Assembly: GCA_002691685.1 (NCBI GenBank)
Contig: NZIQ01000078.1
Coordinates: forward strand, 1-56,639
Length of the DNA stretch: 56,639 nt
Direction: 5' to 3'
From: Flavobacteriaceae bacterium
GTDB taxonomy: Bacteria > Bacteroidota > Bacteroidia > Flavobacteriales > Flavobacteriaceae
Shown: piece after piece, positions 1 through 56,639 of the stretch
How the letters are laid out: every line of letters starts with the position of its first letter
How positions within the stretch are numbered: position 1 is the stretch's first letter
Notes under the pieces: generated by a model
Seen by the model: only the letters and a program-made list of their open reading frames with translations
What the model was told of the DNA's origin: nothing
Databases searched by the model: none
Translations under genes and position numbers: made by a program

Positions 1-90
1 TCTGCAATCAAAATAATCACTGAGTTCTTTGTAGATGGCTCTACCAATAAATCCGCTTCCTCCCAATATGAGAATGCGTTTATTTTTCAT
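1..90 (-). CDS. NAD-dependent epimerase/dehydratase family protein (N-terminal part only)
   Basis: Thirty codons from an ATG at 90 run off the left edge of the window. The translation opens with a short basic stretch and then ILILGGSGFIGRAIYKEL, the Rossmann nucleotide-binding loop (GxxGFIG) of extended short-chain dehydrogenases such as sugar-nucleotide epimerases. Substrate cannot be told from this fragment. It starts only 5 bases after the gcvT stop on the same strand, so it is probably the last gene of the same transcript. Confidence 0.8.
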   Translation of the reverse strand, partial: MKNKRILILGGSGFIGRAIYKELSDYFDCR

Positions 91-95
91 AAGGC

Positions 96-1172
96 TTAAG
101 TGGATTTATAAAATGGTGGTTTAACCACTTTCGCAGCAACAGTTTTATTTCGAATTTGAATGTAAATAGTGGTTTCCATTGCAGCATAAGCCGTTTTGAC
201 ATAGGCCAAACCTATTCCCTTAGATAATGAAGGAGACATAGTTCCAGAGGTGACTAGACCAATTTCTTCTTGGTTTTGGTTGACAACTTTATAGTCTTTT
301 CGCGGAATACCTTTTTCTATCATTTCAAATCCTATGAGTTTTTTTGAAACCCCTTTTTCTTTTTGTGATTTAAGAAAAGAAGCATTCACGAAATCACAGT
401 TGAATTTTGTAATCCATCCTAGACCTGCCTCTAGGGGACTAGTGGTATCGTTGATATCATTTCCATATAAGCAATAACCCATTTCTAATCGGAGGGTGTC
501 TCTAGCGGCTAAGCCAATGGGTTTTGCACCTTGCTCAAGAACGGTGCTCCAAACTTGTACAACTTCACTGTTCTTGCAATAAATTTCAAATCCTCCAGAG
601 CCCGTGTAACCTGTTGCAGAAATAATTACTTCAGGAATTCCGCCAAAATCACCTTTGGTAAATTGATAAAAAGGAATTTTAGCGAGATTAACTGAACTCA
701 AAGACCGCATCAATTCAATGGTCTTAGGCCCCTGAATAGCAAGAAGAGCGTAGGAGTCAGATTCATTGATTAAAGAAGCGCCTATGGTCGAATTGTATTT
801 TTGTATGTGCGCAAAATCTTTTTCTATATTAGATGCATTGACGACAAGCATATATGAATCTGCTGCTAGTTTGTAAATAATCAGATCATCAACTATTCCT
901 CCGGTTTCATTAGGCATACAACTGTATTGCGCTTGACCAGAACTCAGTTTTGTGACATCGTTAGAACTTATTTTAGAAATCAACGCTGTAGCATGCTCTC
1001 CGCTTACAAAAAATTCTCCCATATGAGAGACATCAAAAACGCCACAGTCGTTTCTTACATGATGGTGCTCTATTGATACGCCCTCATAGCTCAAAGGCAT
1101 TTGATAACCTGCAAAGTCAACTATTTTCGCACCCAAAGTACTATGCTGTTCGAATAGAGCAGTCTTTTTCAT
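96..1172 (-). CDS. gcvT: Glycine cleavage system T protein (aminomethyltransferase)
   Basis: This 358-residue protein matches the T subunit of the glycine cleavage system, which takes the aminomethyl group from the lipoylated H protein and passes the one-carbon unit to tetrahydrofolate, releasing ammonia. Typical GcvT blocks are visible: FAGYQMPLSYEG near the N-terminus, VFDVSHMGE at about residues 45-53, GGIVDDLI, and the family signature ATGYTGSGGFE near residue 190. Length is normal. It lies 35 bases downstream of thrC on the same strand. Glycine arises from threonine and serine, so a link to the threonine genes is sensible but inferred. The other gcv genes are not in this window. Confidence 0.95.
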   Translation of the reverse strand: MKKTALFEQHSTLGAKIVDFAGYQMPLSYEGVSIEHHHVRNDCGVFDVSHMGEFFVSGEHATALISKISSNDVTKLSSGQAQYSCMPNETGGIVDDLIIYKLAADSYMLVVNASNIEKDFAHIQKYNSTIGASLINESDSYALLAIQGPKTIELMRSLSSVNLAKIPFYQFTKGDFGGIPEVIISATGYTGSGGFEIYCKNSEVVQVWSTVLEQGAKPIGLAARDTLRLEMGYCLYGNDINDTTSPLEAGLGWITKFNCDFVNASFLKSQKEKGVSKKLIGFEMIEKGIPRKDYKVVNQNQEEIGLVTSGTMSPSLSKGIGLAYVKTAYAAMETTIYIQIRNKTVAAKVVKPPFYKST

Positions 1173-1207
1173 AAGTTTTCATTATTACCAAGCGAAGTTA
1201 CCGAATT

Positions 1208-2506
1208 CTATTGCAGTAAAAAAGACTTCAAATCTTCATAATTTGAAGTGAGAATGCTCTGTTTTTCGCGATTCATTAAAAAGTGCACATTTTCAGGAAT
1301 AGAAACCTCAATATCAAGGGTCGACTCTACCACATCTATAAATTTAGAGGGGTGCGCCGTTTCAAGAAATACACCAGCGGTTGTCGGATTTTTTGCCATA
1401 TATGCTTGTAGCCCTAAGTAAGCTACCGCTCCATGTGGGTCAGCCACGTAATTGAATTGATTATAGATTTCTTGCATGGCAACTTTAGTTTCTGAATCAG
1501 AATAGGAAAGTGCAGTAAAATCAAATTCAAGTTCTTTTTTTTGCTTGTTGAAGAGTTCTAAAATTCGAACAAAATTCGAGGGATTACCTACGTCCATAGC
1601 GTTAGATATCGTAGCCACCGTGTCTTTAGGTCTATAAACCCCCGTTTTCATAAAATCCACAACAGTATCGTTAGTATTATTACAAGCTATGAAATGTGCA
1701 ACAGGCAGACCCATTTTATGCGCGAGCATACCTGCACAAATATTTCCAAAATTCCCCGAAGGCACTGAAAAAACAGGATGCTCTTGAATCCTCATATTTT
1801 TTAATGTCTTATATGCAAAAATATAATAGAGCATTTGTGGAATCCATCTCGCTACATTAATGCTATTGGCTGAGGTCAATCTAACTTTAGAGGTTAGCTC
1901 AGGGTCTACAAATGCCCTTTTTACCATGGACTGACAATCATCAAAGGTGCCTTGTACTTCAAGAGCAGTGATGTTTTGCCCTAGTGTTGTGAGTTGTTTT
2001 TCTTGAATAGGACTTACTTTTCCACTGGGGTAAAGAATCACTACATCAATACCTTCAACACCTAAAAATCCATTGGCTACGGCACCACCAGTATCTCCAG
2101 AGGTGGCTACAAGAACAGTTGCTTTCTGATTTTGTTCGTCTTGAATAAACCGCCCTAAGCATTTCGCCATAAATCCTGCTCCTACATCTTTAAAGGCGAG
2201 TGTAGGGCCATGAAACAGTTCTAGACTGTAATATTTTCCAACTTGTTGTAATGGAAATTCAAAAGACAAGACATCATCCAATAGTTGCTCTAATTCAGAA
2301 AGATTGAGGTCTTCATCCACAAAAGGACGCATGGCCTCAAGTGCAATCTCCAAATTAGAGAGTTCTGGTATTTTTTCAACAAAGGAGGATTTCCATTGTG
2401 GAATATAGGCCGGGTAATATAGGCCTTTATCTGGCGCAAGTCCTTGTATTACAGCTTGTTTAAAAGATGCGGTTTGTCCGTTATTGGTTAGACTAACGTA
2501 TTTCAT
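1208..2506 (-). CDS. thrC: Threonine synthase
   Basis: This 432-residue PLP enzyme converts O-phosphohomoserine to threonine. The PLP-binding lysine is K106 in the motif HGPTLAFKDVG. The phosphate-binding loops SGDTGGAVANGF and PSGNFGNICAG are intact. The start MKYVSLTNNG is the usual N-terminus of this class. Its first 14 bases overlap the end of thrB in another frame, indicating translational coupling within thrABC. Confidence 0.96.
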   Translation of the reverse strand: MKYVSLTNNGQTASFKQAVIQGLAPDKGLYYPAYIPQWKSSFVEKIPELSNLEIALEAMRPFVDEDLNLSELEQLLDDVLSFEFPLQQVGKYYSLELFHGPTLAFKDVGAGFMAKCLGRFIQDEQNQKATVLVATSGDTGGAVANGFLGVEGIDVVILYPSGKVSPIQEKQLTTLGQNITALEVQGTFDDCQSMVKRAFVDPELTSKVRLTSANSINVARWIPQMLYYIFAYKTLKNMRIQEHPVFSVPSGNFGNICAGMLAHKMGLPVAHFIACNNTNDTVVDFMKTGVYRPKDTVATISNAMDVGNPSNFVRILELFNKQKKELEFDFTALSYSDSETKVAMQEIYNQFNYVADPHGAVAYLGLQAYMAKNPTTAGVFLETAHPSKFIDVVESTLDIEVSIPENVHFLMNREKQSILTSNYEDLKSFLLQ

Positions 2507-3422
2507 GTGTTCCTTGGTTGTCTATTTCACCTGAGTACAAACTAAAATCGTAATCCTGTACGGAGGCAATTTGCATCACGTTTTCTTTAATTCTTTCAGC
2601 CGCTTGGCTTCCTTCGCATAATGCAAATACAGAAGGTCCTGAGCCGGATATACCAAAACCTAAAGCGTTTTCATCCAAAGCCGCCGATTTGTAGTGCTCG
2701 AATTTTGGAATGAGATTTTTACGATGTGGTTCGATCACTAAGTCTTTGAGGTGTCTGCTTATCAGTTTAGCATCTGAACGTGTCAATCCTAAGATCAGAC
2801 CTGCGAGATGCCCCCATTGCTGTGTAGCTAAAGACAAAGGGATTTTTGAGGGAAGTACTGCTCGAGCCTCTTTTGTTCTAACCTCAATTTTTGGATGAAG
2901 CACAACTGCGTGAAGGTCCAAATCACAATAAATGCTGCTCACCGTTAATGGACTGTAACTGCTGATTAGAGAAAACCCACCTAGTAGGGAAGGAGCTACA
3001 TTATCTGCATGTTCACAACCACTCGCAACAGCTTCTCCTTTCATAGCTAATGAAATTAGCTCTTTAGAAGACAATTGCGAATTGAGTAGCGCATCTGCTC
3101 CAAAAATTGCTCCTGCAGCACTTGCCGCACTAGAACCAATACCACTTCCAGGCTTTATTTTTTTTTCAATACGAATGTCGATACCAAAATCGATTTGAGC
3201 TTCAAAACGATTATAGAGATGTTTAACGGCCACTCCCGCCACATTATCTTCAAGGGTAAGAGGTAATTGAGCCCCTGTAATTTCAGAAATACGCACCCCT
3301 TTTATTGCAGTTTTTTCAAAGTGCATATAATCACCAAGGGCGGCAAATGAAAAGCCTAGGACGTCGTATCCTGCACAAACGTTTGCAACAGAAGCTGGTG
3401 CAAAAACTGAAATTTTTTCCAT
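2493..3422 (-). CDS. thrB: Homoserine kinase
   Basis: This 309-residue GHMP-family kinase phosphorylates homoserine with ATP, supplying the ThrC substrate. The glycine/serine-rich ATP loop KPGSGIGSSAASAAGA lies near residues 90-107. The C-terminal GHMP motif GFGISGSGPSVFAL is also present. The ATG follows the thrA stop codon with no intervening base, and the 3' end overlaps thrC by 14 bases, so the three genes are tightly coupled. Confidence 0.96.
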   Translation of the reverse strand: MEKISVFAPASVANVCAGYDVLGFSFAALGDYMHFEKTAIKGVRISEITGAQLPLTLEDNVAGVAVKHLYNRFEAQIDFGIDIRIEKKIKPGSGIGSSAASAAGAIFGADALLNSQLSSKELISLAMKGEAVASGCEHADNVAPSLLGGFSLISSYSPLTVSSIYCDLDLHAVVLHPKIEVRTKEARAVLPSKIPLSLATQQWGHLAGLILGLTRSDAKLISRHLKDLVIEPHRKNLIPKFEHYKSAALDENALGFGISGSGPSVFALCEGSQAAERIKENVMQIASVQDYDFSLYSGEIDNQGTHEIR

Positions 3423-5885
3423 TTATTCGAGATGATTTCCAGAACGTATGATATCTCCGACAATTCCAGAAGCTGTAACATCTGCACCTGCGCCTGCACC
3501 TTTGATTACCAGCGGGTTTTCTCGGTAGCGATCAGTATAAATCAAGATTATATTATCACTCCCTGAAAGATGGTAAAAATCATTACCCATATCTACTTTT
3601 TCTAATCCAACACTCGCTTTAAAAGAGGTTTTACTTTCAGCTATGAAGGTAGCAACAAATTTTAATTTAGCTTTTTCTTTTTGTGCCTCTAAAAAGAGCT
3701 CAGTGAAATGCTTTTGATTTTTATCAAGTTCTGTTAAGAAAGAGTTGACATCACTAGTATTTCTACACGTTTCAGGTAAAAATTCTAATGAAGAAATATC
3801 TTGCATATCTAGTTCGTATCCTGATTCTCGTGCTAAAATTAAAACCTTACGTTTGACATCTGTGCCGCTGAGATCAATTCTAGGGTCGGGTTCAGTGTAG
3901 CCTCCTTGCATCGCCTGTTTGACGACATCAACGAATTTCACCTCTTCATTAAAACTATCAAATATAAAGTTTAGACTTCCAGATAGAACGGCTTTAATAC
4001 TTCTTATTTGGTCGCCAGAGTCTACCAGCTGTTTGATAGTATCTATTATAGGTAGTCCTGCACCGACATTAGTTTCAAATAAGAATGGAGTTTGGTATTT
4101 TTTACTCATCGCTTTTAAATTTGAGTAGCGTTCATATTCAGAAGAACTGGCAATTTTGTTGCAGGTAACAACGGCAATACTTTTATTCAAGTAGGCTTCA
4201 TAGCAAGAGGCAATATATTCACTAGCTGTGTTGTCGACAAAAACACTATTTCGCAAATTTAGGTCCTGAACTTTAACTTGAAACGCATGCATATCTGCTG
4301 ACTCTCCTTGTTCAAGAAGTTCAGCCCAATTTGTAATGTGCAATCCATTAGGATCGAAATACATTTTTCTAGAGTTCGATATAGCACATACACGTAACTG
4401 CAATCTCAACTCTTCTTCAAAATAGTCTTTCTGTTGATTCAAAATATTGAGAAGTTTTGAACCAACCGTTCCTACACCTGTTATAAACAAGTTGATCAAT
4501 TTGAGTTGCTTTTCAAAAAAGCGTTCGTGAACTGCATTTAGGGCCTTGGTGACATCTTTTTTAGAAATCACTACGGAAATATTTCGCTCTGAAGCTCCTT
4601 GCGCAATAGCTTTAACGTTTACATTATTACTGCCTAAAGTAGAAAATAATTTACCGCTTAAACCTTGATGAGAACGCATATTGTCTCCGACCAAAGCTAT
4701 AATACTCAGTTCTGTTTCTATTCTAAGCGGATATATTTTTTGAGTTTCTAATTCATAGTCAAGAGCTTCTTCAAGTGCTTTTTTGGCTAAGTCCCCATTG
4801 TATTGTGATATTCCAATGCACAGCGAATGTTCAGAAGATGCTTGTGTGATGAGAATAATATTTATTTCAGCTAAGGCTAAGGCTTCAAATATACGTTTTG
4901 AGGTTCCCTTAGTTCCGATCATTGAAGGACCTTCGATAGTGAGTAGTGCGATATCATGCATATGACTTAGCCCGCTGACTACATTGGCTTTTGTACTCCC
5001 TTCTTTAGTTATTAATGTTCCGTTGTCCTCTGGTTGAAAGGTATTTTTAATGTACAATGGGATGCCAGCACTGAAAACAGGTTGAACACTTGGTGGATGC
5101 AATACCTTTGCTCCAAAGTGAGATAACTCTAATGCTTCCTGATATGAGAGTTCATTTAATGGTCGGGCTTGTTTAACAATTCTTGGGTCAGAGGTATACA
5201 TGCCACTTACATCGGTATAAATAAAAAGAATTTCAGCTTGAGTTGCAGCGGCATAAAGCGATGCTGTAAAATCAGATCCACCTCGTCCTAAGGTAGTTGG
5301 AATATTATTTTCATCTCTTGCTATAAAACCAGGCGCGACTGCAATTTGGTTGATTTGAGCAGCAAAGGAGACAATCTGCGCATAACTCGTTTGCAAATCT
5401 ACTTTTGCCTGAGAAAAGTTGCTATCTGTTGTTAACAAAGCTCTTGAATCCATGTAGGTGCTGACCACATCGAGTGAATTCAAATAGGCGTTTAGCAGTT
5501 TAGAGGATAAAAGTTCACCGTATCCTAGGACTTTGTCACGGGTTCTTAAACTAGCTTCACCGATGAGAAAGACACCTCCTAATATGGTTTCAAGATCTTC
5601 AAAATCTTGAGTAAGATCTTGTTTAAGATTTGCCTCAATTGGAATAAACTCTAAAAAAGGTTGATGTAGGTGTTTGATTTGTTGAACTACAGTTAAATAG
5701 GATTTATTTTTTTGTTCTGCTTGATCTATGGCCTTTTCAATTAAGTCTGTTGTTCCACCAACCGCTGAGACCACGGTAATAATGGGACTATTGTACGAAT
5801 TATATTTTTCTAGAACAATACTTCCCAGTTTCTGTAACGCCTGTACATCGGCTATTGAGCTACCTCCAAACTTTAAGACAACCAT
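3423..5885 (-). CDS. thrA: Bifunctional aspartate kinase / homoserine dehydrogenase I
   Basis: This 820-residue fusion carries out the first and third steps from aspartate to threonine. The aspartokinase half starts with KFGGSS and contains GRGGSDFTASLYAA, followed by two ACT-type regulatory segments at about 315-455 that normally bind threonine. The homoserine dehydrogenase half begins near residue 465 with the NAD(P) loop ITGVGTVGSKLL and includes NVGAGLPIIDT. A possible -7 element, TAATTTCG followed by CCGC, lies at 5908-5915, which would leave a leader of roughly 20 bases. That is too short for a threonine attenuator, so control is likely allosteric. This regulatory reading is inference. 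Confidence 0.96.
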   Translation of the reverse strand: MVVLKFGGSSIADVQALQKLGSIVLEKYNSYNSPIITVVSAVGGTTDLIEKAIDQAEQKNKSYLTVVQQIKHLHQPFLEFIPIEANLKQDLTQDFEDLETILGGVFLIGEASLRTRDKVLGYGELLSSKLLNAYLNSLDVVSTYMDSRALLTTDSNFSQAKVDLQTSYAQIVSFAAQINQIAVAPGFIARDENNIPTTLGRGGSDFTASLYAAATQAEILFIYTDVSGMYTSDPRIVKQARPLNELSYQEALELSHFGAKVLHPPSVQPVFSAGIPLYIKNTFQPEDNGTLITKEGSTKANVVSGLSHMHDIALLTIEGPSMIGTKGTSKRIFEALALAEINIILITQASSEHSLCIGISQYNGDLAKKALEEALDYELETQKIYPLRIETELSIIALVGDNMRSHQGLSGKLFSTLGSNNVNVKAIAQGASERNISVVISKKDVTKALNAVHERFFEKQLKLINLFITGVGTVGSKLLNILNQQKDYFEEELRLQLRVCAISNSRKMYFDPNGLHITNWAELLEQGESADMHAFQVKVQDLNLRNSVFVDNTASEYIASCYEAYLNKSIAVVTCNKIASSSEYERYSNLKAMSKKYQTPFLFETNVGAGLPIIDTIKQLVDSGDQIRSIKAVLSGSLNFIFDSFNEEVKFVDVVKQAMQGGYTEPDPRIDLSGTDVKRKVLILARESGYELDMQDISSLEFLPETCRNTSDVNSFLTELDKNQKHFTELFLEAQKEKAKLKFVATFIAESKTSFKASVGLEKVDMGNDFYHLSGSDNIILIYTDRYRENPLVIKGAGAGADVTASGIVGDIIRSGNHLE

Positions 5886-6033
5886 GCTATGAAATTTTTA
5901 TGAGCGGCGAAATTACAATTTGATAATAGGATAGGGATAAACTTCATGATTTTTTGATGATAATGTAAAAAAATAAAAATTCATCAAAAGAATTCAGAAA
6001 TTATAGTAGATATTCTGTGAATTAAGCAACTGA

Positions 6034-6420
6034 TTATGCGGCAATCTTATTTGATAGCCACAACTCAGCATTTTCAAGTGAATAAAAAACCTCTATGGGT
6101 TTTTCAAAAAAGAGCTTTACTATACCAAAATTAAGGATAGCTTTTTGCTGATGTGTTAATAGTGCTAGTCCTTTAAAATGTTCCACTTTTGCCAAAAAAT
6201 TCAACGCGTGAGGATCAATAGTATATTGATTCTGATAATCCAATAAAACACCAAAGGTTTGGTTTCTAAAATGGACTTCTGAGATTCCAATTAACTGATA
6301 TACAGTTTCGAGATCTATAATGGCATCGACGTTAAAGTACACATGCATAGTCTTAGCACTTACTTTAACAAGACCATATTCTAATTCATAAGTAGCTACT
6401 TGAGCTTCGAGCAATTTCAT
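6034..6420 (-). CDS. Small STAS-like protein of unknown function
   Basis: This 128-residue soluble protein has no signal peptide or membrane segment. Its beta-alpha pattern and C-terminal PIEVFYSLENAELWL resemble the STAS/SpoIIAA-like small proteins of Bacteroidota, in which a Pro-x-x-x-Phe strand leads into a final helix ending in WL. No catalytic motif is visible. A -7 element TACTTTTG at 6447-6454 lies just upstream, and an 18-base palindrome sits further upstream at 6493-6510. Genes of this type may act in signalling, but no function can be assigned. Confidence 0.72.
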   Translation of the reverse strand: MKLLEAQVATYELEYGLVKVSAKTMHVYFNVDAIIDLETVYQLIGISEVHFRNQTFGVLLDYQNQYTIDPHALNFLAKVEHFKGLALLTHQQKAILNFGIVKLFFEKPIEVFYSLENAELWLSNKIAA

Positions 6421-6446
6421 GCTACAAAGTTCTTTACAGGCTATTA

Positions 6447-6454
6447 CAAAAGTA
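6447..6454 (-). promoter_or_regulatory. Bacteroidota -7 promoter element (TACTTTTG) for the STAS-like gene
   Basis: On the minus strand TACTTTTG fits the Bacteroidota -7 consensus TAnnTTTG. It would place the transcript start near 6440, about 20 bases before the ATG at 6420. No clear TTG is seen at the -33 position. Confidence 0.45.
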
Positions 6455-6492
6455 TAGATAACAGATAAAAAACCTATTTCATCTGTTTTAAT

Positions 6493-6510
6493 GCACTTGA
6501 ATTCAAGTGC
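6493..6510. repeat. 18-base perfect palindrome between clpC and the STAS-like gene
   Basis: GCACTTGAATTCAAGTGC is identical to its own reverse complement over 18 bases. It lies 42 bases after the clpC stop and 72 bases before the next start. As RNA it would be a 7-bp stem with an AATT loop, but no T-run follows on either strand, which argues against a simple intrinsic terminator. A second short inverted repeat (ATGT-A6-ACAT) adjoins it at 6513-6526. An operator is possible. Confidence 0.6.
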
Positions 6511-6552
6511 TTATGTAAAAAAACATTTCTTTTCTGACGGCATCGTGTAAGG

Positions 6553-9108
6553 CTATTCTTTCCTAACTGTTTCTTTAACCACTACAAGGTCTTCTTTATT
6601 CTTACTCAAATCTAACTTTATGTGGTCACCACTGCTCAATCTTGCATTGACAATTTCCTCTGCAAGTTTATCTTCAATATACTTTTGAATTGCCCTCTTT
6701 AGTGGACGAGCTCCAAAATCTTTATCAAAACCTTTATCAGCTACGAATGTTTTGGCTTTTTTGGTTAAGGTGAGTTCGTAACCAAGTGATTTGATACGCT
6801 CAATGACACCTCTAAGTTCAATATCTATGATGGAATTGATATGTTCTTTATCAAGACTATTGAAAACTACCACATCGTCAATACGATTCAGAAATTCTGG
6901 GGCAAAAGCCTTTTTTAAGGCTTTTTCTATAACACCTTTTTGAAAATCACCCTCTTGTGCTTTACGGGCGGCAGTTCCAAAACCTACGCCTTGGCCAAAA
7001 TCTTTAATTTGCCTTGCTCCGATGTTCGAGGTCATAATGATTATAGTGTTTCTAAAATCAACCTTTCGCCCGAGACTGTCAGTCAAAAACCCATCATCTA
7101 AAACTTGTAAAAGCATATTAAATACGTCTGGATGTGCTTTTTCAATCTCATCTAGAAGTATGACTGCGTAAGGCTTTCTTCTAACTTTTTCAGTGAGTTG
7201 ACCTCCTTCTTCATAACCTACGTAGCCCGGGGGAGCTCCCACCAGTCTTGAGATAGCAAATTTTTCCATGTATTCGCTCATATCGATTCTGATTAGTGCG
7301 TCTTCTGAATCAAATAACTCCTTAGCTAAAACCTTGGCTAATTGAGTTTTACCAACACCTGTTTGCCCCAAAAAGATAAAAGAACCTATCGGTTTGTCAG
7401 GATCTTTTAATCCAGCTCGATTTCTTTGAATAGCCTTAGAAACTTTTAACACAGCTTCGTCTTGACCTATGATAGAGGCATTGATAATTTCAGGTAATTC
7501 TGCAAGACGATTACTCTCTGTCTGTGCTATACGATTTACAGGAATTCCGCTCATCATGGAAACGACATCGGCCACATTTTCTTCATCGACGATTTCACGA
7601 TGTTGTTTACTTTCTTCTTCCCACTCGAGTTGAGCTGCTTCTAGTAATTTCTCAAGCCTCTTTTCATCATCTCTTAGTTTCGCCGCTTCCTCGTATTTCT
7701 GTTTTTTGACAACAGTATTTTTCTGTTCGCGAGTAGCCCCTAATTTTTCTTCTAATTCTAGAATGCTTTCAGGAACGTTCATGTTGACAATATGCACTCT
7801 AGAACCTGCTTCATCTAGAGCATCAATAGCTTTATCTGGTAAAAACCGATCAGAGATGTATCGATTGGTCAACAGTACACAAGATTTAAGGGCCTCATCA
7901 GTGTAGATTACGTTATGATGGTCCTCATATTTTGATTTAATATTTTTTAAGATATCAATGGTCTCTTCAACTGTTGCTGGTTCAACTATGACTTTTTGAA
8001 ACCTGCGCTCTAGGGCACCATCTTTTTCGATATACTGTCTGTACTCATCTAGAGTAGTTGCACCTACACATTGAATTTCGCCTCGTGCCAATGCAGGTTT
8101 AAACATATTTGATGCGTCTAAACTTCCTGTTGCTCCGCCTGCACCAACAATAGTGTGTATTTCATCTATAAATAAAATAACATCATCATTTTTTTCGAGC
8201 TCGTTCATTACGGCCTTCATGCGTTCTTCAAATTGTCCCCTGTATTTAGTTCCTGCAACTAATGACGCAAGGTCCAATGTTATAACTCGTTTATTATAGA
8301 GTACACGTGAGACTTTTTTCTCCACAATTCGAAGCGCTAAACCTTCGGCAATAGCACTTTTACCTACACCGGGCTCTCCTATCAGTAAAGGATTATTTTT
8401 TTTACGTCGAGATAATATTTGTGAAACACGTTCAATCTCTTTTCCACGGCCTACAACTGGATCTAACTTCTCTTCTTCAGCTAATTGTGTTAGGTCTCTT
8501 CCGAAATTGTCTAAAACCGGTGTCTTCGATTTCGCACCTCGCTTGGTAGTTGACGAAGACTTTGATGATTTAGAACTGCTGAAGTCCTTTTCTTCCTCTT
8601 CCTCCTCAGAATCGTTTGGGAAAGATGACTCTGAAGTCGATTCGTCTATATAATCATCTTCAGAAGTAATCATAGATCTAAACTGGTCTTTTACATTGTC
8701 GTAATCGATTTTCAGTTTCTGAAGCAATTTAGTGGTCGGGTCATTTTCATTTCTCAGGATACAGAGCAGTAAATGCGCTGTATTAATGGTGGAACTTTGA
8801 AATAATTTAGCTTCTAAAAAAGTTGTTTTTAGTGCTCTTTCCGCCTGTCTAGTCAAACGCAGATTTTTTTTCTCCTTACTCAAACTATCGTGTTCGGTAG
8901 TGGCTGGAGTCAAAATTTCTGTTTTGCGCCTGAGTTGATCTAGGTCGATATCCATACCGTCAAGAATGTGCACAGCCTTGCCTCCGCCATCTCTTATGAT
9001 ACCCAAAAGAAGGTGTTCAGTTCCGATAAAATCGTGCCCTAAACGAAGGGCTTCTTCTTTACTAAAGGCTAATACGTCCTTGACTCTTGGAGAGAAATTA
9101 TCATCCAT
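6553..9108 (-). CDS. clpC: ATP-dependent Clp protease ATP-binding subunit ClpC
   Basis: This 851-residue AAA+ unfoldase feeds substrates to ClpP. In order: a double Clp-N domain (about 1-145); a serine/glutamate/lysine-rich linker (about 155-200); AAA1 with Walker A GEPGVGKSAIAEG and Walker B ILFIDEIHTI; a UVR/coiled-coil middle region typical of ClpC; AAA2 with GQTGVGKTQLAK and VILLDEIEKAH; and the C-terminal small domain. A VGF tripeptide, the ClpP-docking loop, occurs in GQGVGFGTA. The ATG at 9108 gives the standard N-terminus MDDNFSPRVKDV; a TTG at 9123 would add five residues and is less likely. A clpP gene begins at the far right of this window, so the two partners are not adjacent. Confidence 0.96.
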   Translation of the reverse strand: MDDNFSPRVKDVLAFSKEEALRLGHDFIGTEHLLLGIIRDGGGKAVHILDGMDIDLDQLRRKTEILTPATTEHDSLSKEKKNLRLTRQAERALKTTFLEAKLFQSSTINTAHLLLCILRNENDPTTKLLQKLKIDYDNVKDQFRSMITSEDDYIDESTSESSFPNDSEEEEEEKDFSSSKSSKSSSTTKRGAKSKTPVLDNFGRDLTQLAEEEKLDPVVGRGKEIERVSQILSRRKKNNPLLIGEPGVGKSAIAEGLALRIVEKKVSRVLYNKRVITLDLASLVAGTKYRGQFEERMKAVMNELEKNDDVILFIDEIHTIVGAGGATGSLDASNMFKPALARGEIQCVGATTLDEYRQYIEKDGALERRFQKVIVEPATVEETIDILKNIKSKYEDHHNVIYTDEALKSCVLLTNRYISDRFLPDKAIDALDEAGSRVHIVNMNVPESILELEEKLGATREQKNTVVKKQKYEEAAKLRDDEKRLEKLLEAAQLEWEEESKQHREIVDEENVADVVSMMSGIPVNRIAQTESNRLAELPEIINASIIGQDEAVLKVSKAIQRNRAGLKDPDKPIGSFIFLGQTGVGKTQLAKVLAKELFDSEDALIRIDMSEYMEKFAISRLVGAPPGYVGYEEGGQLTEKVRRKPYAVILLDEIEKAHPDVFNMLLQVLDDGFLTDSLGRKVDFRNTIIIMTSNIGARQIKDFGQGVGFGTAARKAQEGDFQKGVIEKALKKAFAPEFLNRIDDVVVFNSLDKEHINSIIDIELRGVIERIKSLGYELTLTKKAKTFVADKGFDKDFGARPLKRAIQKYIEDKLAEEIVNARLSSGDHIKLDLSKNKEDLVVVKETVRKE

Positions 9109-9305
9109 AAATTTTCTTTTCAAAAGCTAAAAATAAGCATTCTATTCCTCAATAAAACAATTATTCTGACGGGATGTTGTGTGAGCTGACAAATTTTTGA
9201 ACCAATGTTAATAAATAGTTGATTTTTGTTGCGAATCTTCAATTATTAGGACCCTAGATTTAATTAAATTGCCACATTATTTAATCAGTAAATGCTTACG
9301 ACGCG

Positions 9306-11792
9306 ATGAGTGAAGGAGAAAAGCTAATTCCCATAAATATTGAAGATGAAATGAAATCGGCTTACATCGATTATTCGATGTCCGTAATTGTTTCACGTGC
9401 ACTGCCAGATGTTAGAGATGGTCTTAAACCCGTACACAGAAGAGTGTTGTTTGGTATGCATGAACTTGGAGTGAGATCTACATCATCACACAAAAAATCT
9501 GCCAGAATAGTGGGAGAGGTATTAGGTAAATATCACCCTCACGGAGATACATCAGTATACGACACTATGGTACGTATGGCACAAGAATGGAGTCTTAGAT
9601 ACATGATGATTGATGGTCAGGGTAACTTCGGGTCCGTAGACGGAGATTCACCGGCTGCAATGCGTTATACGGAGGCTCGTATGCGTAAAATTGCAGATGA
9701 GATGCTCTCCGATATCGATAAAGAAACGGTTGATTTTCAACTTAATTTTGATGATTCGCTCAAAGAACCTACTGTTCTTCCTGCTCGAGTTCCTAACCTA
9801 CTAGTTAACGGAGCTTCTGGAATTGCTGTGGGAATGGCCACAAATATGCCGCCACACAATTTGTCAGAGGTTGTTGATGGGACCATTGCTTACATTAAAA
9901 ACCCTGAAATTGAAATTGAAGAACTTATTCAATATGTAAAGGCACCTGATTTCCCTACTGGAGGAACTATTTATGGTTACGAAGGGGTTAAAGATGCTTT
10001 TATGACTGGTCGCGGTCGTGTGGTCATGAGAGCTAAGGCTATAATTGAAGAAGTTCAAGGGAAAGAAGCTATTGTAGTTACTGAAATTCCTTATCAGGTC
10101 AATAAAGCAGACATGATCAAAAAGACCTGGGATATGGTCAATGATAAAAAAATAGAAGGAATATCTGCTATTCGAGACGAGTCTGATCGAAAAGGAATGC
10201 GTGTAGTTTACATGTTGAAGCGAGACGCTATTCCAAATATCGTTTTGAATACCCTATTCAAATACACGGCGCTACAATCTTCTTTTAGTGTAAATAATAT
10301 TGCTTTAGTCGATGGAAGACCGCAACTACTGCACTTAAAAGACTTAATCAAGCACTTTGTAAATCACCGCCATGAAGTCGTTGTACGAAGAGCACAATTT
10401 GAGTTGAGAAAGGCAGAGGAAAGAGCTCATATCGTCCAAGGTTTAATCATAGCCTCAGACAATATTGATCGCGTCATTGAAATTATTCGGGGCTCAGCGA
10501 ATGTCGATGAAGCCCGAGCTTCTTTAATGAAAGAATTTGAACTCAGTGAGCTTCAAGCAAAGGCGATTGTAGAAATGAGACTGCGTCAACTCACAGGTCT
10601 TGAGCAGGATAAGTTAAGAGCTGAATACCAGGAGTTGTTAGACACTATTGAAGATCTCAAAGATATTTTGGATAGAGAAGAACGCAGAATGCAAATTATT
10701 ACTGAAGAACTTCAAGAGGTAAAAGATAAATATGGAGATGAGCGCAGATCTGTCATCGACTTCTCTGGAGGTAGCTTGAGCATTGAAGATATGATTCCTG
10801 ACGAACAAGTGGTTATTACCATTTCTCACGCAGGTTATATCAAAAGAACACCTGTCTCAGAATACAAAACTCAAAATAGAGGAGGAGTTGGGCAGAAAGC
10901 ATCATCCACTAGAAATGAAGACTTTTTAGAACATTTATTTGTTGGAACAAACCATCAATATATGTTGTTCTTTACACAAAAAGGAAAGTGTTTCTGGATG
11001 CGTGTATATGAAATCCCAGAGGGAAGTAGGACAGCTAAAGGAAGAGCTATTCAAAACCTCATTCAAATCGAAAATGACGATAAGGTAAAAGCGTTTATTT
11101 GTACGAAAGATCTCAAAGACGAAGACTATGTGAATTCGCATTACGTGATTATGGCCACTAAAAAAGGAGTGGTCAAAAAGACTTCTTTAGAACAATATTC
11201 TAGGCCGAGAAAAGGTGGAATTAATGCTATTGGAGTGCGAGAGGGCGATGAACTTCTCGAAGCCAAAATGACCACTGGAAGCTCTCAAATTATAATGGGT
11301 CTTAAGTCGGGTAAAGCTATTCGTTTTGAAGAGAGTAAAACGAGACCTATGGGACGTAACGCTTCAGGAGTCAGGGGAGTAACTCTTGCCCATGAGAATG
11401 ACGAGGTCATCGGAATGATTTCTGTAAACCAAACCACTGACAATATCCTAGTTGTCTCTCAAAACGGATATGGCAAGCGCTCTGACTTGGAGGACTACAG
11501 GGTCACTAATAGAGGAGGAAAGGGAGTAAAAACTATTTCTATTACCGATAAGACAGGTGGATTGGTAGCTATTAAAAATGTTACCGACCAAGATGATTTG
11601 ATGATTATTAACAAGTCTGGTATTGCTATACGACTTCCGGTTGAAGACCTGCGAGTCATGGGTCGAGCTACTCAGGGTGTTCGCTTAATCAACCTCAAAA
11701 ACAATGATCAAATTGCGGCTGTTGCAAAGGTCATGAAAATTGAGGATGACGAAATCGAAGAAACTGAAGAATCGTCAGAAAGTGCATCTTAA
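9306..11792 (+). CDS. gyrA: DNA gyrase subunit A
   Basis: This 828-residue type II topoisomerase subunit cuts and rejoins DNA during negative supercoiling. The catalytic tyrosine is Y121 in [10 protein letters not shown]. The N-terminal block [14 protein letters not shown] and the QRDR segment [12 protein letters not shown] are clear. The residue matching E. coli Ser83 is Thr82. Six beta-pinwheel repeats fill the C-terminal third. The GyrA-box position reads QNRGGVG instead of QRRGGKG; I recall this form from other Bacteroidota GyrA proteins. The C-terminus is acidic. It is divergent from clpC across a 197-base gap in which a weak candidate -7 element, TAGATTTA, precedes it. Confidence 0.96.
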
Positions 11793-11827
11793 GGACTTTT
11801 TAATCCAAATTTAATTTGGCATAACTA

Positions 11828-11857
11828 TTGACTTAACAAAACAGTAGCCTTAACTTG
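11828..11857 (+). promoter_or_regulatory. Candidate promoter (TTG-N20-TAACTTG) for the TPR gene
   Basis: A TTG at 11828-11830 is followed after 20 bases by TAACTTG and then CACCGC. This is close to the Bacteroidota TTG / TAnnTTTG pair, with one T missing from the -7 box. The transcript would start near 11864, about 30 bases before the ATG. Confidence 0.5.
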
Positions 11858-11892
11858 CACCGCATATTTAAAGAATAAAGCATACAAGAATT

Positions 11893-13161
11893 ATGAAAAT
11901 AAGAATTTTATCTATCCTTTCTTTCGCAGTAGTTTTCAATCTTTCTGCTCAGAAAGACGAGCTAAAAGCGGCTTCTAAAGCCATTAAAGCAGCAGAATAC
12001 GCCGAAGCCAAATCTATTTTAGAAAGTGCAAAATCACTAGTAGATGGTCAAGACGATGCTAGAACAAAATCTACTTTTTACGCTTACCTTGGAGAAGCTT
12101 CTTACAACCTTGCGTTAGAAGACGACAGCATGTATGATCTAGCTATAGAGTCATATCAAAGTGTTATTGACATCGAAAAACAAAGTGGTAAGGTTAGAAA
12201 TACTGCAGATGCTGAACAAAAATTAAGCCAGATAACAGCAAATTTGATTAATGAAGCTGTAGATGATCAGCAAACTGGTAATTTCATTTCAGCAGCAACT
12301 AAACTTTATAAAGGTTATCTACTTCGTCCTATGGACACTATTTATCTGTACTACGCAGCCGGATCAGCGGTTAATGCGCAGGATTACGACAGCGCCTTGA
12401 AATACTACATTGAGCTAAAAGATATTAATTATGACGGTAGTGAGACCAAATATACAGCGGTGAATATCGAATCTGGTGAGGTTGAAGAATTCGATAAGAA
12501 TACGAGAGATTTATACATCAAAGCGGGAACTCATAAAGATGCAGCTGAGACAAAAACGCAATCTAGAAAAGCTGAGGTAGTTAAAAACATTGCACTTATT
12601 TACCAACAACAGGGTAAAAAAGATGAAGCGCTCTTAGCCTACGATGACGCAATTGCTAACAATCCTACTGATGTAAATCTCTTATTAAACAAGGCAAATT
12701 TATATTACCAAATGGGTAATGTAGATGAATTTAAGACACTAATGAATAAGGCCTCCAATATGGCTCCCAACAATCCTGATTTGCAATACAACATTGGAGT
12801 TATTGCCATGGAGCAAGGAAATTTGCAGGAGGCACGAGCGGCATACTATCGCGCCATAGAAATTGATCCAACATATGTTAATGCTGGCTTAAACTTATCA
12901 ACTTCATACATTAATGAAGGAAACTCATTCATTGATGAAATGAACGAGTTAGCTCTTTCTTCGAAGAAAGCAGATTACGACAAGTATGACGAACTGAAGG
13001 CGAAAAAAGATGAACTATTTAAGATAGGTGCTGAAATTTTAGAAAATATGTTGGCGGATGCTCCAGAAAATGAACAAGTTCTAACTCAGCTCAAAAATAT
13101 TTACGGTGCACTCGGTGATAATGAGAATTTCATGAGAATTCGAACATTACTAGAGCAGTAA
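11893..13161 (+). CDS. Secreted tetratricopeptide-repeat protein
   Basis: This 422-residue protein starts with an export signal (MKIRILSILSFAVVFNLSAQ). The rest is helical, with tandem TPR units. Clear ones are at about 225-330, for example the helix pair around NIALIYQQQGKKDEALLAY and the repeats ending in AIANNPTDV, NKASNMAPNNP and AIEIDPTYV. TPR arrays are protein-binding scaffolds, and no enzyme motif is present. Periplasmic or outer-membrane association is inferred from the signal. The gene has its own likely promoter and ends at a strong terminator, so it appears monocistronic. The binding partner is unknown. Confidence 0.85.
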   Translation: MKIRILSILSFAVVFNLSAQKDELKAASKAIKAAEYAEAKSILESAKSLVDGQDDARTKSTFYAYLGEASYNLALEDDSMYDLAIESYQSVIDIEKQSGKVRNTADAEQKLSQITANLINEAVDDQQTGNFISAATKLYKGYLLRPMDTIYLYYAAGSAVNAQDYDSALKYYIELKDINYDGSETKYTAVNIESGEVEEFDKNTRDLYIKAGTHKDAAETKTQSRKAEVVKNIALIYQQQGKKDEALLAYDDAIANNPTDVNLLLNKANLYYQMGNVDEFKTLMNKASNMAPNNPDLQYNIGVIAMEQGNLQEARAAYYRAIEIDPTYVNAGLNLSTSYINEGNSFIDEMNELALSSKKADYDKYDELKAKKDELFKIGAEILENMLADAPENEQVLTQLKNIYGALGDNENFMRIRTLLEQ

Positions 13162-13177
13162 AAAGCATTTAAATAGT

Positions 13178-13208
13178 AAAAAAAGCCAGCTTAATGCTGG
13201 CTTTTTTT
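13178..13208. terminator. Bidirectional intrinsic terminator
   Basis: A perfect 6-bp stem GCCAGC/GCTGGC with loop TTAAT is flanked by seven A on the left and seven T on the right. It therefore serves both the TPR gene from the left and the NlpC/P60 gene from the right, whose stop codon lies at its edge. Confidence 0.88.
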
Positions 13209-13962
13209 ACACCTCTAAACTCTTTATAACTCTCAAATGGTGTGTGTACTGTTTAGTTTCAGGGTTGAAAATTCCAGTGTGGTCTATGCGGTCAATTCTA
13301 ACTTTACCAAAGGCATGTATGATGTAATTGTTGGGCAGAATGATTCCTACGTGGTGAATGATACCTTCTTTAGTATCAAAAAAGGCCAAGTCACCAGGTT
13401 TTGATTCTTCGATAAAACTCAGAGGTATACCTTGCTCAGATTGTTGTTCAACACTTCGATACAAGACTATATCGCAGTTTTTATAAATCAGCTGCGTAAA
13501 TCCTGAAGAATCCACACCAAAAGTAGATCTTCCGCCTTGCATAAAGGGGGTATTTAATAAAGTCAAGGCCAATTCAGGAATTGATCTGGTTTTAGGAGAT
13601 AACTCAAAATCCTTGTTGTGGTGATTGATGCAGTACATGGCGTCCATTCTTGCTCCGAAAAGAATGGTCCTCAAATTATTAATAGCATCGATCACATAAC
13701 CAATGGGTTCGTCATTATATACAGCCTTGCTAAAATCGTTCAAGACTTGAACATTGTCTTCTGCGATCGGATGGAATTGATTACGGTGAATCCAACCCTT
13801 ACTTTTGTCAAATTGCAACTCAATTAACAAATAATGCTTTCGCACTTCTTTAATTTTGTAGTGGTCTCCATAAAGCATTTGATTTACAACACTTGAATGT
13901 GCATCTGCCTGCTCATATATATTGATGACACTTAAATCACAAATACCGTATTGATTTTTCAA
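13207..13962 (-). CDS. NlpC/P60-family protein with the catalytic Cys replaced by Ser
   Basis: A TTG start at 13962 gives 251 residues beginning LKNQYGICDLSV (the first codon would be read as Met), the usual N-terminus of Flavobacteria NlpC/P60 proteins. An upstream GTG at 14028 would overlap the thiolase gene by 62 bases and is less likely. An SH3-like region (about 1-75) precedes the peptidase domain (about 110-251). The active-site segment reads FGVDSSGFTQL, where the family has D-C-S-G-F, so the nucleophile is Ser152. The usual W before the GG is Q (FMQGG). The two histidines remain (H204 in HHVGI, H216 in IIHAFGKVRID). This suggests a non-catalytic peptidoglycan-binding relative; the loss of activity is inferred. 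The gene lies 4 bases after the thiolase stop. Confidence 0.88.
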   Translation of the reverse strand: MKNQYGICDLSVINIYEQADAHSSVVNQMLYGDHYKIKEVRKHYLLIELQFDKSKGWIHRNQFHPIAEDNVQVLNDFSKAVYNDEPIGYVIDAINNLRTILFGARMDAMYCINHHNKDFELSPKTRSIPELALTLLNTPFMQGGRSTFGVDSSGFTQLIYKNCDIVLYRSVEQQSEQGIPLSFIEESKPGDLAFFDTKEGIIHHVGIILPNNYIIHAFGKVRIDRIDHTGIFNPETKQYTHHLRVIKSLEV

Positions 13963-13966
13963 GGAT

Positions 13967-15142
13967 TTACTTTCTTTCAATGAGCATTGCAGAAGCCCCG
14001 CCTCCACCATTACAAATTCCCGCAACACCGTAAGTGCCTTGATTTTGAATAAGCGTATAAATAAGGGTTACTAAAATTCTAGTCCCTGAGCAGCCAAGAG
14101 GATGCCCTAAAGCTACAGCTCCTCCTCTGGTATTTAATTTTTCTGAAGGAATACTCAATATTTTTTGATTCGCAAGAGCAACAGCAGAAAATGCTTCATT
14201 GACTTCAAAATAATCAACATCTAAGATGTTTAAAGAAGCCTTTTCTAATACCGAGGGAATTGCTTTTGATGGAGCAATAGTAAACCACTTTGGAGCTGTC
14301 GCAGCATCTGCATAGCTATTGATATATGCCAATACAGAAAGACCGAGTTCTTTGGCTTTTTCTTCGCTCATTAGTACAACAGCTGCTGCCCCATCATTAA
14401 TGGTTGATGCATTGGCGGCGGTTACTGTTCCGTCTTTGCTAAAAGCAGCTCTCAAATGAGGTATTTTATCAAACCTCACATTTTGATATTCCTCGTCGTG
14501 ATCGACAATAAGAGGCTCTCCTCTTCGTTGGGGAACACTTACTGGAGCAATTTCATCTTTGAAAGCTCCATTTTTCCATGCTTCAGCTGCTTTTTCATAA
14601 GAGCTAATAGCGAATTCATCTTGAGCTTCTCGACTTAGCCCGTATTTAGTAGCACATTCATCAGCACAGACCCCCATGGCATGGGCGTCGTATGCATCGT
14701 TTAATCCGTCTTCTTGTAATCCGTCTACAAAGGCTTGAGAACCAAATTTTTGTCCTTTACGTAAATAACTATAGTGAGGAATTAGACTCATGTTTTCCAT
14801 GCCTCCTGCTACACAAATCTCATTGTCTCCCAATGCAATAGATTGTGCAGCCCATTGAACTGACTTAAGCCCCGAAGCGCAAACTTTGTTTACGGTAGTA
14901 CAGGGTGTGTTTTCAGGAAGTCCTGCCAAAAGTGCAGATTGTCTTGCTGGAGCTTGTTTACATCCTGCTTGAACAACATGTCCCATGAATACTTCGTCTA
15001 CTTCTTCTGGATTTAGGGTGATTTGTTTTAATGCAGCCTTTATGGCAATTGCACCTAATTCAACTGCTGGAATGCTTGAAAGTTGTCCTAAAAAAGAGCC
15101 TATTGGCGTTCTTTTAGCCGCAACAATAACTACTTTGTGCAT
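13967..15142 (-). CDS. Acetyl-CoA C-acetyltransferase (thiolase)
   Basis: This 391-residue thiolase joins or splits acetyl-CoA units. The acyl-accepting cysteine is C88 in NKVCASGLKSV. The His loop GGAVALGHPLGCSGTRI and the second cysteine in GICNGGGGASAM are in place, and length is standard. The residues agree best with a biosynthetic, acetoacetyl-CoA type thiolase (class II), but a broader fatty-acid role cannot be excluded. It precedes the NlpC/P60 gene closely; no metabolic link between them is evident. Confidence 0.93.
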   Translation of the reverse strand: MHKVVIVAAKRTPIGSFLGQLSSIPAVELGAIAIKAALKQITLNPEEVDEVFMGHVVQAGCKQAPARQSALLAGLPENTPCTTVNKVCASGLKSVQWAAQSIALGDNEICVAGGMENMSLIPHYSYLRKGQKFGSQAFVDGLQEDGLNDAYDAHAMGVCADECATKYGLSREAQDEFAISSYEKAAEAWKNGAFKDEIAPVSVPQRRGEPLIVDHDEEYQNVRFDKIPHLRAAFSKDGTVTAANASTINDGAAAVVLMSEEKAKELGLSVLAYINSYADAATAPKWFTIAPSKAIPSVLEKASLNILDVDYFEVNEAFSAVALANQKILSIPSEKLNTRGGAVALGHPLGCSGTRILVTLIYTLIQNQGTYGVAGICNGGGGASAMLIERK

Positions 15143-15208
15143 GGGTTCTTATTTGATACGAAAATACTAAAATCATATTTTCTATTTTTATGGTAATTAA
15201 GGTTTTCT

Positions 15209-17257
15209 ATGGCTACTATTAAAGACTTGTACAAATCTATACAGAAGAATCATTTAAAGATTTATAAATACGCCTTATTTGTTTTTTCTGTGCTCGTAGT
15301 TATTTGGATGTTTCCTGCAGGGGTGGACTTTAAATACGAATACAGCAAAGGAAGACCGTGGCAATATGAAAATCTTTACGCCCCTTTTGATTTCGATATT
15401 CAAAAATCTATTTCAGAGTTAGAACAGGAACAGAATACAATCAACATCAATCAAACGCATTATTTCAATTTTAATGAGTCTGTTGTAAATGAGGTTGAAA
15501 GTGAATTCTATAAACTGTTCAGAGCAACTTTTGGATTTAATTTCGAACAAAACGAAGCTTTATCTGCTGTTTATGAAATAGGAAATGAGATTATAGAAGA
15601 ATTGTATGCTTCTGGTGTTTTTGAACGCAAAAACGAATACGATCGTATTGAAGTTTCCAAAAAGAATCGTCTTTATACTTTGAGTAAGGACCAAAGAATA
15701 TTTCCAGAAACTTTAAGAACCAAAATAGAAAAATTGATTGCCTATCGTCTTGTTGAAGAACAAAAGACTATGCTCACACAACTATTGAGTCAAACAGTGC
15801 AACCCAATTTGACCTATGATGAGGAGCTCAGTGGAGCCGTACTCAATGAACAGATGAGTAAAATATCATATACACGTGGTGAGATTTTAGAAGGAACCTT
15901 AATTGTGAGTCGTGGAAAAATTATTGAGCAAGCCGAATTTCAGTTGCTCGAATCTCTTCGATCAGAGTATCAGTCTCAGCTCATCAGTGGTTTGAGTTTT
16001 TATATCATCTTAACGGGATATGGATTGCTTGTAGCATTGGTGCTATTGATGTTAATGCTCTTTATCAAAAAATACCGTCCAAGTATTTATGAAGATAATA
16101 ATCAGTTGACTTTTATCTTTTTAAACATCCTACTATTTGTTTTGGTGGTTATTACGCTTGTTCAAATTGAAGAGAGTTATTCATACTTGGCACCGCTTTG
16201 TATTTTGCCTCTTATTTTAAAGAATTTTTTCGATGCTCGTTTGGGTTTATTCGGGCATGTAATCGCCTTGCTAATTATTGGTTTTGTAGTGCCGAATAGT
16301 TTTGAATTTGTTTTTGTTCAAGTGACGGCTGGTATAGTGACTATTTTAGGTGCACAAGAACTTCATAAAAGGAGTAATTTATTTTTAACCGTTGGTCAAA
16401 TCACCTTGGTTTATATTTTTACTTATGTCGCCTTCACCTGTGTTCACGACGGTTCATTTAGTAGTATAGATTTTAGAGTTTTATTGCTCTTTTTGATCAA
16501 TGGAATGGTTACATTATTCGCGCAACCACTCATTTATCTCTACGAACGAATCTTTGGAATGGTCTCTGATATTTCGCTTCTCGAACTTTCAGACACAAAT
16601 TCTACCCTTTTAAAGGTACTCTCCAATCAGGCTCCAGGAACCTTTAATCACTCTCTTCAAGTTGCAAATTTAGCTGAAGCTGCTGCCAATGAAATAGATG
16701 CTAATGCCTTATTAGTTAGAGTTGGGGCATTGTATCATGATATTGGGAAATTAGATGATCCGATTTACTATTCTGAGAATCAAATTCACGCTTCAAATCC
16801 TCACGATGAGTTAAACCCGTTCGAAAGCGCTCATATTATTAAATCTCATGTAATAAAGGGAATTGAAATTGCGCAGAAATACAACATTCCAGACCGTATA
16901 ATCGATTTTATTCGAACGCACCATGGCAATAGTCTTATCTATTATTTCTATAAGAAGCAAAAAGAGGTAGAGCCCGAAGTAGAGGAGTTTCATTTTAGAT
17001 ATAATGGTCCAATACCATTTTCAAAAGAAACGGCAATTTTAATGATGTGCGATGCCGTTGAAGCAGCGACTAAAAGTTTGAAAGAACCTAGTTTTAATGA
17101 GATTGATGACTTTGTGGAGCGAATTATAAATACACAGATGGGAGACAAGCAATTTTTGAATGCAAACATTTCATTCAAAGAAATTGAAGATATTAAAAAA
17201 GTGCTCAAAAAGAAACTCAATAATATATATCATGTCCGTGTAGAATATCCAGAATAG
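15209..17257 (+). CDS. 7TM-HD phosphohydrolase, PgpH family (probable cyclic-di-AMP phosphodiesterase)
   Basis: This 682-residue membrane protein has the PgpH layout. One membrane helix at about 21-39 is followed by a large extracytoplasmic domain (40-260), then seven membrane helices (about 266-455), then a cytoplasmic HD domain. Metal-binding motifs are visible: NHSLQVANLAEAAA, YHDIGKLDDP near residue 510 and RTHHGNSLIYYFY near 570. Characterised relatives hydrolyse cyclic di-AMP, which controls potassium and turgor; that activity here is inferred. The trkA-trkH potassium uptake pair lies about 8.7 kb downstream, but no operon link is seen. Confidence 0.9.
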   Translation: MATIKDLYKSIQKNHLKIYKYALFVFSVLVVIWMFPAGVDFKYEYSKGRPWQYENLYAPFDFDIQKSISELEQEQNTININQTHYFNFNESVVNEVESEFYKLFRATFGFNFEQNEALSAVYEIGNEIIEELYASGVFERKNEYDRIEVSKKNRLYTLSKDQRIFPETLRTKIEKLIAYRLVEEQKTMLTQLLSQTVQPNLTYDEELSGAVLNEQMSKISYTRGEILEGTLIVSRGKIIEQAEFQLLESLRSEYQSQLISGLSFYIILTGYGLLVALVLLMLMLFIKKYRPSIYEDNNQLTFIFLNILLFVLVVITLVQIEESYSYLAPLCILPLILKNFFDARLGLFGHVIALLIIGFVVPNSFEFVFVQVTAGIVTILGAQELHKRSNLFLTVGQITLVYIFTYVAFTCVHDGSFSSIDFRVLLLFLINGMVTLFAQPLIYLYERIFGMVSDISLLELSDTNSTLLKVLSNQAPGTFNHSLQVANLAEAAANEIDANALLVRVGALYHDIGKLDDPIYYSENQIHASNPHDELNPFESAHIIKSHVIKGIEIAQKYNIPDRIIDFIRTHHGNSLIYYFYKKQKEVEPEVEEFHFRYNGPIPFSKETAILMMCDAVEAATKSLKEPSFNEIDDFVERIINTQMGDKQFLNANISFKEIEDIKKVLKKKLNNIYHVRVEYPE

Positions 17258-17317
17258 GCTAGGTGATAAGCACTATTTAAATTCTAATATTTTACCAAAG
17301 ATTTTCTTTAAAAATAG

Positions 17318-17348
17318 TTGTGAACTAGAGATTAAAGATATAGTTTTG
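17318..17348 (+). promoter_or_regulatory. Promoter of the tRNA-Ser/tRNA-Pro unit (TTG-N20-TAGTTTTG)
   Basis: TTG at 17318-17320, a 20-base spacer and TAGTTTTG at 17341-17348 match both Bacteroidota promoter boxes. The start would be near 17355, about 40 bases upstream of the tRNA-Ser gene. Confidence 0.65.
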
Positions 17349-17396
17349 CACCCGCCTTTAAGATAATTATTTAATCATCATAGTTAAAGGTTCTTG

Positions 17397-17480
17397 GGAG
17401 AGGTGCCGGAGTGGTAACGGAGCAGATTGCTAATCTGTCAGCGCGTAAGTGCTGCCTGGGTTCGAGTCCCAGTCTCTCCG
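17397..17480 (+). tRNA. tRNA-Ser (anticodon GCU)
   Basis: An 84-base cloverleaf. The acceptor GGAGAGG pairs with TCTCTCC (one G-U pair). The anticodon stem CAGAT/ATCTG encloses TGCTA-type loop bases reading GCT. There is a serine-type long variable arm, and the T arm is CTGGG-TTCGAGT-CCCAG. The discriminator base is G. The CCA end is not encoded. Confidence 0.95.
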
Positions 17481-17506
17481 CAAAATAGCCTTAACCAAAG
17501 GTTAAA

Positions 17507-17581
17507 CGGGGTGTAGCGTAGCCCGGTCATCGCGCCTGCTTTGGGAGCAGGAGGTCGCAGGTTCGAATCCTGCCACCCCGA
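17507..17581 (+). tRNA. tRNA-Pro (anticodon UGG)
   Basis: A 75-base cloverleaf. The acceptor CGGGGTG pairs with CACCCCG. The anticodon stem CCTGC/GCAGG carries loop TTTGGGA, anticodon TGG. The T arm is GCAGG-TTCGAAT-CCTGC and the discriminator is A. It lies 26 bases after tRNA-Ser and is probably co-transcribed with it. CCA is not encoded. Confidence 0.96.
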
Positions 17582-17590
17582 CGTACTAAG

Positions 17591-17622
17591 AGAACTATCC
17601 ATAGGGGTGGTTCTTTTTGTTT
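17591..17622 (+). terminator. Intrinsic terminator after the tRNA pair
   Basis: AGAACTATCC pairs with GGGTGGTTCT (10 bp with two G-U pairs) around the loop ATAG, followed directly by a T-rich run. It is 10 bases past the tRNA-Pro gene. Confidence 0.75.
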
Positions 17623-17712
17623 ATAAGACCTCCAAGAGATTCTGCTTCAGTGAGTCAACTAATATCACTCCAGTGAAAGCCAGCAAAGAATTGATCATAT
17701 CTTTAATTTCTT

Positions 17713-18036
17713 CTACTGATTCTTAACTAACAGAACTAAACATTTCTTTCTAGGACCTCTTCTCCTGTTAAAATAGACCACATACATCGTCATTGAATAT
17801 GCAGTCCCTTTTTTCCCATAAATTAGACTAGGTTCTGTAGAGTTTTCTGAGGACCAATATGAATCTCCGCATGATAGCTCAGGCATTTTATCTTGATTTT
17901 CAAAAATTAGTTTAAGTTCATCATTATAAGGTAACCGAGAACCATCATTAAATTTTGAAATTAAATTATTTGCTAAATCATAATTTATTTCACCATAGTC
18001 ACCAGGTTTTTTTATTTCCTTGGTCAATGTGTTCAT
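17713..18036 (-). CDS. Small DUF1566/Lcl-like protein (hypothetical)
   Basis: This 107-residue protein has no signal peptide. The order RLPYNDELKLI, then GDSYWSSENST, then a basic strand ending VLLVKN, follows the pattern of the DUF1566/Lcl domain (N-terminal RLP motif, YWSS motif, terminal VR/VK strand). That domain is usually found in lectin-like or adhesin proteins. Here it stands alone, so it may be a truncated or detached domain. The ATG at 18036 was chosen over a TTG at 18042. It lies in AT-rich sequence just beyond the tRNA genes. Confidence 0.55.
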   Translation of the reverse strand: MNTLTKEIKKPGDYGEINYDLANNLISKFNDGSRLPYNDELKLIFENQDKMPELSCGDSYWSSENSTEPSLIYGKKGTAYSMTMYVVYFNRRRGPRKKCLVLLVKNQ

Positions 18037-18180
18037 CTGCAATCAAAAAACTCAACTCTGGTATATATATTTCATATGAAAAAATTTTCACTACCTATCT
18101 GTACTGGCATTAATAGATGCATTGACTAAAGTTTTGCAAAAGAATCAGTATTTTCCTTGATAATTTAAAAATTAATTAAC

Positions 18181-18672
18181 ATGAAGAATATTAAAGACAT
18201 CGTCATTGGAACATTCGCATTAATTGCGTTTGCTGCTATTATTACAGGATTTAAAAGCGAAGAAGCTTCGTTGGTTCAGCAATACGAATATGATATTGTA
18301 ACTGTAGTTGAATCAATTGTTCCTAATGGATTAGGAAGATCAAGAATGATTGCAAAATCAGCAATAGTTGACTATAATTCAGCTACTACTATAAGATTGG
18401 AAGATGGCGGAAAAATTAAATCTGATAAAGACAAGCGCAAGGATTTAAGAACAAAGGCATTTGAAGAAACTAAACTATTAAACTTCTACAATATAAGTGG
18501 AATTAGATTTAATAATATCGCAACTAACGACGCCATGGTGAAATCAAAATTAACTCAGATGTCAGCTGATGGCTGGGAATTAGTTTTTGTATCGGGAGGT
18601 GTTGAATCAAGCGGGGATAAAGATCCAAACGGAATTTATCTTACGCGATATGTATTCAAAAAACCCTTATAA
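18181..18672 (+). CDS. Secreted or membrane-anchored DUF4177-like hypothetical protein
   Basis: This 163-residue protein begins with a hydrophobic export or anchor segment (MKNIKDIVIGTFALIAFAAIITGF). The C-terminal part contains LTQMSADGWELVFVSGG and then a final strand LTRYVFKK. The DGWELV core followed by an aromatic/basic strand is typical of DUF4177-like small domains. No catalytic residues are recognised and the function is unknown. It sits alone between the DUF1566-like gene on the opposite strand and the decayed stretch downstream. Confidence 0.65.
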   Translation: MKNIKDIVIGTFALIAFAAIITGFKSEEASLVQQYEYDIVTVVESIVPNGLGRSRMIAKSAIVDYNSATTIRLEDGGKIKSDKDKRKDLRTKAFEETKLLNFYNISGIRFNNIATNDAMVKSKLTQMSADGWELVFVSGGVESSGDKDPNGIYLTRYVFKKPL

Positions 18673-18673
18673 A

Positions 18674-18704
18674 CTTAGATCTATTAATCTAGGATTCTGT
18701 TTTT
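18674..18704 (+). terminator. Weak candidate terminator
   Basis: CTTAGAT/ATCTAGG can form a 7-bp stem (one G-U pair) with loop CTATTA immediately after the 18181 gene. The five-T run begins 6 bases beyond the stem, so the signal is weak. Confidence 0.3.
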
Positions 18705-19253
18705 GCTTAATGTATTTTGGATATTATTAGAATGTGATTTTGGATCTCAATTTCTCCTCCTAAAGAATCCTTTCTATAGCCAACAACTATCGCAAGGAGA
18801 TCACCTGAACCGTTTTATAACTTTATCATAATATTGACATTCGTTGTTTTAAGGCCACACCATGCAGTCTTGGAGAGGATATATTTCTTCAAATTGAACA
18901 GGTCATTCCTTTGCCAGAGAATGAAGAGTACATTATTGATGCTAAGGAAAAACTCAAAGAGAAAAAAGATAAAGAGTAAAAAAGCAGAACAGACTACGGC
19001 CGAACTGATAGAATTTTATGGGAACGCTTAAAAACAAATTAGAAGAACAGCAACAGCTGAGGTGTTTCCCTTTCTTTTTGGGTTTTAGCGGCTGTTTGTC
19101 CATTTGTGTTTAGCTGAATTACTCCTCTCTACAGGTTTTGTCTTGCAAAATTTACGAATTTCACATTCATCTATGAATTTTGCTGTTAAACGTAAATATG
19201 TGTGATTCGTCTAGAAAATCCCAAGATTGCAAAATACTATAGATACCACCAAA
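18705..19253. other. Long gene-poor AT-rich stretch
   Basis: About 550 bases hold no convincing intact gene. They contain one decayed, frameshifted coding-like fragment (18821-19031). Short open frames beginning at 18834 and 19018 lack family features. No tRNA-like repeat, insertion-sequence end or long inverted repeat was seen. Confidence 0.6.
18821..19031 (+). pseudogene. Decayed, frameshifted coding fragment of unknown family
   Basis: A frame from 18821, open after a TAA at 18818, reads a protein-like segment. It includes GEDIFLQIEQVIPLPENEEY and a lysine/glutamate-rich helix ending KEKKDKE at a TAA in an A-rich run. Reading on in a neighbouring frame gives KKAEQTTAELIEFYGNA before the next stop. 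There is no start codon in the first frame. The likeliest reading is the C-terminal remnant of a lost gene with a frameshift in the A-run. I do not recognise the family. Confidence 0.35.
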
Positions 19254-20726
19254 ATGAAAAAGCTTACACTGTTTACCCTAGGACTTTTAGTTTTAATATC
19301 CTGTTCTCAAGACACCCAAATAGAAGACTACGATTCTTTTCGAATAGAAGGTAGTGTAACCAAGGGTAGTTTTTTGTCTGGAGCTACCATAGTTTTCACT
19401 GAGTTGGACGATAGAGATTTAGCGCAGAAAGGGTCTTATTACGTGGCTTCTATTTATGACTCATCAGGTACTTATGATTTGAATATCGATAGAGAACGCG
19501 AAGACGTAGTTAGAGCTACGGCTTCTGGTTACTATTGGGATGAAGTAAGAGATCAAGTAAGTGACGGAGAACTAGACTTAAGCGGTCTATTTGAATGGAG
19601 CAGTGAACTGAATATTAATGTTTTATCTCAGTTGGAGTCAGAGCGAGTGAAATACCTCATTCAAAATGATATGATAGGTGGTAGTAGAAGCAAGCGATTT
19701 GGTAAAGCCAAAAAGCAGGCCCTCAATGAGGTTCTTGCCGTCTTTGGTATTGATGAAGAGTTTGAACGATCAGAAGAATTTAGCTTTCTTGAAGGAGATA
19801 AGAAGTCGAAAGTGTTATTAGCTATTTCCGCAGTCTTGCAAGCAGATCGAGACACTTATGCTGTGGCCTCATTACTTGCTGAAATGACAGCTGATATCAA
19901 AGAAGATGGAACTTTAGATGACGAGAGTCTAAGGGAAGCTATAGGTTCAAGACTTTGTATTCTAGATATCGACCAGATTGCAGCCAATGTTGTTGGACAA
20001 TTAGCAGAAGATTTTCCAAATCTAACAGAGAATAGTTTGGTATCAGATTACTTAGATGACATCAAATCAGAGTTTAGTGGTTATGATTGTGACACTAAAG
20101 TTAATCCAGGTTCAAATGTCATTTCTATCGGGATGATAACCAAAGCCATAGATGACAATTGTGATGAGCTTACCTTCTTCACGGATCTGGATAATGATGG
20201 AGAGTTAGACGCTAATGAGACTGTGATCAATACAATTACTATTTGTGATGGTACAGATGGAGAAGATGGATCAGACGGAGAAGATGGTATTTCTGTTAAG
20301 GTGTATACAACTCCAGCTACAGACTGTAACAATGGTGGTACAACCTTTATATTTTACCTAGATACCAACAATAACGATATGAAAGACGACGACGAGATGA
20401 TCGTTACAGAAACAACCATTTGTAATGGAGAAGATGGAGAAGACGGAGAAGACGGAGAAGATGGTGAAGATGGAGAAGACGGAGAAGACGGAGAAGATGG
20501 AGAAGATGGAGAAGATGGAGAAGATGGTGCTGATGCAGATCCGCTAGGAGTTCAAATTACTGAGGCGAGCACTGAAGACTGTCCGGCAGGAGGAATAGAA
20601 ATAATAATCTTTAAAGATTCTAATGCTAACGGTACCTTAGAAGACACAGAAACAATTCTCGATACTGCTGTTATCTGTAATGGAGAAGACGGTGACGATC
20701 GACTTCCAGATACGCCCAATTTGTGA
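19254..20726 (+). CDS. Lipoprotein with DUF7151-type repeats and a collagen-like Gly-Glu-Asp tract
   Basis: The ATG at 19254 gives 490 residues with a lipoprotein signal (MKKLTLFTLGLLVLISC, lipidated C17). An upstream start at 19227 would spoil the signal. An N-terminal carboxypeptidase-regulatory-like domain (EGSVTKGSFLSGATIVF) is followed by a helical domain to about 275. Three repeats follow (about 284-332, 345-391, 430-482), each with a Cys, a D/N-rich Ca-binding-like strip such as DLDNDGELDANET, and a closing IC(D/N)G(T/E)DG. Between repeats 2 and 3 lie eleven perfect GED triplets (residues 392-424). The protein stops soon after the third repeat (DRLPDTPNL), which looks abrupt and may be a truncation. 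A surface or adhesive role is inferred. Confidence 0.82.
   Translation: MKKLTLFTLGLLVLISCSQDTQIEDYDSFRIEGSVTKGSFLSGATIVFTELDDRDLAQKGSYYVASIYDSSGTYDLNIDREREDVVRATASGYYWDEVRDQVSDGELDLSGLFEWSSELNINVLSQLESERVKYLIQNDMIGGSRSKRFGKAKKQALNEVLAVFGIDEEFERSEEFSFLEGDKKSKVLLAISAVLQADRDTYAVASLLAEMTADIKEDGTLDDESLREAIGSRLCILDIDQIAANVVGQLAEDFPNLTENSLVSDYLDDIKSEFSGYDCDTKVNPGSNVISIGMITKAIDDNCDELTFFTDLDNDGELDANETVINTITICDGTDGEDGSDGEDGISVKVYTTPATDCNNGGTTFIFYLDTNNNDMKDDDEMIVTETTICNGEDGEDGEDGEDGEDGEDGEDGEDGEDGEDGEDGADADPLGVQITEASTEDCPAGGIEIIIFKDSNANGTLEDTETILDTAVICNGEDGDDRLPDTPNL
20427..20525 (+). repeat. Eleven tandem 9-base repeats (GGAGAAGAY) encoding Gly-Glu-Asp
   Basis: Eleven back-to-back 9-mers differ only at the third codon position: GAT or GAC for Asp, and one GGT for Gly. 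Loss or gain of whole units keeps the frame, so the tract could vary in length between strains. Confidence 0.93.
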
Positions 20727-20739
20727 AATAGAAAGTTAG

Positions 20740-20874
20740 ATTAGTTTTTCAGACCCTAATAAGATAGCGATGGCTTCTGTAAGCAATGATTTATCTGTCA
20801 ACGTAGATGTTACAGTATCTTCTGACCAACGGCTTAAAGCGAACAAGGAAATTAATAAAGATTTGGGTATATGA
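20740..20874 (+). pseudogene. Possible remnant of an S74-type tail-spike chaperone domain
   Basis: A frame open from 20740, with an ATG at 20770, ends at a TGA at 20872-20874. It encodes about 44 residues finishing VTVSSDQRLKANKEINKDLGI. The SSDQRLKxN core resembles the opening S-D-R-R-L-K-x-N-I of S74 intramolecular chaperone (ICA) domains, which follow collagen-like or fibre regions in phage and bacterial spikes. It lies 13 bases past the lipoprotein stop in a different frame. It may be a decayed C-terminus of that gene. The match is short and uncertain. Confidence 0.3.
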
Positions 20875-20892
20875 GCTATATAAAGGGAAAGA

Positions 20893-23448
20893 TTAGAACG
20901 GATAGTTAATACCGATATTGAAAACAGCCTCTTTCCAATTTAAATCTCGAAACCATCTTTCTGAAGCAGGTCTCACTGGATTATAGGTTTTAAATCCAGT
21001 ATCAAATCGAAAAATGAAGTAAGAAAAATCAAATCGAAGTCCTAATCCAGATCCAATTGCAGTATCTTTTAAAGATGAAAAACCTCTGAAAATAGCCGCC
21101 TCATTCTGTTGGTTGTCTAATACATTCCAAATATTTCCTGCATCTACGAAAAGTGCACCTCTCAAATTAGCAAACAGCGGAAAGCGATACTCTAAATTTA
21201 AGTTGAGTTTGAAATTTGCTTCATTAAATTCGTTTGTGCTTTGGGTTGTGCCAGGACCCAAAGCAAAGGCATTCCAAGCTCTATTATCATTGGATCCTCC
21301 AGCGAAGTACGAACGAACAAATGGAATGTTTTGTGCATTTCCTAATGGTATTGCAATACCACCGAAAAAACGAAATGCTAAATGATTGTTTTCAGCAAAA
21401 CGAAAATGTTTGATATAATCCAATTCGCCTTTGACATACTGAGAATAAGCTACTCCAAATAGGCGCTGTCTTACATCAGCCTTATTGATAGAAAAATTAT
21501 TCAACAAGTTTCCTGCAGCCTCCAATTTAAACCTAAATTGTCTAAAATCATCACTTGATGTGGTACCGTTAATCGCTGAAATGAAGGTGTATCCTGTAGA
21601 TACAATAAGATTATTCTCCGTGAGTCGACTTCTTCTTTCCTCAATACGATTAACTTCTTGTACTGCCTTTTCGTCCAGTACAATATCGTTATTCTGAACC
21701 CCTTCAATAAATAAATTTGCTCCAGAGGGAATGGTTAGTACCTTTTGATTTTCTTGTATTTCAAAAAGGTTTTGGTATTGACTTTGGTCTTCGATCTGAT
21801 TAGCTATTTCGTCTAAAGCTTCGAATGTATTAGAATATACCCTGAAAAAATTAGCAGGATTTAAACTTCGTACATATTCAATTTTAGCCAATTCGAAGTT
21901 TTTTCGATTTGTTCTTTTTTGCCAGTTGTAACTAAAAATAGTGTTGAAACGCTGCCTATCTAGTCCAATATTATTTTGAAAGTTTGTACCTATTGAAAAA
22001 AGTGTCTTTGGCAATTTCTCAGATGAAACCAGTGACTTATTAGTAAATGGTATCCAAAATCGAGGGAAAGTTAAATTGATGTCTGCGCCAAATTCAGAGG
22101 TATTGGTTTGGGTCGGACCACTGTCTCCTAATACACCAACAGAACCTCTAATCGATAGGCCTAAATTGGCCATTTGGCCGAACACATTACGAGACAGAAT
22201 TGAACTACTAAAGGCCGTACTAATAGGTCTTATGTTTGATTGTGTAATATCAAAGTCCAAGCTCAATGCATATTTTGATTTTGGTCGCAGATAAATATTG
22301 GTGTTAAGCTCTTTAGTCTCTTCGTTTGGAATAAATTCAATTGAAGGGTAGGAAAAAATATTCAAACTGCTGAGCTGTCTGCTGGTTAAAGTTCTATTCA
22401 TTTCTTGATAGACCTCACCTTTTCTCAGAAAAATAAATGGCGACAACAACTCTGGTTTGTATTTCATCTTTTTAATATAAAAGAAATTAGAGCCGTCTGT
22501 CTTTAACGAAGCGTAATTTTGATTTTCGGCCGCTGGTTGAAAATCTGTATAAATATTGATGTCACCTATGGTGTAGGCATTGTATTCTTCATTTGAGATT
22601 CCTCTTGGGTTGTCAATATTCAAAAGTACTTTGACACTTGGTTCAGTATCAGAAGTAATTGCTGTGGTGTCTCCCAAAATATCAAACGAAATAGAACTCT
22701 CTTGAAAGTTGTAGACCCCTTTATTTCTAAACAATGCAGTTAGGCGTTTGCGCTCGTCACTAAAGTTTTTAACTATAAAGGGAGACCTTATTTGAATCAC
22801 TGAGGTACCGTCTCCTTCTTTTGAATAGATTTCGCTGATCACATTTGAAGCAATATTGGTGTCAAACTCTTCAATTGTATATTGTTCTCCTGTATCTATC
22901 TTGTAGGTTATTTGACTTTTTTGTTTTCCTTTAGTGTTTTTTTCATACCTGATGTTTGCATTAAAATAGCCTCTATTTTTATGGTACAATTTTAATCGAT
23001 TCACATTGGTTTTTATAGCGGAAGAATCTACTATGACAGGCTCTTCTCCAATGTTTTGCAAAACTTGATGGATACCGCTTACAAAAAAAGACTCAGAAAG
23101 CCTTTCGAATTGTTTTTGAGATAACAAGCGCTTTAATCGGTCACTTCGATTAGGTTTTTTATTTAACCATTTCTCATAATTACCTTGAATGTCACTGCTG
23201 CTAAGATTGTAAAGGTGTAATCTCAGTGGGATACCCAAGATTTTACTATTAGTGCTTTGAGTGAGGAGTTCTTTCAGCTGGCTTTGTTCTTTTATTTTTC
23301 CGTTGAGTTCAATTTTTTGTTTTGTTAATAGTTCTTGATTTGGAAGAACTTTTTTTGTGGTTTTGCAGCTTGCGGCAAGAATTAAAAAAAGAATCCAATA
23401 TTTTGGCCAAATGGCAAATGCTTTTGATATATTTAGGCTGCTCCGCAT
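20893..23448 (-). CDS. tamL: BamA/TamA-family outer-membrane assembly lipoprotein (TamL type)
   Basis: This 851-residue Omp85-family protein begins with a lipoprotein signal (FLILAASC). The lipid anchor plus Omp85 barrel is the hallmark of Bacteroidota TamL. POTRA-like beta-alpha repeats fill about 40-380. The C-terminal half is a beta-barrel with alternating hydrophobic strands. The L6-type block VRSYFAGGSNDNRAW is present and the chain ends in Phe (INYPF), as outer-membrane barrels do. It inserts or assembles outer-membrane proteins; a TamB partner is not in this window. ATG 23448 was chosen over TTG 23457 because a promoter at 23455-23483 would start transcription around the ATG. Confidence 0.9.
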   Translation of the reverse strand: MRSSLNISKAFAIWPKYWILFLILAASCKTTKKVLPNQELLTKQKIELNGKIKEQSQLKELLTQSTNSKILGIPLRLHLYNLSSSDIQGNYEKWLNKKPNRSDRLKRLLSQKQFERLSESFFVSGIHQVLQNIGEEPVIVDSSAIKTNVNRLKLYHKNRGYFNANIRYEKNTKGKQKSQITYKIDTGEQYTIEEFDTNIASNVISEIYSKEGDGTSVIQIRSPFIVKNFSDERKRLTALFRNKGVYNFQESSISFDILGDTTAITSDTEPSVKVLLNIDNPRGISNEEYNAYTIGDINIYTDFQPAAENQNYASLKTDGSNFFYIKKMKYKPELLSPFIFLRKGEVYQEMNRTLTSRQLSSLNIFSYPSIEFIPNEETKELNTNIYLRPKSKYALSLDFDITQSNIRPISTAFSSSILSRNVFGQMANLGLSIRGSVGVLGDSGPTQTNTSEFGADINLTFPRFWIPFTNKSLVSSEKLPKTLFSIGTNFQNNIGLDRQRFNTIFSYNWQKRTNRKNFELAKIEYVRSLNPANFFRVYSNTFEALDEIANQIEDQSQYQNLFEIQENQKVLTIPSGANLFIEGVQNNDIVLDEKAVQEVNRIEERRSRLTENNLIVSTGYTFISAINGTTSSDDFRQFRFKLEAAGNLLNNFSINKADVRQRLFGVAYSQYVKGELDYIKHFRFAENNHLAFRFFGGIAIPLGNAQNIPFVRSYFAGGSNDNRAWNAFALGPGTTQSTNEFNEANFKLNLNLEYRFPLFANLRGALFVDAGNIWNVLDNQQNEAAIFRGFSSLKDTAIGSGLGLRFDFSYFIFRFDTGFKTYNPVRPASERWFRDLNWKEAVFNIGINYPF

Positions 23449-23454
23449 AAGCTC

Positions 23455-23483
23455 CAAAATTAGTTATTTAATGCTTACTTCAA
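23455..23483 (-). promoter_or_regulatory. tamL promoter inside the divergent methyltransferase gene (TTG-N18-TAATTTTG)
   Basis: On the minus strand TTG at 23483-23481, an 18-base spacer and TAATTTTG at 23462-23455 match both Bacteroidota promoter boxes. The start would fall at about 23449, at the tamL ATG, implying a leaderless or nearly leaderless mRNA. The -33 box lies within the first codons of the divergent methyltransferase gene. Confidence 0.55.
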
Positions 23484-24187
23484 ACGAATTAAAGCGCTTC
23501 AAAAAGCTACATCAAAAAAAACATCGAATCCTTGAGCAACTATTTATTGCAGAAGGGGTGAAAGTGGTGGAAGAATTTATTAAGGAGGGCTTTAATCCAG
23601 TCTACGTATTTGCAGACCAAACTTATGAGGAACAAGTATCAAAATCCGTTCATAGAATTGCGAGCAAACATATGGAGCAATTAAGTGCATTTAAACAAAG
23701 TCCAGGTCTTTTGGCTGTTTTTGAAATGCCAATCAAAAAAAAGCTTAATTTCAATGGTTGGACAGTAGCCTTAGATACCATTAATGACCCTGGAAACTTA
23801 GGCACTATTATCCGAACCTGTGATTGGTTTGGAATAGACAAAATCCTTTGCTCATCGGACACCGTTGATTGCTTTAATCCAAAAGTTGTTCAAGCATCGA
23901 TGGGTTCGTTAGCCAGAGTGCACTGCTATTATGGTGATTTAGGTCTTGAGTTAAAATCATGTGGGCAAGTTGTATTTGCGGCTGATCTTAAAGGAGAATG
24001 TTATCATGAGGCTGAATGGCCTGAATCAGGAATTTTATTAATGGGTAGTGAATCTCATGGAATTTCGCCTAGTCTAAAAAATACGATTCATCGTTTTGTG
24101 CACATACCGAAGTCTGAAAATTCTAGAGCTGAGAGTTTAAATGTTGGAGTGTCAGCCGCGATTATACTCAGTGCACTGCAGAAATAA
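23471..24187 (+). CDS. TrmH/SpoU-family RNA 2'-O-methyltransferase
   Basis: This 238-residue SPOUT enzyme transfers methyl from SAM to RNA. The N-terminal substrate-binding part (SNELKRFKKLHQKKHR) is basic. The knotted SAM-binding domain carries LDTINDPGNLGTIIRTCDWF, LMGSESHGISPSL and IPKSENSRAESLNVGVSAAI, matching the three SPOUT motifs. The ATG at 23471 was chosen because earlier in-frame codons read through the tamL 5' end. Whether the target is rRNA or tRNA cannot be told. Confidence 0.92.
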   Translation: MLTSNELKRFKKLHQKKHRILEQLFIAEGVKVVEEFIKEGFNPVYVFADQTYEEQVSKSVHRIASKHMEQLSAFKQSPGLLAVFEMPIKKKLNFNGWTVALDTINDPGNLGTIIRTCDWFGIDKILCSSDTVDCFNPKVVQASMGSLARVHCYYGDLGLELKSCGQVVFAADLKGECYHEAEWPESGILLMGSESHGISPSLKNTIHRFVHIPKSENSRAESLNVGVSAAIILSALQK

Positions 24188-24994
24188 CTACTCAAAGGTC
24201 AGCACAAAGAAAACACCTCTGTTTTTAAGCCCTCTCTTCGAATTAATATCTACAACTGTCTGGCTCCAATGGTTTGGGTCATTATCGATCAGCAGTTCAT
24301 TTTCTCTGCCATATATTGCTCTAATAGCTGGAGTGAACTTAAAGTAAGGTAGGTATAAGTCAATGCCTAAGCCCACCTCGAATTGATTTATATTTGATTT
24401 TAAGTCAATGACGTTGCGTCTTGCCTCATCGTTTTTAGCTCCTAGTCTCACCGACTTAGAGATGCCTGCCACAACAAAAGGTCTAAAATTATCAAAACGC
24501 GTACTGCTCAATTTAACGAGAAGTGGTAAGTAGAGCATGCTTTGTTTTAATTGAAGAATAACCTCCTTGTCTTCTAGAGCTGAGTTTACTTGAATTGAAT
24601 TGAAATCGATATTTGTTCTGCCATAGAGGTAACCTGGTTCAAATCGCAAATCAATAAAGTTTGCTAGCCTTAATTCTGTAATAAAACCAACTCCAAATCC
24701 TGTTTGAGGTTCAAATAGAACCTCTTTAACGTCATATGCTGGAATAGTTCCTGGGCTTGACTTACCTAATAGTTGATTGTAATTTAATTTGTAATTCATC
24801 TGGTAAGCACCGAAATAATATCCAAAGTTGAAGTCATTTAAATCTGCATTTTGACGAAACATGGGTTTGTCACCTCTATAGTTATAATCAGAATATCTAA
24901 TTCGGTCTAAAAGTTTTTTAATACCTCGTTCTTGACTAAAAGAATTAAAGCTAAAACATAAAACAATAAGGGTAAAAAAGCACTTTTTAATCAT
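24188..24994 (-). CDS. porT: PorT-family outer-membrane protein, type IX secretion system
   Basis: This 268-residue protein has an export signal (MIKKCFFTLIVLCFSFNSFSQ) and then an eight-strand-like beta-barrel, as in PorT, which Porphyromonas and Flavobacterium need for type IX secretion and gliding. Typical points are GFGVGFITELRL, LYLPLLVKLSS and the C-terminal GVFFVLTFE. The ATG at 24994 overlaps the menG stop (ATGA), so translation is coupled. The menG-porT pairing is familiar from Flavobacteria and supports the call. The exact T9SS role of PorT is not fully established. Confidence 0.87.
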   Translation of the reverse strand: MIKKCFFTLIVLCFSFNSFSQERGIKKLLDRIRYSDYNYRGDKPMFRQNADLNDFNFGYYFGAYQMNYKLNYNQLLGKSSPGTIPAYDVKEVLFEPQTGFGVGFITELRLANFIDLRFEPGYLYGRTNIDFNSIQVNSALEDKEVILQLKQSMLYLPLLVKLSSTRFDNFRPFVVAGISKSVRLGAKNDEARRNVIDLKSNINQFEVGLGIDLYLPYFKFTPAIRAIYGRENELLIDNDPNHWSQTVVDINSKRGLKNRGVFFVLTFE

Positions 24995-25722
24995 AATTTG
25001 GAACCGAAATACAAGCAAGCAACACCCAGCGTTTGAGATTCATACTTGCAATTTATAAAACCTACAGATTCTAAAATACTTATAAAATCGGAGCGATATG
25101 GAAATTTAGTGGCAGATTTCGACAAATAGCCATAGGCATTGCCATCTTTCGAAAAAAGTTTGCCAACTCCAGGAAGTAAAAGATTCGAGTGCAACATATA
25201 ACCCATTTTCACAATGGGGTTTGAAGGTACAGAAGTTTCAAGAATCCCTAAGAGGCCTCCGGGCTTTAATACTCTTAAAATCTCTTTTAGTCCCATTTTT
25301 AGATTTTCGAAGTTTCGTACGCCAAAAGCAACGGTAACAGCGTCGAAGGTATTGTCCTCGAAAGATAATTGTTCTGAATCACCAATAACCATTTTAATGT
25401 GTGTGCCTAATCCTTGATACTTTATTTTATCTTTTCCAATTTCAAGCATTCCAGGAGATAGGTCTAAACCAGTAATTTCAGGAACGCCTCTTTGTGCCAA
25501 TTCAATAGCTAAGTCACCTGTTCCTGTTGCGACATCTAATACTCGATTTGGATTGGATTGTACAATTTGTCTTATCAAATTTCTTCTCCATTTCAAATCA
25601 ATGCCAAACGTAATCACACGATTTAAATCGTCGTACTCTCCAGAAATTCCATCAAACATTTTCTGAACTTGCTTCTTTTTGGATGCTTCTGAATTCTTAT
25701 AAGGAACAACAGGTTTTGACAT
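24991..25722 (-). CDS. menG: Demethylmenaquinone methyltransferase (UbiE/MenG)
   Basis: This 243-residue class I SAM methyltransferase completes menaquinone, the quinone that Na+-NQR reduces. The SAM motif VLDVATGTGDLAIEL and the family blocks TFDAVTVAFGVRNFENL, EILRVLKPGGLLGILE and YGYLSKSATKFPY are intact. ATG 25722 fits the family N-terminus (VPYKNSEASKKKQVQKMF). A TATCTTTG promoter element at 25738-25745 would start the transcript only about 9 bases before that ATG, which excludes earlier starts. Confidence 0.95.
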   Translation of the reverse strand: MSKPVVPYKNSEASKKKQVQKMFDGISGEYDDLNRVITFGIDLKWRRNLIRQIVQSNPNRVLDVATGTGDLAIELAQRGVPEITGLDLSPGMLEIGKDKIKYQGLGTHIKMVIGDSEQLSFEDNTFDAVTVAFGVRNFENLKMGLKEILRVLKPGGLLGILETSVPSNPIVKMGYMLHSNLLLPGVGKLFSKDGNAYGYLSKSATKFPYRSDFISILESVGFINCKYESQTLGVACLYFGSKL

Positions 25723-25737
25723 AAATAGTCTTTTGTG

Positions 25738-25745
25738 CAAAGATA
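25738..25745 (-). promoter_or_regulatory. -7 element TATCTTTG upstream of menG-porT
   Basis: TATCTTTG followed by CAC on the minus strand fits TAnnTTTG exactly. The nearest TTG lies 15 bases upstream, shorter than usual; a second -7-like TAGTTTTG overlaps that position. Confidence 0.5.
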
Positions 25746-25877
25746 AGAGGGTATTATCAGCAAAACTAGGTTTTAATAAAAGCTTCGAAGACATCTTTTT
25801 TTGTCCCTAATTTTTACCTGGTTTTTGGGAAGGACCTTTCGAATATTTATAAAAAGTGTACTTTTATTCTTCGATTG

Positions 25878-25906
25878 ACTGTCAGAAAAAGAAGCAAATT
25901 GACAGT
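25878..25906. repeat. Inverted repeat ACTGTCA-N15-TGACAGT before trkA
   Basis: Perfect 7-base arms separated by 15 A-rich bases end 16 bases before the trkA ATG. It could be a leader hairpin or an operator half-site pair. No T-run follows, so it is not a simple terminator. Confidence 0.45.
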
Positions 25907-25922
25907 TTACTGAACAAAACCA

Positions 25923-27272
25923 ATGAAAATTATTATATCTGGAGCAGGGGAAGTTGGCACACATCTTGCTAAACTCCTCTCCTTTGAAGCACAAGATATT
26001 ATCCTGATTGATAATAATCGAGAACGATTGGCAGTCATCGAATCGCAGCTCGATATTCGAACAATTCACGGAAATGCTACTTCTATTGAAACCCTTCTCG
26101 AAGCTCAGGTTGATACAGCCGATTTGATGGTTGGAGTAACCTCAAATGAAGCAGCCAATTTTACACTCTGTGTTTTGGCCAAGCAATTGGGATGTGATAA
26201 AACAGTTGCGCGCATAAGAGACACCTCGTTTATTAAGCATAAAGAAAGAGTCAACTACCAAAGCCTGGGAATTGATGAGCTAATCTCACCTGAAGACCTT
26301 GCTGCAGATGAAATCAAAGATCTACTGAACCAATCAGCCTTTAACGATGCACATGATTTTGAAGGTGGTTTATTGAGAATGATTGGTTTGACCTTACCTC
26401 CTAATTCTAAGTTCAATGCCAAGTCAATTAAGCAAACGGCTGAAGAATATCCTAATTTACACTTCATGCCAGTGGCAATGAAACGCTTTGATAGCGAACA
26501 AACAATTATACCTAGAGGAGATACTATTTTAAATCAAGGAGATACGGTAAACTTCATAACAAATTCAGAAGGTATCAATGAAATCAACAAGCTGATAGGT
26601 AATATAAAAACGAATATAAAAACGGTAATGATTCTCGGAGGAGGAAGCGTTGGTGTCAACACAGCAAAAGACCTAGCTGAGCAGCGTTTTAACGTAAAAC
26701 TGATTGAACGAAAAAAAGAGAAGGCACAGCTGCTCACCGACTTACTTCCAAATACTTTGATTATACATGGAGATGGTCGAAACGTGGAATTATTAGATGA
26801 TGAAGCCTTAGATTCTATGGATGCCTTCATCGCCGTCACTGGAGATAGTGAAACCAACATCATCTCGTGTTTATTGGCGAAATCAAAAGGTGTCAAAAAG
26901 ACGATAGCCTTAGTTGAAAACATGGATTATTTTCAGCTTTCACAATCTATAGGAATAGATACCTTGATCAATAAAAAGCTCATTGCTGCAAACGCCATTT
27001 TTAGATACGTTAGAGAGGGAACTGTCTTGGCAGTAGCCATGTTAAATAACTTGGAAGCAGAAATTTTAGAATTTGAAGTACAGGCAAATACATTAATTGA
27101 AAATAGATTTATTAAAGATTTAGATTTTCCCAGAGAGGCCGTGATAGGGGGTGTTATAAGACAAGGAATGGGTAAAATAGCCCTTGGTAATTTTAAAATC
27201 ATTGAAGGGGATAAGGTGCTTGTATGCGCAACTTCGAATGCAATTAAAAAAGTTGAAAACTTGTTTAGATAA
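25923..27272 (+). CDS. trkA: Trk potassium uptake regulator TrkA
   Basis: This 449-residue cytoplasmic gating protein binds NAD(H) and ATP and controls the TrkH channel. It has two RCK modules. Each has a Rossmann part with a GxGxxG loop, IISGAGEVGTHLAKLL at residue 5 and VMILGGGSVGVNTAKDL near 235, followed by a TrkA-C part. The C-terminal TrkA-C ends with KIALGNFKIIEGDKVLVCAT. trkH starts 3 bases after its stop, so they form an operon. An inverted repeat lies just upstream. Confidence 0.95.
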   Translation: MKIIISGAGEVGTHLAKLLSFEAQDIILIDNNRERLAVIESQLDIRTIHGNATSIETLLEAQVDTADLMVGVTSNEAANFTLCVLAKQLGCDKTVARIRDTSFIKHKERVNYQSLGIDELISPEDLAADEIKDLLNQSAFNDAHDFEGGLLRMIGLTLPPNSKFNAKSIKQTAEEYPNLHFMPVAMKRFDSEQTIIPRGDTILNQGDTVNFITNSEGINEINKLIGNIKTNIKTVMILGGGSVGVNTAKDLAEQRFNVKLIERKKEKAQLLTDLLPNTLIIHGDGRNVELLDDEALDSMDAFIAVTGDSETNIISCLLAKSKGVKKTIALVENMDYFQLSQSIGIDTLINKKLIAANAIFRYVREGTVLAVAMLNNLEAEILEFEVQANTLIENRFIKDLDFPREAVIGGVIRQGMGKIALGNFKIIEGDKVLVCATSNAIKKVENLFR

Positions 27273-27275
27273 GGG

Positions 27276-28751
27276 ATGAACATCAGAATCATCATGTATA
27301 TTATGGGATTGTTGCTCGTTTGTAATGCGAGCTTCATGTTATTAGCTAGTGTAATAAGTTTTGCAATGGGTGATGATGTAGCCATGGATATATTAATAGC
27401 AGCCTTATTAACCTCTTCGTTAGGGGTTTTAGGAATGTATGCTTTTCGTAATCACAAAAAAGAACTCCGAAAGCGAGAAGGGTTTTTCATCGTGGGTGCA
27501 GGATGGCTTTTGCTCGTTTTTTCAGGAGTACTCCCATATGTCTTTAGTGATACTATAAAGGGTTTTGAAAACGCTTTTTTCGAAACAATGTCAGGATATA
27601 CCACTACTGGATCGACGGTCATAGATCATATTGAAATTCTTCCCAAAGGAATATTACTTTGGAGAAGTTTAACGCATTGGATTGGTGGTATGGGTATTAT
27701 TGTTTTGGCCATTGCTATCATTCCATTATTGGGAATTGGAGGAATGCAGTTATTCGCTGCAGAGGCGCCTGGACCAGGAGGAGATAAATTACATCCTAGA
27801 ATTACGGATACCGCCAAGCGTCTATGGTATATCTATGTGGGTTATACACTAGTAGAAACTATTTTATTGTGGGGTGCTGGGATGAGTTTATTCGATGCCC
27901 TAAATCATTCGCTATCTACCATGTCAACCGGTGGTTTTTCAACTAAAAACAGTAGCATCGCTTTTTGGAATGATCAGCCTTTGATTCAATACATCATCAT
28001 AGTATTTATGTTTTTAGCCGGGACAAATTTTGTTTTATCCTACTACGCCCTCACAGGTAAAGTACAGAAGGTTCTTCAAGATGACGAATTTCGTTTTTAC
28101 TTTAAACTGATTTTTGTCTTCGCCATCATCACTACATTAGGAATTCGTTACTATAGCGATTTCTCAGCTACTCAAATAGGTTGGGAGCCCATTGAAAGTG
28201 CTTTTAGACACGGACTTTTTCAAGTAGTTGCAGTGATTACAACAACGGGCTTCGTCACTTCTGATTTTACAGCCTGGAATTCATTCTTGACAGTTCTTTT
28301 TTTCGGACTAATGTTTGCAGGGGGGTCTTCAGGGTCAACTAGTGGAGGAGTTAAAATTGTTCGTCATTTACTCATTATCAAAAACAGTCTTTTGGAGTTT
28401 AAAAGAAGTTTACATCAAAATGCGATTATTCCAGTTCGTTTCAACTCCAGAGCTGTTGATAAACAAATCGTAGACAATGTAATTGGCTTTTTTGTTCTCT
28501 ATATGTTACTATTTATAGCAGGTTCAGCAGTTTTAGCCTTATGCGGCCTAGATTTTGAAACGGCTATAGGAGGTGCGGCATCTGCCCTAGGAAACGTTGG
28601 TCCAGCCTTGGGAGAAATCAATCCTGTAAGTACTTATGCTGCCTTGCCCATAGCGGCAAAAATCTGCCTTAGTGTGCTTATGCTATTGGGTAGACTAGAA
28701 CTCTTTACAATTCTCATTCTCGTTAGCCCCTCTTTCTGGAGAAAATTTTAG
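27276..28751 (+). CDS. trkH: Trk potassium transporter subunit TrkH
   Basis: This 491-residue polytopic membrane protein forms the K+ pore. Four P-loop-like segments are recognisable, including ETMSGYTTTGSTV, LSTMSTGGFSTKNSS, AVITTTGFVTSDF and SALGNVGPALG, each with the selectivity-filter glycine. The 3' end overlaps the convergent aspartate aminotransferase gene by 4 bases. Confidence 0.95.
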   Translation: MNIRIIMYIMGLLLVCNASFMLLASVISFAMGDDVAMDILIAALLTSSLGVLGMYAFRNHKKELRKREGFFIVGAGWLLLVFSGVLPYVFSDTIKGFENAFFETMSGYTTTGSTVIDHIEILPKGILLWRSLTHWIGGMGIIVLAIAIIPLLGIGGMQLFAAEAPGPGGDKLHPRITDTAKRLWYIYVGYTLVETILLWGAGMSLFDALNHSLSTMSTGGFSTKNSSIAFWNDQPLIQYIIIVFMFLAGTNFVLSYYALTGKVQKVLQDDEFRFYFKLIFVFAIITTLGIRYYSDFSATQIGWEPIESAFRHGLFQVVAVITTTGFVTSDFTAWNSFLTVLFFGLMFAGGSSGSTSGGVKIVRHLLIIKNSLLEFKRSLHQNAIIPVRFNSRAVDKQIVDNVIGFFVLYMLLFIAGSAVLALCGLDFETAIGGAASALGNVGPALGEINPVSTYAALPIAAKICLSVLMLLGRLELFTILILVSPSFWRKF

Positions 28752-29938
28752 CTTACGGCTTCTTCAATTCTTCTCAATGCCTCAATCAATTCTTTTTCTG
28801 ATGCCGCATAAGAGATTCGTATACAATCTGGATTTCCAAAGGCTTCACCTGTGACGGTAGCCACATGTGCTACTTCTAATAAATACAACGCAAAGTCAGA
28901 GGCGTTTGCAATTTTCTTGTTTTTAAGTGTTTTTCCAAAAAAGTGAGAAATATCCGGAAATACATAAAAGGCACCTTCAGGAACGTTAACCTTAAACCCT
29001 TGAATAGTATTCAATCGTTGAAGCACTAAATCTCTGCGTTCTTTGAATTCGTCTACCATGTACTGAATTCTCTTCGGAGATTCTTGAAGAGCGGTAATAA
29101 CGGCGCGCTGAGCAATGGCATTGGCACCACTAGTAACTTGACCTTGTAATTTGTTGCAGGCTCGTGCAATCCATTCAGGTGCTCCAATATATCCTATTCT
29201 CCATCCTGTCATAGCAAATGCCTTAGAGACACCATTAACCGTGACTGTTCGTTCTTGCATTCCCTCAATAGTTGCAAAACTAGTATGACCTCCACTACTG
29301 AAATTTATATGCTCGTATATCTCATCTGAGACTACAATAATGTCCGGATATTTTTTTAAAACCTGCGCTAATGCTTCTAATTCATCTTTGCTGTAAAACG
29401 ATCCACTCGGATTACAAGGCGAACTAAACCACAGCATTCGGGTTTTGTCGTTAATAGCGGCCTCTAACTGCTCAGCAGTCATTTTAAAGTCATTTTCAAT
29501 TGAAGTTGGAACTTCAACCGGAACACCTTCAGCTAATTTTACAATATCACTGTAACTCACCCAATAGGGTGCAGGTAATACAACTTCGTCACCTTTATTT
29601 AGAGCGACCATAGCCACATTGTAAAGGGATTGCTTAGCTCCAGTAGATACTACTATTGAGTTCGGAGTATAATCGATTTGATTATCTCTTTTAAATTTAT
29701 GTATAATCGCTTCTTTTAAATCAGCATAACCGTCGACAGGGGTATAAGAACTGTAATTGTCATCGATGGCCTGTTTAGCAGCCTCTTTGATAAAGTCTGG
29801 AATATCGAAATCTGGTTCTCCCAAGGAAAGTCCTATGACATCGACACCTTCATTTTTTAGACTTCTCGCTTTAGCAGCCATGGCAAGCGTGGCTGAGGTT
29901 GACATTTTTTGTAATCTTTCGGATACTTGTTTGTTCAT
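28748..29938 (-). CDS. Aspartate aminotransferase (class I, PLP)
   Basis: This 396-residue aminotransferase interconverts aspartate/oxaloacetate and glutamate/2-oxoglutarate. The PLP lysine is K239 in NGVSKAFAMTGWRIGY. SSPCNPSGSFYS and VVSDEIYEHINF are typical of the Ib subgroup, and CIRISYAASEKEL carries the carboxylate-binding Arg. Other amino-acid substrates are possible. Aspartate is also the precursor of the threonine pathway at the left end, but the genes are far apart. Confidence 0.93.
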   Translation of the reverse strand: MNKQVSERLQKMSTSATLAMAAKARSLKNEGVDVIGLSLGEPDFDIPDFIKEAAKQAIDDNYSSYTPVDGYADLKEAIIHKFKRDNQIDYTPNSIVVSTGAKQSLYNVAMVALNKGDEVVLPAPYWVSYSDIVKLAEGVPVEVPTSIENDFKMTAEQLEAAINDKTRMLWFSSPCNPSGSFYSKDELEALAQVLKKYPDIIVVSDEIYEHINFSSGGHTSFATIEGMQERTVTVNGVSKAFAMTGWRIGYIGAPEWIARACNKLQGQVTSGANAIAQRAVITALQESPKRIQYMVDEFKERRDLVLQRLNTIQGFKVNVPEGAFYVFPDISHFFGKTLKNKKIANASDFALYLLEVAHVATVTGEAFGNPDCIRISYAASEKELIEALRRIEEAVS

Positions 29939-29948
29939 TTTTGAATGA

Positions 29949-31049
29949 TTAAACTACTACAGCAGGTTTATTTCCTAAATGTTTAAGATGATTAAAATGC
30001 GATTCTATTGCCACCCAAATAGAACTGTATTCGTGATAGGGTAGATTAAATTCTTTTGCAGTTGATTTGACAATTTCTGCAATCTTGGTATAATGTACGT
30101 GACTAATATTGGGAAAAATATGGTGTTCTATTTGATGATTTAATCCGCCACTAAACCAATTCAAAAATTTACTCTTGGTACCAAAATTGGCTGTAGTAAA
30201 TAGCTGGTGAATTGCCCAAGTGTTTTTCATGAATCCAGATTCATTTGGCGTAGGTGTTTCTGCTTTTTCAACGATATGGGCTAATTGAAATATCATACTT
30301 AAGATCAACCCAGCTATGTAATGCATGACAAAAAAACCAATAACAACTTGGTACCAGGCAATATCAAAAATAGTAATCGGAATTACAATCCAGATGATAA
30401 AGTAAAGCACTTTAGTAAAAATCAACATACTCCACATGTAGGTATCGCTTTTTTCAGTTCCAACTGATAGTTTACGTCTTCTATATCTAATCATTTGCGT
30501 GATATCACTTGTGAGTGACCAGTTAATAGTTAGTAATCCATATAAGAGAATCGAATAGAGGTGTTGATAACGGTGATGCTTTTTCCAAGGAGTGTGCTTT
30601 GAAAACCTCAAAATTCTACCGGCCTCTAAATCTTCGTCGTGTTCGTGAATATTGGTGAAAGTGTGGTGCAGTAAATTGTGTTGTACTTTCCAGTTGTAGA
30701 CGTTACCAGCCAATAGATAAATACTGCTCCCCATAATTTTATTCACCCATTTTTTAGAAGAAAAGGAACCGTGATTAGCGTCGTGCATTACATTCATACC
30801 AACTCCAGCTACTCCAACTCCCATGATAATACAAAGTGCAAAATCTAAAATGAAGTGAAAATCAAAAATTGTAATTAAAAAATAAGGGGTCACAAGAAGT
30901 ATAAACATTAGTAGTGTTTTAAAATACAATTTGATATTTCCTGTTTTTTTTAATGATTTGTGCCTGAAATAGTTGTTGACTCTTTTATTGAGGGTAGTGA
31001 AGAACTTACGCTGATCTGCACGTTCAAATCGAATACTCTTCTTTTTCAT
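29949..31049 (-). CDS. Membrane fatty-acid (acyl lipid/CoA) desaturase
   Basis: This 366-residue di-iron membrane enzyme introduces a double bond into acyl chains. The three His boxes are HDANHGSF, HNLLHHTFTNIHEHD and NHQIEHHIFPNISHVHY. Four or so hydrophobic segments lie between them (for example about 45-90 and 200-260). The third box, with its QxxHH core, is typical of front-end/delta-6-like and bacterial acyl desaturases. It probably adjusts membrane fluidity. It lies 10 bases upstream of the aminotransferase on the same strand. Confidence 0.93.
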   Translation of the reverse strand: MKKKSIRFERADQRKFFTTLNKRVNNYFRHKSLKKTGNIKLYFKTLLMFILLVTPYFLITIFDFHFILDFALCIIMGVGVAGVGMNVMHDANHGSFSSKKWVNKIMGSSIYLLAGNVYNWKVQHNLLHHTFTNIHEHDEDLEAGRILRFSKHTPWKKHHRYQHLYSILLYGLLTINWSLTSDITQMIRYRRRKLSVGTEKSDTYMWSMLIFTKVLYFIIWIVIPITIFDIAWYQVVIGFFVMHYIAGLILSMIFQLAHIVEKAETPTPNESGFMKNTWAIHQLFTTANFGTKSKFLNWFSGGLNHQIEHHIFPNISHVHYTKIAEIVKSTAKEFNLPYHEYSSIWVAIESHFNHLKHLGNKPAVVV

Positions 31050-31102
31050 AACTCGGTTTATTAGCCTGTTTATAATGATTAATTTAGCTCAAAATTCTTT
31101 TG

Positions 31103-31729
31103 ATGTCCAAAGACAAAGTCTCTAGATACTTTACTGAACTTAGTTCAAAACAGATAGCGCAAATTAGCAATTTAGAACGATTATACAATGACTGGAATAT
31201 TAAAATAAACGTAGTTTCTAGAAAAGATATTGAGCAAATTTATCTAAGACATGTGCTGCATTCAATGTGTATTGCGAAGTTCATTTCATTTAAAGCAAAT
31301 TCAAATGTCATTGATGTCGGCACTGGAGGTGGCTTTCCCGGGATCCCCCTTGCTATTTTGTTTCCAGAAGTCAACTTTACCCTAGTTGATTCCATAGGTA
31401 AAAAACTAAAAGTCGTCGAAGAAGTCGTCGCTGGCTTGAACCTTACCAATGTGAAAACAATTTGCAGTAGGGCAGAGGATTTAACAGTAGGCCAATTTGA
31501 CTTTGTCGTCTCTAGAGCCGTGGCCTATATGCCAACATTTGTACATTGGACCAGGCACTTGATCTCAAAAAAGAACAAGCACGCTATATCTAATGGTATT
31601 CTTTATCTCAAAGGCGGAGACCTGCAAGAAGAACTTTCAACCTACCCTAAAAGTCAAATCTACAATCTAATCGATTGGATTCCAGAAAAAGAATTCGAGA
31701 CCAAAAAACTTGTATATCTACCCTTCTAA
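31103..31729 (+). CDS. rsmG: 16S rRNA (guanine-527 N7)-methyltransferase RsmG
   Basis: This 208-residue SAM enzyme modifies G527 of 16S rRNA. The family signature VIDVGTGGGFPGIPLAILFP lies near residues 72-91, followed by TLVDSIGKKLKVVEEV and VVSRAVAYMP. The ATG at 31103 was chosen; a TTG one codon earlier is less likely. It overlaps the convergent pruA by 4 bases. Confidence 0.95.
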   Translation: MSKDKVSRYFTELSSKQIAQISNLERLYNDWNIKINVVSRKDIEQIYLRHVLHSMCIAKFISFKANSNVIDVGTGGGFPGIPLAILFPEVNFTLVDSIGKKLKVVEEVVAGLNLTNVKTICSRAEDLTVGQFDFVVSRAVAYMPTFVHWTRHLISKKNKHAISNGILYLKGGDLQEELSTYPKSQIYNLIDWIPEKEFETKKLVYLPF

Positions 31730-33357
31730 ATTTCCAAGAAAGGATAAATGTAATTTTCGGGACTCACGAAAGTCTCTTTAATCAGCCTTGGAGAAACCCA
31801 TCGCAGTAGATTCAATGCCGAACCTGCTTTATCATTTGTTCCTGAAGCTCTAGCACCACCAAAGGGTTGTTGCCCTACCACTGCACCAGTCGGCTTGTCG
31901 TTGATGTAAAAGTTTCCAGCAGAATTTTCCAAAGCTTCAAGGGCTTGGTTGATGAGGTATCGATCTTTTGCGAATACAGCACCGGTTAGAGCATACTCTG
32001 AGGTGGAATCTACGAGTTTAAGGGTATCTTCCCACTGATCATCTTCATAAACATAAACAGTAACCACAGGACCAAAAAGTTCGGTTTCCATAGTTTCGTA
32101 CTTTGGATTTGTGGTGACAATAACCGTAGGGTCAATGAAGTAGCCGCAGCTATCATCGTAGCCACCTCCCGCATTGAGAGTAGCCTCATTACTTTTTTTA
32201 GCTCTTTCGATAAAGTGCACATTTCGATCAAAGGCTTGTTGATGTATTACGGCAGTTACAAAACGAGTCATATCTTCAGGACTACCAGGTTTACCGATTT
32301 TGTCAATATCCTGTTTTACCAAGTCTAAAATTACATTGGCTTTCGATTTTGGAAGGTATACTCTAGATGCAGCGCTACACTTTTGACCTTGTAACTCGAA
32401 AGCTCCTCTTACAATTGCTGTACTCACCTGTTTGTTGTTCGCAGAAGGGTGTGCTATAATAAAATCTTTTCCTCCGGTTTCTCCTACAATTCTTGGATAG
32501 GTTTTGTAGTTGTGAATATTATTACCAATCTGCTTCCAAAGGTTTTTGAACACCTCCGTAGATCCGGTAAAATGTAATCCAGAAAAATCAGAATGGCCTA
32601 AAATATGATCACTTACCATTACGGGGTCTCCGTAAATCATATTAATCACTCCAGAGGGTAATCCAGCCTCTTGAAAAACTTCCATAATCACTTGAGCACT
32701 GTACACTTGAGCGTCACTTGGTTTCCAAACTACAGTATTGCCCATTAGTGCGGCAGAAGCAGGTAGGTTTCCTGCAATAGCGGTAAAGTTAAAAGGAGTA
32801 ATCGCATATATAAAACCTTCTAAAGGTCTATAACTAACTTGATTCCACATTCCAGAAGCTGATTGTGGTTGATCTGAATAAATTTGGGTCAAAAAACTTG
32901 CATTAAATCTCAAAAAGTCAATAAGTTCACAGGCGGCGTCAATTTCTGCTTGATAAATAGTTTTCGATTGTGCGAGCATTGTGGCGGCGTTAATGCGTGC
33001 CCTGTAAGGGCCAGCTAAGAGGTCAGCGGCCTTTAAGAATACAGCCGCACGAGATTGCCAAGGTGTCTGTCCCCATTTCTCTCTTGCATTTAAGGCACTA
33101 TCAATAGCAAGTTGAACTTCTTTTTTAGAAGCTAAATGATATTTTCCGATTTCGTGTTTGTGGTCGTGCGGAGGTGTAATAGGATTGCATGACCCCGTCC
33201 GTACCTCTTCACCATTAATGTACATCGGTATGTCGATATGGTTGTTATACAGTGATTTATAGGTCTGTAAAACATTTTGTTTTTCAATACTGTTTTTTTT
33301 GTAGTCCAGAACTTTTTCGTTAGTAATTTCTGGAACCTTAAATAGCGCGTTAGACAT
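31726..33357 (-). CDS. pruA: L-glutamate gamma-semialdehyde (delta-1-pyrroline-5-carboxylate) dehydrogenase
   Basis: This 543-residue aldehyde dehydrogenase oxidises glutamate semialdehyde to glutamate, the second step of proline breakdown. The general-base segment VGETGGKDFI and the nucleophile motif GQKCSAASRVYLPKS (Cys near residue 326) are intact, and PFGGARASGTNDKAG closes the NAD domain. The length is that of the stand-alone enzyme, not the PutA fusion. A TACCTTTG -7 box at 33384-33391 supports ATG 33357 over a TTG at 33372. No proline dehydrogenase gene is in the window. Confidence 0.95.
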   Translation of the reverse strand: MSNALFKVPEITNEKVLDYKKNSIEKQNVLQTYKSLYNNHIDIPMYINGEEVRTGSCNPITPPHDHKHEIGKYHLASKKEVQLAIDSALNAREKWGQTPWQSRAAVFLKAADLLAGPYRARINAATMLAQSKTIYQAEIDAACELIDFLRFNASFLTQIYSDQPQSASGMWNQVSYRPLEGFIYAITPFNFTAIAGNLPASAALMGNTVVWKPSDAQVYSAQVIMEVFQEAGLPSGVINMIYGDPVMVSDHILGHSDFSGLHFTGSTEVFKNLWKQIGNNIHNYKTYPRIVGETGGKDFIIAHPSANNKQVSTAIVRGAFELQGQKCSAASRVYLPKSKANVILDLVKQDIDKIGKPGSPEDMTRFVTAVIHQQAFDRNVHFIERAKKSNEATLNAGGGYDDSCGYFIDPTVIVTTNPKYETMETELFGPVVTVYVYEDDQWEDTLKLVDSTSEYALTGAVFAKDRYLINQALEALENSAGNFYINDKPTGAVVGQQPFGGARASGTNDKAGSALNLLRWVSPRLIKETFVSPENYIYPFLEI

Positions 33358-33383
33358 GAGGTTTGAATTCAAAAGTTATGTCG

Positions 33384-33391
33384 CAAAGGTA
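33384..33391 (-). promoter_or_regulatory. -7 element TACCTTTG upstream of pruA
   Basis: An exact TAnnTTTG on the minus strand, about 27 bases before the pruA ATG. No good TTG at -33. It suggests pruA can be transcribed separately from apaG. Confidence 0.45.
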
Positions 33392-33405
33392 GAAGATTTA
33401 ACGCA

Positions 33406-33789
33406 TTAATTCATGTAATATTCAGGGTGCAACTGAATTAGAACAGACTTTATCTCAATGTAGTCTTTTGAGATGATGTCTCGAAATAGGAAGTAAGCCT
33501 CAATAGCGCCAAATTCAGATTCAATAGCCAAATTTGACTTATAAGAAAATGATTCTTGAGGAAGAATTAAAGGTTTTTGACCTCTGAGAGATGAACTGAA
33601 GATTTCGTAATTCTTATTTAATTCGTATACGTTCCATTTTACGCTGATAAACCGAAGTGCTAAAGTGCTCTCATTGGTAATGGTAGTGTTATAACTATAA
33701 CCGTATAAAGGCTGGTCATTTTTGTAAAAAATCTCATCGTTTTTGATGGAATTTTTGATAAATATAAGTTGGTTTGTGTCAGCGTTCAT
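33406..33789 (-). CDS. apaG: ApaG-domain protein (divergent)
   Basis: From ATG 33789 the protein is 127 residues, the usual ApaG length. The fibronectin-III-like ApaG pattern is followed: YGYSYNTTITNES, then FISVKWNVYE, then the turn SLRGQKPLILPQESFSYKS and FGAIEAYFLF. It is degenerate at several positions, for example S-S-L-R in place of the G-x-G-V-V-G loop. An earlier start at 33855 would add 22 residues with no ApaG character. ApaG domains bind small phosphorylated ligands or act as protein adaptors; the function here is unknown. The neighbours (T9SS plug gene upstream, pruA downstream) match an order I recall from Flavobacteria. Confidence 0.72.
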   Translation of the reverse strand: MNADTNQLIFIKNSIKNDEIFYKNDQPLYGYSYNTTITNESTLALRFISVKWNVYELNKNYEIFSSSLRGQKPLILPQESFSYKSNLAIESEFGAIEAYFLFRDIISKDYIEIKSVLIQLHPEYYMN

Positions 33790-33871
33790 AATTTCAATGT
33801 AGGGCAATACTGCTGCACTTGGTCGAATCAAAATATTATTTCGATTAAGGCTCAAAATTTAGGACAAACGC

Positions 33872-35083
33872 TCATAATCCTAAGTCAGAAGAATGTATTT
33901 TTTGATAGCCTATCACGCGATCGTAGTTTAAATCGAAATCCTTGTAGTAAAAAAGAATCTGATACGCGTTTTCAGTATTTAGAAAACTACCATTAATACT
34001 GCTAGCTTCGATTGCGCCTTCTTTATTTTTGTGCACAAAAAGGTAGTTATAAACGCCTTGTTTAAGTAATAGTCTTGTTTTCCAGATATTGGATTGTTCG
34101 TCGAATTTAAGTTGGGATTGAGCATTTACTTCAAAATTGTTAAAACCTCCAATGATATAGACCTCATTTAAAGCTCCACTATTTTCCAAACTAAAATCAA
34201 CATTAATATAGTCAGCCTCTATTTCAGGTTCCGTTCCCTGAAGAGTTTGAATTATAAAATCACCATTGATGTCTGGATTATAGGTATAGGGTCGGAGTTG
34301 TCTGTTTCTTTGTGTATATAGGTTCATCCGAATAGGAGTCTCATAAATGATTTCTCTAACACTGTTGTTGCTGCTTCTAATATCTTTGGTGTCAAAAAAC
34401 AAGAATTCGTTTTCTCCAAAAAATTGAATTTCATCACTGTTAAAAATGAGTTGATTGTTATTTTGAAAGTCAGGCGTTTTAAAGGTTTTTTGCGTACTCC
34501 ATTGAAAGTTCTGAAATATGGACATAGAAGTACGCTGTTCAAAGTCAATGAATTTGTTTCTATTGATATTAACACGCACCTCAATGCGCTGCCGCTCATC
34601 ACCAATAGTTATTTTTCGCGGCCTCTTGACTATTCCGGCAATTTGGGCTAAAGGTTCATAAACGACAAACTTACGTTCAAAAATGAGATCGTTTTGACTA
34701 TTTCGAATCAAAATTTTATAATGACCACTTTTAGTAATTCGAATTTGATTATTGGGAATGGTCAGGGAATAATTCGAGTACGATATAAGGGTGTTAAAAC
34801 TGTTTTGATAATTGATGATGCGCTGTCCATCAAATCCAGATATATATTCTGTTTGAAATAAATTTGACTTGCTCCAGTCACTATTGTAATGTTCAATGTA
34901 ATAGTAATAATCTTCTTCTAGGTTAGTCAGATCATCGAAACTCATATGTATTGGCTCTCCTAATGCTACCACAGGCAGTATGTCAGTCTTGTCAGTTCCT
35001 TTGAATATAATGGTTTGCAGCTGCTTGTATTGGCTGTGAGCTACAGTGTAAATCACACAAAAAAAGAAGTATAAAATGCGCAT
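33872..35083 (-). CDS. Type IX secretion system plug protein (DUF5103 family)
   Basis: This 403-residue secreted protein has a signal peptide (MRILYFFFCVIYTVAHSQ) and a beta-rich body. N-terminal segments such as EPIHMSFDDLTNLEEDYYYYI and YSLTIPNNQIRITKSGHYKI match the family named T9SS plug. In the Flavobacterium SprA structure this protein closes the periplasmic side of the translocon. A late block ENSGALNEVYIIGGFNNFEV and the C-terminal QILFYYKDFDLNYDRVIGYQ are also typical. The ATG at 35083 was chosen from the signal and the -7 box at 35108-35115; ATG 35095 is an alternative. sprA itself is not here. Confidence 0.85.
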   Translation of the reverse strand: MRILYFFFCVIYTVAHSQYKQLQTIIFKGTDKTDILPVVALGEPIHMSFDDLTNLEEDYYYYIEHYNSDWSKSNLFQTEYISGFDGQRIINYQNSFNTLISYSNYSLTIPNNQIRITKSGHYKILIRNSQNDLIFERKFVVYEPLAQIAGIVKRPRKITIGDERQRIEVRVNINRNKFIDFEQRTSMSIFQNFQWSTQKTFKTPDFQNNNQLIFNSDEIQFFGENEFLFFDTKDIRSSNNSVREIIYETPIRMNLYTQRNRQLRPYTYNPDINGDFIIQTLQGTEPEIEADYINVDFSLENSGALNEVYIIGGFNNFEVNAQSQLKFDEQSNIWKTRLLLKQGVYNYLFVHKNKEGAIEASSINGSFLNTENAYQILFYYKDFDLNYDRVIGYQKIHSSDLGL

Positions 35084-35107
35084 ATGCGTTTGCATTGTAT
35101 AAAAAAA

Positions 35108-35115
35108 CAAAATTA
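35108..35115 (-). promoter_or_regulatory. -7 element TAATTTTG upstream of the T9SS plug gene
   Basis: An exact TAnnTTTG on the minus strand, predicting a start near 35101, 18 bases before ATG 35083. No clear TTG at -33. Confidence 0.45.
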
Positions 35116-35162
35116 AAAGCGCATTTTGAATAAGAAAGAAGTAATAATTTATTTAAACAAAA

Positions 35163-35194
35163 TTGTGTTGGTACACTTTCCTGTCTTATTTTTG
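35163..35194 (+). promoter_or_regulatory. nqr operon promoter (TTG-N21-TATTTTTG)
   Basis: TTG at 35163-35165, a 21-base spacer and TATTTTTG at 35187-35194, followed by CCGC. Both boxes fit the Bacteroidota consensus. The predicted start is near 35201, about 30 bases before the nqrA ATG. Confidence 0.65.
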
Positions 35195-35230
35195 CCGCGT
35201 TTAATAGTATATAAACTTTTCTAACCAATT

Positions 35231-36583
35231 ATGTCTAAAGACATTCGTATCAAAAAAGGATTGTCTATTTCATTAAAAGGAGAGGCTGAAATGCGCACTA
35301 AAAAAGCCAAAGACAGTGAAACTTTTAAAGTGAGATTAGATGATTTTCATGGGTTAACTCCAAAATTAATTCACAAAGTAAACGCACAAGTTTCTAAAGG
35401 CGAAGCTCTTTTTTACGACAAGAATAACGAAGAAATCCTTTTTGTCTCACCAGTGAGTGGAACTATTACGGATATTGAAAGGGGAGCGCGAAGAAGTGTC
35501 CTGAATATTTCAATTGAAGCTGATGGTAAGAATACATCTCTTGATCACAAAGCTTTTGACTTTACAGGAAAAAGCTCAGAAGATGTAAAGCAGCACCTTC
35601 TGAAATCTGGTTGTTGGCCTTACATCAAACAAAGACCGTATGATGTAATTGCAAGACCAGACCAAAATCCAAAAGCTGTATTTATTTCAGCTTTCAATTC
35701 TGGTCCTCTCCAACCAGACTTAGAATATATCCTCAAAGGGAATGAACAAAAATTACAAGTGGCTATCGATGCTCTTAATATTATGACACCGGGAAAGGTT
35801 CATGTCTCAGTCGCAAACAAAGAGGGTTCTGCATTTGAAGCAATAAAAAATATAGACTTACACGCTGTATCTGGTCCTCATCCTGTAGGATTAGTCGGTA
35901 CTCAAATCGGACAAATCGATCCCATCAACAAAGGAGAGGTGGTTTGGACCATTGGAGCACAAGACCTTCTTATCATCGGTGAGTTGCTGCTCAGTGGAAA
36001 ATATAATCCAGAGCGTATTGTAGCTGTAACAGGTTCTTCATTTAAAGAACCAATTTACGTGAGAACTACCTATGGTGCCTCTTTAGAAAATGCTATTGCG
36101 AGCTGTGGATTAAAAGAAGGCAATCACCGTTTGATTAATGGTGATGTGCTTACTGGTTGCACTTCAGAAATGGATGGAGCCGTTGGATTTTATACTACTC
36201 AGATTACGGCTATACCTGAGGGTGATGATTACGAGTTTTTTGGTTGGAATAAACCAGTTTTTGATAAAATTTCAAGTACTAGAGCATTTACTTTTTCGTG
36301 GTTGACACCTAAGAAAAAATATGATTTGACCACCAATACAAATGGTGAGCACAGAGCATTTGTCGTTACAGGGAGTTATGAAAAAGTATTTCCGTTGGAC
36401 ATATATCCAATGCAATTGCTCAAGGCTTGTATGGTTAAAGATTTAGACGAAATGGAACAGTTAGGTTTATACGAGGTTGCTCCTGAAGACTTTGCATTGA
36501 CAGAGTTCATTTGCATCTCAAAACAACCGCATCAACAAATTATTAGAGAAGGATTAGATTTCTTACTCAAAGAAATTGGATAA
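35231..36583 (+). CDS. nqrA: Na+-translocating NADH:quinone reductase subunit A
   Basis: This 450-residue peripheral cytoplasmic subunit of Na+-NQR begins with the typical DIRIKKGLSISLKGEAE. It includes the biotinyl/lipoyl-like segment with LFVSPVSGTITDIERG, then RPYDVIARPDQNPKAVFISAFNS-like sequence and GGLKxG-like quinone-site context (LKSGCWPYIKQRP). It is the first gene of nqrABCDEF and sits behind a good promoter. The complex is the sodium pump and entry point of the respiratory chain in many marine bacteria. Confidence 0.96.
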   Translation: MSKDIRIKKGLSISLKGEAEMRTKKAKDSETFKVRLDDFHGLTPKLIHKVNAQVSKGEALFYDKNNEEILFVSPVSGTITDIERGARRSVLNISIEADGKNTSLDHKAFDFTGKSSEDVKQHLLKSGCWPYIKQRPYDVIARPDQNPKAVFISAFNSGPLQPDLEYILKGNEQKLQVAIDALNIMTPGKVHVSVANKEGSAFEAIKNIDLHAVSGPHPVGLVGTQIGQIDPINKGEVVWTIGAQDLLIIGELLLSGKYNPERIVAVTGSSFKEPIYVRTTYGASLENAIASCGLKEGNHRLINGDVLTGCTSEMDGAVGFYTTQITAIPEGDDYEFFGWNKPVFDKISSTRAFTFSWLTPKKKYDLTTNTNGEHRAFVVTGSYEKVFPLDIYPMQLLKACMVKDLDEMEQLGLYEVAPEDFALTEFICISKQPHQQIIREGLDFLLKEIG

Positions 36584-36586
36584 AGC

Positions 36587-37825
36587 ATGAAACAGGCATT
36601 GCACAATTACAAAGAAAAAATTAAGGGCAATAAATGGGCCCCCGCATTTAATGCAATTCACACTTTTTTGTACACACCAAATGAGGTAACCCAGAAAGGA
36701 ACGCACGTTAAGGCGGTAGATGATTTGAAACGAACAATGAACACGGTTATTTTATCCTTGGTTCCCTGTTTGCTTTTTGGAATATTTAACGCAGGATACC
36801 AGCATTACAGTGCTATCAATGGTTTTCCTGAGTCATTTTCACTGTTTGAACATTTTATCAATTGGGAAAATTTCATTTTAGGAATTTCTTCCGTACTTCC
36901 GCTTTTAATCGTCTCCTATGGTGTAGGATTGGCGGTTGAATTTGTTTTCGCAGTCATCAAAGGTCATGAAGTAGAGGAGGGCTACCTTGTCACCGGAATG
37001 TTGGTGCCACTAATTGTGCCTATCGATACGCCTTTATGGATGCTCGCTGTAGCTGTAATCTTTGGAGTAGTTATCGGTAAGGAGGTTTTTGGAGGAACAG
37101 GAATGAATATCTTAAATCCGGCTTTGACCATCAGAGCATTTTTGTTTTTTGCCTATCCGACTTGGATGAGTGGAGATAAAGTATGGGTGCACGATGCTGT
37201 CAACGGGGTAACCAAAGCAAACAGTGCAGATGCAATTTCAGGAGAAACCGTACTCGGTTACCTCGCCCAAAATAGAACAGATGAATATGCCTATTCACTC
37301 TCAGATATGTTTTATGGATTTATTCCTGGATCGGTGGGAGAGACCTCTGCATTTTTGATTTTACTGGGAGGACTGTTTTTAATTTTTGCAAAAATCGGTA
37401 GTTGGAGAATTATGCTTAGCGGTATTCTTGGAGCACTAGCTATGGGATTAATTTTCAATGCCGTTGTCGATTTTGGATGGATAGGTTCTTACAGTAAATT
37501 TTACAGTTTAATGGCCTTCGATTATTGGAAACATCTAATCGTGGGAGGCTTGGCCTTTGGTATTGTATTTATGGCTACGGATCCAGTAACTGCAGCACAA
37601 ACCAATAGAGGGAAGTGGATTTACGGATTTTTAATTGGATTTATTTCTGTAATGATTCGAGTTTTCAACCCTGGATACCCTGAAGGTGTTTTCTTGGCTA
37701 TCTTATTGATGAATGTGTTTGCCCCTACTATTGATCACTACGTAGTTCAAGCCAATGTAAAGAGAAGAATGAAAAGAGCATCACTCGCTCAAGCCAACTC
37801 AAACTTTAACACACAAAACGCCTAA
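36587..37825 (+). CDS. nqrB: Na+-translocating NADH:quinone reductase subunit B
   Basis: This 412-residue polytopic subunit carries covalent FMN and riboflavin. Some nine to ten membrane helices are visible. The flavinylation site for ApbE is predicted at T221 in DAISGETVLG; the motif has Glu where the family usually has Ala (SGAT). The block GKEVFGGTGMNILNPALTI near 164-182 and FMATDPVTAAQTNRGKWIYG are conserved. It begins 3 bases after nqrA. Confidence 0.95.
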   Translation: MKQALHNYKEKIKGNKWAPAFNAIHTFLYTPNEVTQKGTHVKAVDDLKRTMNTVILSLVPCLLFGIFNAGYQHYSAINGFPESFSLFEHFINWENFILGISSVLPLLIVSYGVGLAVEFVFAVIKGHEVEEGYLVTGMLVPLIVPIDTPLWMLAVAVIFGVVIGKEVFGGTGMNILNPALTIRAFLFFAYPTWMSGDKVWVHDAVNGVTKANSADAISGETVLGYLAQNRTDEYAYSLSDMFYGFIPGSVGETSAFLILLGGLFLIFAKIGSWRIMLSGILGALAMGLIFNAVVDFGWIGSYSKFYSLMAFDYWKHLIVGGLAFGIVFMATDPVTAAQTNRGKWIYGFLIGFISVMIRVFNPGYPEGVFLAILLMNVFAPTIDHYVVQANVKRRMKRASLAQANSNFNTQNA

Positions 37826-37827
37826 GC

Positions 37828-38577
37828 ATGTCAATCAATACTGAAAAAAATTCATACACCATTATTTTTGCAGTCATCATGGTTGTTGTTGTAGGATCCC
37901 TACTAGCTTTAATGGCCTCAGGATTAAAGTCTAAAATCAAAGAGAATGAGCGTTTCGAAAAACAGCAAAACATTCTATATGCCATGGGTGTAAATCGAAA
38001 TCAAGATGAATCTTCTGTTAATTTTATCCCTACTACAGAGGTCGAATCTATTTTTAACAATCTTATAGAAGGGCAATACGTGCTCTCAGGAGGAGAAATC
38101 CAGGCTCAAGAAGAAGCATATCTCATTGACCTGAAGAAAGAAATAAATAAAATTAAAAAAGGAGATAAGGCGAGCCTTCCACTTTTTGTGGGAACCAATG
38201 ACAATCAGAAATACTATATCATTCCAATGTATGGTAAGGGCCTTTGGGATGCCATTTGGGGATATATGGCCGTTGACGAAGATATGATCATCAAAGGTGT
38301 TTATTTTGATCACAAAGCAGAAACCCCAGGACTAGGCGCTAACATCAAATTGCGTTATTTCATGGACGATTTTATTGGCGAATCTATCGCGTCAAACGGA
38401 AAGTTTGGAGGAATCAGTGTGGTAAAAGGAAATAATGACCCCCTGAATGAAGACAAATCAGATGCTGAAGTAGATGCTTTAGCAGGTGCAACCATAACAG
38501 GTAACGGAGTATCAGACATGATCAAAGAAAGTGTGAAACTCTATCAACCTTTTTTACAATCAATAATGACCAATTAG
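37828..38577 (+). CDS. nqrC: Na+-translocating NADH:quinone reductase subunit C
   Basis: This 249-residue subunit has an N-terminal membrane helix (about 10-31) and a periplasmic FMN domain. Covalent FMN is expected on T224 in DALAGATITGNGV, the target of ApbE. HKAETPGLGANI is the other family block. It follows nqrB by 2 bases and precedes nqrD by 1 base. Confidence 0.95.
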   Translation: MSINTEKNSYTIIFAVIMVVVVGSLLALMASGLKSKIKENERFEKQQNILYAMGVNRNQDESSVNFIPTTEVESIFNNLIEGQYVLSGGEIQAQEEAYLIDLKKEINKIKKGDKASLPLFVGTNDNQKYYIIPMYGKGLWDAIWGYMAVDEDMIIKGVYFDHKAETPGLGANIKLRYFMDDFIGESIASNGKFGGISVVKGNNDPLNEDKSDAEVDALAGATITGNGVSDMIKESVKLYQPFLQSIMTN

Positions 38578-38578
38578 T

Positions 38579-39226
38579 ATGGCACTACTATCAAAAAAAG
38601 ACACAAACTTAATACTAGATCCACTCGCGGACAACAATCCTATTACCATTCAGGTATTAGGAATTTGTTCAGCACTAGCCATTACTGCAGAGCTCAAGGC
38701 TTCTGTGGTTATGTCTATTTCGGTGTTGTTCGTAATGGGAATTGGTAATGTAGTTATCTCTTTACTCAGAAACCTCATTCCTTCAAAAATTAGAATTATC
38801 GTACAACTTATTGTAATCGCTGCATTGGTGATTATTGTTGATCAGGTGCTAAAGGCATTTGCTTATGAGCTCAGTAAGACATTATCGGTGTTTGTAGGGT
38901 TGATTATTACCAATTGCATCATCATGGGACGATTTGAAGCATTTGCTTTAGGTAATGGTCCTTGGCGTTCTTTTTTAGATGGTATCGGAAATGCATTTGG
39001 TTACGCAGTTATTCTAATTATGGTTGGATTTTTAAGGGAATTATTGGGATCAGGAACCTTGTTCGGTGTTCCAGTCTTGGGAGATCCTATCGCAAAAACT
39101 GGCTTATATGCCTTTGGTTACGAAAACAATGGCTTTATGATCATTCCTCCAGCCGCTCTTATTGTTGTTGGAGTTTTAATATGGATTCAACGCGCACAGA
39201 ATAAATCATTAATTGAAGAGGCCTAA
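38579..39226 (+). CDS. nqrD: Na+-translocating NADH:quinone reductase subunit D
   Basis: This 215-residue subunit has six membrane helices and is related to NqrE and RnfE. Conserved segments include NPITIQVLGICSALAITAEL, IPSKIRIIVQLIVIA and VGLIITNCIIMGRFEAFA, the last carrying the half-channel cysteine that shares an iron site with NqrE. Length and order within the operon are normal. Confidence 0.95.
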   Translation: MALLSKKDTNLILDPLADNNPITIQVLGICSALAITAELKASVVMSISVLFVMGIGNVVISLLRNLIPSKIRIIVQLIVIAALVIIVDQVLKAFAYELSKTLSVFVGLIITNCIIMGRFEAFALGNGPWRSFLDGIGNAFGYAVILIMVGFLRELLGSGTLFGVPVLGDPIAKTGLYAFGYENNGFMIIPPAALIVVGVLIWIQRAQNKSLIEEA

Positions 39227-39238
39227 AATAGAGTAGTT

Positions 39239-39997
39239 ATGTTAGAACACTTAGAATTATTTTTTAAATCGATATTTATTGACAATATGGTATTTGCTGT
39301 CTTTTTAGGTATGTGCTCTTATTTAGCCGTATCAAAAAAGGTAGCCACTGCAGTTGGTTTAGGAGCAGCGGTTATTTTTGTCTTAACTGTAACAGTTCCA
39401 TTAAACTGGCTTTTAGACCAATACATTCTTCAAGAAGGGGCATTGACCTGGTTAGGACCTGAATTTGCAGACTACGACCTAAGCTTTCTGTCCTTTATTT
39501 TATTTATCGCTACGATTGCAACTATGGTTCAGTTGGTAGAAATTGTGGTCGAGAAGTTTTCTCCAGCTCTTTATAACTCACTAGGTATCTTTTTGCCTTT
39601 AATTGCGGTGAACTGTGCCATTTTAGGGGGTTCACTTTTTATGCAGGCTCGTGAAATTTCAAGCTTTGCATTGGCCTTAAATTACGGTTTCTCTTCGGGT
39701 ATTGGGTGGTTTCTAGCTATTCTAGCCATCGCAGCAATTCGAGAAAAAATTAGATATTCAGCCGTTCCAGGGCCATTACGTGGTTTGGGAATCACCTTTA
39801 TTATTACTGGACTCATGGGAATAGGTTTCCAAAGTTTTGGTGGTATGCTAACCGGAGATAATGAACCTCCAGCAGCCGAAGAGGTTGTTAAAACAATTTC
39901 TCCAGTAGACATCAAGGAATTGACTCAGGATGCAGCAGAGATTGAAAAAGACCAAGAGGCCAAAGAAACAAACAAAGACTTAGTACTAAATCCTTAA
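39239..39997 (+). CDS. nqrE: Na+-translocating NADH:quinone reductase subunit E, with a C-terminal tail
   Basis: The first 205 or so residues are the six-helix NqrE core, including [19 protein letters not shown] and [16 protein letters not shown] with the iron-site cysteines. After FQSFGG at about residue 203 comes a further acidic, lysine-containing hydrophilic tail (residues 204-252) with no membrane helix. Vibrio NqrE is about 198 residues and lacks it. The tail contains [11 protein letters not shown] and ends KDLVLNP. I recall longer NqrE proteins in Flavobacteria, so it may be lineage-wide. Its role is unknown. Confidence 0.93.
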
Positions 39998-40007
39998 TAT
40001 CGTTCAA

Positions 40008-41315
40008 ATGACTTTAGCAGCAATAGGTGGTACAATAGCAATTACAGTGGCAGCATTCTTAACGTTAATTTTAGCGTTGGTTGCCCTGTTGTTATTTACG
40101 AAAGAAAAATTAGCGCCTTCAGGGCCCGTTAAAATTCTTCTCAATGGAGAGCGTGAAATAGAAGTGGCCTCAGGAGATACACTTTTGACCACCCTAGGTA
40201 ATCAAAAAATCTTTTTGCCTTCAGCATGTGGAGGTGGTGGATCTTGCATTCAATGCGAATGTCATGTTTTAGCTGGAGGAGGAGAAGCACTTCCGACTGA
40301 AACTCCACATTTTTCTAAAAAGGAGTTACAAGGCGGTGCTCGTTTAGCCTGTCAAGTAAAGGTAAAACAGGATATGGAAATAACTATTCCTGAAGAGATT
40401 TTTGGTATCAAAAAATGGCAAGCCAAGGTGGTGCGTAATTACAATGTGGCCTCATTCATCAAAGAATTTGTAGTTGAGATTCCAGAAGAAATGAATTACA
40501 AGGCGGGAGGATATATTCAAATCGAAATTCCACCATGTGAGGTACGCTACGCCGATATGGACATCACAGCACACCCAGAGGAGCATGAAATACCAATGAA
40601 ATTTAAAGCTGAATGGGATAAATTCAAGCTTTGGCCTTTGGTGATGAAAAATACAGAACTCGTTGAGCGTGCTTACTCAATGGCCTCTTTTCCAGCAGAA
40701 GGAAGAGAAATTATGTTAAATGTTAGAATTGCGACTCCTCCTTTCGACCGTGCTAAGGGAGATTGGATGGATGTCAACCCCGGAGTTGCCTCATCGTACA
40801 TTTTTGGACTTAAGCCAGGTGATGAAGTAACGATATCTGGTCCTTTTGGAGAATTCTTTATCAACGAATCAGAATCTGAAATGCTTTATGTAGGAGGTGG
40901 TGCAGGGATGGCTCCAATGCGTTCTCATTTATATCACCTTTTTAGAACTTTAAAAACTAACAGAAAAGTAACCTATTGGTATGGAGGGCGTTCCAAAAGA
41001 GAATTATTTTATTTAGAACATTTTAGAGCCTTAGAAAGAGAATTCCCGAATTTCAAATTCTATTTAGCGCTCTCTGAGCCACAAGACGTGGACAATTGGC
41101 AAGTGAAGAAAGACATCAATGATAAAGATGGAGATGGATTTGTTGGATTCATTCACAACTGTGTAATCGACAATTATCTCAACGATCACGAAAGTCCAGA
41201 AGATATCGAATTGTACTTCTGTGGGCCTCCATTAATGAACCAGGCTGTTCAAAAAATGGGAGAGGATTTCGGTATTCCAGACGAGCATATCCGATTTGAT
41301 GATTTCGGGGGATAA
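40008..41315 (+). CDS. nqrF: Na+-translocating NADH:quinone reductase subunit F (NADH dehydrogenase)
   Basis: This 435-residue subunit accepts electrons from NADH. An N-terminal membrane helix (about 5-28) is followed by a [2Fe-2S] domain with ligands C74, C80, C83 and C115 (CGGGGSCIQC, then RLACQV). The FAD domain carries RAYSMASFP. The NADH domain carries YVGGGAGMAPMRSH and ELYFCGPPLMNQAV. The C-terminal IRFDDFGG is typical. Confidence 0.96.
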   Translation: MTLAAIGGTIAITVAAFLTLILALVALLLFTKEKLAPSGPVKILLNGEREIEVASGDTLLTTLGNQKIFLPSACGGGGSCIQCECHVLAGGGEALPTETPHFSKKELQGGARLACQVKVKQDMEITIPEEIFGIKKWQAKVVRNYNVASFIKEFVVEIPEEMNYKAGGYIQIEIPPCEVRYADMDITAHPEEHEIPMKFKAEWDKFKLWPLVMKNTELVERAYSMASFPAEGREIMLNVRIATPPFDRAKGDWMDVNPGVASSYIFGLKPGDEVTISGPFGEFFINESESEMLYVGGGAGMAPMRSHLYHLFRTLKTNRKVTYWYGGRSKRELFYLEHFRALEREFPNFKFYLALSEPQDVDNWQVKKDINDKDGDGFVGFIHNCVIDNYLNDHESPEDIELYFCGPPLMNQAVQKMGEDFGIPDEHIRFDDFGG

Positions 41316-41349
41316 TCCGGCTATAGGAATCGGATTTTAGAAGATAAGA

Positions 41350-41718
41350 GTGCGAAAATTAACCGAACAAGAGTTACATAACTTGGCCATGAATATTGTG
41401 GGCAAGGAACTCGAGCGCAATGGATTTGAGTTTTTAGCAGTAAATTCTAAACCGAAGAAAAACCCGCAGTTTGTTTGTCTTAAAGAGAAAAAAACACATT
41501 TTATAGTCGTACGGGCAGTACCCTATCCTGAAGATCCTCTTGCACCCGATCTCAAGCTTCTGAACAAAGTAAAAGACCATGCTGAGAAATTTGAGGCTAC
41601 GTCTTTTTACGCTGGAGTGGGCTTGTATAATGCTGATGACAAAGCCGAAGCCGTACTGCTCAACCAACCCTATGAAATTAATTTTAAAGGGATGATTCCC
41701 ATTCAAGAATTTCTATGA
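41350..41718 (+). CDS. Uncharacterised small protein between nqrF and apbE
   Basis: This 122-residue soluble protein starts with GTG at 41350. Its end overlaps apbE by 4 bases (ATGA), so it is translationally coupled to the flavin-transferase gene. No signal or membrane helix is present. The predicted order is a helix (ELHNLAMNIVGKELERNGF), beta strands (FVCLKEKKTHFIVVRAV), a helix (LLNKVKDHAEKFEA) and a strand (SFYAGVGLYN). That order resembles a PD-(D/E)xK nuclease-like core with the catalytic acids missing. A non-catalytic Na+-NQR assembly role is inferred from position only. The name is unknown. Confidence 0.72.
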   Translation: MRKLTEQELHNLAMNIVGKELERNGFEFLAVNSKPKKNPQFVCLKEKKTHFIVVRAVPYPEDPLAPDLKLLNKVKDHAEKFEATSFYAGVGLYNADDKAEAVLLNQPYEINFKGMIPIQEFL

Positions 41719-42710
41719 GAACGTACATTTTAATTACGTTATTTCTCGGGATTTCGTGTACCCCAAAAAAAGAGGTAATTCGCATTCAAGGCAGCGCCTT
41801 AGGAACTACCTATGGAATTGTTTGTTACGATTGTAATATCCAATCATCTCGCTTACAGTATGCAGTAGATTCCATTGTAGAAGCCGCAAATAATTCGATG
41901 TCTACCTATAGACCCAATTCTTTGATTAGTCGAATCAATAGAGGCGAAGAAAATGTGGTTGTCGATGATCAATTCAAAAAAGTTTTTACTCTAGCTCAAC
42001 AAATTCACAAAGAAACTGACGGCTATTTTGATCCCACTGTAGGCATACTTGTAAACGCTTATGGATTTGGAGCAGAACAGCCACTAGATGTCACTGTTGA
42101 GCTGCGAGATAGTCTTTTGCAATACGTTGGATTTGATAAATTAGTCTTAAAACAAAATGTGCTGCAAAAAACGAATCTCAACACACAATTTGATTTTAAT
42201 GCCATTGCCAAAGGATATACCTTAGATTTAATTGCATTTTATTTAGCTAAAAGCGGAGGTGCTAATTATTTGATTGAATTAGGAGGTGAGATCATAGCCA
42301 AAGGACAAAATCTAGAAAAATCAAAAGCTTGGACAATTGGAATTGATGATCCACAGCGCTTTGAAGAACGAGTACTCAAACAAAAAATCCAGTTAAGCAA
42401 TAAGGCTATGGCTTCCTCTGGTAATTACAGAAAATTTAGAGTGGATGAAAAGGGAAACAAATATGTACACACCATAGACCCTTTTACAGGCGAAGCCAAA
42501 ATGTCTAACGTTTTAGCCACCTCTGTGATAGCCGATGACTGCGCAACTGCTGATGCTTGGGCCACATCCTTCATGGTGATGGATTTGCCAAAGTCACTAG
42601 CTATTTTAAAAGGTCATTCCGATTTATGGGCTTATATCATTTACAGTGACGAGCAAGGAGAAATCAAAGAGTGGTTTTCTCCAGAATTTGAGGCCTTACT
42701 GATCGATTGA
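41715..42710 (+). CDS. apbE: FAD:protein FMN transferase ApbE (lipoprotein)
   Basis: This 331-residue enzyme attaches FMN from FAD to Thr/Ser residues of NqrB and NqrC. The signal LITLFLGISC carries a lipobox cysteine, placing it on the periplasmic face of a membrane, where the NQR flavin domains are. Family blocks: STYRPNSLISRINRG, TDGYFDPTVGILVNAYGFG, FDFNAIAKGYTLDLIA, YLIELGGEIIAKG, and the Mg-binding VIADDCATADAWATSF near residue 275. It is the last gene of the nqr cluster. Its 3' end overlaps a convergent methyltransferase gene by 15 bases. Confidence 0.95.
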   Translation: MRTYILITLFLGISCTPKKEVIRIQGSALGTTYGIVCYDCNIQSSRLQYAVDSIVEAANNSMSTYRPNSLISRINRGEENVVVDDQFKKVFTLAQQIHKETDGYFDPTVGILVNAYGFGAEQPLDVTVELRDSLLQYVGFDKLVLKQNVLQKTNLNTQFDFNAIAKGYTLDLIAFYLAKSGGANYLIELGGEIIAKGQNLEKSKAWTIGIDDPQRFEERVLKQKIQLSNKAMASSGNYRKFRVDEKGNKYVHTIDPFTGEAKMSNVLATSVIADDCATADAWATSFMVMDLPKSLAILKGHSDLWAYIIYSDEQGEIKEWFSPEFEALLID

Positions 42711-43481
42711 TTTTTGTACAAAAGGCAGTATTTCAGTTTCATCTAGTCTATACCTTTCAATTTCTTCTTTCGTGTAAATTTCTTTGACTGAAATTTTTTG
42801 TACCTGAAATTCATGATTTTCAAGCTGGTTGAAAAAATCCATTCCGTATATACGCAGGTGATCGTACTGTCCAAAAATTTCTGTTCGTTTTTCCTTGTCC
42901 ACAATTGAATTGTCTTCAAAGGTCTTGCTGCGACTGTAGTCAATGGGTACTTGAAATATTCCCCATCCACCTGGTTTTAATACCCTATACAATTCAGTAA
43001 GTGCGTCTTGATCTTTTTTAATGTGCTCGAGAACATGATTGCATAAAATCACATCAAAGTAATTGTTTTCGAAAGGTAAATCACAAATGTCTGCGTGTAC
43101 TTCGGCGATTGGAGAGTCCAAATCACAACTGGTGTAGTCGATATGAGAGAGTCGCTTAAAACGTTTGTAAAAAGCTTGTTCTGGGGCCATATGTAGCAAC
43201 TTAATAGGAGTAGACGGATTAAAAAAGTTAGTCCTTGTCTTTAAAAACAACCAAAGAAATCGATGTCTTTCCAGTGAAAAGGTTCCTGGGGCGAGCACAC
43301 CTTCTCGAATTTTTTTATACCCATAGGGCAAGAACTTGCGATAGCTTCTTTGGTCTATAGGGTCTTTATAGGTCGTTCCTGCATAGAACAATGCAATAAA
43401 AGGTCTAAGCCATAAACTGATTTTTATCAGTAGGGGTCTAGGTATACTATTTAAAATAATTTTAACCAACCTTTCGAACAT
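42696..43481 (-). CDS. Class I SAM-dependent methyltransferase
   Basis: This 261-residue protein has a Methyltransf_11-type core. A degenerate SAM region (IKLLHMAPEQAF) is followed by VHADICDLPFENNYFDVILCNHVLEHI and the LYRVLKPGGWGIFQVP strand. The N-terminal 60 residues are basic and partly hydrophobic. Motif I lacks the usual GxGxG glycines, which is unusual but seen in some subgroups. The substrate cannot be inferred. It follows map by 12 bases on the same strand. Confidence 0.85.
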   Translation of the reverse strand: MFERLVKIILNSIPRPLLIKISLWLRPFIALFYAGTTYKDPIDQRSYRKFLPYGYKKIREGVLAPGTFSLERHRFLWLFLKTRTNFFNPSTPIKLLHMAPEQAFYKRFKRLSHIDYTSCDLDSPIAEVHADICDLPFENNYFDVILCNHVLEHIKKDQDALTELYRVLKPGGWGIFQVPIDYSRSKTFEDNSIVDKEKRTEIFGQYDHLRIYGMDFFNQLENHEFQVQKISVKEIYTKEEIERYRLDETEILPFVQKSIDQ

Positions 43482-43493
43482 TGATTATGTTAT

Positions 43494-44294
43494 TTACCAT
43501 CGATAGGGGTCCTCTTCGTTTGTAGAAATTCCCAAGGCCTCGTGCACATAGTCAAATGTGGATAAGAGCTTTGGAACACCATCGACAATCGCTACATTGT
43601 GCTCGAAATGCGCAGAAGGCATTTTATCTGCTGTGACAATACTCCAGCCATCCTTTAATTGCACAACACGATGTGTTCCCATATTAATCATTGGTTCTAT
43701 TGCCACCGCAAGTCCTTCTTGAAATTTTTTTCCCCATCCACGTTTACCGTAATTGGGCATTTCTGGACTTTCGTGCAATTTTTTTCCCAAGCCATGACCT
43801 ACCAATTCTCTAACAACACCATAGCCTGCATCTTCACAATATTTTTGAATGGCCTGGCCTACATCTCCTACTCGGTTGTTGACCTTAAAATGAGAAATTC
43901 CAACATAAAGAGATTCTCGTGTGATTTGCAAAAGTTTTTTAACCTTTTCATCGACTTCTCCAACTTCAAATGTATATGCGTGATCTCCATAAAATTCATT
44001 CATGAGTACTCCACAATCCACAGAAATCACGTCTCCTTCTTGAAGTGGAGTGTCTCCTGGAATTCCGTGAACGACTTGCTCATTCGGACTCCAGTTTAAG
44101 GTGTTTGGAAATCCATACATATTTAAGAACCCTGGAGAACCTTTGTGATCTCGTATAAATTCTTCGGCCATTTGATCAAGCTTTATCGGATGAGCTCCCG
44201 GCTTGATTTCGCTAGCCAACATCCCTAGCGTTTTAGAAACGAGTCTCGCGCTCTCACGCATAAGTACCAATTCTTCTTTTGACTTCAGTATCAT
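43494..44294 (-). CDS. map: Type I methionine aminopeptidase
   Basis: This 266-residue enzyme removes initiator methionine. The two-metal ligands are visible: Asp in SVDCGVLMNEFYGDHAY (two Asp), His in GHGLGKKLHESPEMPNYG, Glu in AVAIEPMI and Glu in FEHNVAIVDG. Length is normal for type I. It lies 6 bases after gpmI. Confidence 0.95.
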   Translation of the reverse strand: MILKSKEELVLMRESARLVSKTLGMLASEIKPGAHPIKLDQMAEEFIRDHKGSPGFLNMYGFPNTLNWSPNEQVVHGIPGDTPLQEGDVISVDCGVLMNEFYGDHAYTFEVGEVDEKVKKLLQITRESLYVGISHFKVNNRVGDVGQAIQKYCEDAGYGVVRELVGHGLGKKLHESPEMPNYGKRGWGKKFQEGLAVAIEPMINMGTHRVVQLKDGWSIVTADKMPSAHFEHNVAIVDGVPKLLSTFDYVHEALGISTNEEDPYRW

Positions 44295-44300
44295 CAGATC

Positions 44301-45824
44301 TTAATTTGTGATTAAGGAGTATTGAGTCATTTCATCAGGTTGATCAATACCCATTAAATCTAAAACCGTCGGTGCGATATCCCCAAGAATTCCATCTTTG
44401 ATTTTTGTACCATCCTTGTCGATAAGAATAATCGGAACAGGATTAACGGTGTGTGCCGTATTCGGACTTTGATCTTTATTCACCATGGTGTCACAGTTTC
44501 CGTGGTCGGCGATGATAATAATACTCATGTCTTGTTGTAAAGCACTCTCAACAATTTTAGAGGTACATTCATCTACTGTTTCCACAGCTTTTACTGCCGC
44601 ACTCATAATCCCTGTATGCCCCACCATATCTGGGTTGGCAAAATTCAGACATATGAAATTAGGACGGTCATTTTCTATACTTTCTATGACAGCCTCAGTA
44701 ATTTCAAAAGCACTCATTTCGGGTTTTTCGTCATAGGTAGCCACTTTTGGCGAAGGACACAAAATACGTTTTTCGCCTTCAAATTCTTCTTCTCTACCAC
44801 CGTTAAAAAAGAAGGTGACGTGAGGGTATTTTTCAGTCTCTGCGATACGTAATTGTGAAGATCCAGCCTTTGAAATGACTTCTCCCAAAGTATTTCTGAG
44901 TTTGTCCTTATCGTATATTACTTCGATGCCTTTGAAGTTTTCATCGTAATTGGTCATGGTCAGAAAATGCAAATCAAGAGGTTTCATATTGTGATCTGCG
45001 TGTTCTGTTTGTGTGAGTACTTCGGTTAATTCTCGACCTCTATCGGTTCTAAAGTTGAAGAAAATAACCACATCTCCTGCCTTTATTCTTGAAGCTTGAA
45101 TAAGCTGCTCCTCACCTACAGTCACTGGAGTTATAAACTCATCTGTAATGTCATTGGCATAAAATGAGTCCATTTGTTCTAAGGGATTTGTAGTTGGTGT
45201 ACCTTCCCCTTTGACCAGTAAGTCATAGGCTTGCTTCACACGTTCCCATCGCTTATCTCTATCCATAGCGTAATAGCGTCCAATAATACTGGCCAGGTGT
45301 GTTTTTGAGGGATCTGAAGCGGCTAAGATATCAGCGATAAATTGCTTTCCACTTTTGGGGTCTACATCTCGTCCATCGGTAAAAGCGTGAATATAAGTTT
45401 TAGAATGTCCATTGGTCTCACATATTTCGATCAGGGATTTAAGGTGGTTAATGTGCGAATGTACACCACCATCGCTGAGGAGCCCAAGCAAATGAATTGG
45501 CTTTTTGTTTTGAGTTGCGTAAGCTAAGGCCGATTGTAATTTTTGTTCTTCTTTGAAGGTATTTTCTGTAATAGCCTTATTGATTCTTGCGAAATCTTGA
45601 TAAACTATCCTTCCTGCTCCAATATTCATGTGTCCAACTTCGGAGTTGCCCATTTGTCCTTCGGGCAATCCAACTTCCATTCCATAAGTTTTTAGTGTGG
45701 CGTAGGCATAGGTTTTAAGAGCCTTGTCGTAAAATGGAGTGTTTGCCTGTGCAACGGCAGAAACTTTGGGATCAGGAGAAATTCCCCATCCATCTAAAAT
45801 CATTAATAGTACATTCTTGTTCAT
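44301..45824 (-). CDS. gpmI: 2,3-bisphosphoglycerate-independent phosphoglycerate mutase
   Basis: This 507-residue glycolytic enzyme interconverts 3- and 2-phosphoglycerate. It has the alkaline-phosphatase fold with MILDGWGISPD at the N-terminus, the phosphoserine motif MGNSEVGHMNIGAGR, HIHAFTDGRDVDP-like metal site (YIHAFTDGRDVDPKSG) and IADHGNCDTM near the C-terminus. No abnormality was seen. Confidence 0.96.
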   Translation of the reverse strand: MNKNVLLMILDGWGISPDPKVSAVAQANTPFYDKALKTYAYATLKTYGMEVGLPEGQMGNSEVGHMNIGAGRIVYQDFARINKAITENTFKEEQKLQSALAYATQNKKPIHLLGLLSDGGVHSHINHLKSLIEICETNGHSKTYIHAFTDGRDVDPKSGKQFIADILAASDPSKTHLASIIGRYYAMDRDKRWERVKQAYDLLVKGEGTPTTNPLEQMDSFYANDITDEFITPVTVGEEQLIQASRIKAGDVVIFFNFRTDRGRELTEVLTQTEHADHNMKPLDLHFLTMTNYDENFKGIEVIYDKDKLRNTLGEVISKAGSSQLRIAETEKYPHVTFFFNGGREEEFEGEKRILCPSPKVATYDEKPEMSAFEITEAVIESIENDRPNFICLNFANPDMVGHTGIMSAAVKAVETVDECTSKIVESALQQDMSIIIIADHGNCDTMVNKDQSPNTAHTVNPVPIILIDKDGTKIKDGILGDIAPTVLDLMGIDQPDEMTQYSLITN

Positions 45825-45866
45825 CTGTGGTAAATGTGCTGCAAATGTACTGGATTCAGCATAAAA

Positions 45867-46607
45867 TTAAGAACGCAACTCAGGATTTATATCCTTGATG
45901 TGCTCTTCGATATAACGTTCAATTAAGTCCTCGCTTAAAAGAGCAGCTCCTTTGAAATTAGCCTCGCGTAAAACAGATTTAAGATCGTGTCTCAAATAGG
46001 TGTCCAGCATAGGCTTTGACAATTCTTTGAAGCTGTAATGCCATGGTTCGTAGTTAAACCCTTTGCGGTTATGATCATTGGTATAAACCAGATAAAATCC
46101 GTAGTCGTTTGCATTGAAATCCATCCATTCTTTCAGCTTCACATAGGGTCCATTAGCATGAAATTTCTCTTCGACGAGAACGTCGCCTACCCGAGGTTTA
46201 CTGTCGTCTATAATGTCGATTTCGGTACCCCAGTGATGTCTACTTGTACCCGGAATCGTTGAGTATTCTATTATTTTTTCAAAAGCTGCCTGAGGGGTTA
46301 ATCCATCGTTTTGGGTAAACCGCATATACTTTCGTTCAAATATGGCTTTCTGTCTAGCAAAACTTCGGTAACTGGAAACAGCCGTTATAGAGATGCCTTC
46401 TTTTAGGGCCGCACCTTGCATTTCTAGGTAGGCCTCAAATGCCTTTCGTAAAAGCTGCACTTCAGGGGTTGAAACTCCTTTAAAAGTCGCTATACCCATA
46501 AGTTGTTCTAAAGAAAAGTCTTGTTGTTGATTTGCGCAAAGTTCTGATGTAAACAACAGACCAATACTCGCTAAGCTTTGTTTTTTAAGGTAATCTCTTC
46601 TATTCAT
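45867..46607 (-). CDS. M15-family D-alanyl-D-alanine carboxypeptidase with Tat-type signal
   Basis: From ATG 46607 the protein has 246 residues. The zinc motif is GTSRHHWGTEIDI (S-x-H-x2-G-x3-D type), and EPWHYSF supplies the third ligand. These fit the VanY/DdpX-like M15B group, which trims peptidoglycan stem peptides. The N-terminus NRRDYLKKQSLASIGLLF has twin arginines, a polar residue, an aromatic residue, then LK: the S/T-R-R-x-F-L-K pattern of Tat export, followed by a weakly hydrophobic stretch. An earlier start at 46709 would overlap the GNAT gene. The gene begins 1 base after the GNAT stop. Confidence 0.88.
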   Translation of the reverse strand: MNRRDYLKKQSLASIGLLFTSELCANQQQDFSLEQLMGIATFKGVSTPEVQLLRKAFEAYLEMQGAALKEGISITAVSSYRSFARQKAIFERKYMRFTQNDGLTPQAAFEKIIEYSTIPGTSRHHWGTEIDIIDDSKPRVGDVLVEEKFHANGPYVKLKEWMDFNANDYGFYLVYTNDHNRKGFNYEPWHYSFKELSKPMLDTYLRHDLKSVLREANFKGAALLSEDLIERYIEEHIKDINPELRS

Positions 46608-46608
46608 T

Positions 46609-47052
46609 TTACAATACTTTGTACATTCTTTGGTGTATCCCAATAGGAGGTATATCAAATAAGTCTCCAATTGACGAAAATTGAAGTTTTTGGTAAAACT
46701 CAACAGCACCTATTCGCGCATTCATCCATAAAATAGAGGCCTCTTTTTCTTTTAAGAGATCTAAGCCGTAACCTAACAATTTGCCGCCCAAACCTCTTCC
46801 TTGATGCGATTCTAAAACAGCCATTCCTCTCAGTTGATAACTTGGTTGTACCGTTTTTTGCTCAGGAAATTTCCTGGGTATAAAGCTCGCAATTGCAACG
46901 ATTTCACTCTTGACGAAAAGACCTAGATGAAAACAATATTCATTCTGGTCATCTTCAAAAGCACAAGAAGATAAAGGTCTTCCTTTTCTTAAAACAGCAT
47001 GTCTTACGGGAAAGCATTCCTTTGCACTAACCTCTTTGATAAGTTCCTTCAT
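46609..47052 (-). CDS. GNAT-family N-acetyltransferase
   Basis: This 147-residue protein has the acetyl-CoA-binding motif LRGMAVLESHQGRGLGGKLLGYGLDLL (RxxGxG/A-type loop QGRGLG) near residue 85-100 and the following WMNARIGAVEFYQKLQF, usual for GNAT. The substrate cannot be told. It is co-directional with and directly upstream of the M15 peptidase, so the two are probably co-transcribed. Confidence 0.92.
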   Translation of the reverse strand: MKELIKEVSAKECFPVRHAVLRKGRPLSSCAFEDDQNEYCFHLGLFVKSEIVAIASFIPRKFPEQKTVQPSYQLRGMAVLESHQGRGLGGKLLGYGLDLLKEKEASILWMNARIGAVEFYQKLQFSSIGDLFDIPPIGIHQRMYKVL

Positions 47053-47081
47053 TTATCAATAAAATTAGTACTTTTAAGTCT

Positions 47082-47825
47082 ATGAGATTAGGATGTTACG
47101 CTTTTGTGTTTTTTATGGGTTTGAATTCTACACTTTTAGCACAAAAAAGTGAAATTTTAAGAGGTCAAGTTTTATATCAAAATAGTTTTGTGATGAACCA
47201 AAACGTGATCAATGCCTCGAAAGAGACCATGACTATTACAGATGAAAATGGGGCTTTTGCCATAGAAGTCTCCGTTGGTGACGATCTTGTTTTTACAGCC
47301 GTGAATTACGAGCTTAAAGTAGTAGAGGTGACCAAAGAAATGTTGACCAATAGAAGGTTAGTGGTTAACGTTGAAGAAAAGATAACTACACTCGAGGAGG
47401 TTGTTGTACGTCCTGAAAACCAAGAGGCTTTTTTGTCTGTCGAAAATGAACGTTTTAAAGGCTATGAATACGAGATAGACCGAGGGAGTAAGACACAAAA
47501 TGTCGCCATGTCAAAATCTGTACGGGGAATGCAAAACGGTCTAAATTTCGTTTCTATATACCGAGCCATGCAAAAATTACTGACCTCAGAAAATGAAAGC
47601 GAGGAGGTAATGACTATAAAATTAAGTGAAGTTTTGCGCACGGTCTATGAACCTGAATTTTTTATACTGGATTTAAAACTCAAGCCTGATGAAGTAGAAG
47701 CCTTTTTGAGTTATTGTGACGCTCAAGAATTAGACCCAAGTCTAATCAAAAAAGAAAACGAATTCGAGTTGATTGAATACCTAGTCAATCAGAGTGTAAA
47801 GTTTAAGAGTGAAATCAATTTATAG
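47082..47825 (+). CDS. Secreted protein with CarboxypepD-reg-like domain (paralogue 1)
   Basis: This 247-residue protein has a signal peptide (MRLGCYAFVFFMGLNSTLLAQ) and then a carboxypeptidase-regulatory-like beta domain at about 24-110: LRGQVLYQN, then VINASKETMTITDENGAFAI and LEEVVVRPE. This domain usually begins SusC/TonB-type or secreted proteins. The C-terminal half is helical and charged and lacks a barrel. It shares overall layout with the next gene, with which it overlaps by 17 bases. No function is known. Confidence 0.8.
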   Translation: MRLGCYAFVFFMGLNSTLLAQKSEILRGQVLYQNSFVMNQNVINASKETMTITDENGAFAIEVSVGDDLVFTAVNYELKVVEVTKEMLTNRRLVVNVEEKITTLEEVVVRPENQEAFLSVENERFKGYEYEIDRGSKTQNVAMSKSVRGMQNGLNFVSIYRAMQKLLTSENESEEVMTIKLSEVLRTVYEPEFFILDLKLKPDEVEAFLSYCDAQELDPSLIKKENEFELIEYLVNQSVKFKSEINL

Positions 47826-48585
47826 ATTTTGTGTTGTTCTAGTGCTCATTTTTCATGCTAAATTGAGTATAGCGCAAGAAGGATATTTAAATGGAGAGGT
47901 GAAATTTCAAGAAATTGACCGCTCTGGAGTCGCAATTCAAAACGTGCAAAAATCAATTGCCGGAATCACAGATATTGCCGGACAGTTCAGAATTAAAGCC
48001 TCTGTAGGAGACACTATTGTTTTTTCATCTATTCAATTGAAACAAAAGGAACTGATTGTAGATGAAGCCATGCTTAAGGCTGTCAAAATCTTTGTGCCTC
48101 TTGAGATGCAGATCAATCGACTAGAAGGAGTGACGCTTTCACAATACAAATTAACTGGAAACCCAGTTTTAGATACTGAACTTAGTGCAGCCACCAAAAT
48201 TTATGATGCTCAAGAATTGGGTTTGCCCAATGCAGATGTTCGTATCATTACACAAAGTGAGCGCATGCTGCACGAAGCCAGAACTGGTGGCGGAATAATT
48301 CCTTTAAATCCCATTCTCAATGCGATAAGTGGAAGAACAAAAATGTTGAAAGAACGAATTCGTATAGACAAAGCAAGAAATCGAATGAACAGCATACGCG
48401 AGCATTTAAATGATTCACTTTTTTGGGAAGAATTAAATATCGAGCATAAAGACCGCAATCGATTCTTGTATTTTTGTCAGGCAGATTCTTTGTATAATCC
48501 ACTTATGGAAAGAGAAGATTGGTTGGCCTTTAGAGAATTTGCTACACAAAAATCTATAGCGTTTAAAAATGATGAAATTGAATAA
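47809..48585 (+). CDS. Secreted protein with CarboxypepD-reg-like domain (paralogue 2)
   Basis: This 258-residue protein starts with GTG at 47809. It has a signal peptide (KSIYRFCVVLVLIFHAKLSIAQ) and a CarboxypepD-reg-like domain (EGYLNGEVKFQEID, VQKSIAGITDIAGQFRIKA). Its helical second half resembles the preceding gene in layout: both end with a region containing a Y/F-L-x-x-C segment (AFLSYCDAQELDP and RFLYFCQADSLYNP). The first 17 bases overlap paralogue 1 and the last 17 overlap the DUF6702 gene, so the three are likely translationally coupled. Function unknown. Confidence 0.82.
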   Translation: MKSIYRFCVVLVLIFHAKLSIAQEGYLNGEVKFQEIDRSGVAIQNVQKSIAGITDIAGQFRIKASVGDTIVFSSIQLKQKELIVDEAMLKAVKIFVPLEMQINRLEGVTLSQYKLTGNPVLDTELSAATKIYDAQELGLPNADVRIITQSERMLHEARTGGGIIPLNPILNAISGRTKMLKERIRIDKARNRMNSIREHLNDSLFWEELNIEHKDRNRFLYFCQADSLYNPLMEREDWLAFREFATQKSIAFKNDEIE

Positions 48586-49090
48586 GTACGTCAAGAATAG
48601 TTTAATAGCAGGGATTACACTTTTAGTATTGAGCTTTTATGCCGAGCACAAATTTTATTTAAGTGTTTCGGAAGTCAATTTCAATGAAGAAAAAGCAACT
48701 TTTGAAATCATTGGACGCTATTTTATTGACGATATGCAAGAAGTCTTGCAAATGCGTTATGAAAAAACCCTTAATCTTGATCCCGAGCAGCTTTCACACA
48801 ACATTGATTTTTATCTTAAACGCTACTTTTCTCAGAAATTTGATTTGCGTCTCAATGGTCAAAAAGTAAATCTGAATTATGTAGGAAAAACATTCAAAGG
48901 TGATCAAGTTGTCATTTTATTGCAGTCGACGGGAGTGCAGGATGTAAAAGGTAAAAGCCTTGAAATTGAAAATAAAGTACTTATGGAGTTGTTTGAAGAA
49001 CAAAAAAACCTAATCCACTTAAGGATGTCAAATATTAAAAAAAGTGCTGTTTTAATTTCAGGAAACAGTATATTCAAATTAATGCTTTAA
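48569..49090 (+). CDS. DUF6702-family secreted or anchored protein
   Basis: This 173-residue protein has an N-terminal hydrophobic segment (NSLIAGITLLVLSFY) followed at once by EHKFYLSVSEVNFNEEK, the H-K-[FY]-x-x-S start typical of DUF6702 proteins. The remainder is beta-rich, with FIDDMQEVLQMRY. I recall such proteins lying next to M1 peptidases and CarboxypepD-reg genes in Flavobacteria, and the neighbours here agree. A periplasmic role is likely; no activity is known. Translation probably begins at 48569; a second Met follows directly. Confidence 0.82.
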   Translation: MMKLNKYVKNSLIAGITLLVLSFYAEHKFYLSVSEVNFNEEKATFEIIGRYFIDDMQEVLQMRYEKTLNLDPEQLSHNIDFYLKRYFSQKFDLRLNGQKVNLNYVGKTFKGDQVVILLQSTGVQDVKGKSLEIENKVLMELFEEQKNLIHLRMSNIKKSAVLISGNSIFKLML

Positions 49091-49146
49091 AATTTTTAAT
49101 TCATTCTAATTCTTAATAATTTCAGCAGTTAATAACAAAACCTATT

Positions 49147-51453
49147 ATGAAAAATAGCTATTTACTACTCACAGCTCTTGGTTTACTATTTAACCTTGGT
49201 CTTCAAGCACAAGAAGAAGGTCAAGTAGAACGAAAGCCAGGACATTACAATCAGAGCAAATTCAAACAATTATACGAGGAATTTTCCTCTCCTAATACGT
49301 ATAGATCAGCTTCTGGAGCTCCAGGGCCAGATTACTATCAACAGCAGGCTGATTACGATATGAAGATTACCCTTGACGATAAAAATGCTCGTCTCTACGG
49401 AGAAGAAACTATTACCTATACAAACAATTCTCCTGATGCTCTTGAATTTTTGTGGGTACAATTAGATCAAAACGTAAGAGCTTCAGATTCAAAATCGCCA
49501 CTTAGAAATGGTAATGGGGTCAATATGGCCTACACCGCAGGTAATTTTGCACAGACCTATATGACGGACCCTTTCGATGGAGGATTCAATATCGAATATG
49601 TCAAAAATACCAATGGAAAAGCACTTTCTTATACCATCAACCAAACAATGATGCGCATCAATTTGCCTTCAGCACTTCAAAGTGGGGGACAGGTATCATT
49701 TTCGATAAAGTGGTGGTACAATATTCCTGATCATACGGTTAACCGAGCGAGATCAGGTTATGAGTATTTTGCGAAAGATGGTAATCGAGCTTATGTGATT
49801 GCGCAGTTTTTCCCAAGAATGGCAGTTTACAATGACGTAGAAGGATGGCAAAACCATCAATTCTGGGGAAGTGGAGAATTTGCTCTGCCTTTTGGGAATT
49901 ATTCTGTTGAAATAACAGCTCCTGCAGATCACGTTTTAGATGCAACTGGTGTTTTACAAAATAGAAAAGATGTTTTTTCAAAAACAATGATGAAAAGATA
50001 TAATCAGGCTAAGAAATCTTACGATACTCCAGTAATGATTGTAACACAAGAAGAAGCACAAGAAGCAGAAAAAGATTTCTCTGAGAAAACTAAGACTTGG
50101 AAGTTTTACGCTGAAAATGTAAGAGATTTTGGGTTTGCTAGTTCTCGTAAATTTATTTGGGACATGATGGCCGTTAAAATCGGTAATAAAGATGTGATGG
50201 CGGTTTCAATGTATCCAAAAGAAGGAAATCCGCTTTGGGAAGAATGGTCTACTAAAGCAGTAGCTTCAACACTTATTACCTATAGTGAACACACTTTTGA
50301 TTATCCCTACCATAAGGCCATCTCTGTTCACGCTAAGAACCAAGGAATGGAGTACCCGATGATTTGTTGGAATTACGGACGTCCAAACGAAGACGGAACC
50401 TATTCAGAACGAACAAAATATGGAATGATGAGTGTTATTATTCACGAGGTTGGACACAATTTCTTCCCGATGATCGTAAATTCTGATGAAAGACAATGGG
50501 GTTGGATGGATGAAGGTTTAGATACTTTTATGCAATATATCGCAGAACAGGAATTTGGTCAAGCATTTCCTGATGCGATTGGCGAATTAGAAAAGTATCC
50601 TTCTAGAAGAGGTGAACCCTCTAAAATTTTGCCTTATATGTCAGGTGATCAAGATTATATCGCACCAATTATGTCCAATCCTGAAAACGTATATAGCTTA
50701 GGCCCAAATGCATACGGGAAACCGGCAACAGCACTTAACATCTTAAGAGAAACAGTGATGGGTGAAGAACTTTTTGATCACGCATTTAAGACCTATGCTC
50801 AGAGATGGATGTTTAAACACCCTACTCCAGAAGACTTTTTTAGAACAATGGAAGATGCTTCAGCAGTTGATTTAGACTGGTTTTGGAGAGGATGGTTTTA
50901 CACTACAGATTACGTTGATATCGGTGTGAAAGACGTTAAAAAATATTACGTTTCTTCAGAACCCAGCGACCAAATGAAAGCCTATATGGCTGCCCAGGGT
51001 ATTACAGAGGCAGATCTTCCTCCACTTGTATATCTCGCGAGTGAAGATTCACCAAATTTATCTGAAGAATTAAAAGGTAAATCACCTTCTGAGTCTTCTA
51101 AAAATTTAAACGAATTCATGCTTGATAATATGAGCGCAGCAGAGCGCTCTGCGGTACAAGAGCCAAAGTATTTTTACGAGGTTACATTTGACAAACCAGG
51201 AGGAATTCCAATGCCACTTATTGTCGAATATTCTTATGCTGACGGCTCAAAAGAACGTATTACCTATCCGCCAGAGATTTGGAGAAAGAATGATGCTGAG
51301 GTGAAAAGAGTAATTGCTTCTGAAAAAGAACTCACAGGAATTATAGTAGATCCACAAGCTGAAACTGCGGATATTGACACGACTAATAATGCATGGCCCA
51401 AAGAGGCGCCTAAGTCGGAATTTGAGAGTTTAAGAGAAGAAATCAAAGGTTAA
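49147..51453 (+). CDS. M1-family zinc metallopeptidase (secreted)
   Basis: This 768-residue enzyme has a signal peptide (MKNSYLLLTALGLLFNLGLQAQ). The zinc site is H433-E-x-x-H437 in IIHEVGHNFFP, with E456 (WMDEGLD) exactly 18 residues after H437, as in gluzincins. The GAMEN-like exopeptidase loop reads GMEYPM. The beta-sandwich N-domain (ITLDDKNARLYGEETITYTN) precedes the catalytic domain, and ARM-like and extra C-terminal regions follow. It ends at a clear terminator and closes the CarboxypepD-reg/DUF6702 cluster. Substrate peptides are unknown. Confidence 0.93.
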   Translation: MKNSYLLLTALGLLFNLGLQAQEEGQVERKPGHYNQSKFKQLYEEFSSPNTYRSASGAPGPDYYQQQADYDMKITLDDKNARLYGEETITYTNNSPDALEFLWVQLDQNVRASDSKSPLRNGNGVNMAYTAGNFAQTYMTDPFDGGFNIEYVKNTNGKALSYTINQTMMRINLPSALQSGGQVSFSIKWWYNIPDHTVNRARSGYEYFAKDGNRAYVIAQFFPRMAVYNDVEGWQNHQFWGSGEFALPFGNYSVEITAPADHVLDATGVLQNRKDVFSKTMMKRYNQAKKSYDTPVMIVTQEEAQEAEKDFSEKTKTWKFYAENVRDFGFASSRKFIWDMMAVKIGNKDVMAVSMYPKEGNPLWEEWSTKAVASTLITYSEHTFDYPYHKAISVHAKNQGMEYPMICWNYGRPNEDGTYSERTKYGMMSVIIHEVGHNFFPMIVNSDERQWGWMDEGLDTFMQYIAEQEFGQAFPDAIGELEKYPSRRGEPSKILPYMSGDQDYIAPIMSNPENVYSLGPNAYGKPATALNILRETVMGEELFDHAFKTYAQRWMFKHPTPEDFFRTMEDASAVDLDWFWRGWFYTTDYVDIGVKDVKKYYVSSEPSDQMKAYMAAQGITEADLPPLVYLASEDSPNLSEELKGKSPSESSKNLNEFMLDNMSAAERSAVQEPKYFYEVTFDKPGGIPMPLIVEYSYADGSKERITYPPEIWRKNDAEVKRVIASEKELTGIIVDPQAETADIDTTNNAWPKEAPKSEFESLREEIKG

Positions 51454-51461
51454 GTTAAATT

Positions 51462-51498
51462 CCCATGGCTGGAGTGTATTTCAGTCATGGGTTTTTTT
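51462..51498 (+). terminator. Intrinsic terminator after the M1 peptidase gene
   Basis: CCCATGGCTG pairs with CAGTCATGGG (10 bp, one G-U) with a 10-base loop, followed by seven T. The tatA ATG is 12 bases further on. Confidence 0.85.
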
Positions 51499-51509
51499 AC
51501 TTTTGTAAA

Positions 51510-51788
51510 ATGAGATTATTATTTATTAGCGGAGCGGAGATATTTTTTGTTGTATTTGTCTCAGTATTGATATTTGGTTCAGACAAATTGCCTGAAATTG
51601 TTCGTGGACTAGCAAAGGGTATGAGACAACTCAAAGACGCCACCGAAGACATTAAAAGAGAAATAAAAAAAACCGCTGATAAACAAGGTTTAGATGCCAA
51701 TCTAGGTAAAGAAATCAAAAAAGAATTCAACGAGGTTAAAAAATCAGTTGAAGATGTAGGTGGCAGTATTAAAAGAGGCGGAATGTGA
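51510..51788 (+). CDS. tatA: Twin-arginine translocase subunit TatA/E
   Basis: This 92-residue protein has a short N-terminus, one membrane helix (about 8-22: AEIFFVVFVSVLIFG), the FG hinge (IFGSDKLPEI) and an amphipathic, then charged tail (KGMRQLKDATEDIKREIKK), as in TatA. The ATG at 51510 was chosen because an upstream start at 51465 falls inside the terminator. It forms the pore part of the Tat exporter for folded proteins. tatC is not in this window. Confidence 0.92.
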   Translation: MRLLFISGAEIFFVVFVSVLIFGSDKLPEIVRGLAKGMRQLKDATEDIKREIKKTADKQGLDANLGKEIKKEFNEVKKSVEDVGGSIKRGGM

Positions 51789-52366
51789 GTTTGATCGAAA
51801 CACTTGATCGAGATGTTCTTTTATTTTTAAATCAATTAGGCACCCCAGCGTACGATCAATTTTGGCTAGTCATTACTCGTTTTACCACTTGGATTCCACT
51901 TTTTATTTTTTGCATAGCTTTTTTCTACTATCGATTGAAACTAAAAACTTTTGGCATTTTACTGTTGTGTTCGTTGCTCAATGTGACTACGGTTTTAGGT
52001 TTAATGTTTTGGTCTAAACCCTTTTTTAAGCGTTTAAGACCGGTTAACAATCCCGAACTCAACGAATTGTTACGAGTACTTATAAAGCCTACAGATTATA
52101 GTTTTTTTTCGGGTCATGCGGCAAGTTCTGTAGCTATTGCTTTATTTACTTGGTATTATTTTAACAAATTGAATTTTAAATACGGACTACTTATTTTTAT
52201 TTGGCCTGCTTTATTTGCTTACAGCCGATTGTATCTAGGGGTTCACTATCCAACAGACATATTTATTGGAGCTCTTGTAGGTGTTCTAAGCGCCTGTTTG
52301 TACATAGCCTTAATTAATCGTTTCTTTTTTGATGTAAACTTAAACCATCACGAACAGGAAGTATAA
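51785..52366 (+). CDS. PAP2-family membrane phosphatase
   Basis: This 193-residue membrane protein starts with a GTG overlapping the tatA stop (GTGA). The three phosphatase motifs are complete: KPFFKRLRP, YSFFSGHAASS and SRLYLGVHYPTD. Five or six membrane helices surround them. Such enzymes remove phosphate from undecaprenyl pyrophosphate or from lipid A and phosphatidic acid, and the exact lipid is uncertain. The 3' end overlaps the convergent O-methyltransferase by 53 bases. Confidence 0.92.
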   Translation: MSLIETLDRDVLLFLNQLGTPAYDQFWLVITRFTTWIPLFIFCIAFFYYRLKLKTFGILLLCSLLNVTTVLGLMFWSKPFFKRLRPVNNPELNELLRVLIKPTDYSFFSGHAASSVAIALFTWYYFNKLNFKYGLLIFIWPALFAYSRLYLGVHYPTDIFIGALVGVLSACLYIALINRFFFDVNLNHHEQEV

Positions 52367-52961
52367 TCGATTCAAAATTTATATCCTCGTGCAGACGTCG
52401 GTTAAAGGCCAATAGTTCTTGTGTAGCTTTATCATTTGTCGCCACTTCTTCGACTACTTTACCTGACCATAGAATATTATCCGCAAGTAAAAGGCTGTTT
52501 TTGGACATCAGCGGAAGAACTAAATCTAAATAGCTATTATACAAGGCTTTTTTTGCATCTATAAAGACCAAATCGTATGACTCTTTTAGTTGGGGAAGCA
52601 CCGTTAACGCATCACCATAAATCACTTGTATTTGATTTGCATATTGTGATTGATGCAGATATTTCTGATGTATATGTACCAGTTCTTCGTTAATTTCAAT
52701 AGTGTCTACTCGGCCGTGCTCACTAAGACCCTCAGCTAAGCACAAAGCAGAATATCCAGTGTAGGTTCCAATTTCAAGAATTCTATCTGGTCTTGATAGT
52801 TTAGAAATAAATGATAAAAGACGCCCTTGATAATGCCCGCTAATCATTCGTGGCTGAATTACTTTTCTGTGTGTTTCAGCTCTTAAGGCTTGAAGATATT
52901 CAAATTCTTCTTCAGCGTGCTGCGTGATATAATTTTCAAGGGATTCAGAGAAGAAATGCAC
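52314..52961 (-). CDS. SAM-dependent O-methyltransferase
   Basis: This 215-residue protein begins with a GTG at 52961; the N-terminus MHFFSE and RKVIQPRMISGHYQGRLL match the bacterial class I O-methyltransferase family (COMT-like). The SAM site is ILEIGTYTGYSALCLAEG and the metal-site segment is LVFIDAKKALYN. Family members methylate catechol-like compounds. The adjacent kynureninase leads to anthranilates, but a link is speculative. Its 3' end lies in the PAP2 gene. Confidence 0.9.
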   Translation of the reverse strand: MHFFSESLENYITQHAEEEFEYLQALRAETHRKVIQPRMISGHYQGRLLSFISKLSRPDRILEIGTYTGYSALCLAEGLSEHGRVDTIEINEELVHIHQKYLHQSQYANQIQVIYGDALTVLPQLKESYDLVFIDAKKALYNSYLDLVLPLMSKNSLLLADNILWSGKVVEEVATNDKATQELLAFNRRLHEDINFESIILPVRDGLSLHQKRND

Positions 52962-53037
52962 TTTTCTTGTTTTGTATTCTAAAGAGATGAACTAATTTCA
53001 TCACTGTTTTAATCAGAACTCGAAAATAAATCTTTTT

Positions 53038-54300
53038 ATGCAAAACACCCGAGATTTTGCCTTAGCCTGTGATCAAAATGACACATTGAATTACTTGAGA
53101 AAGGAATTTATATTTCCTCAATTTAAAGGAAGAGATGTACTCTATTTTACAGGTAATTCTCTAGGTCTTCAGCCAAAAGTGAGTCAGTCCTATGTAGATG
53201 AGGTAATGAGTGCCTGGGGTGAACTCGCTGTGGAAGGACATTTTAACGGAGATCGACCCTGGTGGGAATATCACGAAAAGTTGGCCCCTACACTTTCTAA
53301 AATCATGGGATGTCATCAAGAAGAATTAACAGTGATGAACACGCTATCGGTGAATTTGCATTTTCTTTTGGTTTCTTTTTTTAGACCTAAGGGTGCTAAA
53401 ACAAAAATTTTGTGTGAGCAAAAAGCCTTTCCTTCAGATAAGTATATCATGGACTCTCAATTACGATTTAGAGGACTCAATCCCGAAGATGAACTCATAC
53501 AGGTCCCTAAAAGAGAAGACGGTCTTTATCATACAGAGGATTTTATTCAAGCCATAGAACACAATGCTTCAGAATTGGCACTTGTCTTTTTGGGAGGAGT
53601 GAATTATTACAACGGTCAAGTATTTGATATTCAGAAAATCACAGAAGTGGCTCAGAAGAATAATGTAATGGTTGGATGGGACCTAGCCCATGCAGCAGGT
53701 AATATTGAATTAGCACTTCACGACTGGGGAGTAGACTTTGCAGCCTGGTGCAGTTACAAATACCTCAATGCTGGGCCAGGAAATGCCTCAGGTGTTTTCA
53801 TTCACAAGCGGCACTTGAATGATAAAGACATGCCTAGATTTGAGGGGTGGTGGGGAAATAAAAAAGAGACGCGTTTTAAAATGACAGATCGTTTTGATCC
53901 CATGCCAACAGCAGATGCCTGGCAGGTGAGTAATGCACCAATTCTATCTCTCGCTCCCTTTTTGGCCTCTTTGACCCTTTTTGAAAAGGTGGGTATGTCA
54001 GCACTTGTTGAAAAGCGTGACCAACTAACGGGATATTTAGAATTCGTATTGAAGGATATCGCCAAAGAACTCGACTTAAATTTTGAAATAATTACACCGC
54101 CCCAACGCGGAGCCCAATTATCGATTTATTTACACGGACAGAATAAATCTATTTTCGAATACCTCACCTCGAATGGTTGTATTCCAGACTGGCGTGAGCC
54201 TAATGTAATTCGAATGGCGCCTGTACCTATGTATAATTCGTTTGAAGATATCTATAATTTTGGTCAACTTTTAAAGCAAGCTGTAGCGTATCATTCATGA
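53038..54300 (+). CDS. kynU: Kynureninase
   Basis: This 420-residue PLP enzyme splits kynurenine or 3-hydroxykynurenine to anthranilates plus alanine. The PLP lysine is K241 in WCSYKYLNAGPGNASGVF. WDLAHAAGNIEL and GNSLGLQPK are classic, and HFNGDRPWWEYHE is also conserved. The usual companion genes (kynurenine monooxygenase, tryptophan dioxygenase) are not in the window. It overlaps the following transporter gene by 4 bases, so they form an operon. Confidence 0.95.
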   Translation: MQNTRDFALACDQNDTLNYLRKEFIFPQFKGRDVLYFTGNSLGLQPKVSQSYVDEVMSAWGELAVEGHFNGDRPWWEYHEKLAPTLSKIMGCHQEELTVMNTLSVNLHFLLVSFFRPKGAKTKILCEQKAFPSDKYIMDSQLRFRGLNPEDELIQVPKREDGLYHTEDFIQAIEHNASELALVFLGGVNYYNGQVFDIQKITEVAQKNNVMVGWDLAHAAGNIELALHDWGVDFAAWCSYKYLNAGPGNASGVFIHKRHLNDKDMPRFEGWWGNKKETRFKMTDRFDPMPTADAWQVSNAPILSLAPFLASLTLFEKVGMSALVEKRDQLTGYLEFVLKDIAKELDLNFEIITPPQRGAQLSIYLHGQNKSIFEYLTSNGCIPDWREPNVIRMAPVPMYNSFEDIYNFGQLLKQAVAYHS

Positions 54301-55457
54301 AATCACTTCTACTTATTTTAAGTAACAAAAAGTACTTTGCAGCGTCCTTTGCTTTCGCTACTTTAAATTTTTGGTTTGGAACTTGGGCTATTTACATTCC
54401 CACAGTAAAAGAAACACTTGATATATCAAAAGATCAACTCGGCATTGCGATATTTTTTTTGGCTTTTGGGGTATTTGCCGTGCTCCCTTTTGCTTCGCGC
54501 ATTATTCAGCGCCTCGGTGCTGGTGAATCAACTTGGTATGCTATAATAGCCGGATGTATTTGCTTTATTTTTCCACTTGCTGCACCTAGTTATATCAGTC
54601 TTTGCGCTGCACTTTTTGTATTTGGATTGTGTAATGGTTTTTTGGATATCGCCATGAATTCATTGGTCTCAGAAATTGAAAAAATCGACAACGTTCAATT
54701 CATGTCTTCGGCACATGGATTTTTTTCATTGGGGGGCGTTTGTGCCGGCTTAGGATCTTTTTTTATTCCTTTAATCAATAATCCATTGCTTCATGTGGCA
54801 ACCCTATCTTCGGGTTTACTTGCTGTCAATTTTTTGCTCAAGAACCGATACGTTTCCATTAGCGGATCAGCAAAAGAAAAAACTGCGACAAAAGTTGGAA
54901 TACAGGTTTTTAAAGCTATGATTCTTCTTTCAGTGATTTCTTTTGTAGCTATGGGAAGTGAGGGTGCAATTATAGACTGGTCCACCTTGTTTATGAAAGA
55001 GGTGGTTAAGGCTCCGGAGCAGTATATTGGTGTAGGCTTTATCATGTTTTCTGTTTGTATGACACTCGGACGCTTTTTAGGTGACGGGATTTCTTCTCGC
55101 TTTGGTTCGAGAAAAACCTTGTTGATCAGCTCATCAGTGTCTATTTTAGCCTACGTCTTCATTCTTCAAGAACACCAGGTTTTCAGTGTTATTGGATTTT
55201 CACTAGGCGGCTTAGGTTTTTCTGTAATCATTCCTGAACTCTTTCGAATTGGCGGAAAAATGAAAGATGTTCCCGCCTCTACAGGCGTTTCTTTTATTGC
55301 GGGATCAGGCTATTTAGGGTTTCTTTTTACACCGGTTATCTTAGGATTTATTGCAGAACAATACTCTTTAACCGAAAGTTTCAGTTTAATGTTTGTCGTG
55401 GCAATAGCTATGCTTATTGCTATTATTTTCGCGAAGTTTCCACCTTCAAATCACTAA
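54297..55457 (+). CDS. Major facilitator superfamily transporter
   Basis: This 386-residue protein shows twelve hydrophobic segments, starting FGTWAIYIPTVKETL, and the inter-helix motif DGISSRFGSRKTLLI typical of MFS loops. Its small size and general pattern resemble the FucP/drug efflux-like group. The start codon overlaps the kynU stop (ATGA), so a role in moving a kynurenine-pathway compound is possible but inferred only from position. The 3' end overlaps the convergent lipoprotein gene by 35 bases. Confidence 0.88.
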   Translation: MKSLLLILSNKKYFAASFAFATLNFWFGTWAIYIPTVKETLDISKDQLGIAIFFLAFGVFAVLPFASRIIQRLGAGESTWYAIIAGCICFIFPLAAPSYISLCAALFVFGLCNGFLDIAMNSLVSEIEKIDNVQFMSSAHGFFSLGGVCAGLGSFFIPLINNPLLHVATLSSGLLAVNFLLKNRYVSISGSAKEKTATKVGIQVFKAMILLSVISFVAMGSEGAIIDWSTLFMKEVVKAPEQYIGVGFIMFSVCMTLGRFLGDGISSRFGSRKTLLISSSVSILAYVFILQEHQVFSVIGFSLGGLGFSVIIPELFRIGGKMKDVPASTGVSFIAGSGYLGFLFTPVILGFIAEQYSLTESFSLMFVVAIAMLIAIIFAKFPPSNH

Positions 55458-56133
55458 AGAAAAGGGTGCGTTCACTATTGGCGCGAGCGTAATTTTGTAC
55501 GAGTCGCAATCCTCCAATTTCGATATAATCTTTACAGGCTGAACTAATATTAGGTTCTGCTTGGTTACCTCTGCGAAATGTCCATTCTCTGACAATGTAA
55601 TCCTGGTCAATGTAAAAATCATAGGCATCTCCTGGTGTATATCCTCCTTCTTGTCCATAGACGATGGTGAGCTTGGTATAGCTTTTATTTTCAATGGGAG
55701 AACTGATTTTTTTTGTTAGGGTCGCGCTGTAATTGCCTCTATCCCAAATCAGATTAAATGGATTGAGTAACCAAAATTTATCATTGGTGAAGCCTGCATT
55801 AAGACGATTCTCTAAACTGTCTAACGTTTGGTTTCTATTGTACCAAATAGTGTCCTTGTCTTGAATGCTGCCAACGGCGTTTGATTTAGGTTGCCATATC
55901 CAAAAACGACTAAAGGTGTTTCCATTCGCTCGGCTCACATTAAAACTGAAGCTAATTTCTTCCACTTCAGACCACTGCTTAAAACCATGTGCTTCTGCAA
56001 CCTTATCGATGAATAATTCAACAGCCGATTCTTGCGCTTCTTCAACAGTATCTTGTTGTTTTGTAGCATTTAGACATGATGACATCACAAATCCAATTAG
56101 GACGCAGCAGGAAAAGGAAGTGTACTTCTTCAT
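55423..56133 (-). CDS. Lipoprotein of unknown function (LolA/DUF6503-like)
   Basis: This 236-residue protein has a lipoprotein signal ending LIGFVMSSC. The ATG at 56133 was chosen because an earlier start at 56184 lengthens the signal region unnaturally. The body is beta-rich, with segments such as ISFSFNVSRANGNTFSRFWIW and SNAVGSIQDKDTIWYNRNQTL, and resembles small outer-membrane lipoproteins of Bacteroidota (DUF6503/LolA-like fold). No catalytic motif was seen. It is divergent from clpP. Confidence 0.8.
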   Translation of the reverse strand: MKKYTSFSCCVLIGFVMSSCLNATKQQDTVEEAQESAVELFIDKVAEAHGFKQWSEVEEISFSFNVSRANGNTFSRFWIWQPKSNAVGSIQDKDTIWYNRNQTLDSLENRLNAGFTNDKFWLLNPFNLIWDRGNYSATLTKKISSPIENKSYTKLTIVYGQEGGYTPGDAYDFYIDQDYIVREWTFRRGNQAEPNISSACKDYIEIGGLRLVQNYARANSERTLFFSDLKVETSRK

Positions 56134-56184
56134 TTTTTTAGCTAAAGATACTAATGATGTTCGCATAGAATGCAAACAATACAT

Positions 56185-56192
56185 TAATTTTG
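56185..56192 (+). promoter_or_regulatory. -7 element TAATTTTG upstream of clpP
   Basis: An exact TAnnTTTG on the plus strand, predicting a start near 56199, 13 bases before the clpP ATG. A TTC, not TTG, lies 22 bases upstream. Confidence 0.45.
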
Positions 56193-56211
56193 TAAGAACA
56201 AATTTTCAAAT

Positions 56212-56639
56212 ATGGCTGATATAAAAACACAGGATTTAATTGACAGAAACTTACTTGAGCAGCGTAAAATTTTTCTTTGGGGAATGGTGAATGATGAATC
56301 TGCAAAGCATGTAGTTGATCGTCTTCTGTATTTGAACAATTTAAATCACGATGAAATTACACTAGTCATCAATAGCCCTGGTGGTTACGTGACTTCAGGT
56401 TTTTCTATATACGATACGATCAAACAAATTGAGAGTCCTGTAGCAACGGTCTGTTCTGGTCTTGCAGCCTCAATGGGAAGTATTCTTCTTTCTGCAGGAG
56501 AAAAAGGAAAGCGTTACATCCAAAAACACGCTAGAGTGATGATTCATCAGCCTAGTGGTGGAGCTCAAGGTCAAGCCTCAAATATCGAAATTCAAGCGAG
56601 AGAAATCATCAAAACCAAAGAAATTGGGGCCAGAATATT
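56212..56639 (+). CDS. clpP: ATP-dependent Clp protease proteolytic subunit ClpP (3' end cut by the window)
   Basis: The first 142 codons of an open frame from ATG 56212 run off the right edge. The ClpP fold is clear: [18 protein letters not shown], then [19 protein letters not shown], the serine motif [19 protein letters not shown] and the histidine motif [12 protein letters not shown]. It forms the barrel that degrades substrates fed by ClpC (encoded at 6.5-9.1 kb) and probably ClpX. The C-terminus is outside the window. Confidence 0.95.

Follow-up and report, generated by a model that had tools for sequence, protein, structure and literature searches.

In the Flavobacteriaceae, comparison of orthologs shows that a nearly universal NlpC/P60 protein has lost the catalytic cysteine on several independent occasions, and the copies that lack the cysteine are under purifying selection. 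We think it probable (about 0.68) that this protein is a cytosolic YkfC-type murein-tripeptide peptidase that was repeatedly turned into a pseudoenzyme and has been retained for a function other than catalysis. The substrates of YkfC-type enzymes are murein tripeptides whose L-Ala is free, and these enzymes act downstream of LdcA-type carboxypeptidases (PMC2954226). The YkfC of Chlamydia is believed to work in the cytosol, and changing its cysteine to alanine abolishes activity (PMC9928106). One of the putative pseudoenzymes is encoded in the window, by which we mean the whole stretch of 56,639 nucleotides that was analyzed (contig NZIQ01000078.1 of a Flavobacteriaceae bacterium). Its features are listed in Table 1.

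Table 1. Features of the putative pseudoenzyme gene and its upstream neighbor, in positions of the window. Residue names with YkfC refer to B. cereus YkfC.
Feature	Position	Strand	Remarks
NlpC/P60 putative pseudo-peptidase gene, YkfC-type ortholog	13207..13962	minus	TTG start (most likely), 251 aa + stop, PF00877 E 3e-15
Codon 152, TCT (Ser), at the position of YkfC catalytic Cys238	13507..13509	minus	AGA on the plus strand
D-S-S-G-F segment, residues 151-155	13498..13512	minus	
F-M-Q-G-G segment, residues 140-144, Tyr226 -> Phe and Trp228 -> Gln	13531..13545	minus	
Ser54 codon (YkfC Tyr118)	13801..13803	minus	3h41 alignment
Ser170 codon (YkfC Asp256)	13453..13455	minus	3h41 alignment
His204 (YkfC His291)	13351..13353	minus	present in 34/34 non-Cys rows of the family sample
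His216 (YkfC His303)	13315..13317	minus	present in 34/34 non-Cys rows of the family sample
L-S-F-I-E-E-S segment (181-187)	13402..13422	minus	L181, S182, F183, E186 conserved in both classes, not in the second YkfC
C-terminal GKVRIDRIDHTGIFN (219-233)	13264..13308	minus	well conserved in both classes; D224, G230, I231 not in the second YkfC
Acetyl-CoA acyltransferase (thiolase) gene	13967..15142	minus	upstream, same strand; conserved neighbor

The gene lies on the minus strand, and its long open reading frame opens at a GTG within the upstream thiolase gene. Because the orthologs from the genus have a TTG in common, the true start is most likely that TTG (13960-13962), which would give 251 amino acids rather than 273. 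Nearly all of the other listed orthologs use ATG. By eye, the N-terminus of the protein has no signal sequence, which makes a function at the sacculus improbable, and the protein is presumably cytosolic.

The protein matches Pfam's NLPC_P60 family (PF00877) at 56.5 bits (versus a cutoff of 23), and the SH3 domains in Pfam, including SH3_3, are below their cutoffs. The nearest solved fold to an AlphaFold2 model of the protein (pLDDT 93.9 and pTM 0.90, from an alignment of 33 sequences) is YkfC from B. cereus (3h41; Z 25.1, rmsd 2.4, 234 residues), and structures of dipeptidyl-peptidase VI from Bacteroides are next (3npf, 3pvq, and 4r0k; Z 24.5-24.7). Across these four structures, the fold is alike over 234-244 residues (Z 24.5-25.1). 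The SH3b plus NlpC/P60 architecture is present as well, with a VIA-align Z of 25.1 to 3h41 across residues 4-251. As modeled, the protein has a YkfC-type fold.

For the active site, we use the residue numbers of B. cereus YkfC, which we assigned by counting positions in the alignments to 3h41. The catalytic cysteine of the NlpC/P60 family is replaced by Ser152, and the catalytic histidine and the third polar residue (also a histidine) are present as H204 and H216. It had been noticed from the sequence alone that the protein has D-S-S-G-F, with serine for the catalytic cysteine, and also an altered F-M-Q-G-G with both histidines retained. Both observations are confirmed, with TCT at codon 152. 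In the pocket, Tyr118 is replaced by S54, Tyr226 by F140, Trp228 by Q142, Asp256 by S170, and Ser257 by V171, while Asp237, Ser239, Arg255, His291, and His303 are retained. According to Xu et al. (2010; PMC2954226), the YkfC subfamily is defined by Tyr118 and Asp256. In the window protein, Ser54, in the SH3b part, aligns to residue 118 of 3h41, and Ser170 stands in place of Asp256. In comparison with YkfC, then, the protein retains the histidine pair, Asp237, and Arg255 but has neither the nucleophile nor the two residues that define the subfamily. Because both of those residues are missing, its sequence would not qualify it as a YkfC enzyme by the definition of Xu et al., even though it has the YkfC fold.

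Of the 59 genomes that comprise the window's own and those of its relatives, 57 have the ortholog (some of these matches are fragments). For the family sample, we used 149 Flavobacteriaceae genomes from 148 genera, all of which are at least 97% complete except for the window's own. The ortholog was present at E 1e-30 in 145 of these, and we read the nucleophile column in all 145 sequences: 111 have Cys, 20 have Ala, 10 have Ser, 2 have Asn, 1 has Gly, and 1 has Asp. The cysteine is therefore gone in 34 of 145 orthologs. (Xu et al., PMC2954226, noted that the Cys/His dyad is absent from about 1% of the 2599 NlpC/P60 sequences that they considered.) On the best tree for the family sample, which was computed without the active-site columns, the Cys/non-Cys state changed at least 12 times, the residue itself changed at least 21 times, and there are 15 maximal groups that are entirely non-Cys. 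A partly overlapping set of 128 orthologs (97 Cys and 31 non-Cys) gave 14 changes; the starred branches by themselves require 4 of these. Many of the inner branches are weak, so the numbers of changes are best-tree figures. In a 30-row clade (SH-aLRT 99) that includes records named Muricauda, Maribacter, Arenibacter, Cellulophaga, and others, along with the window's genus, 23 rows are non-Cys. The other 7 have Cys, and in six of them pocket residues are altered.

The gene's neighborhood is often conserved. A thiolase gene is upstream on the same strand at 95 of 102 orthologous loci (20 of 25 with a non-Cys ortholog); PgpH was seen at 77 of 102 loci and a TPR gene was seen downstream at 73 of 102, with flanks that are often too short to reach them. 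Five loci from the genus (L005-L009), in genomes whose size is about 1.6-1.7 Mb, do not have the thiolase at the site, and there the ortholog adjoins PgpH. Five genomes of the genus have a thiolase elsewhere that is 44-53% identical, and three others have only a 39-40% identical one. The thiolase has moved or diverged in the small genomes, and we do not claim that it was lost. The idea that the thiolase is a required partner is unsupported, as it is not beside the ortholog at the five loci.

The loss of the cysteine goes along with changes in the pocket. In the family sample, Tyr118 is kept in just 3 of the 34 non-Cys rows (versus 106 of the 111 Cys rows), Asp256 in 5 (versus 103), Tyr226 in 11 (versus 109), Ser239 in 16 (versus 110), and Trp228 in 18 (versus 108). 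His291, His303, Asp237, and Arg255 are kept in all 34 non-Cys rows and in all 111 Cys rows. We call a row degenerate if at least one of Cys238, Tyr118, Asp256, Trp228, and Tyr226 is changed. Most of the Cys orthologs retain the YkfC pocket, and 102 of the 145 rows are canonical at these five positions.

Degenerate orthologs tend to occur in genomes with a second YkfC or without LdcA. At a cutoff of E 1e-35, 25 of the 149 genomes in the family sample have a second YkfC, which is about 400 amino acids long. The ten best-matching copies have all nine of the YkfC residues that we checked, and by eye, their N-termini resemble lipoprotein signals. Xu et al. (PMC2954226) describe exported and cytosolic forms of YkfC as well as neighboring ykfB and ykfC genes, including in Gramella forsetii. 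LdcA was not found in 25 of the 149 genomes. Either a second YkfC is present or LdcA is missing in 29 of 34 genomes with non-Cys orthologs, versus 12 of 111 with Cys orthologs; for degeneration, the counts are 36 of 43 degenerate versus 5 of 102 canonical rows. Outside of a relaxed clade in the family-sample tree (27 rows, with support of only 65), at least one of the two conditions is found for 8 of 10 non-Cys versus 9 of 108 Cys orthologs.

Many of these genomes also encode a homolog of dipeptide epimerases (the nearest solved chains are 3iji and 3jva, and 3jva is named Dipeptide Epimerase). The homolog is present in 35 of 43 genomes with degenerate orthologs versus 17 of 102 with canonical ones, and in 24 of the 25 genomes with a second YkfC. 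It is within 3 kb of just 4 of the 25 second YkfC genes, and we do not claim a general ykf operon. At one locus (G017, L150:176-3911), the second YkfC lies between the epimerase homolog and a glycoside hydrolase that resembles beta-N-acetylhexosaminidase; judging from these genes, this is likely a murein-recycling cluster. In five of the 34 non-Cys genomes, LdcA is present and a second YkfC was not found. Four of these five (G121, G171, G216, and G225) have the epimerase homolog, which hints at another, unseen peptidase.

We also counted independent pairs on the best tree with our own script. In the family sample, degeneration was associated with either condition (6.9 pairs for and 0 against, median p 0.016), with the second YkfC alone (6.4 for and 0 against, p 0.031), and with the epimerase homolog (6.6 for and 0 against, p 0.016). 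In our first sample, for which the residues that defined it differed slightly, degeneration had 7.8 pairs for and 0.5 against (p 0.039). For loss of the cysteine, the association with either condition in the family sample was not significant (4.2 for and 0 against, median p 0.125), and the results were similar for the epimerase homolog (3.5 for and 0 against, p 0.125); the first sample gave 5.0 for and 2.7 against (p 0.69). The loss of LdcA alone gave no signal in the independent pairs from either sample, so we rejected it as the sole driver. The treekit test, which uses starred branches, has only 3-4 pairs and no power, and much of the association with redundancy stems from one relaxed clade. 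Overall, the link of a second YkfC or a missing LdcA to degeneration of the pocket is fairly firm, and the link to loss of the cysteine itself is only suggestive.

In the window's own genus (11 draft genomes, G000-G010, that are 75-99% complete), we found neither LdcA (PF02016) nor the second YkfC in any of the 11 genomes. A search with PF00877 found a single match in each of 10 genomes, which was the ortholog, and none in the 11th genome, in which a contig end cuts off the ortholog. Given these gene contents, the genus may be without a competent NlpC/P60 peptidase.

We propose that the ancestral protein was a cytosolic YkfC-type gamma-D-Glu-L-diamino-acid peptidase that acted after LdcA in the recycling of murein tripeptides. 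In the genus, and several times elsewhere, this job would have become unneeded, either because an exported second YkfC assumed it or through loss of the LdcA route. Once selection for peptidase activity had ended, the pocket and then the cysteine would have decayed; we infer this order because altered pockets already occur in nine of the family sample's Cys rows. The resulting protein would no longer be a peptidase and would have been retained, most likely, to bind a partner protein or a small ligand via its invariant parts. The candidates for these parts are the cluster of His291, His303, Asp237, and Arg255, the LSFIEES segment, and the C-terminal VRIDRxDHxGI strands, though the invariant histidines could be structural.

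It is also possible, if somewhat improbable, that the active and inactive copies share a conserved function other than as a peptidase and that the peptidase activity was the dispensable part. The shared function would be carried out by the His291/His303 face along with LSFIEES and VRIDRxDHxGI, for example as a cytosolic regulator that responds to murein status or as a holder of a partner enzyme, and the shift of the peptidase role to the exported lipoprotein YkfC in several lineages would have freed the old enzyme. Seventeen positions are conserved in both the Cys and non-Cys classes without being shared by the second YkfC, and 12 of these ortholog-specific positions lie at 181-186, 193-202, 224-231, and 245-246.

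Rather than having a second function, the non-Cys copies might simply be decaying towards pseudogenes wherever the peptidase is unneeded. This would explain why the loss of the cysteine tracks redundancy. Furthermore, four genomes of the family sample gave no match to the ortholog at E 1e-30, and the second YkfC is present in three of them, so outright loss may occur, and the proposed second function would not be indispensable everywhere. In pairwise comparisons, dN/dS was 0.042-0.105 for nine non-Cys pairs. Of five Cys pairs, one was saturated and the other four gave 0.013-0.047, so the non-Cys values are about twice as high. The constraint on the non-Cys copies is below that on the active copies, yet it is far from neutral: these are divergent pairs, and their values are near those of the neighboring thiolase and TPR genes (0.043-0.093). 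Also, 33 columns are unchanged among the 34 non-Cys rows, against a mean of 9.6 changes per column, and the ortholog was kept in the genomes of ~1.6-1.7 Mb in which the thiolase is no longer in place. These results make simple decay unlikely. The suggestion from the sequence alone that the domain was retained after loss of its nucleophile holds up in this respect, and a non-catalytic role fits best.

We think it quite unlikely that the non-Cys copies are still enzymes, with an altered chemistry or substrate, that use the retained histidine pair with or without a serine. The invariance of His291, His303, Asp237, and Arg255 in all 34 rows, although the surrounding pocket varies, is what such an enzyme might show. 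However, Asp237 and Arg255 are part of a hydrogen-bond network that is common in NlpC/P60 domains (PMC2954226). Also, no single residue replaces the cysteine (it is A, S, N, G, or D), and the pocket differs by lineage, which is unlike the adoption of a new common substrate.

The old pocket might instead bind murein peptides without catalysis, as a sensor or a sink, which has a precedent within the same domain. According to a review (PMC12067865), RipD (Rv1566c) from Mycobacterium tuberculosis is a non-catalytic NlpC/P60 protein that binds peptidoglycan; its triad is Ala-Ser-Glu, and it carries a pentapeptide repeat at the C-terminus. Neither RipD nor the window protein has the cysteine, and their structures are alike over 115 residues (Z 16.3; 4jxb and 4lj1). 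The window protein scores just 12.3 bits against NCBIfam's RipD model (the cutoff is 215), and unlike RipD, the ortholog has an invariant histidine pair and an SH3b-like N-terminal part, and a signal sequence was not seen. The five L-Ala-gamma-D-Glu-binding residues (Tyr118, Tyr226, Trp228, Ser239, and Asp256) are among the columns in which changes in the non-Cys rows most outnumber those in the Cys rows, and four of these five are changed in the window protein, which makes this explanation very unlikely. Menin, which is papain-like and lacks the cysteine, belongs to an unrelated pathway and is an analogy only; some members of its family have the full triad, and human menin, without the cysteine, is a scaffold (PMC10318531).

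The serine itself was probably not derived from cysteine. The nearest ortholog (90% identical) also has TCT for serine, the next (87% identical) has GCT for alanine, and the six other full-length copies from the genus have alanine. No member of the genus with letters at the site has cysteine: the window and one neighbor have serine, and the rest have alanine (one of these copies is a fragment, and another relative's copy ends before the site). Because the codon is GCN in all of the full-length copies from the genus save for the two with TCT, the immediate ancestor probably had alanine (GCT -> TCT) rather than cysteine (TGT -> TCT). So, the serine codon that was reported from the sequence is real, and its proposed origin by a single change from TGT is less likely. 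Nor is serine fixed in a clade, a possibility that had been put forward for checking by alignment; within the genus it is limited to the window and one neighbor, and in the family it is one of five replacements, of which alanine is the commonest. We rejected serine as a working nucleophile given the alanine at the same column at 87% identity, and alanine, asparagine, glycine, and aspartate at the site in other orthologs also argue against it. A one-base sequencing or assembly error at codon 152 might be suspected in a draft assembly (82.5% complete, 92 contigs), but with the same serine codon in the 90% identical ortholog from another genome and alanine in the remaining full-length copies, this is almost certainly not the case.

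NlpC/P60 proteins that are not enzymes, such as RipD, were already known. In the literature that we searched, we did not find a nearly universal ortholog that was recurrently switched off, with an invariant histidine pair and with decay tied to an exported substitute; within that literature, the recurrent conversion of a single ortholog is new. A match to the profile alone would label 34 of the 145 sampled copies as peptidases despite the missing nucleophile. Because a syntenic and nearly universal ortholog was inactivated in parallel, its catalytic residues can be separated from those that are needed for other reasons, which points at a hidden function. The state of the ortholog may also mark where the recycling of murein peptides moved from the cytosol to the envelope or was given up.
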